DNA of 64,000 bases from Argentina anserina (lineage: Eukaryota; Streptophyta; Magnoliopsida; Rosales; Rosaceae). Below are positions 1 to 64,000 of this stretch, piece by piece (position 1 is the first letter of the stretch; each line of letters starts with the position of its first letter). The position numbers were made by a program, and so were the translations under genes. The notes beneath the pieces are model-generated. The model was not told the origin of the DNA, searched no databases, and was given only the letters and a program-made list of their open reading frames with translations. Where the stretch lies: contig NC_065874.1 of the NCBI RefSeq assembly GCF_933775445.1, forward strand, positions 29,892,501 through 29,956,500. Direction: 5' to 3'.

Positions 1-2621
1 ATCGTGAACTTGTTAATTTAGAAATGTGTTGGAAATATGTTAATAGCCCTCCCGTTGTGATATAGAATGCTATCGAATTTCCGATAGTTATTTAATATCA
101 CGCGGACATTAAGTTTGATGATTATTGAGTTTCTTGGGTTTTCAACTTGGTCTAATTCCTGGTCATACTAGGAATGTCTTGGTCAACACCAAGTCAACCT
201 TGGATTTCTCCTGGTCAAATCAGGAGAAGGACAATTCGACCATGATAATCGTCATATTTTCGTATTCGAATCGTTTAAATTACTAACCCTTTTATCAAAC
301 GAAATTCAGGACTTCATCGTTTTTGGAACACATGGATTGAAGTACGAGACGTGGACTTCGACGCTGCTATATCAGGTAAGGGGAGCCGCCCGTTAGGGTG
401 AGCCACTCTCTTCCAGGTTAGTCTTTTCCAATTTGTATAATGCTCTATTTGTTTCTATTTCTTGTGTTTTATGCCTATATCCGCATTTTAGTCTATGCCT
501 TAAGATTTACATAATTCAAATTTACTATTTTACCCAAGGACTAAAATATCGACGAGAACGGAAATATTGAAGGTCCAAAAATTAGAAATTTCGACTGCAA
601 TTTCGAGAAAATATCAATTTTAAAAAATAATTAAGTAAATTGATGGAAATTTAAATAAAAACATGGAAATTTTGAATGAAATTTTGAGAGATATTTATTT
701 TATCAATTATCTACTATATTTCATAAGAAATTATTATATAACTATTAGTCTATAGTGAGTTGTAGTCATTTAAGGTGAAACAATCATCGAGAATTATTAA
801 AAATTTACTTCAATTTTTTTAATGGCTAGGAACCCAAAGGGAGGCTATGTCATCACACCTTATATACATACGATACATTAAACATGAAATTACATGAGTG
901 ATTTAGAACCACATAGAAGATCTATGAGTTACAAAATTTTCACCGTCTTCATCATCTCCTTGAGTAGATACAACATATATTACACATATAATATATATTA
1001 TAAAGCGTCAAAACATAACACAAATTGACTTAATAGAGTTGACTAAGTGATCCATTTTCTAATGAGGTGAACATGGTTTGATTCCCCTCAAGGGTTTTAT
1101 TTGAATTTTATTTGAAACATAGAATGAAATATATTTAAAATGTCTTTATAGAACAATAACTTTTCTTGGTAGAGTTGGCTACACATCTTTTTTTGCAAAG
1201 AAATGACCAGGGTTCGATTCCCTTCAAAAACATATTTGAGTTTTAATTTCTAGTGGCGACACGTGGGCGATGAACATTATATTTTCCGTAGGTGTATAAA
1301 TTTATATATACTATAAAGATCATATATATAACAATGTGCATGCTTAGCTGGGTTAGCTAAGGCTTTTAGCCTTCTAGCTGGAGAGTAGGGTTCGAATCCC
1401 CCTACTTACAAGTTTGATTTTGGTGGAAATTTTGGTGTAGGGGAGGGGACGGTGCCACGTGGCATCCTCTTCGTATGGTCAACGGTCAAATTTCCCATAA
1501 TATCGTGATATATCGAAAATATCGCGACATTTCGAAAAAATTCTATAATTTCATTCGAAATCAAATTGGTAAGGAGAAGATATATCCTCATGTGAAAAAA
1601 AACGAAAATATCACCGATATTTCGACTATATTTTCGATTTTTCAGTCCTTGATTTTACCAAGACTAGACTTCATTCATATTTTATTTCTTGAGTAGACCT
1701 GAGAGTGAATGAGAACCTAGAAATATGGACACCCTCGGTGTCGATAACCGTAAACTTTCGGAGGGGCAATGTCATGTTATCATTCTACATTGCGCACTAT
1801 ATTTTTAGGGTATTGTCTTAAATGGACACTCTTGCTTACTTATTGCTATTATTAGCAATAAACATAGTTAGCCTCGACTTAAGGGGTGGTTATATTCCCT
1901 CCTCGTCGCTAGGTCCGGTCACCAAATTACTAAAAATTCTGCGGATTATTATTCTCAAAATATTCTATCTATTTTGGTGTTAGCATTTTTGCATATGAGT
2001 TTATGCCAAGAGTAAAACCTTCATAGTTTCTATCTTTTATTATTTTACATGAGCGGTCTAAATATGTTTTACATATATGAGCATTACCACCTTTCATAGT
2101 TTTCAAATCTGTTTCGGTTGAGTTCAGCCCTTTCCAGGTTAGCGAGGATTAATGCTCACCCTTACATTTTCAGGTACCTTAGTTCGAACTTAGAGGAGCC
2201 GATCTAGGAGTTAGACGAGGCAGCACATAGCCTTCCTTGTTCAACGTTCATGGTTCATTGATCGAGTTCACCTCCGAGGAGTCATTTGTTTGCTCGATGG
2301 TATAATTGTTTTCTTTGATCTCCGAAATGTTATAAGATATTTGTTGGGTTGCATTCTTGTTTTTGAGACTTAAGTTCTATTTTCTTATATCCTTAAAGTC
2401 TCATGCCACCTTCTGTAAATTTGAAATGGGTTATTTGTTTGTAAATTATCAACTCATTTCTATCTACGTTGTTCAAGCTATTTAATTCTTTCCTTTCAGC
2501 CTTCGGGGTTCGGGTTAGTAAGTGGTTAACACGTCTATTTGACATGTTGGTTATTTGCTAATTCGGATTCACGGCGGTTATTGCCATGTTTCGGGTCCTG
2601 AAACGGTCCCAGGATGTGACA
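1..2621. repeat. LTR-type repeat, truncated by window start
   Basis: Long non-coding AT-rich sequence that ends at 2621 in a terminus reading CCCAGGATGTGACA; the reverse complement opens TGTCACATCCTGGG, a common plant LTR start. This suggests a long LTR read on the minus strand whose other end lies outside the window. No second LTR, primer site or coding region was found, so it may be a solo or broken LTR. It contains three tRNA-like units (1026-1400) and a stretch rich in ATATCG-type words (about 1495-1640). Only the 2621 end is supported. Confidence 0.45.
1026..1400 (+). repeat. Three tandem tRNA-like units
   Basis: Three diverged units each carry a Pol III B-box-like word: GGTTTGATTCC at 1075-1085, GGTTCGATTCC at 1211-1221 and GGTTCGAATCC at 1389-1399. 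An A-box-like word (for example TGGTAGAGTTGGC near 1167) precedes each by about 40 bases. The sequence after each B box is also alike (a TTTGA-TTT motif), which points to duplication of one ancestral unit. None folds into a complete tRNA by eye, so these are tRNA-derived or SINE-like relics rather than tRNA genes. Confidence 0.4.
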
Positions 2622-2696
2622 TGTATGACTCTGAGTACTATTACTGTTCAAAGATGATTGTCTTTTGTTGATATTTCCTATATACTATTTCCCAAT

Positions 2697-2736
2697 GCAC
2701 TGTTCATCGGCTAATGAACAGTGCGGCTCCGAGCCG
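2697..2736. other. Two abutting hairpins
   Basis: A perfect 11-base stem (GCACTGTTCAT at 2697-2707, ATGAACAGTGC at 2714-2724) closes a 6-base loop. It is followed at once by a second stem, CGGCTC (2724-2729) and GAGCCG (2731-2736), around one base. The pair lies 76 bases after the LTR-like end at 2621 and upstream of the Helitron genes. Its role is unknown; it could mark a transposon end or be a transcript structure. Confidence 0.5.
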
Positions 2737-4014
2737 AGCCAATGATAAAAACATATATTTGCTGCCTTTCATCCTTATCTTCGTTTCCAGCACCTCTTCT
2801 TCTTTCTCTCCCACCAGCCGATCATCATACGTATCTTTCTCCCGTAAATTTTATGTACTTTCTGGATTTCTTCCTCAAGCATTGGCAGTCGTTCGTACCC
2901 TCGGAAGATCTACCACTTAACCTCTCATCCAGTCTTCATAGGTATCTGGGGCTTTATCTTTTCTTCCTTAAATTTGGTGGGTTTGATTAGTCTCGATGTC
3001 TCTAATTTATTTTTCCTGTGATTTTTTGTAAGAAAATTCCTCACAGTCAGCCGAGATCTGGGCGACTTCCGGCTTCTCAATTTATATCTTACCAAGGTTA
3101 GTTTCTCCATGAAATTCAATTTCTTCTTCTGGGTGCTTGGTTGCTGCGTGTTTGGTGCTGTTTTTCTCTATGTTTGGAGGTGGATTGTGTCAATCTACTC
3201 AATTTCTTATGCACTTTAATTTCCAGCTTCCCTTAAGTTTCCTTCTACTCAATTTTACAAGGAAGTCTTGATGGAGGAAATATGTAATCCTCACATACAA
3301 CTGATCTATCGACCAATCAATTTGATGTCCATATTTGATTTTGGTTTCCTAATCATTACCAATCAACTAATAGTTTCAATATGAGTATAACCAATCAATT
3401 TCAACCCATTCGTCCAAATAAAACAGTGGACAATAGAAAGCCACTATTAGATATAAAAAAAAGAAGCACATGCCTAAAATTACAACTGACATGTTGTAAG
3501 ACCTGCAACTACAATCAACCAATTCATTATAGTTAATTAGATTTCTCTATTAAATTGGGTTTATTCTTTGTTTTAATCCATGTGTTGTGTTATTCATCTT
3601 GGTGGTCATAAATAGAAGAAGCACAACCAATACAGAGATTCAAAAAAATTATTTTGTAAGGGAGGGTGAGTTGGGTTATCCGGCTTTGTTCATATAGTTG
3701 TGTTGGGAACTCATACTATTTGTTACTTCATACAGCTTTGTTTTGTTTACTTTTGGGTTCTTTTAGGGCTTTTAATAAAATTTTGAAAAGTTTTTTTTCT
3801 ATTGGGAAGCTTATATGATGTGCATGGTCCTTATGCTTTCAAATTTAAAGATATTCTTTTTTTTTATGAATTATTAATATATACAGCTGAGCAGCCACCT
3901 CTGTATATATGCATTAGCAACCTAATATATAGAACATGGTGTGATTATGTTAATTTTTCCATTGCACATATAGAACATGGTGTTATCTACTAAGAAAAAT
4001 GCATTATTTCAGTT
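2737..4014. other. Intergenic, probable 5' part of the Helitron
   Basis: No convincing gene. A pyrimidine-rich stretch (2765-2850) resembles a 5' UTR, and the sequence then becomes AT-rich up to the first Helitron exon. The Helitron's 5' TC terminus should lie here or just upstream. Candidate starts at about 2678 (TCCTATATACTATTT) and 3552 (TCTCTATTAAATTGG) are not preceded by the expected A, so none is called. Confidence 0.35.
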
Positions 4015-7000
4015 ATGCCTCCTAAGAATAGAACAAGCAGAAGGAATAGAGTTATTGGTGAGTTAAATAGTGCTGGTCATCAAGCTGTGTGCCATCAGCC
4101 AACAATTTTCCTTCAAACTGATGAAGGGGGTATAAATCATTTGGTTACTGCTGCAACAAATCGGAGTTCAACTGACACGTATGGAACAGGTAATTGTAGC
4201 ACAACTGCTTGATACAATAATTTATTTTCTATTTGTGACTATTAATATATATGTTGTGTGGTTTATTAAGTAAATATTTTGTGCCTTTTTAGCTATGGTT
4301 CCTAAGTATACCAGCAAAAGAAAAAGAATGGACAAGAAGTGTAATCTTGATCATCAAGGAGCATGCCATCAAACAACGGCAACCTCACATCAAGGAAGTA
4401 CGAGTCTGACAACAAATGATGCAGAAGGTTGGCCTTTTAATTTTCCCTGTGAAATTACACATTGGTAGTTGATTATGGTCTGCATAATGGTGTATACAGA
4501 ATGGTATACATAATGATATTTGATTATGGTATGCAGGGTTGAATCTATCATCATTTGGCCAAGCATTATATCAGAGGAGTCGACAAGGTTGATTACATCA
4601 CTATTATGTTTTTCCCCATTTGTATATAGATAATTCAATTTCTAAAATTTGATAGTCATGTAGGTGGTATTATAATTTATTCTGATGGCGGTGATGATTG
4701 TTTCCGATGTGGATACTGCAGTGCATTCTTTTGGTCAGGTGAGGCACTTAAACAATCTTATAGGAATGCACTTACTTACACCAATTGTTGTTTGCAAGGA
4801 GAGATTAAAATTCCAGTACCGAATCCCACACCGAGATATTTGGAGGTATTATTGGATCCAAAAAGTGGTCAAGAAAGTCGTTATTTTCGAGAGAATATTA
4901 GAGTTTACAATTCAATGTTAGCTTTCACTTCAATGGGTGCAAAGATAGATCATCATATAAATGTTGGATCAGGACCTTATGTTTTTAAAATATGTGGACA
5001 AGTACATCACTTGATGGGTTCTGTATTACCACCTGAGGGTGACAGTCCAAAATTTGCCCAATTGTATGTTTATGATACGAGAAATGAGATCTCCAATCGT
5101 ATAAATGCTGTTGACCCATCTCATGTGAATAAAAAAATAAAACCAGATATAGTGCAAGGATTAGTGGAAATGCTTGATGATGTAAATGAATTAGTGAGAG
5201 AATATCGAAATGTTAGAGCTCAATTTGAAGATGCTTCATTGGCGTCATATAATATGAGTCTAATCGGTCCACACCTGAATAGTTACACTTCGAAACAATA
5301 CGAACTACCAAGTGGGAACGAGATAGGCGGTTTAATTGTTGGTGACATTGGAGAATTCAATTCGAATAGAGATATTGTTATACACTCAAATGATGACCGT
5401 TTGCATCGGATCTCTAAAGTACATCCAAAATATGTCTCTACAATATCCGTTACTTTTTCCGTACGGTGAAGATGGATTCAAACTGTATTCTAGATTGCAA
5501 CCAATCGTAGAACGCCGCGGCAAAAAAAGGCTTAAACTGACAATGTTGAAATTCTTTAGTTACCAAATTCATGATAGAGATGATTATGCAAGTACTTTGT
5601 TAAAAGGTGGAAGATTGTTCCAGCAATATTTGGTCGATGCTTATGCAACTGCTGAAGAAGATGCTTTAGACTATTTAAGAAAAAACCCACCCAAATACAG
5701 AAGTGAAAAGCGCAACAAAATTTATGAGGCTATTTCTGGTGGAATTGATGAAGGTCGTGATGTAGGATGACGAATTATCCTTCCGAGCAGTCATACTGGT
5801 AGTCCTAGAGATATGGTTAATAATTATCAAGATGCAATGACAATTTGTAGACAATATGGTAATCCAGATTTATTCATAACTTTTACTTGCAATGTTAACT
5901 GGCCCGAAATAAAAAGATATTGCCAAAAAAAAGGTGGGTGTAGACCTGAAGATCGACCAGATATAATTTCGCGTGTTTTTAAATTGAAACTAGATGACAT
6001 GCTTTCTTACATTAAATCAGGCGAACCATTTGGTCATGTTGAAGCAGACGTTTGTACAGTCGAATTTCAAAAACGAGGACTGCCTCACGCTCATATGTTA
6101 TTTTGGCTTTAAAAGGCTTACAAATGTTATACACCGGCTGATATAGATTCCATTATTTCAGCAGAATTACCAGACTATAATGTTAATCCAGAACTTTACA
6201 AAATCGTTAGTCAGTTTATGATTCATGGACCATGTGGACAAATAGATTTAAAAGCTCCTTGCATGCGTGAGGGAGGATGTACCAAATCTTTTCCAAAACC
6301 ATACAATGCCTATACACAGTTCGACGCAATAAAGCCACTTGTATACAGACGACGTGATGATGTTACAAGATTTGTAGAAAAAAATGGAGTTCGCCTTAAC
6401 AATAATTATGTCGTTCCTTATAACCCTAATTTGCTACTACGATATAATGCTCATATTAATGTTGAATCATGTTCTCAATCTATGTTGATTAAATACTTAT
6501 TTAAATACATCAATAAAGGTCCAGACCGAGCACGAGTGTTAGTACATGAAGATATAAATGATGAAATTCAAACTTATTTAAACTGTCGCTATTTAACTCC
6601 TCATGAATCAGTGTGGAGATTATTTGAATTCTCTATTCATTCTAGACATCCTGCAGTAATACGTTTAGATGTTCATTTACCTTATGAGGAAAATGTGGTT
6701 TTCGATGAAACTAAATCTCTAAAATCGGTACTAGAAAATCCAAATATAGAAACTTCTATGCTAACAGGCTGGTTCGAGGCAAATAATACTTATGAAGAAG
6801 CAAGAAACTTAACATATGCTGAATTCCCCACAAAATTTGTTTGGGATAAAGGTAAAAAAATATGGACACCAAGGAAAAAATATAGAACCATTGGGAGAAT
6901 TGCTCCAGTACACCCTATGGCAGGTGAGTTATATTATATGAGAATGTTACTGAATATACAAAGAGGTTGTGAAAACTATGACTCAATTAAGAGGGTTAAT

Positions 7001-8935
7001 AAGATATCATACAGTTCTTATCAAGAAGCTTGCCAAGTATTAGGACTGTTAGATGACGATAAAGAATGGGTTGACGCACTAAATGAGGCTACTTTTATTG
7101 CAACATCTAATGAAATACGTCAGTTATTTGTTACAATCCTTCAATTTTGTCAAGTTGGAAATCCAAAGTCATTGTTTGAAGCATATTGGGCAAGTATGTG
7201 CGACGATATTTTGAAAAAAACTCGAATAGAACTCAATATGCCTAATCTGAATATACCTGAGTCAGAGTTGAAAAATAGTCTCATGTTTGAACTGGAAAAA
7301 TTACTAAGTGTATCGTCTAAATCATTAAAAGACTATCAATTGCCGATGCCAAACATGAATAGAATTGAGGAACTTGATAACAGATTATTAAGAGAAGAAC
7401 TTGATTACGATTGTAATGCTTTGAAATACGAACACTCAAACTTAGTCTCAAGATTAAATGTTTGCCAAAAAATTATATACAACGAAGTTATCAAAACAGT
7501 TAAAGAAAAGCAGACTGGAACTTTCTTTGTCCATGGTTGTGGCGGAACAGGGAAAACATATTTGTGGCATACAATAATAACTAAATTGAGATCGGAAGGA
7601 AAAATTGTTTTAGCGGTAGCTTCATCAGGTATTGCGTCATTACTACTTCCAAATGGTAAAACAGCACATTCGCGGTTCAAAATACCACTGGATGTATTGA
7701 AAGATTCAACATGCCCAATTAGTAAAGGGACTCATCTAGCAAAGTTACTCCAAAAAACAGATCTGATTATATGGGACGAGGCTCCGATGTGTAACAAATA
7801 TTGTTTTGAATCATTAGATGAAACTCTTCGCGACATTGTAACAGATTCTAACAATCAAAAATCAAAAACAGTATTTGGGGGAAAACCAATTTTGTTAGGT
7901 GGAGATTTCAGACAGCTCCTACCGGTTGTACCGGGAGGAACAAAAGAAAAAGTGGTTGAAATTTGCATAAATAAATCGTACTTATGGAAGTCATTTAAAA
8001 TATTTTACTTAACAGAAAATATGAGATTGTCCAAATTAGGTTTATCTGAAAAAGAAAAAAATGAAATTGGCGATTTTGCAAATTGGATATTACAAATAGG
8101 AGAAGGTCGATTGCAATCAGTTTATGACACATGTGACATTGATGCATCTTGGATTAATATTCCCATAGATTTATTAATTTTTTGTAACAAAGATCCGGTT
8201 AGAACTATTTTTTTAGCTACTTACGCAAATTTTGATATGAAATATAATAATATTCAGTACTTAAAAGAACGTGCTATTGTAACACCACGAAATGCCACAG
8301 TTCATGAGATAAATAATTATGCAATGAATTTATTGCCTGGTGATAAAACTACATATTTTAGTTCTGACTCGGTCTCGCTGAGTTCTGGAAATAGTGAAAA
8401 TATTGATCTCCTATATCCCCTAGAATTTTTAAATCAACTTGAATTTAATGGATTACCAAAACACGAGTTAACTTTAAAAGTTGATATGCCAATTATGCTA
8501 CTTAGAAATATAAACCAGACCTGCGGTTTATGTAATGGCACAAGATTGATTATAACAAAATTATACAACAGACTAATAGAAGCGAAAGTGATAACAGGTA
8601 ACAATGTTGGACAAAAGTTTTTTATCCCAAGAATTGTGTTAACTGAAAAGGAATCTAGATGGCCATTCACATTTAAAAGACGTCAGTTTCCTGTAAGACC
8701 CTGTTATGCAATGACAATTAATAAAAGTCAAGGTCAATCGTTGAACCAAGTAGGTATATATTTACCAGAACCTGTTTTTACTCATGGCCAACTATATGTT
8801 GCGTTATCGAGAGTCACATCTAGAGAAGGCTTGAAAATTTTGATAAACAATAGTGACAGCATACCGAATAATTATACTAGAAATATAGTCTACAAAGATG
8901 TGTTGCAAAAAATTAGAAATGAACACAATATATGA
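4015..8935 (+). pseudogene. Helitron Rep/PIF1 helicase, lightly damaged
   Basis: Replication initiator and 5'-3' helicase that nicks, unwinds and transfers Helitron DNA. Short N-terminal exons appear at 4015-4212 and about 4292-4428. A Cys-rich segment (CGYCSAFFW, then TNCCLQGEIKIP) begins the main exon near 4681. The Rep two-His motif GLPHAH is at about 6078-6095 and the two-Tyr motif KYLFKYINK at about 6491-6517. The last 905 codons (6218-8935) are open and hold Walker A GCGGTGKT (near residue 441), Walker B IIWDEAP (near 520), NKSQGQS and a C-terminal HGQLYVALSR. Breaks: a frameshift near 5432, TGA at 5768-5770 and TAA at 6110-6112; after the frameshift one frame runs to 8935. Full-length protein is unlikely unless an intron removes the breaks. 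Confidence 0.88.
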
Positions 8936-9732
8936 TATGATATTTTATTTAAAAAAACCACATATGATGGTATAAGGAAATTAATATAAAGTTTTATCAT
9001 ACAACATATTTTGGACTTATACAGTATAGCTATGTTTTTCTTTTGACTATCAATAAATAGAGCCATACGGAAAAAATACTGATTATAAGGCTATAAATCC
9101 ATGGTCATAACATCCAAGTAAACATGCATGCTTCAATCCAAGTGAGTTGTTAGAGTCAAATTAATGTCCAAGTGAATTAGGTGGATATATATGCTTCTAT
9201 CCACCGATTAATCTTACATCTTGCACCCTAATTCTATTTGTTCTTATCTCCTACAACCCTTACTGGTGAGGTTTTCTCCTACGGCGGCTACAATTGTCCA
9301 GCTCCCCTTTTTAAATTAATAACCTCCTCATCTTTTTTCCATTCATCGCCCTGTCCCTCTCGCTGAACTCCACGAAAACCTTCAACCCCTCTGCACTTAT
9401 CACCTCTTTTTTTCCTTCATTCATTTGCCGCTCTCTCTTAATCCCTATCTCTTCCAGCAAACGGTGGATGCATCTATTTAAACCTTGTTGCCTCAGCTTT
9501 TTCATTCAGCGCCTTCATTATTCTACTCTTCACAGAAACTTTGATCTTCATCTGTAGGTAATTAATTGATCTGAATATAACTATTATAAATATTAGTTAT
9601 TGTCTGCTTCTGTTTGAATTGTATGCAACATGTTAAATAATCTATACGAACCACGGAATTCAATTTCGGTTGTACATATAAAATTAGCTTTTGTTAACTA
9701 TTAATTTGTTTTGTTATCAGTGTTGACAACTG
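8936..9732. other. Helitron spacer and RPA-like gene 5' region
   Basis: Non-coding stretch between the helicase stop and the RPA-like ATG. It is AT-rich at first and pyrimidine-rich from 9240 to 9500, as in a plant 5' UTR. A likely 5' UTR intron starts at GTAGGTAA near 9554 and ends at TATCAG just before 9720. No gene seen. Confidence 0.4.
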
Positions 9733-12124
9733 ATGGAGCCAACTCCGATCAGAAATTTAGTACCCTTTCAATTTAACTTCAGAATAAGGGTCCGGGCATC
9801 AAGAGTGTGGCGACCAAGGAAATTCAATAGCAAAGATTACGATGGCTTGCACTATGTGTTGGTCGATCAAATGGTGAGTGACCAAACGGGTAATTGATGT
9901 GAATTTAATTATAAAATAGAACACAACTTTAACATGTGTTCCTTTGTACATATACAGGGAGATGGAATCCATGGTATGATAGTTGAAAACGTCTGCGCTC
10001 GCGTTCATAATAGGATGGAGGAAGGACAAATATATGATGTTTTCTGTTTTTCGACCCAAAGGGATGCTGCTAGATACAAGGTCATGCAGCATGGAACAAT
10101 ACTGTTATTCAATGCAAGAACACAATTAGTTATAGTTCCAGAGACTTTCCCACCAATTCCACAACACTCATTCCACCTGCTTGAATACAGTCAGTTGGAA
10201 GAAGAAGTAGACCACCAAGAAGTCCTTGCAGGTACTTAGTTTTCTGTCAATAGAAAGACAACATTCAATCTTTATATGGTATTTATACATTAATATTGAT
10301 ATATTTTATCCCTATCAATGCCAGATATCTATGGTTGCATAAAAGAAGTCATACCCGAACGTTCGATATATGTGAAGTCTGAAAAGAAAGTCGAATCAAT
10401 CTGTGAGATTGACATACAGAACCTGAGGTATTACACTACAAATTCCTTTGCATCACAGTTTCATATTGCAAGACAATATAACTAGAACTCACGTTCTGAT
10501 ATTTGTCATGTCATAGGAGGGAGGAGCTTAGAATCACCCTTTGGGGGGATCCTGCTAGGTCATTTCCTCTAGGATTTGTACAGAACTCCGGGACACCGGT
10601 ATTTGCTGTGTTCACCAGCCTAAGGCTGTCAAAATTTAAAGGTACACGCTGAATGTGAATCATTAACTGCAATATGTATCTATCAAATTTATCTTCACTA
10701 TTTATTCGTCTTCATTTCAGATCACATCAAGGCATCAAGCACCAACCACACATGCATCATCATAAACCCAGTTGTTCCAGAGAGAGAGCATTATGAGCAT
10801 GAGTAAGTTGCCATAAGATAACCATGTAAAAGGCAAACTAATAAACATGTGCAGATGTCTGATTAAATATGTGGATCTTGGACTTATAATAACCTATCTA
10901 ACATGTTATATCATTTGTATGATTCATTTTGGAAATATTTGTGATGCTTATCTCACCTTTAATAATTGTGATTTTTATTTTATTTTCAGATTTACTAGAC
11001 CTGGAGATATGGCAAGAATCATCCCAATACCGGTTAGGTATCAGCAAAATGAAGAACAAAGGCAACATATTCAAATGTCATTGTCTGAACTGAACGCTTT
11101 GAACCCGGAGGCATATGTGGTATATCTACATGACACAATCTGACACATGTAGTTCATTGTACTCTTTCAGATGATATTTAACACCATACTATCTATTGCA
11201 GAGAGACACAGTTTTATGTGCTGCTAACATTATCGCATTCGACAACACCCTTTGGTGGTATAAAGGTTGTCCGAAATCCAACTGTCTCAAACAACTAAAG
11301 AAGAGAGAGGAAGATGGGGGGTACATGTGTGCAGCGCACACCGACGAGGTTCATGAACCACTTCCATGGTAAGCTAACTTATTGTACACCACTTCCCTAC
11401 TCTAATTTATATAATAACTTTACCCTTTCCTTTGATATATATCCATACTACATCAAGATAATTCTGACCACCATGCTTCTTGCCTCTTGCATACAGCTAC
11501 ATGATTCGGATGACAGTTGATGACGGGGACAACGAAGCAACGATGACTGTATTAGGAAAACAAGCAGAGCAACTGTTCAATGCAACTTGCCAAGACCTGT
11601 TGAGCAAGAGATTTTATGCAACTGAAACTGATTTGCCAGAAGAGATAACACAAACAATAGGTCAAAACCACATTTTTGAGATCAAGGTCAATTTCAACCG
11701 TGAATTAGTGGTGAAAGCTGTGCTTCCAAACCCCCAGGCCGTCCTAAACCCAACAGATGAACTACCAATTCCTATTACGGCACCAGATGATACCCATTGG
11801 GCAAGGAAAAGAGGAAGAGAGACAAGTGAAACAACCCTGTTTTCATCAGAGGCTGGCAAAAAAACCAAAAGGTGAGTACAATATCTCTAACAAAATTATA
11901 TGGTTGGTCCATCTCTATTTTTATGAGGTCAACCGATATAGTATTTGGTACTCATACAATCATTATTTTGGCTGCTTTCTTACTGTTAAATTTGCATATG
12001 ACCCTTTGTTTTCCTCAAATAGCTCTTTACTTCATTTTGGATGTGTCAAACTGACAGGGAAGGAGACCATGGAGCATCATCATCATCTACTGGTCGTAAG
12101 TTAGGCAAAGAGAAGATGAACTAG
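9733..12124 (+). CDS. Helitron-borne RPA1-like ssDNA-binding protein
   Basis: Replication protein A large-subunit-like protein, expected to bind single-stranded DNA during Helitron transposition. I read nine exons: 9733-9873, 9958-10231, 10325-10427, 10517-10641, 10721-10802, 10990-11119, 11202-11368, 11497-11871, 12058-12124. All eight introns are GT-AG, and the joined frame is 1464 bases, 487 residues, with no stop or shift. The N-terminal half has OB-fold-like text (VLVDQMGDGIHGMI; RITLWGDPA). Exon 7 holds a zinc-ribbon-like WWYKGCPKSNC with a second Cys/His pair (MCAAH). The C-terminus is basic (KKTKR). Plant Helitrons commonly carry such genes, and placement inside the element supports that origin over a host RPA gene. 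Confidence 0.85.
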
Positions 12125-12770
12125 ATGTTTCATCTCTTTTTTTCGTAGGCTAACATCTTCTCCACAGCTGCAACTAGCTACTGATCAATACCTTTTGTGT
12201 GATGCACACCTCACCCATAGTAGGAGCCTTTTGTTGTAGCAGCTCCTCATCCAACTCCAATATGCAGCTGTTTTCCTAATGTATATAAATGTATATATGT
12301 ATGACAAGAAAGTCTAATGAAGATGTAGCCAGAAATTACTAATGTAAGGTGTGAGTGCAACTAGAAATAAATAAAGCAGATCGTTATGTAAAATGATTTT
12401 AACATCTTATTTCATCTTATTTTGAATTTTTTTTAACCTTCAAAATAAATAAGAGCTGTTATGAAGATTTTTTTCACAAACCTCCTGCTGTAGCTGAAAA
12501 TTGCCAACCAAATCATAAATCATTGATTCATTAGATCCAACATAACATTTCTGAAGGGTAGAAGAAGAATCAAAACATGCAGCACATAACCGACGATATA
12601 CCCCCGGGTCATCAAACCCGCAGCAATTAATTAAGGAAGAACAACTGAACAAACATAGCACATACCATCAAACACAAACATAGCATTCCCAAAGAGAAAG
12701 CAGGACGTCCTATTAACTAAACCAACCATCAAATCACATTCATAGCAAACAATTAAGGACTCTTTATACA

Positions 12771-12798
12771 CGCGGCTAGCCGCGGGCTATCTACCTAG
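12771..12798 (+). other. Helitron 3' terminus (hairpin plus CTAG)
   Basis: CGCGGCTAGCCGCG at 12771-12784 is its own reverse complement. Ten bases later comes CTAG (12795-12798), followed by T at 12799. Helitrons end with a short GC-rich hairpin about ten bases before CTRR and insert 5' of a T, so all three marks are present. Confidence 0.85.
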
Positions 12799-13183
12799 TA
12801 AGATACCATAGCATAAAGATTTATTTTTATCATACGTTTGAGTACCTGATTCGATCATGTCTATATAATTAGAAGTTTCAAACTTTCAAGTTGCAATTTT
12901 TGGGTTGGAATCTACATGGTATGTTGTTGACCTCTTTCATTTTTCTTGATTTCTGCTAATCAGTTTCAATTTCATCTTGAATTAGGGTTTTTAATTTGTT
13001 TTGCTTTTGGTGTAGTGTTATAAGATTTAGGTTTCATTTACTATATTTTAAAACGCAGTAAGAGAGGAAAGAATAAACGCACGTGCAGGCGCTGCCCTTT
13101 TGCACACGTATAGCGAGTGTAGAAATGCTAGTATTAAATGATACGTATATTAATTATGAAATTGGACTATAAAATGGGTATAT
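12799..13183. other. Short intergenic gap between Helitron and copia element
   Basis: No gene seen. It holds an AT-rich stretch and, at 13090-13130, a weaker Helitron-like end (imperfect hairpin and CTAG followed by T), which may be a relic of another Helitron. Confidence 0.35.
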
Positions 13184-13369
13184 TGAAAACAATATAATGA
13201 ATGCGAGAGAATAATGTTAGTTTTATTAATAGATATAGAGCCTTATATATAGTCATTACATCAAAGATCCCGATGAATCAGAGATACGATATTATTCCTT
13301 AACTAGTTAGGCTATACTAATTAGAACAAGATACACCAAGAATATCTAGGAGATGATTCTCCTACAACA
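13184..13369 (-). repeat. 3' LTR of the copia element
   Basis: Starts on the minus strand at 13369 with TGTTGTAGGAGAATC and ends at 13184 with TTCA. It is closely similar to 22670-22854, with scattered substitutions. The flanking TATAT lies at 13179-13183. Confidence 0.88.
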
Positions 13370-13378
13370 CACTCCCTT
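13370..13378 (-). other. Polypurine tract of the copia element
   Basis: The minus strand reads AAGGGAGTG directly before the TG start of the 3' LTR, where the plus-strand primer of a copia element is expected. Confidence 0.7.
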
Positions 13379-13873
13379 GTATCACGATTCTAATGTGTCA
13401 TAGTGCAATATTCTTACCTCGATAAAAACCGTACCAAGCAAAACAAAAACCTCTTGGGTAAAATTAAAAGCTTTGATCGAAGGAGAAAAAAAGTACAACG
13501 CACTAATGAGAAATGACCGATGCATGTGACGTAGACTCCCACAGATGTATACAAAACTGCTCCCTCTGATCATTAACTCAATTTTGGAGCTTTGATAAAT
13601 GACGCGATCTAATGCGTCTCACATGCTTCACAAATGTAGATTTAGGTAAGTGAACAAATCTGTCACATTATCCTCATAACGAATCTGATCAACTTAGATA
13701 TTCAACATCTCTTGTTGTTGCTGATTATAAAAGCACTTTGGCGAAATATGCTTTGTGTTATCACCCTTAATGTAACCTAACTTCATCTGCTCAATGCAAG
13801 CCGCAATCTTCATATATACAAGTTGGTTCAACTATAGTAGAAATTAATCCACTAGCATCTCGAATATGAGTAA

Positions 13874-14236
13874 TTATTGCTCGAAACCAAATGCATTATT
13901 TGACGGCTTCATGTAATGCAATGATCTCAGAATGATTTGATGAAGTAGCAACAAGGGTTTGCTTGGTTGATCTCCAAGAAATCGCCGTATTCCCCATGGT
14001 AAAAACATAACCAGTTTGGGAACGTCCATGTGTAGATCCGAAAGGTATCCAGCATCAGCAAATTCTATCAACTCATCACTGGAAGTTGTAGGAAAGTAGG
14101 AATCACAATTCAAAATGCTAAGAACTAGCACTGGCGGTGGCAGCGGTAGAGCTGTGTCCGGCTTTTCAGGATGTTGTGGCGGCGACACGGTCACATACCA
14201 GTCTGACATCGCCATCAATTCTTGTCGAAATAACAC
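13874..14236 (-). pseudogene. Copia RNase H remnant
   Basis: Minus-strand translation contains the copia RNase H signature DELIEFADAGYLSD, with further RNase H-like text in shifted frames. This is the C-terminal end of pol, cut off from the reverse transcriptase by the solo LTR at 14254-15656. Not functional. Confidence 0.65.
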
Positions 14237-14253
14237 TTCTCTTGTCGGAATAC

Positions 14254-15656
14254 TGATGTGCTTCTATTATCCTGTAAGTATATGCCTCATATCCTTGGTT
14301 TATATGTTTTGTTCTCTAATTTATTATTGATTTATGTTATTTTAGTGTGTTTACATGTTTGAGTGAAAGAGAGAAGAAAATAGGCTAAAATGACCTAACA
14401 AAGATTAAATAACGATTATATTTTTCATTGTCAGAATCTGTCTGTGCAGAACATCCAACTTTACCGATGTCTTGAGAGAGTTCCAGATCGAATCAGACCA
14501 TGAGCCATATATCACTCGAAAGATATGGATGTCTATTTTCTGTAAGATTTGACGGATCTTGATTTCGATATTCTGAGAGGAAGTTATGATCGTATGAGTG
14601 ACGAGCGGTCAGCGCTGAAACCTGCTCGAGTTCACTAGCATTCATGAAGAACTCAAGTTGTTTTGCCAAGTTCATTCAATTCCAATACATCAAGATCAAT
14701 GATTCAGATGAAGATGCATATGATACATGGATTCCTACTTCTACAAGAGATATTTCAAGGTTTTCCCATTTGATATCAAGATAGGAGTCTAAAACCAAGT
14801 CTTATAAGGAAATTGAAGTCAAAGATGAGCAATAATCTTCTCTATATAAGGGAGCGCGAATTTCATATGAGATGAGGTCTCAAAAGCATAATATAGACGC
14901 CTGAGGAGTAGAGACCATCCATCCATCTTCACCATTCCATTCTTTTATGTTTTTGTTATATTTTTCTTAGTCGTGGTTTGTTAAACCTTTTTCTAGGGTT
15001 AGGATGATGCCCTATCATGATTATTTATGTAGTTTGATGTTTTATTGATGGATTTGTAGTTTCTTTATGATGAATTTTTAGTCACTATTTGAATTGATGC
15101 TTTATGTTTAAGTTATTTGATTGAACACCTTAGGGCTTTGCATATAGTAATTAGAAGATGAATTTGAGGCGTACCTGCAATATAATTCAACTTAGTCTCT
15201 TATGAATTACATTATTGTCGTACCTGAGGTAATTGTTTGCATGGTTCTTTTATTTTCTAGAATGTAAGGAGTACTGCATGGTAGGATATACGACATTTGC
15301 CGTACCTAGAGATATTATACACTTAAGGAAAGCTGTGGTCTAAGTGTCGTATCTGGACTTAGATACGGGAATTGTCATCTAGAGATACGAAAGAATCCTT
15401 TAGTTGCAATACATAAATAAGAGTATGAGTGGTTGATTCTGATACCTTAGATTTACATCTTGTTTGTTTGTTATATTATCTCATTTATTATTTGAAAATC
15501 TAAAAACTATATCTTGATTGCTTTTGTGATTTTAGTTTAGATTAATTAACTTAGGATTAAATCGATTCTCAATCCTTAGTTGGAACGACGTCGTGCTTGC
15601 ACACTATAGTAACGACGATTCGTGCGCTTACAAGTTTTAATTAAAATTTTACAACA
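14254..15656 (+). mobile_element. Solo LTR nested in the copia element
   Basis: Begins TGATGTGCTTC and ends TTTTACAACA, with AATAC on both sides (14249-14253 and 15657-15661), a perfect five-base target duplication. Length is 1403 bases and there is no coding region. A TATA-like CTCTATATAAGG at about 14838-14849 and recurring CGTACCTG/CGTATC words fit an LTR promoter region. The ends resemble gypsy LTRs. Orientation is inferred from the TATA box. The lack of internal sequence implies LTR-LTR recombination. Confidence 0.85.
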
Positions 15657-15833
15657 AATACTGATAATAAAATCCCATATTAATAGAACCATTCAAACAC
15701 CTGAAGATGTTCTTAATACCATTCCAATGATGAATGGTTGGTGTAGAACTCAACCTGGCCAATAAGTAAAGCTAGATAAGGTAAAGCTCCTATAGCACTC
15801 AAATATGGATATTCAGGACCATGAATCTCTTTA

Positions 15834-16415
15834 TCATCCTCTTTTCTGACGAAATTGATCTTTCTTGGTATCCAGACTTCTTATGACCATGGGAGTACTA
15901 GTAGGGTGCACAACTTTCTCCATACATAAGCATCTGAGCATCTTTCGGACACATGCAAACTGGTGTACAAGGATTCCACCAACTCTATGCTCAATTTCCA
16001 AACCTAAGTAAAACAGAGTCTTTCTCATGTTTTTCATCTCAATTTCTGCTTTCATGTAGCTTATCATCTGATGAATCTCATTCAGAAAACTAATTATATT
16101 CATATCATCGACATAGAAAACTACTATAGAAAAACCAGAACTATTGTGTTTGATAAGTACGCAAGGGTACAGTTCATCGTTCTTGTATCATTTCCCAATC
16201 AAGTATTTGCTCAAATGTTTATACCACATTCTACAAGATTGTTTCGATCCATAAAGTAAGTGTTGTAACCTAATAGCATAGGCTTTACGTGGTTTACTTG
16301 ACTTGGGTACTTGAAGTCCATCATAAACCTTCACGTATATTTTTGTATATAGATCCCCATAAAGATACGCGGTTACCACACCTAACAGCTGCATGTCTAG
16401 CTTTTTAGAAACCAC
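15834..16415 (-). pseudogene. Copia reverse transcriptase remnant
   Basis: Two shifted minus-strand pieces. 16188-16415 carries the RT stretch with TAYLYGDL and LLYGSKQSCRMWYKHL (family form: fLhGdL, YGLKQspR-W). 15834-16103 carries the following piece, with FYLGLEIE and STPM. Text between the two pieces shows the position of the catalytic YVDD region in a broken frame. The same family appears again at 46.0-47.8 kb. Confidence 0.75.
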
Positions 16416-17095
16416 CAGACTTAATACATATATCAGAATGTAATGATATCCATAACTGGAGAATACGTCTTTTCATAGTTAACAGTAGGATGCTAAGAGA
16501 ATCCTTGATTGTTGAATTGTACTTTATACCGCAGGACTTCGCCTTTCTCATTCAGCTTTCAAACAAAGACATATTTATGTCCAACATGCTTAACATTCGA
16601 CGGTATTTCAACAACCAGACTGAAAACTTGCATTTTATTCAGTGAGTCTAGTTTTGTCTGGATTACTTCCTTCCATTTCGGCCAATCTGCTCTTCGTCTA
16701 TATTTTGTAACTCAGCGCGGTTCCATATCGTCGTCGTCAATGATTTCCTGAGTGACGGAATAAGCAAACATATCATCAATCAACATGGAATTCTCATCCA
16801 TGACTTCTTGAGCATTTATTTCGGTCAATGAGATTTTTTTGCTCTCTGATATCAACAATGAGTCCAAAGCTTCCTTCAAATCATCAAGTGTTGATTCATG
16901 GACATAATTATGATATGTGGATCTATTTGTGCCTTGACTTTAGCTCTTTTTCTTGGTTGTAAGTCTGTGGAACCTATTGGTTTCCCCATTTGATTAGGAG
17001 GGGCTGACACCGTTGTCGTACCTCTACCTGGGATATGCTTAACTGAGCCATGCCCAAGTACGTCGGTATCTTGCCCGAAGATCGAGACTTCTAAC
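16416..17095 (-). pseudogene. Copia integrase C-terminal and linker remnant
   Basis: Decayed minus-strand pol. The 16876-17115 reading frame (proline- and glycine-rich, ending in a basic RKRAKVKAQ segment) matches the copia linker between integrase and RT. A related stretch lies at 46366-46608 in the second relic. Many stops; the hAT MITE at 17104 interrupts it. Confidence 0.5.
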
Positions 17096-17103
17096 CTCGC
17101 AGG

Positions 17104-17418
17104 TAGAGGTTGCAAACGGGCCGGGCCGGGCTGGCCCGGTCCATTTTAAACGGGCCAAAAACATGCTCGTGCCGTGCTCGGGCCGGCCCATTTATTTATC
17201 GTGCCGGGCTCAGGCCGGGCCATTTCCTTAAATATTAAGCCCGGCCCGGCACGGCCCATTATTAAGCCCGGCACGGCCCACAGGCCAAAATATCTCGGCT
17301 CGGCACGACCCATTATAATAACGGGCTCGGGTCGGGCCGGGCTTCTAACGTGCTCGGGCCGAGCCGGGCCGATTTATAACGGGCTGGGTCGGGCTTTTGG
17401 GCCCATTTGCCACCTCTA
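17104..17418. mobile_element. hAT MITE, 315 bp, very GC-rich
   Basis: Inverted ends read TAGAGGTTGCAAACGGGCC on the left and TAGAGGTGGCAAATGGGCCC on the reversed right. Flanks are a perfect eight-base duplication CTCGCAGG (17096-17103 and 17419-17426), the size expected for hAT. The body is almost wholly built from GGGCC/GGCCC words that can fold on themselves. No coding capacity. It landed in the copia pol remnant. Confidence 0.9.
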
Positions 17419-18102
17419 CTCGCAGGACAATTTGCAGTAGGTATACTTGATCTCGTCACTTTTATAAAATCTGTAAAAGCATTAGGCATCGAATCTGCCA
17501 CCTTATATAGTTATAAAACGTTGCGCTTCAATCTCAAAATGAGATGTGCGGGGATCATAATGAGACATAGTGGGGGGACACCATATCCGTTCTCGATGTT
17601 TATGTTAAAGAAATATGTTCTTTTCTCCCCCTTAAACGCGAGAAGTGTCTCATCAAAGTGACAATCTTCAAATTTAGTAGTAAAGAGACCTCATGTCTCA
17701 TCTATGTAGACCCATTTTCTTACTCAGTGGAGGCCACATAGGCACATAAACCGCGTAACCAAATATGCTTAAATGTGGAATGTCATACTCATATCCAGTT
17801 ACCACCTGATACACATGAAAATGTTGCTTGGCGGTAGGTCTGAAAACGAATAAGTACAACTGCATGCAAAATTGCATATCCTCAGGCAGTTATGGGTAAA
17901 TTACTTTGCATAACCAGAGCCCTAGCTATAAGCTAAAACCGCTTAATTATCTCTTCTGCTAAATAATTCTACGAATGAACATAGGGTACGGAATGTTTAA
18001 CATCTATCCCGATTGACATGCAATAATTATCAAATGCAATAATAGACTTAATCGGATGATCAAGGTGGTGAGCCCTGAGCTTTATTATATGAGCAAGTAG
18101 AT

Positions 18103-18468
18103 TCAGAAATGTAGCATTGCGTGTGGACAATAAATCGATGCATCTACCATAATCATAAAGTATCTAAATGGTCCGCACTCTGGTGTTATAGGTCCACATA
18201 TATCACTTTGGATCCTTTGTAAGAATTGTATGTTATGTATATTATCAACTACAAAGGAAGGCTTAGCCTGCATTTTTGTGTACCCACAAACTCTACAAAA
18301 TGATTGATGGGCATTAGAGATCACGGTAAAAGCATTGCATAACACCATAGGATGCATCACGGCCACATAGGACCGTGGGATAGCCTTGGTAGGCAGTGAG
18401 GCCAAGCCATGGCCGGACATAGGTGCCACGGGTTTGCCACCATCATCTATTGCGTGTGGGGTTCCCAC
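18103..18468 (-). pseudogene. Copia GAG-pre-integrase/integrase remnant
   Basis: Minus-strand reading frame with a zinc-finger-like stretch (HQSFCRVCGYTK) followed by the start of the integrase core (IQSDICGPI, PFRYFMIMVDAS). The order and spacing are those of copia pol. It ends next to a solo LTR at 18531. A related fragment is at 47409-47750. Confidence 0.75.
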
Positions 18469-18530
18469 ATGCTTTCTAGCCTTTTGAAAAATGGATAACC
18501 GTTTGAAGTATATGAATTATCATATCACAT

Positions 18531-19698
18531 TGTCACACCCCAGTTCCGCCGGTCGGCGGTCCCATGGAGCGCAACATAGATGTTACAGTGCGGTTTGTAA
18601 TAATAAAGACAACTTATTTCTAGGATCTTCACTCTAGCTAGGATTGTCAGATCCTTTCCAACTCGACACACTACTATTATTTGCAAAAAGAGTGTATAAA
18701 TGGGTGGGTGAGCAAAACCACACGCTCAGTGAGTGTGTAATGTAATATGCCAGCAAAACCATGTTATTTCACTCACGCTATAAGAAAACAGTATATCATA
18801 TGCACATCGATCACAACAATTCATCACATCGTATCCTTCCTTCTCATTGATTATCCTTTAATTTAGTAATCCCCACGGGTCACCTAATGTACTCTTACCC
18901 TATATCTCCATGTGCCACATCTTTATTTTAACATAACCCAATCAGGAAGTTCACTGTTCCATGACTTGTCACATAGTGGATCTAGCACCATAATACATAT
19001 AATTTTAACACAGTTCACAAATCAACATGCTTCATTTGAAAATAGAGAGATATTTAATAAATAGATCAAAATTATGCTTAATACATTACAAAAATCACTC
19101 ACCTCGAGAATATGAATCGTCACCCGGATCATAAATCGAGACATTTAAACGAGCATTCTAAAAATCACTGTCGGATCTAGCCCAAACCCCAAGGATGGAA
19201 AGAGTACACTGATACAAATCCGTCGCCAGTCGTGGATTGCAAATCGGAGTTACAGATCAAAACTTATGATCCGTGGAATTTTCTTCGCAAAACTAATAAA
19301 ATAATATAAAAAACTTAAGAAAGAAAGTATTTAGGAGAGAGAGAAAGTCACGGTTGAAAAGAGGGGGCTGTCCTTTTAGAGATGACACATGTCAACACAA
19401 GAGAGGACCACAATTCATATTTCACTAAGTGACAAATATCACATGACTCATATCTGATGATGATGTCAGCATCCCACATGGGTCAGTTGAGAATTTACCA
19501 TGTGTCACCACGTCATCCATTCTGAGCTCGAGACGTCATCGAACGACATAAGTTAGATGAAATTTCGATAAATCGTTAAAAATAGATCGGGACTCCAAAA
19601 AATTGACCGAAACATACGGAAAACTCGTGGCGACCTCCATTTTCTATTTCTCAAAAGAAAAATAAAATTTAACCTACATAAAAAATCAGGTTGTTACA
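18531..19698 (+). mobile_element. Solo LTR nested in the copia element
   Basis: Begins TGTCACACCCC and ends GGTTGTTACA, with CACAT at 18526-18530 and CACGT at 19699-19703, a five-base duplication with one change. Length is 1168 bases, non-coding. The TGTCAC...TTACA ends resemble those of the two larger LTRs at 23060 and 30802, but the interior looks different. Orientation is inferred from the TGTCACACCCC start. Confidence 0.8.
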
Positions 19699-20363
19699 CA
19701 CGTCCAAGATGACTTAGACGATCATGTCATAGCTTGTAAGTATCAAAATCACAGAAAGACTCGCTACTACATTAGATTCAATGCCACATAGTGTGGTAAA
19801 GTACAATCCACTACTAACATGCGCAAACCTCTCTAGAGCACGACGATGACATCTGAATCCAGAGATATTCAGTTTCATTCACAACTTTTGTGTTCATGTG
19901 ATAATTTTGGCACAGATATCCTTCAAATTGAGTAAGGTTTGGTTCCTTTTTGGTGCATAAAGTGCATCTTTGACTGTTATAGGAGTAACATTAGGTAGCA
20001 AGAATGACACTACTACGTCCTTAGATTAACTGATCATTCCCAATAAGACAAGTCACAGAGGATTTGTAAGGTATAAATTTTGTGAAAAATTGCTTATCAC
20101 CGGTTGACATCTACAAGTAAATTGTAAAAAGTAATTATTATTTTTTTGAAAAAGACAATGCGAACGTTCTCTAATGGACGATAAAAATATGAATACTAAG
20201 GGTCAAAACAAGTTGGGATCCCTTAAATGTGCATAACAACATCTTAGGTATGTAGAAAAATCACATGACAAGCTCAATTGGTTGCCAAAGTGTAAGTATC
20301 ATGTCATTTGATCTAAAACTATGATCAGCATAAGACAATGAATATATAAATGCAAGCCCTCGC

Positions 20364-20705
20364 GGGGGGGGGGGGGGGGGGGGGGGGCTGCGGGGAAGTC
20401 GTGCAGGTGCTACGGGGGATCCCTGCATGCGACAGTAGGGGCATGGCAGTGGGGTGCAGGGGGGCTTAGCAGCGCAGAACAACTGCAGGGAGGCCTGCAG
20501 AGCCGAGGCAATGCAGTTGCATGGTAACAAAACAGGGGCCGTGCATGGCATCTGCAGGGCTACAACAGGGAGTCTGTAGGGCTACGGGGTAGCTTGCAGG
20601 GCTGCTGCAGGGGGGGCTGCAGGGCCGAGGCCGAGCATGGCAGAGCTAAGGCAGGGAGGTCTGCAGTGGCATAATTTGCGGCAGTTCGGCAGGGCTCAGG
20701 CGGTC
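20364..20705. repeat. 24-base poly-G and GCAGGG-rich block
   Basis: An unbroken run of 24 G (20364-20387) leads into about 320 bases built from variants of GCAGGGCTGC and GGGGCTGCAGG. It sits inside the AT-rich copia element, so composition changes sharply at both edges. Long open frames here come from low complexity and are not genes. Runs of G3 or longer could form G-quadruplexes. Confidence 0.8.
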
Positions 20706-21410
20706 GGAAAAAAAAATTCTTTTCCTTTTCATTTAACGTTTTTGTGGGGATAAACCGAGCCATGGACTGAACTTCTCAACCGAGGTCAAGGGCGTGCAAC
20801 GCAAACTTGTTATAATTTTGCCACTCCCCTAAGCTTTCATGTGTTAGTTCAATTCGAACGATAAGTTCTCAAACATCACCATAATTGTAAACCGTTGGAA
20901 TTCAATTCTATGAAATTTTCTGTCATAGATTCCAAACCATTCGAGCATTAAGAAAAACAAAAATAACGCTTGTCCACATTCTTGTAACAAATAACCAAAA
21001 ACGAAACTTTTATTAATATGCCAAATTGAAAGTACATCAACATTGTTCTGAAAAATAAACATTTGGCTTAATAAAGCCTTATTGTGGGCAACATTGCCAT
21101 TATAAATCAAACTTAAAAACTTGAACAAAGTAAGCAGAATAACGATAGTCAATCGACATGGATCTAATCGAAATCAAGAGTGAACTGAGCCTCGGGACCA
21201 GCTTTCTCATTCTCCTTAGTCTGAAAGTCATATACTTTGAGCATGATAGTAGCATTAGCGTCAGGCATCTGCTCAGAATGCACCGTTCTTATATAGAGAG
21301 AGGCGCTTTCACATCTTCTTAACTGACACATTTTCAACAAAGTTAGCTTCCTCTAACAAGTACTGCTTACATTTCTTGTGAGCTTGAACAATCTCCTTAA
21401 GAGCACGATA

Positions 21411-21959
21411 TTACTTATGAACTTTTTTTGTCCTTGCATTGTTGTTATTGAGAATGATCTCATGGTGACGTTGCTTCTTCTTGAGAAGGTTAATCAAATA
21501 TGCAAAACTGTTGATTCTTTTGGCCTCATTATCAAGGTGATATTGGTGAGCTATTTCACTCGCAGATTCTGGGAAAGTCTCTAGGGTCTTCTTGATCATG
21601 TCATCGTCAGTTTTCTCCTTGCCACACATGCTCAAATATTCCTGGAGATTTAGCATTTCCTGATGGTAGTCATGAATCTTGGCATAGTCATGTAGACATA
21701 TTGATCTCCATTCTGCCAACAAAGTTGACTGCCATGCATCATGCACATTGTTAAACCGTTCCTTGAGAGTATCCTAAAGAACTTTTAGATCTATGAGCTT
21801 TAGGCACTGTTTATTGAGCACTTTGTCTATATGGCGCTTGAGAAATATCAGGGCCTGAGCTTTTACCTCTTTGGACTCTTGGTCCTCTTTTTCTTTTGGA
21901 GGTTTGATGACAGCAGTAAACTTCTTTCTGACTAACATGATTCCCACTTGGATACCCAT
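21411..21959 (-). pseudogene. Copia gag remnant
   Basis: Two minus-strand pieces in the same family sense. 21774-21959 is lysine-rich, and 21411-21746 contains a gag-like stretch with KIHDYHQEMLNLQEYL and KTLETFPES. This is the UBN2-type gag helical domain of copia elements. Intervening stops and shifts break it. Its position next to the 5' LTR is as expected. Confidence 0.65.
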
Positions 21960-22658
21960 CGATGATACTCAGTACCATGAGAATCTATGATGTCAAACTA
22001 TGTTCATGTATTTTCAGACATCTACAAGAAAAAATTTAAGATGTTTGTTTTGAATCAATGAAATAAGTTTGATTAAATAAACTATTTAACAACAATTGTA
22101 AGGGTCAAATCGATGCGAATTTGCGGCTATGACTGCCACGATCGAAATTTTCTTTTATTGTTGTTCCTTTTTTTCATATTTAGCTACACACAACGGTTAC
22201 ATATGGTAATAATGGCAATCGCAGCCGCTCCTAAAACACTATATCAGTTAAGTGGCGAGTTCCCCTGATATCTACTCGAGAAGCATAAGAATCGGGTTGA
22301 TAAGAAAATGAGTTTGAAAGTCCCCAATGCAGGACAAAAATCTCATCAAAGTAAATTCATTGTAAGTAGGAACTTTAATTTATAAATTTACCTTGAATTG
22401 CAAAAGTCTTGTAAAATTATTACTCTTCTTCTGCTTTTTCTTTGCTCGGCAACAACTTGAAGCTTGATTTTCTTCTTCTCTTGGTGCGGCTGCAAAGGGA
22501 GCTAAGATTACCGAGGAGCGGCGGCCGAATGAGGCAGGGGGTGGAGGCTGGCGGCGCTAGGGAAGGTGCGGCCGACTAGGAAAAAGAATAAAAACTAGGG
22601 TTTTTAGGTTTTGTTTTTCGGGTTCTAGGTTTAGGGAAACTCAGTGCAAGAGATGTGC

Positions 22659-22669
22659 GCTTGATATCA
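22659..22669 (-). other. Copia primer binding site
   Basis: The minus strand reads TGATATCAAGC straight after the 5' LTR. The usual site complementary to initiator Met tRNA is TGGTATCAGAGC, so this is a degraded copy. Confidence 0.7.
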
Positions 22670-22854
22670 TGAAACAATAGAATGAATTCGAGAAAATAAC
22701 GGTAATTTTATTGATAGATATGAAACCTTATATATAAACATTACATCAAAGGTCTCCATGAATAAGAGATACGATATTATATCTTAATTAGCTAGGCTAT
22801 ATTAATTAGGATAACATACACCAAGAATATCTAAGAGATGATTCTCATACAACA
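22670..22854 (-). repeat. 5' LTR of the copia element
   Basis: Begins on the minus strand at 22854 with TGTTGTATGAGAATC and ends at 22670 with GTTTCA next to the primer site. It pairs with 13184-13369. TATAT follows at 22855-22859. Confidence 0.88.
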
Positions 22855-23059
22855 TATATCAGTACATGATATATTTATTAATTACATTAAATGACGAGTT
22901 GTCTATTTGACAAAGTTTCCCAATAGAAGACAAGCGAGAAAAATTAGCTTGCACACGGTTGACATATATTGCACGTGATGCCTGTGACACTAGCCAACCC
23001 GCATAGCTATTGCCACACATAAGAACAAAGATTACCTCTAAAACTTGGAACGATGGCAT
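22855..23059 (-). other. Host island between two insertions, open on minus strand
   Basis: About 200 bases left between the copia element and a solo LTR. The minus strand is open for 66 codons. When the solo LTR is set aside, the open frame continues upstream through the GGCAT duplication for some codons. I do not recognise the product. It could be a fragment of an old exon that both elements hit, or chance. Confidence 0.25.
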
Positions 23060-25754
23060 TGTAACGACCCTAAAATTTCGAGCTTAAAAACTCAAAATTT
23101 CAAAGTCGTTAAACACTAAACAATTTCAATGAAATCGAAATCATTTAAAATGCCAAAGCGGATCATCTCTGAGTTCAAAATACAACTCAATCAAACCGAT
23201 TATTACAACCCAAATTATAATTCAATATTATAACAAATGGAATTGCGTAATCCTCACAACAAACTCACAAGATAGTCACACAAAATCCTCACACCAGCTG
23301 GAGATAAATAACTTCAAGTCCACTGAGCGGTACGTCAATTCCCACTAATCCACACCTGCGGAGTTATCCACTACACCATCGAATTGGTGCACCGGGATTG
23401 TAAACACAAACCCGGTAAGCTTTACAGCTCGTATGAGTAAAATGAAAATATAACTCGCATAACAATATATTCGAAAATCCAGAAATCAAACAAATATAAA
23501 TGCACTCATGAGTGAATGGACGGCCCATCTGGTTGTCCCAAAGAAATATGAAATGAAACGCTCATGAGAAATTAAGTAACCCTTCTGGTTACCCAAATGC
23601 ATTTATAATACGGGTACCAAGAACGCTGGTACACATCTGTTACCCCTTTCGTAATACACCGCCGATATTGGGCAACCACCCGCTACCCAATATCCAAAAA
23701 TATGAGTACTCATGAGCAGATAACCACCCGTTACCTCACATGCAGGACTCTGGCAGACAGACTAGAGCTCTAACTGCATCGTAACTTTCGCCCGGCCAAA
23801 GGCTAGGTTCCGACTTGCCAAACACGTACAATTATCTCACATCATATTGTACCAAATCAAGTTCGAAGACAAATCAACATTTTAACAATCTCAATGTTAA
23901 AATCACGTACAATAATCTCACATCATATTGTACCAAAAATCAAGTCCGAAGACAAATCAACATTTTAACAATCTCCATGTTAAAATCACGTAAAATAATC
24001 TCACATCATATTGTACAAATCAAAATCACATGCTCGATATATAAATCTCGTCATCAAAATGACATAAATCACGATAAAATCATAACAGTATATTATATAA
24101 CAAACTATATATATGTACATATTTACCATTTATACAATATATATATATAATCCATTATATCATATACATGTCATATTTCACAAACACGTCCGAAGACAAA
24201 ATTCGTCCGAAGACAAAACTTATTCGAAAACAAAACTCGTCCGAAGACAAAACGTTTTAACAAACACCATGTTAAAACCACGTACAATAATCACACCTCA
24301 TATTGTACACATTAAATCACATGCTCAATATTTAATTCTCGTCATCGAAATGACCAATTCAAATGAATTCATAACAGTATATAATATAGCAAACTATATA
24401 TATATGTACTTATTACCATTTATACAATATATATGTAATCCACTATATCGTATACATGTCGTAATTCAATATTAAAAACTCTTGTAAAATCTTGAACCTC
24501 CGCAAGGGTATATTCGTAAATATGTGAGATTTTACTCACATTCTTTCCTCCGTGCAACTTCCACGACCCTGAAAGTAATTTCCTCACTCGTTTCGTCAGT
24601 CACCTAATAGCACGATAAATGCTTAGAAAATGATACTTAAAATATCAGGTGACGAGTTCAGCACAGCTAAATGTTGTTCTTAAAACATTGTTCACGGAAC
24701 ACTGTTCATGTTTACTAATCACTGTTTTTACTAAACAACTGTTCACAGTTACAGTTTTGCCAAAACACTGTTCACAGTATTGTTTTACCATACCACTGTT
24801 CACATTCACTGTTACAGAGTACTATTCACATACACTATTCATGCGACGTCACTGTTCACATGAACTGTTACAAATCACTAATCATAGTTACTATTTATGC
24901 GTTGGTACTATTCACAGTTACTATTCATGCGGCGTTACTGTTCACCGACTGCCACCAATCATCACCAAGTTTCACCACCACAACCTAAACAACATTTCTA
25001 ACAACTTTCTAGTTGACACCAAGGTCTAAATCCGAGCTTAAACAGTCCAAACAACGAAGAACATAAATTCGGCACTATTCACAAACCCTAGAAATTGAAA
25101 TTTTGATTCGGGTACTTACACTTCGATTTGGCTCGATTCCTTTTGTGGGAACGTTGCTGGGACTGAGACAAGCAAAACCCCCCAAGAATCTCGAGCTATG
25201 GTGGCCGGAGGAGGCGGCGCCGCCACAGCAGCAACTTCCGGTGGTTGCTACACCATGTGTGGTTGTCGCCGGTGTGCAAGGCGTAGCCTAAAAGATGGGG
25301 ATCGTCGAGTCCGTCAGTTTGATAGGTGGCACGACACGAGGCAACGTCGGATGGTGGAGAAATCGGCCAGAGAAGGTTTTTGGTCGGGTGAACAGTACCC
25401 GAGCTGATTTTTAATCTCCTCTCCTTCCTTTTATACTATTTCCAAAATCGGAAACGAACTTCCGACGTTAATAACTTTCGCGTCCGACGTCCGATTCGAA
25501 CGCGTGACGTGCCCACGAACTCGTATCGATGAGCTCTACGACTTTCGTGAAGGACGTTTTCGGAACCGAGCGACAAAATAAAAGTCGATCTATATATTGC
25601 GGTAACGTTACGTTTTCTAATTAAACGATCCGAGAACGTTTCCGTTTTCGTTTCGAAATGTCGCAAACCTCCAATTGTCGTCTTGAATTAATTTCACAAG
25701 TTTAACACTTTGAAAATACTCGACATTTAGTTTCTAAAAATTCGGGTTATTACA
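23060..25754 (+). mobile_element. Solo LTR, 2.7 kb (family A, copy 1)
   Basis: Begins TGTAACGACCC and ends GGGTTATTACA, with GGCAT on both sides (23055-23059 and 25755-25759), a perfect target duplication. It is homologous along most of its length to 30802-33353, for example the shared block around GCGGATCAT, the CCCGGTAAGCTTT block and the GTCCGAAGACA repeats. No gag-pol is present, so this is a solo LTR. It ends about 310 bases past the stop codon of the copper transporter gene, on that gene's 3' side. Confidence 0.88.
24640..24945 (+). repeat. ACTGTTCAC-type short repeats inside the solo LTR
   Basis: More than ten variants of CACTGTTCAC or ACTATTCAT stand at irregular short spacing. The equivalent part of the second copy (about 32040-32350) instead shows TACGTAAA-type repeats, so this LTR segment expands different short motifs in different copies. 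Confidence 0.65.
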
Positions 25755-26065
25755 GGCATGGCCACGCAAGCAACTGAAGAAAGAATCCAGAAGTTTTGAA
25801 GCCACAATTTTGAATTAAATGGGTACTGGTTCACTCCCTGTTCATTATCATGATATGATTTACAAGTCAGAAACTACCATATAAAGCTCAAATTGCTCAA
25901 TAGGAATTAATTCGCATAGGTAGGGTTTCCGTGCTACCCAGAAAAGGAATGGATATCATATCATTCATAATTTAGGACATTTAATTTCTCCCAACTACTG
26001 TAAAATTGAAAATCAAATCAAAACAAGAATCTCACAATTAGCTCCATTAATCAATCCTAAAATAT

Positions 26066-26530
26066 TCAACACCTCACTGGAGGAAGATCAGATCTCTTAT
26101 CATCCTCCACAGATTTCTTGAAAACCCTACTGCCAAAAAGGAAGAACCCCAAAGTATGCCCAGCAACAGCAACCAGAAACACACCAGCGTTAAACGACAT
26201 GACAGCCAACATGACCATATATCCCAACCCGACCCTCAGACAGTGCAACAGAGTCTGGACCAGTCCGGCGGCCACGTGTCCCGATCCGGCCTTGATGATT
26301 CGATAATGGGAGAGCCACTCTACGAGGACAGCAAGGGCGAAGACGAAGAGTAGGGCCACGTAATACATGCCGGTGCTGGTGCCTGGCCAGTTGGAGAAGA
26401 GGACCTCAGCGGCTGTGCCCCAGAAGAAGGTCATGTGCATCATAATTTTCCGGTGAGGCATCGTCGTCGACGAGCCGTTCATGGATGGCGGTGGTGCCAT
26501 GGAACCCATGTCATGGTTACCATGATCCAT
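26066..26530 (-). CDS. COPT/Ctr-type copper transporter
   Basis: Intronless gene for a 154-residue high-affinity copper(I) transporter, which forms a trimeric pore in the plasma membrane or an inner membrane. The N-terminus is Met/His-rich (MDHGNHDMGSM, then MMHMTFFWG), the copper-collecting region. Three membrane spans lie near residues 53-73, 94-113 and 115-134. The selectivity motif Met-x3-Met is M107-M111 and the packing motif Gly-x3-Gly is G124-G128. The tail ends PPVRC, with a Cys as in several COPTs. Length and lack of introns fit the family. The ATG gives the full Met-rich start. It resembles the COPT1/2/6 type, but the subtype is not certain. Confidence 0.93.
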   Translation of the reverse strand: MDHGNHDMGSMAPPPSMNGSSTTMPHRKIMMHMTFFWGTAAEVLFSNWPGTSTGMYYVALLFVFALAVLVEWLSHYRIIKAGSGHVAAGLVQTLLHCLRVGLGYMVMLAVMSFNAGVFLVAVAGHTLGFFLFGSRVFKKSVEDDKRSDLPPVRC

Positions 26531-26633
26531 ACCTTCTATTTCTCACACTCTCAGCTCTCTGGAAAATTGGTGAAATCTGTGTTTTGGGGTTAAGATAAGA
26601 TCAATGAGGCGGTTTAAGGATTGGTTGTATGAA

Positions 26634-26639
26634 TTTATA
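26634..26639 (-). promoter_or_regulatory. TATA box of the copper transporter gene
   Basis: The minus strand reads TATAAA about 105 bases upstream of the ATG, a normal distance for a plant gene with a short leader. Confidence 0.6.
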
Positions 26640-26674
26640 AAGGGTGTTGGGGTGTCTTAATGAAGACTCTGCTC

Positions 26675-26705
26675 GTACAATATTGGGGCTCGTAATGTGT
26701 AGTAC
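26675..26705 (-). promoter_or_regulatory. Possible copper-response GTAC motifs
   Basis: Two GTAC cores lie upstream of the TATA box, at 26675-26678 and 26702-26705. The second reads GTACTA on the minus strand, matching the GTACTR core bound by SPL7-type regulators under copper shortage. The motif is short, so this is suggestive only. Confidence 0.4.
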
Positions 26706-26731
26706 AGTTCCAGAATTGGGAATTGCAAAGG

Positions 26732-26905
26732 AATTAAACGTAATAGTATTTTATTTATTTCTTTATCAATGATAATCAAATAGATAATTGACTTTTATAA
26801 ATTAATTTCTTTTTTAGAAATTAAACGTAATAGTATTTTACTTATTTCTTTATCCAATGATAATTAGATATATAATTGACTTTTATAAATTAATTCATTT
26901 TTTTG
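26732..26905. repeat. Tandem duplication, about 87 bp
   Basis: Two adjacent copies begin AATTAAACGTAATAG at 26732 and 26819 and end in similar TATAAATTAATT text. It lies just upstream of the copper transporter promoter. Confidence 0.75.
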
Positions 26906-27135
26906 TTACATTTAATTTCGGGTTCTTACGTGACCTGAATGTATGATAATAATAAAATGTATAATAAATATAAAATAGCTCGGGAGAGTGGATTTTACAC
27001 CACATTTTTAAATTTAGTTCTAATAAGAAGAGGACTATCCTAATAATAAGAGGTCATTGGAAAAAAAATTCTGATTGTTATGAACATAGTCATCACAAAT
27101 TTCACTTTCTGATATCTCATTCTAATGAGATAGGG

Positions 27136-29138
27136 TAGGGGTGGCACTTAAGACAGAAAAACCGAAAACCGAACCGAAAAAACCGGACCGAAACCGAAAA
27201 AAATTGAATCGAACCGAACACAAGAAAAACTGAACCGAACCGAATTAATCAGTTTTGTTTCAGTTTGGGCACATAAGAAACCGAACCGAACCGAAAAACC
27301 GAATTATTTATAAAATAATGTCGTTTTACGTTTATCTTACCGAATATTTGTTTTGATTAATGTGATTTTAGGTTTATATTATATATAATTATATGTTTTT
27401 TTTGTAGTGTTATATATGTATATATAATCATCTATGTTTATATGTATGTTTCAAATAAGTTTGCTAAAACAAACACACACATATATATACAAGCGGATGT
27501 GTAATTACTAAATCGCCTCAATATGAAGCAACTATATGAAGGAAACTTCTCAAGATCGATCGACACCAGTCGATATGATTGATATGTATATATAGTCACC
27601 TTGTAAAAATTTCATCCAATTCGGACATCGTTTAACCGTCGGAATTTCTGGTAAACCAAAAACAACATTAATATACCCTAAGGGAGAACCCATTACTAAG
27701 ATGCGAATGAGAAAAGTTGTTTACATATTTGAAGTCACATAATTTTTGTCATCGATCGTGCGTGGTCGAAATAAGGAAACTCATTTGGCAAACTCCCGGT
27801 CAATGGGATTTTATTATGTGAAAACACATGTTTTTTGGTTGACCGTTGGTACGGACGGTCAAACCATGTTCAAAACGGACGAAATTTTTACGGGTTCCCT
27901 AAATATATATACCGATCACATCTACTGGTGTCGATCGACCATATTTCAAACTGGAGTTGTCGATCGCTGAAGTGTCCACTAATGTACCATAACCTTTATA
28001 TTAGGGTTATAATAAAACTATCACATTATGAAGCGACTATATGAAGGAAACTTATCGGAATTGATCGACACCATCCGATGTGATCAGTATATATATTTAG
28101 TGATCATTTTAAAATTTCATCCAATTCGGACCTCGTTTGACCGTCGGAATTTCCGGTAAACCAAAAACAACACTAATATACCCTAAGGGAGGACCCATTA
28201 CCAAGATGCGAATGAGAAAAGTTGTTTACACATTTGAAGTCACATAATTTTTGTCATCGATCGTGCGTGGTCGAAACAAGGAAACTCATTTGGCAAAGTC
28301 TCGGTCAATGAGGGTTTTATTATGTGAAAACGCATGTTTTTTGGTTGACCGTTGGTACGGACGGTCAAACCATGTTCAAAACGGACGAAATTTTTACGGG
28401 TTCCCTAAATATATATACCGATCACATCTACTGGTGTCGATCGACCATATTTCAAACTGGAGTTGTCGATCGCCGAAGTGTCCACTAATGTACCATAACC
28501 TTTTATATTAGGGTTATAATAAAACTATCACATTATGAAGCGACTATATGAAGGAAACTTATCGGAATTGATCGACACCATCCGATGTGATCAGTATATA
28601 TATTTAGTGACCATTTTAATATTTCATCCAATTCGGACTTCGTTTGACCGTCGGAATTTCCGGTAAACCAAAAACCACACTAATATACCCTAAGGGAGGA
28701 CCCATCACCAAGATGCAAATGAGAAAAGTTGTTTACATATTTGAAATCACATAATTTTTGTCATCGATCGTGCGTGGTCGAAACAAGGAAACTCATTTGG
28801 CAAAGCCCCGGTCAATGAGGTTTTATTATGTGAAAACGCCTATTTTTTGGTTAATCGTTAGTATGGACAATCAAACTATGTTCAAAATGGATGAAATTTT
28901 TACATGGTCCCTAAATATATATGTTGATCACATCTATTGGTGTCGATCGACAATATTTTGAAACTAGAATTTTTTTTAAAAAAAAAAACCATAAAAACCG
29001 AACCGAACCGAACCGTTCGGTTCGGTTTTCAGTTTGCCTTATTGAAAAACCGAACAGTGAACCGAACCGAAGTTTAATTTCAGTTTGATTTATGGTTTGA
29101 CCCCAAAACCGAACCGTTTAAACCGAATGCCACCCCTA
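27136..29138. mobile_element. Non-autonomous hAT-like element with a tandem array
   Basis: The ends are TAGGGGTGGCAC on the left and TAGGGGTGGCAT on the reversed right. Flanks AGATAGGG (27128-27135) and AGACAGGA (29139-29146) agree at six of eight positions, a decayed hAT-size duplication. Both subterminal zones are packed with AACCGAACCGAA words. The middle is a tandem array of a ~506 bp unit. No transposase is present; the short open frames repeat with the array and are not taken as genes. Confidence 0.8.
27523..28965. repeat. ~506-bp tandem repeat, 2.8 copies
   Basis: Units start ATGAAGC at 27523, 28028 and 28535 (periods 505 and 507); the third stops early near 28965. Copies 2 and 3 are closer to each other than to copy 1. 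Each unit has an inverted pair: GATCGACACCAGT-type near its start and ACTGGTGTCGATC-type near its end, about 330 bases apart, so each can fold into a stem. This repeated unit accounts for nearly all of the element's interior. Confidence 0.88.
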
Positions 29139-30226
29139 AGACAGGATCGCCATTCTTCGACGACTCTCGCCCTTGCTTTGCATCGAACATACAATGCAGA
29201 TATTAATTGGAGATATCCATCAATATTATGTTACTTGCACTCAACTAAGCTTCACTTACACCTGTTTTTCCCGTTGTAAAAACCCATGGATTAGTAACGG
29301 TTAACAAAATATTTAAGTTCCATTCAGATAAGATTGACTTGATATAAATAGTGGTCAAGAATAATTGAACAAGGGTATTAGCTGAAGTCGACAGTGACGA
29401 GGCATCAGGCATGTCTACCAAGACGGCAAGACCATGTCCATAAGTCCATTGTGTCAAACTTTGCGTGCATGCATAAGCCGCATAAGCGGCTTGCAATATG
29501 CCAAAATATGCAACATGCATGTTTCTCTATCAGCCTGCGGTCTGCGGAGCTGCTTAATTTGATAGTACAATACTGCAATTCATCCACAGAGAAATCAAAA
29601 TCTAAGCACCAGGTAACAATGACGGAAGTATTAATCTAGAGGGTTAATTCGATGCAGCCATGACGTACTGATGAATCAAAGACCATGATTGAGTACTTTA
29701 ATTAATATTTAGAAGGGTTCTTATCTAATTATAATGGACTACTGCATTACAATATCACATTATTCACACACACACACACACATATATATGCATGAGATCA
29801 TTTTTAATTTTCTATGAAAACAACTGGGTGATATATGGCGATTCAAATGGATGAAGGGGCGGTATGAGGTTATTACTCAAATGTAATTAATAATCTATAT
29901 AGATAATCTATGATTGATTAAGTTGTTATAAGATGCACAATGTTGCATTCATGTTATCGAGTTAAAAGAGTTAAAGATATATATTTAGTTTAGAGTATAA
30001 ACTTTACACTTACAAGTTACAAGTGTGGTAGTCGTTAATTATAATTTCAATTTTTAGAGGAACACCATAGTAATTGGTTAGTGTGTGATGCCTCTGATTG
30101 CCAAATGCTGATATGACTTTGAATCATCTTTTTTATGATGTACGTGAAAAAGTTATATAACATTTCAAATAGTTCATGTTTTACCATGGCATCTGGCCAT
30201 CTGGGAATTCTTGCATGGGGCTTGCG

Positions 30227-30276
<50 letters not shown>

Positions 30277-30736
30277 TTTTCGTTTCCATAGAAAATTGAT
30301 GAAATTAACAAGGTGTATCACCCTGGTGTCGAGCTAAATTTCTACAAGACCATTTTCTATCTTTAGTATCTCATTATCATCATCACGTTAGATCCGTAGA
30401 GAAAGTGTTTAACCACCAATTAAGTTCGATCCAGATGGTTTCTACTGATACTAGTCGTTGGCATTCAGAATGTTATACTAGGTTTTGGTAACCATTGATA
30501 AAGATAACAAGGTGCACAATTGATGCATAAAATGATTCGTGATGAAGAGTCAAAGGATGCTGAGGTACCTAGTAGATTTAGTCAATCAACTAGATTATGT
30601 CCTCCGATAGACTCCTTCAAAGTATTGGAAGAAAGAAAAGCAAGAATTACATTAACCATCTTACATTCTTTATGTGCGCGTTCCATACATAGGTGGTGCC
30701 TAACTACTATATGTCTATTCTTTTTTACGTTGGTAC
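29139..30736. other. Intergenic, no gene seen
   Basis: No supported gene. It contains a short AC repeat (about 29765-29781) and a TA microsatellite of about 46 bases (30228-30273). Scattered short open frames show no domain text. Confidence 0.5.
30228..30273. repeat. (TA)n microsatellite
   Basis: About 23 uninterrupted AT units. Confidence 0.9.
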
Positions 30737-30801
30737 TAGGGATGTTAATCGGTCCTGGTGTCTGAAGGAACCATTGGAACCGAACCATCTAAGCTCCGTT
30801 C

Positions 30802-33353
30802 TGTCACGATCCCACAATTTCGAGTATGGAACTCAAATTTCGAAGTCATGAAAAACTCTAAAACAATCTCAATAAATCGAAATCATTTAATGTCACAGCG
30901 GATCATTACTGAGTTCAAAGTACAACTCAGTCAAATCGATTATTACAAACCAAATTTATAATTCAACATTATATCAAATGGAAATGTAAAAATCCTCTCA
31001 AATCCTCACCACAAGATAGAATAAAACAACTTCAAGTCTTCAGAGTTGTCCGTTGATTTCCACTAATCCACATCTGCGGAATTATCCCCTACATCATCGA
31101 ATAGGTGCACCTGGATTGTAAATACAAACCCGGTAAGCTTTGCAGCTCGTATGAGTAAAACAACAATATAACTCGCATAAAAATATATACGAAAATCCAC
31201 AATCATCAATCATAAATACATTCATGAGTCATTAGAAGACCCATATGGTTGTCTAATAATATGAAAATATATGTGCTCATGAAATTGGGCAACCCCTCTG
31301 TTTACCCAAATGCATTTATAATACGGGTACTCATGAGCGCTGGTACACCTCTGTTACCCCTCATGATAGTACGCCGCCGACATTGGCCAACCACCTGCTA
31401 CCCAATATCTAAAATATGGGTACTCATAAGTCGATAACCCATATGTTACCTCTCATGCAGTACACCAGCAGACAGACTAGAGCTCTAACTATATCGTAAC
31501 TGTCGCCCGGCCAAGGATAGGTTCCGACATGCCAACACGTCTGAAGACTGGTCCGAAGACAGAAAAACACGTCCGAAGACAGAAAACGTTTTAATCAATT
31601 CAATGTTAAAACCACGCACAATAATCATCACATGATATAGTACAAATCAAATCGACATGCTCAAATAAATAAACATCAACGCTAAAATGAACTCATTCGC
31701 AAACGGAAATTATGACAATATATAATATAGCAAACTCTATATATGTACCTATTTTACCAATCATACACATATACAATCCACTATATCATATACATATCAC
31801 AGTTCATTTCATTTTAATAAAGCGTAATCATGAATCTCCACAAGGGTAGATTTGTCAATGTGACAGTTTTACTCACCTTATAATCCTGATGGTAATTTCC
31901 ACGATTCCGAACTCAAATCCTTTACTTGTTGTGTCGATCACCTAGAATAGATAAGAAGTGAATTTAAAATCGTTACGTAAAACCTTAAATGCTGAAACAG
32001 TAATAATATTTAACTGTTAAGCAATTTCTGGTTTTTATGAAATTACCGTTCACGTAGTTACTATTCACGTATCAATGTACAAATACATATTAATTACGTA
32101 TTCATGTATGAGTACATACTATTTACATATTTCTGTACAAGTACATAGTATTTACGTATTCTTGTACGTCCATGTACTATTCAATCGTATATAATGACTC
32201 AGTAAATAATAATTACTGATTTACCCTTCAGAATTTATTTTTACAATTACTATACGTAAAAATTATTTTACATTCACCGTACGTAAAATAAATTTATATT
32301 TACTGTACGTAAATTACTTTTTACATTTACCGTACGTAAAAATAAATTTCACAAAATTACTGTTTTAAATCACCGTTCACGCGCCGCCGCATGTGGGGGC
32401 GCGTGGAGTACACGCGCCACCTCCGGCGACGGTGCATGGCGCTCACGCGCCACTCACTGTGGCAGTGCGTGGGGCCAACGCGCCGACTCCGAAACCGGCG
32501 CGTAGTACGTCAGCGCCGCCCCCTAACCTCTCCATTTTCCCTCATCTTCTCCTCCATGGCCTCCTACCCTCCTCACGCACCCACACGCGCCGCCTAAGGC
32601 GGCAGTATTCTCCCCTCCTCCTCCTCCTCCTCTGATCTCCTCCACATCCTCCTCAAATCCATCCTATACAACCAAAATCACACAAACAATAATCACAACA
32701 ACCAATTTAATCGAATCCTCACCTATTTCCTGCCTTGGAAGCACCAGAGCTCATTGGAGAGCTTGGACCGACTGTGCTCGGTTCGTGTGAGGAGAGGCGT
32801 GGCTTCACGGTGGCGAGGGAGGTCGTGCCTTGTTCGGAGGAGAGTGGAGTCGAGCTGGTGAGGACCTAGGAGCCGGCGGTGAGGGCCTCGTCGCCCGGAG
32901 GAGGGAGATCGCGGTGCGATTTGCAGAGGGAGGGGGAGCTCGGGGAGAGAGAGAGAAGAGGGAGGCGGGGTGAGGTGAGAGAGAAAGGGTTTCCGAAAAT
33001 GGAAACCCTACTCCTAAAAAATTTCCTTTTATACCCACTTCTAAAATCAGAAACTAACTTCCGTCGTTAATAACCTTCACGTACGACGTCTGATTAGAAT
33101 GCGTGACATGTCCGCAAAATCGTAACGACGAGCTCTACAACTTTTGTGAAGGAAGTTTTCACAAACGAGCGACGGAGTAAAAATCGATTCTTGCGTCGCG
33201 GAAACGTAACGTTTTCCTAATTAAAATTTCCGATAACGGTTCCATTTTCGATTTACAAAATCGTGAGGCGAAACCTTGCGGTTTATTAATCATACAAGTT
33301 TATAAAAATTCTACCAATTCAATAAATCGATCCCGAAAAATCGGGTCATTACA
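30802..33353 (+). mobile_element. Solo LTR, 2.55 kb (family A, copy 2)
   Basis: Begins TGTCACGATCCC and ends GGGTCATTACA, with CGTTC at 30797-30801 and CATTC at 33354-33358, a five-base duplication with one change. It is homologous to 23060-25754. It landed 65 bases inside the left end of the hAT element. A CGCGCC-rich segment (32380-32600) and TACGTAAA repeats (32225-32345) are peculiar to this copy. No coding region. Confidence 0.86.
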
Positions 33354-34370
33354 CATTCAGTTCGGATCCGGCAAGAAAAAATGCTTATATTAGTAGAACT
33401 GAACCGTATTTAAACATAAACGGTTCGGTTCAGTTCTAGTTGATGAAATTCATTAGAACCATTGGATTTTTACTAATGTATTCTTGACCGTTAGATTTCC
33501 ATGAGTTAGGATAATGAAGTCTTCACTACAACTCTGCCGTACAGACCTTTCAGACCTCTTTGTCCTCTTCTCTTAGACCTTTCTTTTTTCTCAGACCTCT
33601 TATAATCTCTCAAATACTCATACCCATCAATTCTCTTCTCTCATATAAATTTGCGATAGCTCACTCATTTGATGGCTCGATCGATTGATTTAATTCATTA
33701 GATTGAGGGTGGAGATTTTTCTGGTCTCACACTCTGAATCACTCACTCACTGAGCTTCAAATCGAATCTTTCTTATTTGGGTTGGTAAGTGCACTATATG
33801 TTTAAGACTTCCTCTGTCTAATTTTGGGTTTAATCAAATCTGTCTAATTCAAATTGTTTTGTTTCTAATTGGAATACAGAGAGTAAGAGAGATAGAGAAA
33901 GCGTTGGTTGGGAAGTGAAACTTGCGGACCATTTCAAAATTAAGAACGTTGGTGGGTATTCCTATTTATCTTTGGTTTTGTAATGTTGTTCAATGATATA
34001 TGTTTCATAACTTTGTTTCTTCGGGTTTCAGATTTCCTTCGTTATTGCTTTGTTTGCTTACTTAATGTGAAATTGAATACGAATGGATCATTGTTCTGAA
34101 CAGTTTTGGTGTTTGTAGCATGATTGAGAAATCCAATTGTGATCTTGAACTGCATTTTGGGGCTTTTGGTTTGAATAATGATGGCTTAGATTGAAGTATT
34201 GTTCTTCGTTTTGAATTATTGGTTAATTTGATACGTAATTGTGTATGGTTTTTCCTTTTGATAGTTTTATATACAAGTTGTTGTGGATAAAGGCCATTCT
34301 TTTGTTCTTGTATTTTGTTATAATAAGAATATGAGATATGTATGTACTTATTGTAATTTGCAGGTATTCA

Positions 34371-36074
34371 ATGTTTGGATCAAATAGGAGCTATTATTTT
34401 GATGAGTCTGATGAGTACAACTATGGAAGTGATGACTGAAATGTGATTATGGTTGTTGATCATATAGTTCAAAGGTAGGAGGAAGTTGCCAAAGCTCGGA
34501 GTTGAAAGAAAGCAGTAGTTAGTAATGAAGCTGCTTAACTTCCTGAACAACCCGAACCTGTAAAAAATGGAAGAAAAGAAGTGCAGAATGTGTATCCTCA
34601 TTTTGTAACTAAGAGTCATCCATTGATGGGGGATATTGATGGTGTTCACAAGAAAGTTGGCTCATTCAAAAGAATCCACTGTAAGTATTGTGACACATCC
34701 TTTGTTGTTAATGCAGCAACTCATGGTACTTCCACACTTAGGAAACATGTTGAGCAGATTTGTAAATTTTATCTCAGTAGAGTTAAGGTAGGATATAGGC
34801 AGCATGTATTTTTTAGTAATGTGGTAAATAGTGAGAGCACTGTCATGATGGTTAATCGGACACAAAAGAACTATGTTAGAGTTGCAACGCATATGATTGT
34901 TGTTGATGAGCTTTCGTTTAGTTACATTGATGCTCCTGGGTTTAATTACTTTTGCAAACAAGCTGTGTCTCTTTTTAATGTTCCATGTAGGCAGACTATA
35001 GTGAAGAGATTCTTAGAGATGTATGATTCTAACAAGGAGGAGCTTAGGAACAAATTCAAGTCTCGTAGTGTTTGTTTGACGATAGACACTTGGACGTCTT
35101 GTCAAAACATTAATTAAATGGTTGTCACTACCCATTTCATTGATAAGGGATGAAATATGCATAAGAGAGTGCTTGCATTTTGTTTGGTACCGAATAATGA
35201 AGGTGTGACAATTGGTCAGATTTTAGAGTTTTGTCTCTTTGATTGGTCAATTGATAAGGTTCTATGCACTTCTATTGACAATGCATCGGCAAACAAAATT
35301 GCCATCAACTATGTGAGGGATAAAACGTATAGTTGGGAGATTAAACCGGTTCTTAGAAATAGGTTTATGTATGTGAAATGTTTAGCTCACATAATAAATA
35401 TCATTGTGAGATCTGGTTTGAAGACCTTGGAGAAGTATGTGGTTGCAATAAGGAATGTTGTGAGGTATGTAAGGGGTTCTAGTGCAAGAAACAATGAATT
35501 AGAAAGTGTGTCGAGAATGAGAACATTGATTGAAACAAGGTTTGCACCTTAGATGTTCCAACAAGGTGGAATTCCATCTATTTTGGACTCGACTTGGGGG
35601 TATATCAAAGCTTTTGACAGATTGTATTATGATGATATAAGGTATACAAATTATTGGGATGAGGATGAACCTCAGGATGAAGATGAGATACATATGGCGA
35701 GTGAAGTAAATAGTAGGGTTGAAACAACAACCAAACTAGTTAGTGGGAGAAGGGCTGCTATGCAAGAAGATTGGGATATGGTAAACAAAATGAGGAAATT
35801 GTTGGGATATGAAGTTGATAGATATTTATTGGACCACATTGAAAGACCTATTAAAATACCTGGTGAGGAGGAGGATTGAGGGATTTTAAACTGGTAGGAG
35901 GTGAATGGTGATAAATATCCAAACTTGCAATCACTTGCAAGAGATGTACTTGTAGTACAAGTGTCTACAATTGCAAGTGAGTCAAGTTTCATTACCAGAA
36001 AAAGGGTGATAGATCCGTACCGAGCCTCTCTACTATCTAAAACTGTTGAAAAACTTATTTGCCTTCAAAATTAG
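34371..36074 (+). pseudogene. hAT transposase with BED zinc finger
   Basis: Transposase of the surrounding hAT element, of the RICESLEEPER/Tam3-like kind. ATG at 34371. A BED finger near 34680-34760 has HCKYCDTSF followed by STLRKHVEQ. The core has CLTIDTWTS and the RNase H-like region with FCLVPN, TSIDNASAN and CLAHIINIIV. The C-terminal dimerisation region (SESSFITRKRVID) ends at a stop at 36072-36074. Broken by at least three in-frame stops near the N-terminus, a stop at 35115 and one at 35550, plus frame changes. A DE-rich, non-conserved piece lies at 35640-35880. No active protein is expected. Confidence 0.85.
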
Positions 36075-37514
36075 TTGAAATCTGAGGCAATTATAGTGCT
36101 GCAATACGTTCTAAAACCAGGAGAAATGGAGACATATCAAGCCCTTGAAGCTAGTATGATTCTGATTTGTTTTCTTAACAATTTAAAGATTAAAGTTGTT
36201 TATTTAATGCCTTGAAGCTTATATGTATTTACATTCTTCATTCTTCACATTATTGTGTTTTTTTCTTGGTGTAGAACATATAAAAAAGGCTCTTAACAAG
36301 GCAGCTACTCCAACTAGTGCTAATGGTGCATCTACATCCTCACCAAGTGTGAAAACTACCAAAAGTTCGGAGGCTCTAGCTTCAGCCCCTACAACTACCA
36401 ACAACAGAAAGAAAATGCAAAAAAGAAATTAAATGCGGAGAATCAAAAGCATTTGAGAGTGTATGAATTGAAGATGTTATATATGATTAGCATTGTTCTT
36501 TGTTTTAAATTTTTGAGTTTTCATTGATCATAATCTCATATTAGCAAAGTGTTTATGTTTTCTTTAAATTTTGGTTATGAATTTATGACTGATTGCAAGG
36601 TGATCTAGCAAAGTTTTGAACCATAATTTATTTTTGTTTAAATAGGAAAAGTAGATGTGGGACTTAGCTAAATGTTGCTAAGTTACTATCTTAACATAAA
36701 AGCTTATTACAGATTTGTCAAGTTCCCTATTTTTAGCAAGTCTTGACATGGAGATATGCACATATGTAACTAACCTCAAGTACATGCTTAACAATTTCTT
36801 GAGATTATGTTTCGTTGCATTATAATGATTATATAAGTAAAATTTAAAATTGTAAACATAATGCACTGTTGCTAAATTGCTATGCAGTAAAGGAGTTGAC
36901 TTGGTGGCTACATAACTTTCATTCATGGAGGCTAGAGAGTGCCAAAGTGGTCCACATAACTTGATTTCAATTTACAAGCTTATTTTTAATTTTATGTTAT
37001 ATATTGCAACTTTGTTTTGTTGGTCTATAATTTGCTATGCTTTCTTGACTATTTTATGAGTTTAGTACTATGGTTTGTAATTTGGTGAGCCTCCTTAGTT
37101 TACTCAATGAGACTCAGTTCAGTATTTTATGAAGAAAACTTAAATGTTGATTGAATGATTGTAATCATGAAGCATATTACATTGGATAGTAGCACTATTA
37201 TTTTATTTACTTTGTTACAAGTCTTCCACAATTGCATATTGTCAATATCATAAAAAAATATTAATGTTTAATTGTTTATACATAGTTTCAACTACATGTT
37301 TTGCAGGAATCGTTCGAAACCAAATGGAACTGTTTTGGAATTGAAACCATAACGAAACTATTTTAAAACCGAACTGTAACAAAACCGTTTGATTCGATCC
37401 CTAACGGTTCCTAGTTAAAAAACACAAAAACTGAACCGTTTATATAACACGATTTGATTTACGGTTCCAGTTATTTTTCGCGATTTTGGAATGGTATGTA
37501 GCTCTAGTTGGTAT

Positions 37515-38631
37515 TAAAGTTAATAAGTCTATTATCGAGAAGTGGAAAGGTCAGCAAAAAGAAAGGTGGAAGAAACCAACGATAACATCACTAACATAAT
37601 GTTGAATAACAGGACAGGGCCACTCCTTCCTCTGAGGAACATTATAATTTAATAAATCAAATGTGAATTGTCTGCCAAAAAGAATATGAAGAGCAACTCA
37701 ATTTTTGTTCTTCTTCTTTCCAGGAAAATGAAAAGAAAGATTAGTTACACGTACGAGCTTTAAATAGATCAATAAACTTGTATGAGGTGGCGTTCACTAT
37801 ATGCTAATTCCATGCAAACTACGATAAGGGAAATTACAAGAGAAAGAGCAAAAGCAACACTATGTTCTATCAACACAGCAATATATAATTTCATAAAACT
37901 TTGCTCTAATTAAATTTCACAAAGAAATTGGGCAAAAGTACATATATATAGTGCCTACATCCAAATTAAAAGGGTTTGAGGAGATCAAAAGGCATGAGTT
38001 TGAAGACAGAGAAGAGGAAGGTACACGTTTTCGGAGATTCTTATAGAGTTTGTCCAGTTCGAGTGGCTGGGTCTTGATATCGTACATGTCCTCTCGACTG
38101 GAACACCTCCGTCGCTTGTCCTCCAAGCAAATGCAAACGCAAATGCAAAAGGGGGACCATAAAGTTAAATTTCAGTTGGCCGGAGGGAAGAACTTTCTCC
38201 ACTTATATAATAAATAGAGAAATTATTATATATACTCGTTACATATCCCACGTGACATACCCAGTTAATGTTATTGGTTCATTTTTTACTGTGATTATTT
38301 CTGATTAGTTCATATATGTAAATAATTTTTTGCAATTTTCACCGCGTGCATGTTAATTATACCATGACATAATATGATTGGCTGTGTACACCACATGACA
38401 GTTCCACGTGGTGTGGCGGGTACACAGAATAATTACTCAAATAAATATATGAATCATCTAAATATTCGACCTCTGATTCCTCCGATGTAACAACTTGCAA
38501 CCATTTAAAGCAGACTTAGACCATGTGTAGCTGAAGAATTAGAGGAACACCACCGCATGTGCAGATGGCTTCTTTCCTTTTCTAGTTGGATGTCGATCCC
38601 GTAACTGGCTGGAATCACATATTTCACATAT
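37515..38631. other. Intergenic, no gene seen
   Basis: AT-rich sequence. A 69-codon minus-strand frame at 37917-38126 has no ATG start and no recognised motif. Confidence 0.4.
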
Positions 38632-40052
38632 GAAAAAAATTCACCATAGTACCTGAATTCTAATGGCAAGGCCAATGTGGTACCTAGACTTATAAAATTA
38701 ACATTGTGATACCAAACTCATTATTTGCTATCAATGAAGAGACGAATGCCATTTTTCGGTATATACTCATGTGCGCGGCATGTGCCCATTTAAAAAAAGA
38801 TATAAATGATTTTTCTATCTTTCAGGTTTTAACCACAGAAAGCTCTTTTTCTTCTTCTTCTTCTTCTTTGCTTTGCAGTACTCCTGGCGAAGGCTGCAAC
38901 AAAAACTGACCTCCAAACACCCAATAAGAGATTCACCTCCCGTTTGGATCTCAAATCCTCATCCCCTTCTCTCCCTGCTACTCCGGTTTCTGCCACTCCC
39001 TGCCACTAGTTGAAGTTCCGGCAATGAAGAGGAGGAAATCTCTCGGACCCCACAATTCGACACCGCAAAAACCAATTGAAGATGCCAAGACCTCCAAATA
39101 TGTTCATAAAGGCATGAATCAAAGAAGTCCAAGCACGAGAAGGAGCACTATAAAGTTCTCACTGGTCTCGCCGGAGCTGTTGGTCGAGGGTCTATTCGCT
39201 GTGGCAATGGGCGCGGAGGTGGAACTTAGCGGACTAGTACTTACACTGGTCGTGGCCATTGCAGGCGTCACAATCACATGAGAAGCACATGCTCATGGCG
39301 CAGTCATTGGTCAAAGGGATGAGGCCGAGGCGGTGGGCGATGAACTCGTCATTGAGGACGAAGGATTTGATTTTGATCTCGACAAGGTCGATCACAACGT
39401 TGGGGACCTTGGTGATCATGACACGGCGGAGCACGTTGGTGGCGGTGTCGCGGAGCTCTCGAACTCGAGATAGTCATGCCTCATTGAGATAGTCACGTCG
39501 GATTTTGACTCGTGGGAATCTATGGTCTGATTTCCCTTCCATCTCTCCTCTCTCTCAGACTCTCTACTTTGTCTCACAAAGATGGGTTTTGGTGAAAGAG
39601 AGTGATATACAGGAAAAAGGTTTTGGCGTTTGTGGCTTATATCTTGTGTTTTTGCGGTAGGGGCCGACGCGACATGAGCTGGTGTGGCTGTAGCAAATTC
39701 GGCGGCAACCGAAGAAGGAGATGGTGACGACATAGAAATCTGGGAATTTGGTTCGGCTTGATTTGGTGGTGTATAATAGTGAAGGATCGAGAGGGGGGGA
39801 AGCAGCAGCAGTAAGAAGCGTCTAAGCAGCCCAAAAATGAACATAAGGTTATTTTGGTATTTTTGTCCTTTTTAAAATGGGCACGTGCCACACACATGAG
39901 AAAACTGACAGCTCCTGCTGGAAAATGGCCTATGGCTCCTCGTTGATAGCAAATACTAAGTTTGGGTACCACAATGGTAGTTTTGTAAGTCTGGTACCAC
40001 ATTGACTTTATCGCCAGCACCAGAGTTCAGGTATTGATAGTGAATATTTTTC
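38632..40052. mobile_element. Mutator-like element with long TIRs (Pack-MULE)
   Basis: The two ends are inverted copies of each other for roughly 190 bases (about 38632-38825 and 39855-40052), sharing text such as AATGTGGTACC, TTGCTATCAA and GTGCCCATTT. Long TIRs are the hallmark of MULEs. No clean nine-base duplication was found; TTCACATAT and TTCTTATGT agree at six of nine. The interior holds a captured host gene fragment and no transposase. Confidence 0.75.
39234..39480 (-). pseudogene. Captured exon of RNA polymerase subunit RPB3
   Basis: The minus strand encodes text typical of the N-terminal part of the third-largest subunit of RNA polymerase II (or its IV/V relatives): [32 protein letters not shown] and the zinc-site start [10 protein letters not shown]. 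Upstream coding (DYLEFE, then LRDTATN in the next frame) is joined by a frameshift near 39435. The exon seems to end in a GTAAGT donor at about 39238, so intron sequence was captured too and the source was genomic DNA. It is a fragment inside a MULE, not a working gene. Confidence 0.82.
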
Positions 40053-41402
40053 TTCTTATGTATATGCATTGTAGAATTTTCCGTTTTGTATAAGGTCAAT
40101 GGTGGAGCCATATTGGAGCCTACTGGCTCCTGTGCCCCAGTAATGCTTCATATAATTTATAGTTAGCAAATGTTTATGTTTGTCAATTTGTTTTGGTGGT
40201 TTGGAGTTTTCCTAGCTTATTTTAGGTGCTCAGTTCGACACCTAGCTTTAGCGTTTTTTGGTTTTGCACAATTAACAATACGTGGCATATATAACTGTAT
40301 ATTATACTTCCCTTTAGCTTTAGAACCTTTAAAAATGATTTGATCTAGACTAATTTTTTTAAGGACGGATCTCAACTTTATATATCAAGTCTAGCGGTGA
40401 TAGAGTACTAATTGTGAACCGAATGAAGTGTTTAAGACCCCATATATAGTTACTAGTATATTTGCACTAGTTTTTCTATATATATAGAACTAAATAATTA
40501 AATTATATAAAAAATATTGTATCTTCAGTTTTTTTTATTTTTTATTTCTAAATAATGTGATTCATATGAAATCCTACTTGTACTCGATATGGCCGCAATA
40601 CATATATATTACATAAAAAAATTTATAACCGTAGATCAGTGAACCAAAATTCATGGCAACGCCACTGTATAAGGTTATCATATATTCTACATATTTGTTA
40701 TGTAACTTCATTTTGTTTGAAGGGGTGTACGTGTTATATACAACTCCTTACCTCCTTGATCATTTGGAAAAATTAAATATCTGAAGGTGTAGCTAGCTAG
40801 TTACTAGCTGATCAACTCAAACAAGGATCTCCAAATTTTCATATATATTAAGGTCTCAATAGAAAAACTAACGAATTAATCCATTGCGATTGCCGCTCAA
40901 TGTCATGACATCGATATCACGAAAACATGTCCATAAACCTGTCAACATGTACGTATTTGTCAGCAAAACAATGAAATAAATTCATGATAATCTCTCAAAA
41001 TAGCATCCTTTCAACAATAAAAAAGATGATGAGTTCCAATCCGATCTGATTCATGATCAGGGATGGACCGACCCGTAATAATTAAGTACGTAGACGTTCC
41101 ACCGAACAAGCCACAAGAGGCCAATATATCTTCCAACTAGAATTCAAATACATGAAACTACAAGTAAGACTGTTAGAGTGAGTTCCAGATCTTCAAAACC
41201 AGTGGCTAAGAATGAGTTTCAAATCTTCAAAAACAGTTCTATCCGGCTTGTTTTGTATCTAGCTTATTCATCTCTGTTTGCTTACCTAGTATTACTACAA
41301 ATGGAAATGCTCTGCTTCTAAAATCTCAAGGGAATCCCAAACACTAGTGCATTAAGCCATCTTTCATCTTTGTGTGATATCTGAGATTGAAGAAAAACAG
41401 AG
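40053..41402. other. Intergenic, upstream of first glycosyltransferase
   Basis: AT-rich, no gene seen. The last 40 bases (to 41402) are a plausible short leader, CTGAGATTGAAGAAAAACAG, before the ATG. Confidence 0.45.
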
Positions 41403-42862
41403 ATGAATAAGCTGGTTCTAGTTCCATGTCCATACCAAGGCCACATAAACCCAATGCTTCAGTTAGGTACGTTTCTTCACTCCAAGGGGTTTTCCATTAC
41501 CATAGTTCACACCCAATTCAACTCTCCCAGCTCTTCCAACCACCCTGAGTTCACCTTCATCCCTATTCCTGATGGTCTAACGGCTCCTATAGTCTCATCT
41601 GGGAATATTATAGCTATTCTGCAGACTATCAATGCCTCTTGCGAAGCAAGTTTCGAACATTGTTTGACCACTCAGATAATGAAACAAGATCCGGAGAAGA
41701 AAATCGCCTGCATCATTTACGACGAATTCATGTACTTTCCTGCAGCAGCTGCTACTCATCTAAACATCCGGACCTTCATCCTCCGTACTACCGCTACGGC
41801 CAATTTTCTTGCTCGTAGCACTGTCATAGAACTTCACTCTAAAGGCCTCATTCCCTTCCCAGGTATGTGTCATACTTGAGTTCCAAGTCATATATGGAAG
41901 TGATATTGCTAGCTAGATCATTTATGCAAACTAAGATGCTTAAGCTTTGTGGTAGAGTTCATGTACACTTCACTTTCTATATCACAGAGTCTGTGTCATC
42001 GGACCCGGTGCCCCAACTTCATCCCATCAGATTCAAGGATCTGCCAATCTCACCCTGGGATACAATAGAGAAGTTTCTGGAACTAATAGTTAGCTCACAT
42101 GATGTTAGGAGATCTTCGGCCATCCTCTGTAATACCACAGTCTGCCTTGACCAATCATCACTAGCACGGGTCCAACAACATTGCCGAGTACCGATCTTCT
42201 GTATAGGCCCTCTTCACAAAATCACAACAGCTGCCTCTAGTAGTTTACTTGAAGAGGACGCGAGTTGCATCGAGTGGCTTGACAAGCAAGCACCCAAGTC
42301 AGTTATCTATGTCAGTTTGGGGAGTGTCGCATGCATTGGTGAGAAAGAACTTGCAGAAATGGCTTGGGGATTAGCTAACAGCAAGCACCCTTTCTTGTGG
42401 GTGATCAGACCTGGCTCCATTACGGGCTCAGATTGGATAGAGCTACTGCCTCGAGAGTTTAGAGAGGCTATTGGAGAAAGAAGTTTCATAGTGAAATGGG
42501 CACCCCAAAGGGAAGTTTTGGCTCATGGTGCTGTTGGCGCGTTTTGGACCCATTGTGGCTGGAATTCAACACTTGAAAGCATATCCGAAGGGGTTCCGAT
42601 GATTTGCAAACCGTGTTTTAGTGATCAGAAGGTGCATACAAGGCATGTTAGCCAAGTGTGGAAACTAGGTTTAGAATTGGGGGACGAGTTTGAGAGGGGA
42701 GAGATCGAGAGAGCTGTCAGGAAAATTCTGGAAAATAGTGATGGGGAGGAAATCAGGGTGAGGGCCAAAGATATGAAGGAGAAAATAGACGTTTCTATGA
42801 GCAAGGGTGGATCTACCTACAATTTCTTGAATGAACTTGTTGAACTCATTATGGGATTCTAA
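41403..42862 (+). CDS. UDP-glycosyltransferase, UGT76-like (gene 1)
   Basis: Family 1 glycosyltransferase that moves a sugar, usually glucose from UDP-glucose, to small molecules in the cytosol. Exons 41403-41862 and 41988-42862, with one GT-AG intron (41863-41987) splitting a codon; 444 residues, normal length. The N-terminal LVPCPYQGHINPM holds the catalytic His14, and ACIIYDEF the activating Asp. The 44-residue PSPG box spans about 324-367 (starts WAPQREVL, contains HCGWNSTLES, ends FSDQ). The last Gln favours glucose as donor. The acceptor cannot be told. Sequence style and the single intron fit the UGT76 group. A partner gene lies at 50011. Confidence 0.9.
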
Positions 42863-44651
<1,789 letters not shown>

Positions 44652-44876
44652 CTATGTTGCAACTTGCAACACAAACATTACTCTCTTCCTCTGTTGCATC
44701 ACCTATTCATCAGAGGTAAATGGAAAAACGACGACATCGTGCTGCTTTCTGTGCCTAATCAATGGCACACAACCAAAATAACCCACTCTTATAAAAGAAG
44801 AAAACTCTTAGGTCATCTCTAATAAGAGGGCTATACTGGGGGATTCGTTTATGGTGCAGCGCTGCATACCATACTT

Positions 44877-46012
44877 GCAGGACTTATGGCACAAAAATTG
44901 TCTCATTATCCTAGTATTGACAACGATGAGTTATACTTTCTCGTTATGGACATAATTGCTTTCCATACTTAATCAATAGTAGTGTCCATGAAAACTGATT
45001 TGCAGCATATGATAGTGGTCATATAATAGATTGCGACGCTCGAGAGAACGTAGTATAATCGGTTGCAAGAACTCATACCCATATATGTTCATATGAAAGC
45101 TAATTTTTGATTCTCGATTCCGTCTAAGTATAAATGATGAAGAGATTCAATGAGCTATACATTCATACATGTTAGTGTTGTTGGGACGCTATTTATTTCA
45201 TTATGACGTGATTAACTATACACCTATGCATCGTCATTGGACTTGCATTGGTCCTTTGACATGGGTTTAGTTCTACACTTAGTGAACCAACACAAATTCT
45301 ATCCACACCAACGCCGCCAACAGCTCCAACAATATCAACGTACGCCTTGGTGTAGCAGTCGACACTGGTAGCATAGAGGATGCATACGGTTCTGTCTCAG
45401 ACCAAAATCAGTCATTCATTGGTCCATCCCTCATTCCTTTGTGAAAGACACATTGAATGTGACAAATCAGAATCTGTCCAGTTTCATAGGTCAATTTCAA
45501 TAAAACCTATAGGACACCTCGCTCACTAAGTGTAGAACTAAACCCATGGCAGAAAAGCAATGCAAGTCCAATGACGATGCATAGGCGCATAGGTAATCAC
45601 GTCATAATGAAAGCAATAGTGTCCCAACAACACTTACATATATGAATCTATAGCTCATTGAATCTCTTCATCATCTATACTTAGACGGAATAGAGAATCA
45701 AGAATTAGCTTTCATATGAACACATTGGTATGAGTTCTTCCAACCGATTGTACTACGTTCTCTCGAACGTCGCAATCTGATTACATAAGCTCTCCGTGGT
45801 CTGGAGGCATTTAAAGTCCCTCGGGCACTCTCATATCTGTGTCAAGATCCCTTTACAGATATTTTATGACCACTATCATATGCTGCAAATCAGTTTTCAT
45901 GGACACTAATACTGATCAAGTAGCGGAAAGCAATTATGTCCATAACGAGAGAATGTAACTCATCGTAGTCAATAATAGGATAATGAGACAATCTTTGCGC
46001 CATAAGTCCTGC
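44877..46012. repeat. Large inverted repeat of copia pol sequence
   Basis: The left arm (44877-45285, 409 bases) is the reverse complement of the right arm (45523-46012, 490 bases) with roughly 90% agreement by eye. The left arm lacks about 85 bases present in the right near 45785-45870. The spacer is 237 bases. The outer ends match as GCAGGACTTATGG and CCATAAGTCCTGC. The right arm continues into a minus-strand copia relic and resembles the 16.5 kb region of the first copia element. A transcript would form a long hairpin. Confidence 0.88.
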
Positions 46013-48482
46013 ATATATCGCATGACTTCATCTTTCTCATTACACTTACGAACAACGACCAACATAACAAGTCTAGTTCAGCCTGTATTGATTTCTTCCA
46101 CTTTGGTCAAGTTGCTCATCGTTGATGCTTTACAACGGAATAAGAGCATAAGCAAATACATCATCAATCATGAGAGATCAATCCATTAAACATAGGCGCG
46201 CGCTGTATACGATTAATTCATGAGATTTATATTCTTCTCTAACATCAACAAAAGGAGTCTGTAGCGTCCCACAGAAACTTAGTTGATACACATGTTTAGA
46301 GAATATCTCTTGATGATGGGCAAAATACTTGTGCCTACACACTTCTCTTCTTTCTGGTTTTGATTTCAGAGAATAATGGTCTCCCCCTCATCTAGGTAGG
46401 AGCCAAGACCGAAGCTATGACCCTTACTAGTTCTCTTTGCGTTTGTCGCCCTTGTTTTGTGGTGCAATACCACGGGCGCCGACAACACCACAGCGTACAA
46501 TGGTGCCATCGCCGGCTTCCTTCCCACTGTCAGGGATGGTGCCAACAGTGCTAGGACCAGGTCAGATGAAATTCTCCCATATTCTGAGAGTTCCAACCTA
46601 ACTGGCACATCACAGCATTTATGTGCGATCTCGTCACTTTCGCAATATCGGTAAAGTCATTGAGCATCGAATCTTTGACTTTCTGGAGGTAGATAATGCA
46701 TTGCACATTTGCTTACTTTGAGTAGTGTGGGATCTTAATGAGACATAGTGCCACACCACATCAATTCCTGGCGTTAAAACCGGAATGGGAGCATTCCATA
46801 TCTCCCCCTAATGACGGGAAGTATGTCTCATCAAAGTGACCGTCTGCTAATATCGCAAGATAGAGATCAACAATTGTAGATTGGAAATAGCGGACAAGTG
46901 TTGGTGATTCATAAATCATAACCAACCAGAATACTTAATCGTTTCAAGTAGACCCATTGAGATAACTACAATAGAGGCACATAAACAACTTTAACCAAAT
47001 AGGCCTTTAATGAAAAGAACGTTGGGATTGTATCCAGTAACCATCTGGTACGCACTAAACGCTTGGCAAGTTGTGGGTCTAAAACGAATAAGGGTCACTG
47101 CATGCAACATCATTACATATCCCCATGCAAAAATCGGCAGTTTAGTACCTATAACCAAGTCCGAGCTCTGCTAGATCGTACAGTGAATGAACATGAGAAA
47201 TAATATGTTCAACGACGATCCCAGTTGACATGCAAAACGAAATCATCAAAGTCGTGGGGGTGAACTCTCCAACGGTATCCATTCAAGTAGATTTGAGAGG
47301 ATAGGAAGGGTGGTGAGCCCTTAGGATGATGATCATAACTAAAAACTTTAGCAAATGCAGCGTTTCTTGTGGAAAGCAAAGCGACGTGTGACCAACGCGT
47401 CGATGCTCTTAACCTATACCATAAAAATACCGAAAAATGTCCACATTCGGTTGGATAGGGTCCACTAATGTCACCTTAAATACTTCGTAAGAATGGAATG
47501 TTCTCGGTTGGAGCCTTAGCAAATAAGGACTTCCTTGAAATCTAGCAAAAGAACAAGCTTTGCAAAATGAGCGATGGGCATCCGAGATTACCATGGAGGC
47601 ATTAGAAAACATGGGAGGCATCACAAGCTCCTGTGAATGAGGGGATGCCGCCACCGACGGCCTTAATGCCATAGAGCCGCCTAAATAGGCAGGCTCGGCC
47701 TCACCGTGTGGAGTATGGGTGAGGTGGTCCTCCAATCGATTCGTGAACATGCAAAATAGATGATAATGTGAATTTCAAAGAACTCGAATCATCATATCTT
47801 GTTCAAAATGACCAAAAAATGATCATGTCAAAACCGAGAAGACAGCAAAACTGAATCCATGATTCAAAGAATCTTGAGTTACATAAAGCTACTGCTGTAG
47901 GCAAGCAAAGCTATGTCCACAGGCTAACAAATCTACTGTCTAAGCTTGAAAAAGCTATTGTCAATGAAATCTGACAGATTTATTCCTCTTCATTCTTAAC
48001 ACAAATATCAAGATGAAAATCCATCATTGGCATGTATGGCCTTTAAAACTTAGCAAGACACGAAGATATAGAACACAATATCCGCACGAGATCCGTAAAA
48101 CAACTACCTGCGCCGTAGGACAGTGTGGGTGGTTACGCAATTAACAAGACACTCGATTTGACGGCGGGACATTCTCAAAATGAAGATTAAGAGAGTCAAC
48201 GACGCGGTGAACTTCTCTAGACAATACGCCGTAGGATATTGTAAGAGGGGACATTGAAACAAATGTGCAATCCAATCGAGTGTATCACATGGCAATAGAA
48301 CTACATTCTTCAACGTAAGAGTTGGAAAAACATGGTATTGGAGCAGTTGAATACCAAAAAATTTGGGTGGTAAAAACCATCTAATTGGTGCGAGTGGTCA
48401 CCAAAAACAATAAAATCGTTTGAGCAATGCACCAGTGGTACAATTGTAATATTGTAGATTTCGGTAATACTGGAATCCAAGC
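46000..48482 (-). mobile_element. Second Ty1/copia relic, no LTRs found
   Basis: Minus-strand pol of the same family as 13184-22854. 46366-46608 matches the linker frame, and 47409-47750 carries the zinc-finger-like SFCKACSFAR with integrase-start text. Protein-level order agrees with the first element, but no frame is open for long. The 5' side is cut by a hAT MITE at 48491 and the 3' side passes into the inverted repeat. No LTR or target duplication was seen. Confidence 0.65.
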
Positions 48483-48490
48483 AATGCACC

Positions 48491-49008
48491 AAATGGTCTA
48501 AATAGCGGTTATCGGTATCGTATCGGTTTTGTAAAATAAAGATATATCGAGATATATCGGATTATATCGGATTTCTCGTTTTTGCTAATTTTTAATTAAA
48601 TTTAATATATTTTTAAACATATACATCAAAATATACTTAATAAACTTGAGAAATTAAAACTTATAGAAGTAAATGTACTAAATAATCTTCATAAAAAATA
48701 TTTGTTGTTTTGACAATTAAAATACATAAATAGTATTAATTAATAAAAATAGAGGTGATCATTCATCATAAACTCTCTCGTCATCAAATGATATCGACAA
48801 AACTTCTATTTTCTTTAAATTATTTTTTCAAAACAACGTGGTTTTAAAACAAAATTTTAAAAAGCACTGATATATCGGGTCAAACTCGGTTTGACCCGAT
48901 ATTATCATTTAACTTGATTTTTCGGGTTGACCGATATAATAAACAGATAAGCAACTTATCGTATCGTTTTCTTAATATCGGGGATATATCGAGATTTTTA
49001 GAACATTG
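48491..49008. mobile_element. hAT MITE, 518 bp, ATATCG-rich
   Basis: The left end AAATGGTCTAAAT and the reversed right end CAATGTTCTAAAA are related. Both flanks are AATGCACC (48483-48490 and 49009-49016), a perfect eight-base duplication. The interior is full of ATATCGG and its complement and can fold on itself. No transposase. Inserted next to the copia relic. Confidence 0.85.
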
Positions 49009-49016
49009 AATGCACC

Positions 49017-49921
49017 CTAGATCTTGTTGTCGAGGGATGAAGAGGGTGGTGCTCCAGCGGCGGCGCCAATAGTAGATGAAATGGCCGGAGAAGCGTTGGG
49101 GCTGGAAAGAGGGATTTGTTGTATGATTAATTCCCACCAATATCCCAATGATGTAGATATCTAATTATCTATACATGTACGTATATGAGGTAGACATGTA
49201 TTTATATGAAGTATTCCTAGAGCATGGCTACCCATATTTGCCAAATTTGCTTCCCATATAAAGTCTGTGCACACCTTTGACGTTCAACCAACACAAATTC
49301 TGTTTGCCCCAAAGAAAACGTTTTATTGGCAACTGACAATAGGAGAAACTTCGTGTGATTTAAAAGTTACCACGGTTTCTGTAAAAAATGTAAGAATTGA
49401 TATTTAGGAATATTCTCTTCTGCACCAGAAATAAACTCACATTACTTGTCACTGTTGTTCTAGCTATTTCTCAGGTGTAGATAACAAAAGCAATGACATT
49501 GTGTTGCTTCGTTGCACTCTACACAGAAATAAACAATCACTAGAAAGAAGATCAAGAAAATGATAAGCATAACTTTGTATTTCACTTTTGACTTCCATAT
49601 CCTTTTATTAGTTCATTTTCGTTTACGTATTGAAGCACAAGACGTATTCTATACATTACTTGGTAATCAAGCCAGAAACTAATTCTTGGTCTTAACTCCT
49701 TAGTCGTAAATCTTAATTAATATCAATTTATCTATTGTTAGCTCTCAGCTACGATTTTCCTTCCCCAGACTTTGTCCAAATGTCTCTTCTGATCTTTAGT
49801 CAATATTTAAAAGAAAAGACACTTTCCAGGAAATTCAAATTTTCAACTTTTATATATTAAACAAACAACATATTTTCTCAGATAGCATCGAACTCAAGTC
49901 TAAGTTTCGAGGTAAAGTGTC
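49017..49921. other. Intergenic, upstream of second glycosyltransferase
   Basis: No gene seen. AT-rich apart from a short GC-richer patch near 49050-49110. Confidence 0.45.
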
Positions 49922-49929
49922 TATATAAA
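49922..49929 (+). promoter_or_regulatory. TATA box of second glycosyltransferase gene
   Basis: TATATAAA lies about 85 bases before the ATG at 50011. Confidence 0.6.
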
Positions 49930-50010
49930 CTACATAACAATGCATTTCCAACTCACCTGAGAAACACAATACCTCGTTTCTCTGTTTTGCAGGCCCCTCT
50001 CGGTGCTAGG

Positions 50011-51655
50011 ATGGAATATCAACAAGCGAGACGCTGCAGAGTGGTGTTGGTCCCTCTGCCCTTTCAAGGCCACATAACCCCAATGCTTCAGTTGGGGGCT
50101 ATCCTTCATTCCAAAGGCTTCCACATCACAATTGCCCACACCCAGTTCAACTTTCCCAACCCGCTGAATTACCCTCATTTCGACTTCTTAGCATTGCCTG
50201 ATGGCATAGGGGCGCAAACTATTTCAGCGGATAACTTTATAGCAACGATAACAGCTTTCAACACCAAATGCAAGGACCATCTCCAGGATTCGCTGGCTAG
50301 GATAATGGAAAAAGATGATCAACACAATAAGACTGCTTGCATTATCTATGATGAATATATGTATTTTGCAGAAGAGGTCGCCAAACATTTAAGGATATCT
50401 AGTATCATATTGTCTACCAGCAGTGCAGCAAAGATGCTAAGTTACATTGCGGTTCCTATGCTCCAAAAGAATGGTTACATTCCCATTCAAGGTGTGTAAA
50501 ATTAAACATGTTTGAACTTTGAACTTTCTGAATGCTGTATTGACGTACGTAGAATTCTCTATGACAATCCCGTTCTCTATGCTTCTCTACTTCTCATGCA
50601 TATATTTAACATGAACTTTCTGAATGCTATATTGACGTACACAGAATTCTCTTTATGAGAGTTCCGTTCTATGATTATCTACTCTTCATGCATAAATTTC
50701 ACATAATTCGTAAGAACTCTGATGCTTTACCTATATGAGTGCAGATTTTCAGATGCCTTAACATGAACCCCAACTCTAATGCTTTGCCTGTATTAATGCA
50801 GACTCTAAGATGCTGGAACTAGTACCAGGACTCGAACCTCTCAGATTTAAAGACCTAACCATCACATATTTCAGAAAATTGGATGACTTGCTACAACTAA
50901 TGGCAAAAGCCCTTGATCCAAGGTCATCCTCATCCATTATCTGGAACACCATGGATTGCCTCGAGCATCTGACGTTGGCAAAGATCAAGCAAGAATACCA
51001 ACTTCCGTTGTTCCCTATTGGCCCTCTGCATAAAACTGTTCCAGCCATATCCAGCAGCTTATTAGAAGAGGACCATGGTTGCATGTCATGGCTTGACAAA
51101 CAACCACACAACTCTGTCATCTATATAAGCCTTGGAAGCGTAGCTTCCATGGACAATAAAGACATAGTTGAAATGGCATGGGGGCTTGCAAACAGTGAGC
51201 AACGTTTCTTGTGGGTTATTCGAACAGGATCAACAGCACTCCCAGAAGGTTTCCAAGAAACTGTTAAAGACAGAGGTTGCGTAGTAAGATGGGCACCCCA
51301 ACAGGAAGTCTTGGTACGCACTGCAGTTGGAGGCTTTTGGAGTCACTGTGGTTGGAATTCAACCATTGAGAGTATCTCTGAAGGAGTTCCGTTGATATGT
51401 CAACCATATTTTGGAGACCAACGAGTGAATGCAAGGTACTTGACCCAAGTTTGGGGAGTGGGGTTAGAGTGGGAGAATGACATGAACAGAAAAGATATAG
51501 AGGAAGCTATACGAAAACTTATGGTGAGTAAAGAAGGAGAGCTGATAAGGCAAAGAGCAAAAGAACTGAAGGAGAAAATTGAATCCAGTATGAATCAAGG
51601 TGGTTCTTCCTACAATTCCTTGAATGAATTGGTGAAGCTTATTTGGTCATTCTAA
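50011..51655 (+). CDS. UDP-glycosyltransferase, UGT76-like (gene 2)
   Basis: Second family 1 glycosyltransferase, related to gene 1 and in the same orientation. Exons 50011-50491 and 50802-51655, with one GT-AG intron of 310 bases at the same place and phase as gene 1. The product is again 444 residues. The first ATG is at 50011 (MEYQQARRC); codons further upstream lack an ATG. Catalytic His21 lies in LPFQGHITPM, and the Asp in ACIIYDEY. The PSPG box at 324-367 starts WAPQQEVL and ends FGDQ, favouring UDP-glucose. No stop or shift was found. The pair probably arose by tandem duplication, later spread about 8 kb apart by copia and MITE insertions. Substrate unknown. Confidence 0.92.
50520..50801 (+). 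repeat. Tandem duplications inside the intron, including the acceptor
   Basis: Two copies of a ~93-base block (about 50520-50612 and 50613-50705) share TGAACTTTCTGAATGCT and TTGACGTAC. Next, two copies of an acceptor-like block (about 50716-50755 and 50772-50815) share AACTCTGATGCTTT-type text and each has a TGCAG site. The downstream TGCAG at 50797-50801 gives the open frame. Confidence 0.75.
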
Positions 51656-52660
51656 TTGTATTAGATGCTGTAGATGCAACTGTATGTCTATATTACTGCA
51701 AGTAGAATAAAGATATGAAATTACTATATCAGCAATTTCAAGTTTACCTCAAGACAAATCCAATGTCTTGGCAGACATCGAAGGGAAGCATTACATTCTT
51801 GAACATACCTAAAACACACAAAAACACAAACTTTGTGTTATCGGTTTCAATAGCCTAAATTAGATCATAATTTTGGTAAACTTTATACAATTTCATGTTA
51901 AATGCCACATTTTCTTTATCAAAGCATAAATATATGAGACCAGTAGATGCAAGTTTCACAGTAAGCAAACAGTACTCAAAGATGAACCCCATTCCATAAT
52001 AGATAGCACACCATATAAATTATCAATGCACTACAAAGTCGCCCCACACATGCAAAACAGATGAAAACACAAATTTCATTCACATTCTGACATCATGCAG
52101 CGTCAGCTAGGGAGACAAACATTTACCTTTAAAATCTACACGTACTGATACAATTTTCACATTATGCATTGCAAATTTACACCTAAATATACAACATAAC
52201 TTATACTAGATTACACTACGTAACTCACATTATGCATTACAAGTTCAGTGTAGGATTTGATCTCATAAACCTGATGTCGTCCATATCATATTTTAGCCAG
52301 ATAATCTGGACGCATTTACACAGTAATACACACCATATTCAGTTGCTGCAAGATTCAAAGTATACAAGCAGTCATTGCTGATAAACCCATTTTCATTATA
52401 TAACTACATATTCATGTTCATAGAAACATTACAAACTGGCACCACACAAACACATACAACGACAAAAACGTCACTCAGTTACTCACATTTCGACATCAAG
52501 ACTAATCTTATTTAGCCAGAAGTGGACTTAATCTTCCCATATTAATACAATTTCAGACTACCTGGGACATAGCACAATATAAACACACAAAGCCACAGAC
52601 TTTATTGACACTGTGCATTAAACTCGATTACCAACACCTTACTTTACCCAGATGATCACC
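51656..52660. other. Intergenic, no gene seen
   Basis: 3' flank of the glycosyltransferase gene and of the converging small heat-shock gene. AT-rich, with no repeats or open frames of note. Confidence 0.5.
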
Positions 52661-53092
52661 TCAATCTTCACCAGAAATTTCAATGACTCTGACATTGGGT
52701 CTCCTAGCCTCCACCTTAGGAACCGTAACAGTAACAACCCCATTACTCATAAAGGCCTTGAGCTCTTCAATCTTGGCGCTCTCGGGGAGCTTAACCTTGG
52801 TCATGAAGCTACCGCTGTCAGTGCTGATCTGAAGCACTCGCTCTTCTTGAAGCTCAACAAGAACGTCCTCGTCTGCAAAAGCAGGAAGAGCTGCCTTGAG
52901 AACATGAGCGTTTCGGGTCTCGCTCCAATCGAAGCGGGAGTTCAGTGAGGAAGAACTGGGGTTGAGTTGGTGGAAAACGTTGGAGAGTGAAGAAGGGAAG
53001 AGCGGGAAGTCGAGGAATGGGTCCCAGAGGTCGAGGGCCGAGGGATCGAAGTCTCTGCTGCTTCGTTGGTCGTTGATTGGGATGATTGACAT
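52661..53092 (-). CDS. Class I-like small heat-shock protein, shortened
   Basis: Intronless 143-residue chaperone of the HSP20/alpha-crystallin family; such proteins hold unfolding proteins in the cytosol during heat. The N-terminus has the class I look (MSIIPI..., LDLWDPF). The domain starts FDWSETRNAHVLKAALP and ends with NGVVTVTVPK and a C-terminal VRVIEISG. Between VLQIS and KLPESAK there are about 10 residues where the neighbour at 58505 has 28, so the beta-6 loop region, including the usual W-RVERSSG-F text, is missing. That loop serves dimer formation in class I proteins. The frame is intact. It may be a divergent member or a gene losing function. A heat-shock element stands upstream. 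Confidence 0.88.
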   Translation of the reverse strand: MSIIPINDQRSSRDFDPSALDLWDPFLDFPLFPSSLSNVFHQLNPSSSSLNSRFDWSETRNAHVLKAALPAFADEDVLVELQEERVLQISTDSGSFMTKVKLPESAKIEELKAFMSNGVVTVTVPKVEARRPNVRVIEISGED

Positions 53093-53233
53093 GTTTGTTG
53101 AACTGGGTTTTTGTTGGGGATTGATTGGAGGTAGAGACTGAGGTCTGAAACAGGGGAAGTGAAAGTGAGCGAGTGAGACAAGTCACAAGTGAAGACGGTG
53201 GAAACTGGAAAGTGCTTTTAGGAGAAGCAGTTT

Positions 53234-53251
53234 GAAGTTTCTGGTAGGTTC
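53234..53251 (-). promoter_or_regulatory. Heat-shock element upstream of the shortened sHSP
   Basis: GAAGTTTC (53234-53241) is a perfect GAAnnTTC pair, and a further TTC at 53249-53251 sits in the expected five-base phase. It is about 140 bases upstream of the ATG, suggesting heat-shock-factor control. Confidence 0.6.
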
Positions 53252-54017
53252 TTCAAATTGGGGTGGGCCGGGTGAGGAGGGTTGGATACTTAGCTGATTT
53301 GAACAGATTGTTATCTGACTACACCCAAAAACTTGATCACTCTACCCACAATTTGAGAGTTTTTTTATTTGTTATACAAACGCCGTCCATACAAATTATT
53401 TTTAGACAATGACTTTATTAGTCAAGGTAATAATTGTACCAAAAATTGTAAAACTTGTCTAATTCGAGTTGTATATCGCTCGTTTTTATCTGCACTAGTG
53501 TGTATAGAGTTGTATCTTTATGAATTTGTTCATTTTTTGAGTTATCTTTAAAAATCAGTCGGTTCGTTTGTCTAATAAATCTTTGATCACAAACGGTAAT
53601 GTCTAACATGCTTCAAACACGTATTAGTAAATGGGAAACGGATTCGATGCACCTTCTGTTTTAATGGTGTATGCACACCAGCCAATATATTTGTAACACG
53701 TGGTCTTTCACAGTTTTCCATAAACAACTGAAAAACATTAATCATTTATTTTGTCATTAGATTACTCTTTTGCCCCATTCTCTCTCTCTCTCTTTGTTGA
53801 ATCAAATCTCGTCTCTACTTGGGCATCATTCTCGGATTAGTCGGATAACGGCGGTGCCGGACCATCATTCTCTTCATCCTTTTCTTCATTTGATCTGTGC
53901 GAGATCTCTCTGCTTTCCTCCTTCCGGAAAAACCACAACACGCCGGGAATCCAAACGATGTCGTGACAAGTCGGCGGCCGAGCGGCGATGAGAAGCGGAA
54001 GAGCCGAGTGTGTGGTT

Positions 54018-54018
<1 letters not shown>
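53252..54018. other. Intergenic, no supported gene
   Basis: AT-rich to about 53750, then pyrimidine-rich and GC-richer up to the P2-like locus. Open frames on both strands between 53770 and 54060 have no recognised motif. Confidence 0.4.

Positions 54019-54052
<34 letters not shown>
54019..54052. repeat. (AG)17 microsatellite
   Basis: A 34-base AG run directly upstream of the P2-like reading frame, probably in its leader. Confidence 0.9.
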
Positions 54053-54054
<2 letters not shown>

Positions 54055-54090
54055 CAAATCACCGAGCCCTTAGCTTTTGTGAGAGCAGAG

Positions 54091-54420
54091 ATGAAGGTTG
54101 TCGCCACTTACTTGCTCGTTGTTTTGGGCAGCAACGCTAACCCATCCGCCAAGGACCTCAAGTCCATTCTTGCCTTTGTTGGAGCTGAGGCCGATAGCGA
54201 CAGGTTTGAGTTGCTATTGAAGGAGCTCAAGAGAAGGATATCACTGAGATCATTGCGTCTGGAAGGGAGAAGTTGGCTTCCGTGCCCTCTGGTGGCGGCG
54301 GCTGCCTCGGCAGCTGCTGCTGGTGCTGCGGCGCCTGCTGTTGCTGAGCAGAAGAATGAGGAGAAGGTTGAAGAGAAGGAAGAGTCTGATGATGACATGG
54401 GCTTCAGCCTCTTCGACTAA
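54091..54420 (+). pseudogene. 60S acidic ribosomal protein P2-like, intronless, frame-shifted middle
   Basis: P2 stalk protein of the large ribosomal subunit, which recruits elongation factors. The ATG gives 109 residues, near the normal length. Residues 1-47 (MKVVATYLLVVLG..., NPSAKDLKSIL, VGAEADSDR) and 70-109 (Ala-rich hinge, KVEEKEESDDDMGFSLFD) are typical. The middle, about 49-68, reads SLRSLRLEGRSWLPCPL, while the next frame there gives DITEIIASGREKL. So a one-base loss near 54235 is undone by a second shift in the Gly/Ala hinge near 54295. No introns are present, though plant P2 genes usually have them, so this looks like an old retrocopy. No poly-A tail or duplication was seen. A product with a changed helix is possible. 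Confidence 0.72.
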
Positions 54421-55583
54421 GAGATTTTTCAGTCAATATGCTTGCATCAAGGCGAGTTAGATCTTTTAGGTGGAATGGATATCATAATGTTTTAGTTTGA
54501 TATGCTCACATACGTGAGAGAATGATGAATAAAAGGGTAAAAATGGAAACTTAAAACAAAGTATTAATTTAATATCAACAGTTGAAACCCACCCGTCATC
54601 TAAAGCATTAAATTGTGTAGTGTGCACACACTGCTAGAGCACACAATACACTCCCTAGTAAATGATATGAATCTATAAAATAATTGATATGTTTGCCGAG
54701 ATGATGGTAAATGGTAATGCAATCTCTAAAAAATACTCATTTCTTTTGGAGGTAATACAAATGAATGCGATAAAATTGATTTAGGAAAGAAAATCAAAAT
54801 CTCCACTGAAGAGAGTCCTTTTCAGCTTCCAATATTAAAACAGTTGTCTGTTGTAATCGATAAACCACCAAAGCTTATCCTAATCTCATGATAATGGCAA
54901 GGACAGCCTTACGATTTAGGAGTTAGGACTTTTTCATCTGTCAGAAAATCCCTAATACATTTTACTGGGGAGAAAAATGGCCTCAAATCCCTAATCCCGT
55001 TTTAACTTCTGTTTCTCACTCTGAGACGTCAGAAGACTCCAACCCATTCAAACCTTTACTTCGCTTTCTCAAACTGAACCTCAAGTTTCTCCCTTTCTCC
55101 ATCATAAGATATAACTACCACAACCTCAGTTCTTCGCATTTGTTGCTCTCAGAATCTGCCTGGAGGTATGAAGCTTTTCCAGCTCTTGAAGTTTATAGTG
55201 TTTTGTTAGATTTCTGTCGCTATATTTTTACCTAAAATGGTTGTTTTGCGGTCTATCTTAATGCTTGTAATGGTTTGTTGAATTTTGTCAAATCTAGTGA
55301 TTCAAGAATACTTGTCCTTTATTTGATCTGCAGTTACAGATTTATTGATTTCTATGATACTTTGATGGCTGAATACTAAAGTAATCAACTATAGAAGACT
55401 AAGTTACCTAGCTTTGGTTTGATTAGTGGATCTTAGTTGTTAAAACTAAGAATGGAAATTAAGTGTATCAAGTTGTCAACTGTTATTGTGATCTGGATTC
55501 TGGACTGTGTTTCTTCAGTATAGGAAAAAAAATATTGGGAGCTTGATGATGTTTACTATTTTGCATTTTGAAACAGAACGACC
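54421..55583. other. Intergenic and 5' UTR with intron
   Basis: AT-rich spacer, then a pyrimidine-rich leader from about 55000. A likely 5' UTR intron of the following pseudogene runs from GGTATGAA near 55164 to GAAACAG at about 55577, just before its ATG. Confidence 0.4.
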
Positions 55584-57881
55584 ATGGAGAAATATTTCAA
55601 AAGAAAATCAACGGAAGGGTTGACAGAGTCATCATCAGCTCCAAAGAAAGTAAAAAAACAGTTCAAAAGAAGCTAGCTTGGGTATAAACTTGGAAGATTT
55701 CCCCACTGATCCGGGTCTACGTACTCGAATTTGGAGTTACCAATCTAATGTCCGGGAAAAGGTTCGAATGGCCTATATACAAAAAGGTCCTTGTCAGCCT
55801 CGAGACTATAAGTTTCCCAAGAAGACTCTTGCAGGAAACTCAGAAAGACGGTTCAATCCTGCTTGGTTTGATGAATTTTCTACTTGGTTGGAGTATAGCA
55901 TTGAGAAAGATGCTGCTTTTTTTGTCTCTGTTGTTACCTCTTCAAACCCGAGAATGGAGAACAAGCAGGGGGTGATGCTTTCACTAGCAAAGGGTTTTCG
56001 AATTGGAAAAAGAAAGAAGCTTTGCAAGGTCATGTTGGAGGACCTAATAGTTTCCACAACAAAGCTTGGGGAAATTATGAAGCCTTATTAAAGAAAAACC
56101 AAGCTCTACGTGATTGTCAGACACTTTTGGGTGCATCAATTGATTCTAAGTTTCTTATGCGACGTGGTCTTCTACTTTATGGACATGATAAAAATGAAGC
56201 TTCAAACACCCAAGGAAGTATTGATGGACTTTTGAGATTTTTATATGATCATAGTACAGATATAAATTATAAAAGCCGCTGCATTGAGAAATTCTACTGA
56301 GAATCTGAAGCTGACATCATGTGATATTCAGAAGGACATTGTAAGTGCTATCTCAACTGAAATCATACATATAATCACCAGAGACATCAGCGATTCACCA
56401 TATTCCATTCTTATTAATGAGTTTCATGGCATGGCTTCAATGAGTCAAATGGCTATTGTGTTACGTTTTGTGGACAAGGGTTCTGTAATTGAGAGATTTC
56501 TGGGTATCGTGCATGTTACTGATGCTACTGTTCTCTCCCTTAAGGTTGCTGTTGATGACTTTTTTTCTAGTCATGGATTAAGCATGTCTAAATTTGCGTG
56601 GACAAAGCTATGTAAGGACAAGTAATATGCATTGCGAGTTCAATAGTCTTAAAACACTGATAATGGAGGACAATAAGTCTGCATATTATGTTCATAGCTT
56701 TGCTCATGGTCTTCATTCAATTCTCATGGAGGAGGCGAAAATCCATAAAGAAGTCATGGGTTTCTTTACTGAGGTTACAAATGTAGTGAATGTTGTTGGG
56801 ACCTTTGTGCAATGTCGTGATACACTTCAAAAGAAACATGGTGTGTTAGTTCTCGAAGCACTCAGTACTGGTGAGTTTTTAAGAGGACAGTGTCTCAATG
56901 AGGAAAGCTCAATATTTAAGACTTTAACAAGCTTTCTTACTGTGTTTTCATATGTGATAGATGTGCTTGAGGTCATAGCAGAGTTTGGATCTGATTCTGA
57001 GCAGAAATATAAAGCAGAGGTTCTATTGGATTCCCTCCAGTCTTTCAATTTCATATTTTGCTTACATATGATAGTAATGATTCTGCGAATCACACTTGAT
57101 TTGGCACAAGCCTTACAAGGAAAAGATCAAGATATTCTGAAGGTCATGAGATCGGTACAAATATGCAAAAGAGAAACTGAAAAGGATGAGGGAGAGTTGG
57201 GATTCTTTACTTGATCGAGTTTCTAGATTCTGTGACAAACAGCATATTGAAAAGATGGATGATGTGTTTCTAACTCGAGGGAGGCCAAGGCATAAAGCTC
57301 AGATGATCACAAACAAATACCATTATTGTGTTGATTTGTTCTACAATGTTACAGATATGCAGCTCCGAGCGTTAAACAGTCTATTCACTGAGACGACTAC
57401 TGGGTTGCTTCGTTGTGCGGTATGTTTAAGTCCAAGTGATTCATTCTCTGCTTTCGATAAACTGAAGTTGATTCAACTTGCTCAGTATTATCCAATTGAC
57501 TTTTCGGCAACTGACCTTATGGTTCTTGAAGACCAGCTTGAGAATTACATTTTTGACATGCATTCTAGTAATGAGTTCTCAAGCTTGAAAGGAATTTCTG
57601 ATCTTGCTGAAAAACTGGTTGAGACTGGGAAAGATCAGGTTTTCCCTTTAGTTTATTTGCTGGCGACTTTGGCCCTGATTTTACCTGTTGCAACTCCAAA
57701 AGTGGAACGGCTGTTTTCTGCTGTAGATTTTTTGAAGAATCGATTACACATGCAAATGGAAGATAAATGGATGAGAAATAGCTTAATTGGATATGTTGAG
57801 AAGGACATTCCTGATAGTATTGATAACAAGGTCATACTGCAGCGCCTTCAGCATGTTAAGAAGTTTTCATGGAAGCTGTAG
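55584..57881 (+). pseudogene. hAT-lineage DUF4371/TTF-type transposase-like gene
   Basis: Resembles plant zinc-finger-MYM/TTF-type hAT proteins. From the ATG at 55584: a basic start (MEKYFKRKS), a TTF-type region (KGPCQPRDYKFPKK, FDEFSTWLEYS), a DUF4371 core (HGMASMSQMAIVLRFVDKG) and a C-terminal hAT dimerisation region (TPKVERLFSAVDFLKNRL) ending at 57881. The frame breaks near 55672, 55925, 56275, 56595 and 57170. An upstream 5' UTR exon and intron look normal. No inverted ends or eight-base duplication were found, so it may be an abandoned element or a decayed domesticated gene. It is not the family of the hAT element at 30.7-37.5 kb. Confidence 0.8.
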
Positions 57882-57954
57882 TATTGATAACAAGGTCATA
57901 CACTCATACTGCACAGCGACTTCAACATGTCAAAAAATTTCCATGGAAGTTGTA
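57819..57954 (+). repeat. Tandem duplication of the transposase C-terminal end
   Basis: GTATTGATAACAAGGTCATAC occurs at about 57818 and again at about 57881. Each is followed by related text ending CATGGAAGCTGTAG and CATGGAAGTTGTAA. The second copy lies past the stop codon. Confidence 0.8.
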
Positions 57955-58504
57955 ATGAATGAATATATTCTATCAATCAATATCATTTCACATTATTATC
58001 ATTTTCATTGTTTTATTTCCGAATGTGGTTATTGTAGATTGATATACCTGATCTGCATCCTTAGAAGTGAACAGGTCTTCACAACAAGTAATGAGAATTT
58101 GATGGCACAGACAAGGTTAGTGCTTATGAGCTAACATGAACGTTGTTTTCGTCCTTATCAAACACCAGCTGCGAGCATTGGCTCATCTCCTGGTAAAATG
58201 CAACTGAGGTTCCTTAGTATCCTGCTCCAATTTCTCCTTGTTGTCAACTCTTTTCAGTGAAACCTAGTTTGTTTTAAATTACTGTTCTAACTGCTAATCA
58301 AGATCACCAAAACGGATTTATGCACTCAAAGATATGAACTTTAAGACATTAACATTAGCAAAACAAGTTTAAATATTAGATTCTCAAATACATGATATTA
58401 CAACACAATGATACTTGGTCACACTCATAATACGCTCTTTATTTGGTACTCACAATATTCATACTAACAGAGAATTAGTAAAGGTGATGTAAATCTCTGA
58501 AATT
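57955..58504. other. Intergenic, no gene seen
   Basis: 3' flank between the hAT-like pseudogene and the converging small heat-shock gene. AT-rich. Confidence 0.45.
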
Positions 58505-58987
58505 TTAACCAGAGATCTCAATGGCTTTCACATCAGGCTTCTTGATCTCTGCCTTAGGAATCGTCACGCTGAGAACCCCATTCTCCATAGAAGCCTTGAT
58601 CTCTTCAACCTTGGCATTCTCAGGAAGCCTGAACCTCCTCGAGAACTTGCCGCTGCTCCGCTCGACCCGGTGCCAAGTGTCGTTCTTGTCCTCCTTCTCT
58701 ATCTTCCTCTCTCCACTGATCTGAAGCACCCTGTCGTCTTCGACCTCCACCTTGACCTCCTCTTTCTTCAGCCCAGGAATGTCAGCCTTGAACACATGGG
58801 CTTCCGGGGTCTCCTTCCAGTCGATCCTGGTGTTGACAAAAGCCGAGTTTTCGCGAGGGAGTTCGGGGAAAGCAGAGAGCGATGAAGAAGGGAATGGGAA
58901 ATCCTTGAAGGGCTCCCAGAGATCTAGGGAAAAGGGGTCAAAGATGTTGCTGCTCCTGTTCCGTCCGAAACTGGGGATGAGTGACAT
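58505..58987 (-). CDS. Class I small heat-shock protein (HSP17/18 type)
   Basis: Intronless gene for a 160-residue cytosolic chaperone. Residues 1-50 are the class I N-terminal arm ([20 protein letters not shown]). The alpha-crystallin domain follows, with [46 protein letters not shown] and [10 protein letters not shown]. The C-terminal KAIEISG holds the I-x-I contact motif. All the usual parts are present and the length is typical (about 18 kDa). Forms 12-subunit oligomers in this class and is normally induced by heat. It is the full-length relative of the shortened gene at 52661, on the same strand about 5.4 kb away. Confidence 0.95.
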
Positions 58988-59082
58988 GGTGAATGGTTTG
59001 AAACTTTGGATGATGTTACGAACTTGTTACTGTGAGTTAGCTAGCTTTGTTGTGATTGGTGGAGAAGGAGAGGATTGGCCAA

Positions 59083-59092
59083 GTATAAATAA
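59083..59092 (-). promoter_or_regulatory. TATA box of the class I sHSP gene
   Basis: A TATAAATA-type word (minus strand TATTTATA) lies about 97 bases upstream of the ATG at 58987. Imperfect heat-shock-element-like TTC/GAA triplets lie farther up at about 59105-59180. Confidence 0.55.
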
Positions 59093-59363
59093 GGATACCA
59101 AGATGCTTCTAGTACATACTCGGTCCTCAGATGACTTTGTTCCTCCTTCTATCCAAACCTTTCTAGGACCTGCGAGAAGGTACGGGACAAAGCCTCCTTT
59201 CAATTTTTCACTTTGGATCAAAGATATTAAATTCGGCCCACAACCCAAAAACATTGCACTATCCTTTTGACAGTAAGAAATCCAACTAACATCTTGGTAA
59301 GATGAGATTTTCAGCGGGTCGCTAGCCCAATATTTTTCACCACAAAAGACAGCTGCTATCTAA

Positions 59364-60848
59364 GAGCATCTGCACTAGCAAGCATCTGCAGGTGGTGTGC
59401 TCGAGCAGGAGGAGGGACCGGCCGGAGGAGCTCGAGTAGGAGAATATGAAGCTCGTACCGGCGAGCAGGAGGAGGCGAGCTGCTCGCCCAATCAACCGAG
59501 CTGATTTGCTCGCCCGATCGCTCGAGCAAGTTTCGCTCGAGCAAGTTTTGCTCTGGCGTTTGCTCATCCGCCAGGCGGAGCCCACTGCCCGTGGGTGATG
59601 TCAGACGCGGGCCTCTCTTTTTTCTGTTAGGCGCGTGCAATGCACGCGCCAGTAAAAAAAACGGGGGCAACGGTTACTATTTGATCATAACGGAAATAAA
59701 CCCAAAAAATTATTTAAAAATCCCAAAAATTTCAAAACTCCTCCCAAAAAATTGCCTATAAATACTACTTCAATTTGTTATGAACTCACACCAATTTGTG
59801 CACAAAAAATTTCACATCTTCCTCCATCACCTCTCTCATTTCGTTTAGCATTTTTTTCCAAAACAATGGGCACCCATTGGCTTCCTTCCGAAGATTTACA
59901 AATGTGCATTTCTTTTGTCCATCATAGCATTGATGAATATGACGGTAACAAACAAAAGAGAGACAAATTGTTGGAGACAATTTATGGCGATTATATGTAA
60001 AATTGGGTGCTAGCACCGGGTGAGAAACCTCCAAAGGAGCCGAGGACCCGAATCGCGCTCGCTTCTCACTACAATAAGTTCAAGCTACTCTTGCAAAAAT
60101 GGGGCGAATGTTTGGCGGCATCACGACAACGTATAGCTAGCGGCACTTCGCTAATGAACGAAGTAAGTACATTTTTTTATCATATATTATAATTTTTATT
60201 TGATTATATGAATTAAATTATGTAATTTATATCTGATTTGTTTAAATATGTAGCATTGTTTACATATTTAATTATTTAAATATATCTAATTTTTTTACAT
60301 TATTTGTTTTATTTAATTTGTTTAAATATGTAGCATTGTTTACATTATTTGTTTTAATATATCTAATTTGTTACCTTATTTGTTTTATCCAATTTATTTA
60401 AATTATGTAATTAAATAAGTAATTAATATAAGTTTTTTACATCATGAACGACAAGCTCAATCATGTACTATAATGCCAAGAAGAAAAAGTTGACACACTT
60501 TGAATGTTGGGAAGTGGTTAAAGATCATCCATCTTTCGTTGCGGTGTTACCTATTACTTTATCTCCATATGCAAGTAGTTACCACGGTACTCCGTCCGCA
60601 ACTGAAATTTTGGATAATATCGAGTCGATAATGACATGTGGCACATTATTATTGGTTGTAAATATATCTGGTAAAAAAATTAATTATTTCACAACAAGAC
60701 AAAATTGAATTGCTCAAGCAAATTGTAAATGGGTGTGTGAAAAAATCGATATGCTTGAGCAAAATATGAAATCGATTTGCTTGAAGCAAAATTTGTTTCT
60801 AGCCCTACCATTTGCTTGAGCAAATCCAATTTATGGATGTGGATACTC
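59364..60848 (+). mobile_element. PIF/Harbinger-like element with a Myb/SANT-like ORF
   Basis: The left end reads GAGCATCTGCAC and the reversed right end GAGTATCCACAT, with TAA on both sides (59361-59363 and 60849-60851), the three-base target of PIF/Harbinger. Subterminal zones are rich in GCTCGAGCA and TTGCTTGAGCA words. At 1485 bases it carries only the DNA-binding-type ORF and no DDE transposase, so it depends on another copy for movement. Confidence 0.75.
59866..60708 (+). pseudogene. Harbinger Myb/SANT-like DNA-binding protein
   Basis: The second protein of plant PIF/Harbinger elements, thought to bind element ends with the transposase. ATG at 59866 (MGTHWLPSEDLQMCISF). One in-frame TAA at 59998-60000 interrupts it. 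The frame then continues (PPKEPRTRI, LLLQKWGECLAAS) to a GTAAGT donor near 60160. After an AT-rich intron the second exon (about 60445-60708) has KLTHFECWEVVKDHPSF, the well-known end of this family (form H-CW-iLkdhP-f). One stop apart, the gene is well kept. Confidence 0.72.
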
Positions 60849-60851
60849 TAA

Positions 60852-62520
60852 GGAGTGAGGCTGGTAAAAGCGTCATGCCCGTTAGGACCCCAGTACTCAC
60901 TAACCTACCAATAAGAAACTAATGATGTTTGGGCTCAAATTTGAGAATGGTTTCCACGCACGATACAGAGTACATTTTCATTCAAGCTACATGTATCAGC
61001 CCAGAGTATAATTTATTTCATCTAGAAACACAACTTGGTGGGGGGAGGACCCTAGAGCATAGAGAACTTCCCGTGTGTTCTTTCCTTGAATGACAACGAG
61101 CACTTCACTGTCATTGGACATGCTTGGTCATCCCCGAGTAGGAGTTGGTGACGTCATGCTCCTTAATTAAGGAACGTAGGGAGATGTTGGCAGTGGATTG
61201 TGTTAGAAGAAGGCAAGGTTTACGACAGTGGTCGAGTGTGGTGGCGTAGCCATCGTGGGGCGCGCAGTGAGATTAGATCGACGAGACCATCCCAAATCGG
61301 TGTCAGCGGCCAACTTTCATCAGATTTGACCCTAATTGATGTTGGATCGGCGGTGTGGAGGATGTTTTAGTGAGGTCTGGTTTCCAAATCTAATTAGTCC
61401 TTCCGACTTAGTACGACGAAGAGGTCAAAGTGTCGAGTTTTGGTGCAGGCTTGGCGACAAGTGGATGGTGGCAACTTAGTGTTTATGGAGGGGTGGCTCT
61501 ACCACGGTAACCTCTTGACCGCTGGCGGTGTTCTCATCTCGATCTCCCCTTAGTTTGGGGTTTGATTGGATTAAGGAAATAAACTCATTTAGGCCAATTA
61601 AGTTTTTTGCTTTACCTTGTTTTATTTTATTAGATGTTAATCATTTAAGTGCTTTGTGTTCTCTAGGTATGCAGCAAGTTCATTGCTTCGTCAAATGTTC
61701 ATTGACGCATACTAACTGTGTGAAACTTAGTGATGTCGGATATATTCTTTCGCGGTAACATAGTTAGAGAGCTTTATTATTAGACATTAAGTTATGTAAG
61801 GTTGTTACATGATCACTCCATTATGTAGCCGCATTTAACCAAATATTAGAAATGACAATATAGCAATTTTCTCTGCTAATTAGTGTTTTGTTAAGTTCTT
61901 ATTTGTAGAGATTTATATTATTATTTCAAATCTTTATAATCAGGAATTTAGGTTTAACGTCTCTATTAAATGAGTTGTTCCAATTTACAACAACACAATA
62001 CTAGAAGCAGCAAATCTAGACTCTCTACTAGACAAGATTTCTACTACATTAATATGGTTGTAATTGTAAGACTTATAGTATCTATGTTTTATACATAGAT
62101 CTACTATTATATCTCTCATTCATACATAGCTATAGGTATATATGTACTGCTATAAATATCCTCCAATCTGGAATTCTGGTGATGGCCATCGATTAGAGTT
62201 TTAGATAGAAAACATAAAAGTCACCGTGAGTGTGTGGGATTGTCATAGACATGTGGACTAGAAAGAATCATGTGTGTGGATGTGTATATTAGTAACGGTC
62301 TACATTAGTTTCTTGTTTAAATCTCAGGTGTATAAGATAATTAAAATTGATAACAAGAGCTATACTTCTTCTAAAATAGATCAAGGAAAAATACATATGT
62401 ATACGTGTCCATCACGTCTCCGTGTCTAACATATTTTATGTTTGACGTGTGCACGTATCGTATTGTGTTCAATACGGACACTCGTGTCCATGTCCGTGCT
62501 ACTTAGGTTACCAGTGTTAT
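60852..62520. other. Intergenic, no gene seen
   Basis: Mixed sequence. 61040-61520 is GC-richer with no recognised product; 61760-62460 is AT-rich. A block at about 62395-62510 carries repeated GTGTCC/GGACAC words. This may include the LTR of the following copia relic, but no LTR ends were identified. Confidence 0.4.
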
Positions 62521-62529
62521 AACCCCATT

Positions 62530-64000
62530 TCGAAACATTCCTATGTTTCCATGGATGTTACATTTTGTGAACATGAGCTATATTTTTCCCCAAAGACTCC
62601 TCTTTAGGGGGAGAGTAAAATTGAGGAAGAGCAGTCTTTAGGAGATTTCTTGGGTCCCTCATTTCTCATGGTTGACCGAGTACATGAAGATACTTCAGTG
62701 ATAGAATCTAACATGAAGATGTTGAAAGGAGTAACCAGTCACCTCAGCCACCCACATTAGAAATTGATCAACCAACTCCAAAATCACCAGATAGAGATTG
62801 TTTCCCCCTTCCAATACCTCATTAACACCAATACTCCCTAAGGATGATCGAAGGTAATTATTAACCATGTGTCTGAACTTCATGATATTTATGAGCCTAA
62901 CTCTGGAATATAAGTAAGTAACATTGTAGAAGTGTCAAGATTGTCGTTTCGAAAAAATCGTGGCCAACCAAAGGCTCAGTATGAGCCAGATCCTAAAACC
63001 AAGGCCAAATATCCGATAAATAATTACATGTCCTCCCATAGATTATCGAAGTCATATGCGTCTTTTTTACTTCATTTATCTACTATTGTCATTCCAAATA
63101 AAGTACATGATGCTCTAGCGGATCCTAACTAGACCAAAGTTGTGGAGGAGGAAATGTAAATCTTGCAAAAGAATCACACATGGGAACTAGTGCCAAAGTC
63201 AGCAGGGAAGAGAACAATCGGTTGCAGATTGATCTATACCTTGAAGTACACGGTTGATGGTACACTAGATAGATACAAAGCTAGGTTAGTCACTAAAGGA
63301 TATACCCAGATATGACATGGATTATCAGGAGACCTTTGCACCAGTAGCCAAGATGAATATTGTTCGAGTATTGTTATCATTAGCAGCCAACCTAGATTGA
63401 TCTCTAAAATAGTTTGATGTGAAGAATGCTTTCCTACATGGAGACCTCAAAGAAGAAGTCTACATAGATCTACCTCCTGGCTATTCTCTACCTTCAAAAG
63501 CATGAATGGTGTGCAAGTTGAAGAAGTCTATTTATGGACTAAAGCAATATCTGAGGGCGTGGTTTGGAAGATCCAGCCAATTTATGAAATAATTTGGTTA
63601 CAAACAAAGTAACTCTGACCATACATTATTTATGAAACGCTATAAAGATAAACTTACCGTATTTATCATTTATGTGGATGATATGATTGTGACAGGTAAT
63701 GACCTAAAGGAAATAAATAGACTTCAATAGCATCTTTCATATGTTTTTGAGATGAAAGATCTTGGAGGATTGAAATACTTCTTGGGCATTGAGGTGGCTA
63801 AATCAAGTGAAGGCATTTCCCTATCTCCGAGGAAGTATGTGGTTGACTTACTCATGGAGACTGGTTTTGCTAGCATGTAAACCTACAGATACACCTATGG
63901 CGCAAAATAATAAATTAGCAGATCCAGACCAAGTGCCTACTAACAAAGAGAGATATCAAAGGTTAGTAGGAAGGCTCATTTATCTCTCACATACCCGACC
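62530..64000 (+). mobile_element. Third Ty1/copia relic, pol region, runs past window end
   Basis: Plus-strand decayed pol. After a linker with FRKNRGQPKA, the RT begins (TWELVPKSAGKRTIGCR, LDRYKARLV-KGYTQ). It goes on with [26 protein letters not shown], the catalytic FIIYVDDMIVTG at about 63661-63696, and LGGLKYFLGIEVA. It reaches LVGRLIYLSHTRP at the window edge. Stops and frame changes (for example near 63130, 63315, 63730 and 63880) break it. Orientation is opposite to the other two copia relics, and the sequence is a different subfamily. Confidence 0.85.

Follow-up and report, generated by a model that had tools for sequence, protein, structure and literature searches.

A potential hairpin in the Argentina anserina genome is probably an incidental by-product of transposon decay

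Within a stretch of 64,000 nucleotides of the Argentina anserina genome (the window, part of contig C3 of 35,141,592 bases), two fragments of a Copia-related family, here called F1 and F2, form an inverted repeat that lies between two UDP-glycosyltransferase (UDPGT) genes on the + strand. The family to which the arms of the inverted repeat belong is dispersed, F1 and F2 are each truncated, and their junction was found once in the assembly searched (236.8 Mb, 146 contigs; Table 1). We consider it very probable, from comparison with other copies of the family, that the hairpin is an incidental by-product of transposon decay in which two insertions were joined by rearrangement, and this comparison supports that F1 and F2 are pieces of two separate copies and not a duplication. 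Specifically, a Copia-related LTR element that is present in many copies and is apparently coding-dead would have supplied two distinct copies, inserted near each other in opposite orientations, and later deletions or end-joining, presumably by this route and in this order, would have cut both copies to fragments without LTRs. The fragments would then have been joined at 45523/45524, where they share 2 bp of microhomology, presumably by end-joining.

Table 1 Features of the inverted pair and its surroundings (positions in the window)
Feature	Position	Strand	Basis or remark
Dispersed repeat of ~1.2 kb, unrelated, left of the pair	43265-44458		Genome search
First ~41 bp of a ~150-bp repeat, MITE-like inverted ends (by eye)	44834-44874	+	Cut off at the start of F1
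F1, truncated fragment of the Copia-related family, 82-nt internal deletion	44875-45522	+	12/12 fetched copies
Left arm of the inverted repeat	44875-45285	+	BLAST, pairwise alignment
Spacer (loop), ordinary element sequence, part of F1	45286-45522	+	Follows the arm in other copies
F1/F2 junction, TC fits both parents (2-bp microhomology)	45523-45524		Comparison with parents
Right arm of the inverted repeat	45523-46024	-	BLAST, pairwise alignment
F2, second truncated fragment of the same Copia-related family	45523-48429	-	Fetched copies
Dispersed repeat of ~500 bp, unrelated, right of the pair	48487-48992		Genome search
UDPGT exon, one side of the pair	50780-51655	+	

The original prediction, made from the letters of the sequence, had placed two inverted arms here with 237 bp between them. 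This arrangement was confirmed by two BLAST matches of the region against the window, one between 45021-45285 and 45523-45786 (90.2%, E 1e-99) and one between 44865-45028 and 45860-46024 (89.7%, E 7e-58), and E values of this size exclude chance similarity. The start proposed for the left arm, 44877, was correct to within 2 bases; the ten bases with which the left BLAST match opens, 44865-44874, are part of another repeat, which is ~150 bp long and MITE-like, and whose remainder beyond the first ~41 bp had no match in the window. In the best pairwise alignment, the arms were identical at 382 of 416 paired positions, the mismatches comprised 18 transitions and 16 transversions, and a single gap of 82 nt fell in the left arm. 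The longest perfect run between the arms was 44, and five runs were at least 21 long.

Several other features of the window were recorded. The UDPGT-like gene upstream of the pair (41391-42862, +) consists of two overlapping frames, 41391-41879 and 41843-42862, of which only the latter matched PF00201, and this two-frame structure reflects either an intron or a frameshift. The dispersed repeat to the left of the pair was near full length at 89-92% in 13 of the 39 other places scored, and the one to the right was found at 88-91% in the 39 other places scored, of 1439 first-look candidates. Farther away, a 940-codon open frame at 6113-8935 (+) matched the PIF1 helicase family (PF05970, E 9e-89) and is probably a Helitron helicase. 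Direct repeats ~506 bp apart, at 87-93% and with internal inverted copies, occupy 27519-28971, with similar sequence in L055, and direct repeats at 73-78%, ~7.7 kb apart, lie at 23060-24606 and 30802-31944.

The parent family was delineated from copies elsewhere in the assembly. The right arm was matched at 96-97% in 39 places besides the window, and the arm together with the spacer, in left-arm orientation, in 39 places at 89-92% (among the 40 of 822 first-look candidates that were scored). Because in the matching copies the spacer directly continues the arm in the orientation of F1, the window joins two pieces, F1 and F2. A 24-mer from the arm end occurred 253 times in forward and 256 times in reverse orientation at up to 2 mismatches, giving 509 occurrences in the assembly with the window's two included, and its reversed control gave 0 occurrences. 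By hand arithmetic, the element is ~6.6 kb long (from one copy, L047/L031), F1 corresponds approximately to element positions 4970-5710, and F2 approximately to 2530-5470. F1 was matched by every one of the 12 fetched copies, at 90-92%, and F2 matched fetched copies at 91-95%. An LTR of ~190 bp was matched on the 3' side in 12/12 longer copies and in all five fetched 5' pieces, with one of the latter matches spanning merely 67 bp. In copy L022, as judged by eye, the LTR has the ends TG...CA and a CGGAG repeat flanks it outside; the family thus has LTRs and, to judge from this one copy, a target-site duplication. The LTR had no match anywhere in the window: F2 is without it at both ends, and on the right, at 48429, F2 breaks off within the element.

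The arms had also been described as Copia pol. The homology itself stood at the DNA level, in that F2 is colinear, in four pieces at 67-73%, with a copia element at 16.4-18.4 kb of the window, two fragments of which match PF07727 (RVT_2). A direct protein-level assignment did not follow, as a Pfam scan at E 1 returned nothing in nine scanned of the 14 listed stop-to-stop fragments of F2. The same threshold gave nothing in one piece of L031 or in six open stretches of L022, L030, and L031. Across 12 loci, most of which lack the element's 5' end, no open stretch on the element strand was longer than the 279 codons of one in L022, which had no Pfam match, and two stops in the RT-like frame (assigned by eye, with the copia at 13-23 kb as reference) were each common to 20 of 26 sampled copies. 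Among the copies examined, this high-copy family therefore looks non-autonomous and coding-dead.

To distinguish one copy from two, the arms were compared with 26 copies, namely the 12 best matches and a further 14 drawn from across the exact arm-end matches listed first on contigs C1 and C2. At three linked sites, F1 reads CCT and F2 reads GTA, and the copies divide into 11 with CCT, 12 with GTA, and 3 that are other or gapped. At a fourth informative column, a 1-nt gap, F1 agrees with F2, with nine of the 12 GTA copies and with none of the 11 CCT copies; F1 and F2 consequently differ at three of the four columns that separate the subfamilies. The arm identity between F1 and F2 was 0.914, compared to means of 0.949 for all 26 copies and 0.927 for the 14 motif-picked copies, and 27 of the 91 pairs among the latter were less alike than F1 and F2. 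Moreover, 19 of the 26 copies were nearer to F1 than F2 is, and 23 were nearer to F2 than F1 is. By mean identity, F2 was slightly nearer to the CCT group (0.957) than to the GTA group (0.943). In the tree, F1 fell inside a 12-row clade with support of 98/92 and F2 outside it; this tree is weak overall, with 16 of 24 inner branches open and the bootstrap unsettled. A tree holding F1 and F2 together was weakly rejected (p-AU 0.035), the pair having been tested after the haplotypes were seen.

These comparisons bear on the alternative that the pair arose by a fold-back within one copy, in which template switching by reverse transcriptase or repair of a hairpin break copied a stretch back on itself. 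The geometry fits such an event, with F1 ending 237 bp beyond the start of F2, as do the microhomology of 2 bp at the join and the single subfamily column that F1 and F2 have in common; yet F1 and F2 differ at the other three columns, their arms resemble each other no more closely than random copies do, and the rejection of a tree uniting them as sisters, though weak, points the same way, and we therefore regard a fold-back as unlikely. These objections would not touch a switch from one co-packaged RNA to another of a different subfamily, and it is possible that two templates were joined in one reverse transcription or that one arm later underwent gene conversion. Because the fourth subfamily column pairs F1 with F2, our confidence that two insertions were joined incidentally by rearrangement is slightly lowered.

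Joining of two separate insertions requires that copies lie near each other in opposite orientations. If 509 copies were placed at random in 237 Mb, the expected number of opposite pairs would be 0.13 at distances of up to 237 bp and 0.27 at distances of up to 500 bp, so that one such pair is unremarkable. A recurrent hairpin-bearing element was considered and rejected: a search of the assembly for the 40-bp junction sequence, which allowed up to 3 mismatches and would miss more diverged relatives, gave a single occurrence, and none of the 12 fetched longer copies contained an inverted self-match of at least 100 bp. A difference in age between the fragments would support two events, but the results on private substitutions disagree. 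Using 10 best-match copies, with L022 and L023 left out for their deletions, private substitutions numbered 35 of 597 positions in F1 and 58 of 2511 in F2 (Fisher p 2.4e-5), and within the arms there were 21 in F1 and 10 in F2 using 12 best-match copies. Using 26 copies, the arms had 12 private sites in F1 and 8 in F2, and the F1 spacer had 6 in 237. Because the excess in F1 shrinks to 12 versus 8 with 26 copies, we claim no age order.

The original prediction had gone on to suggest that RNA from the locus could silence a copia family still present at 13-23 kb of the window. The premise of a hairpin was upheld computationally: RNA of 44840-46050 was predicted to fold into one long stem with an MFE of -676 kcal/mol, a raw value with no shuffled baseline at that length. 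The proposed target was not. The copia at 13-23 kb belongs to another family, and we ruled it out because none of the 1,766 arm 21-mers (both strands) matched within 3 mismatches in 12-24 kb. Seven matched there within 4 mismatches and 90 within 5, compared to 1 and 37 for one shuffled control, and this small excess fits distant homology between the arms and that copia. Three of the 12 fetched copies were compared with the right arm in this way, and 180-230 of its 482 21-mers had exact matches in them; in the true family, siRNAs, if made, would therefore have targets. No Rfam family reached its gathering threshold within the window, which says little about siRNA hairpins.

We therefore weighed a trigger resembling Mu killer (Muk), in which read-through from the UDPGT gene at 41391-42862 (+) or from the flanking repeats would give a hairpin that Dicer cuts into siRNAs against the Copia-related family. 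The single dominant predicted fold, the five long perfect runs between the arms, the three copies with exact right-arm 21-mers, and the upstream UDPGT frame on the same strand would all suit such a trigger. Against it stand the absence of the family's LTR from the window, a family apparently coding-dead in the copies seen, and the failure of the target that had been named, and we consider this scenario distinctly improbable. A Muk-like trigger arising from the predicted hairpin is thus possible in principle but unsupported. An assembly error that joined two repeat copies in opposite orientation would agree with the single occurrence of the junction, with its place inside a high-copy repeat, and with the repeats to either side, but is very unlikely given that the window lies within one 35 Mb contig, has no N, and carries a 2-bp microhomology at the join. 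Also very unlikely, in our judgment, is the scenario in which the junction, transcribed in some tissue, gives primary 21-22 nt siRNAs against ~500 apparently coding-dead Copia-related elements, so that a chance meeting with both subfamilies in the stem would have founded a trans-acting silencer.

Endogenous plant inverted-repeat siRNA loci, e.g. Arabidopsis IR71, are known by their small RNAs. The present locus, known here from its sequence, is like them in being an inverted repeat from which siRNAs could be produced. We found no title or abstract opening on this locus in the literature. Muk has an inverted duplication of mudrA of ~1300 bp and two TIRA ends, and a dominant silencing effect was shown for it (PMC3440606). 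The likeness to Muk, a truncated transposon in an inverted duplication able to give hairpin RNA, extends to a long inverted repeat of transposon sequence and, through the 509 arm-end matches though not through the copia at 13-23 kb, to a matching target family in the genome. It apparently does not extend to an inverted duplication of one element, as judged by the three differing columns and the p-AU value; the arms here are ~0.4-0.5 kb, apparently come from two copies, and have no LTR. The hairpin model for Muk is itself contested in that account, where silencing plants express short antisense transcripts unable to form large hairpins and minor longer transcripts are left possible (PMC3440606). 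The closest likeness is to truncated LTR-retrotransposon debris, with which the locus shares LTR-less fragments, a join at microhomology, and other repeats on its flanks; we found no difference in the features tested and would class the locus there.

Taken together, the locus is most likely without a dedicated role, and it would at most add some small RNAs that are the same as those that the other copies of the family would give. It is important to note that where transposon sequence forms an inverted repeat in a plant genome, this is not necessarily a duplication or a silencing locus. In a family with hundreds of copies, neighbors in opposite orientations can occur by chance, and comparing the arms with the family helps to separate these cases. 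Were the pair transcribed, it would offer a test, set up by nature, of whether silencing starts from inverted neighbors that came together by chance.
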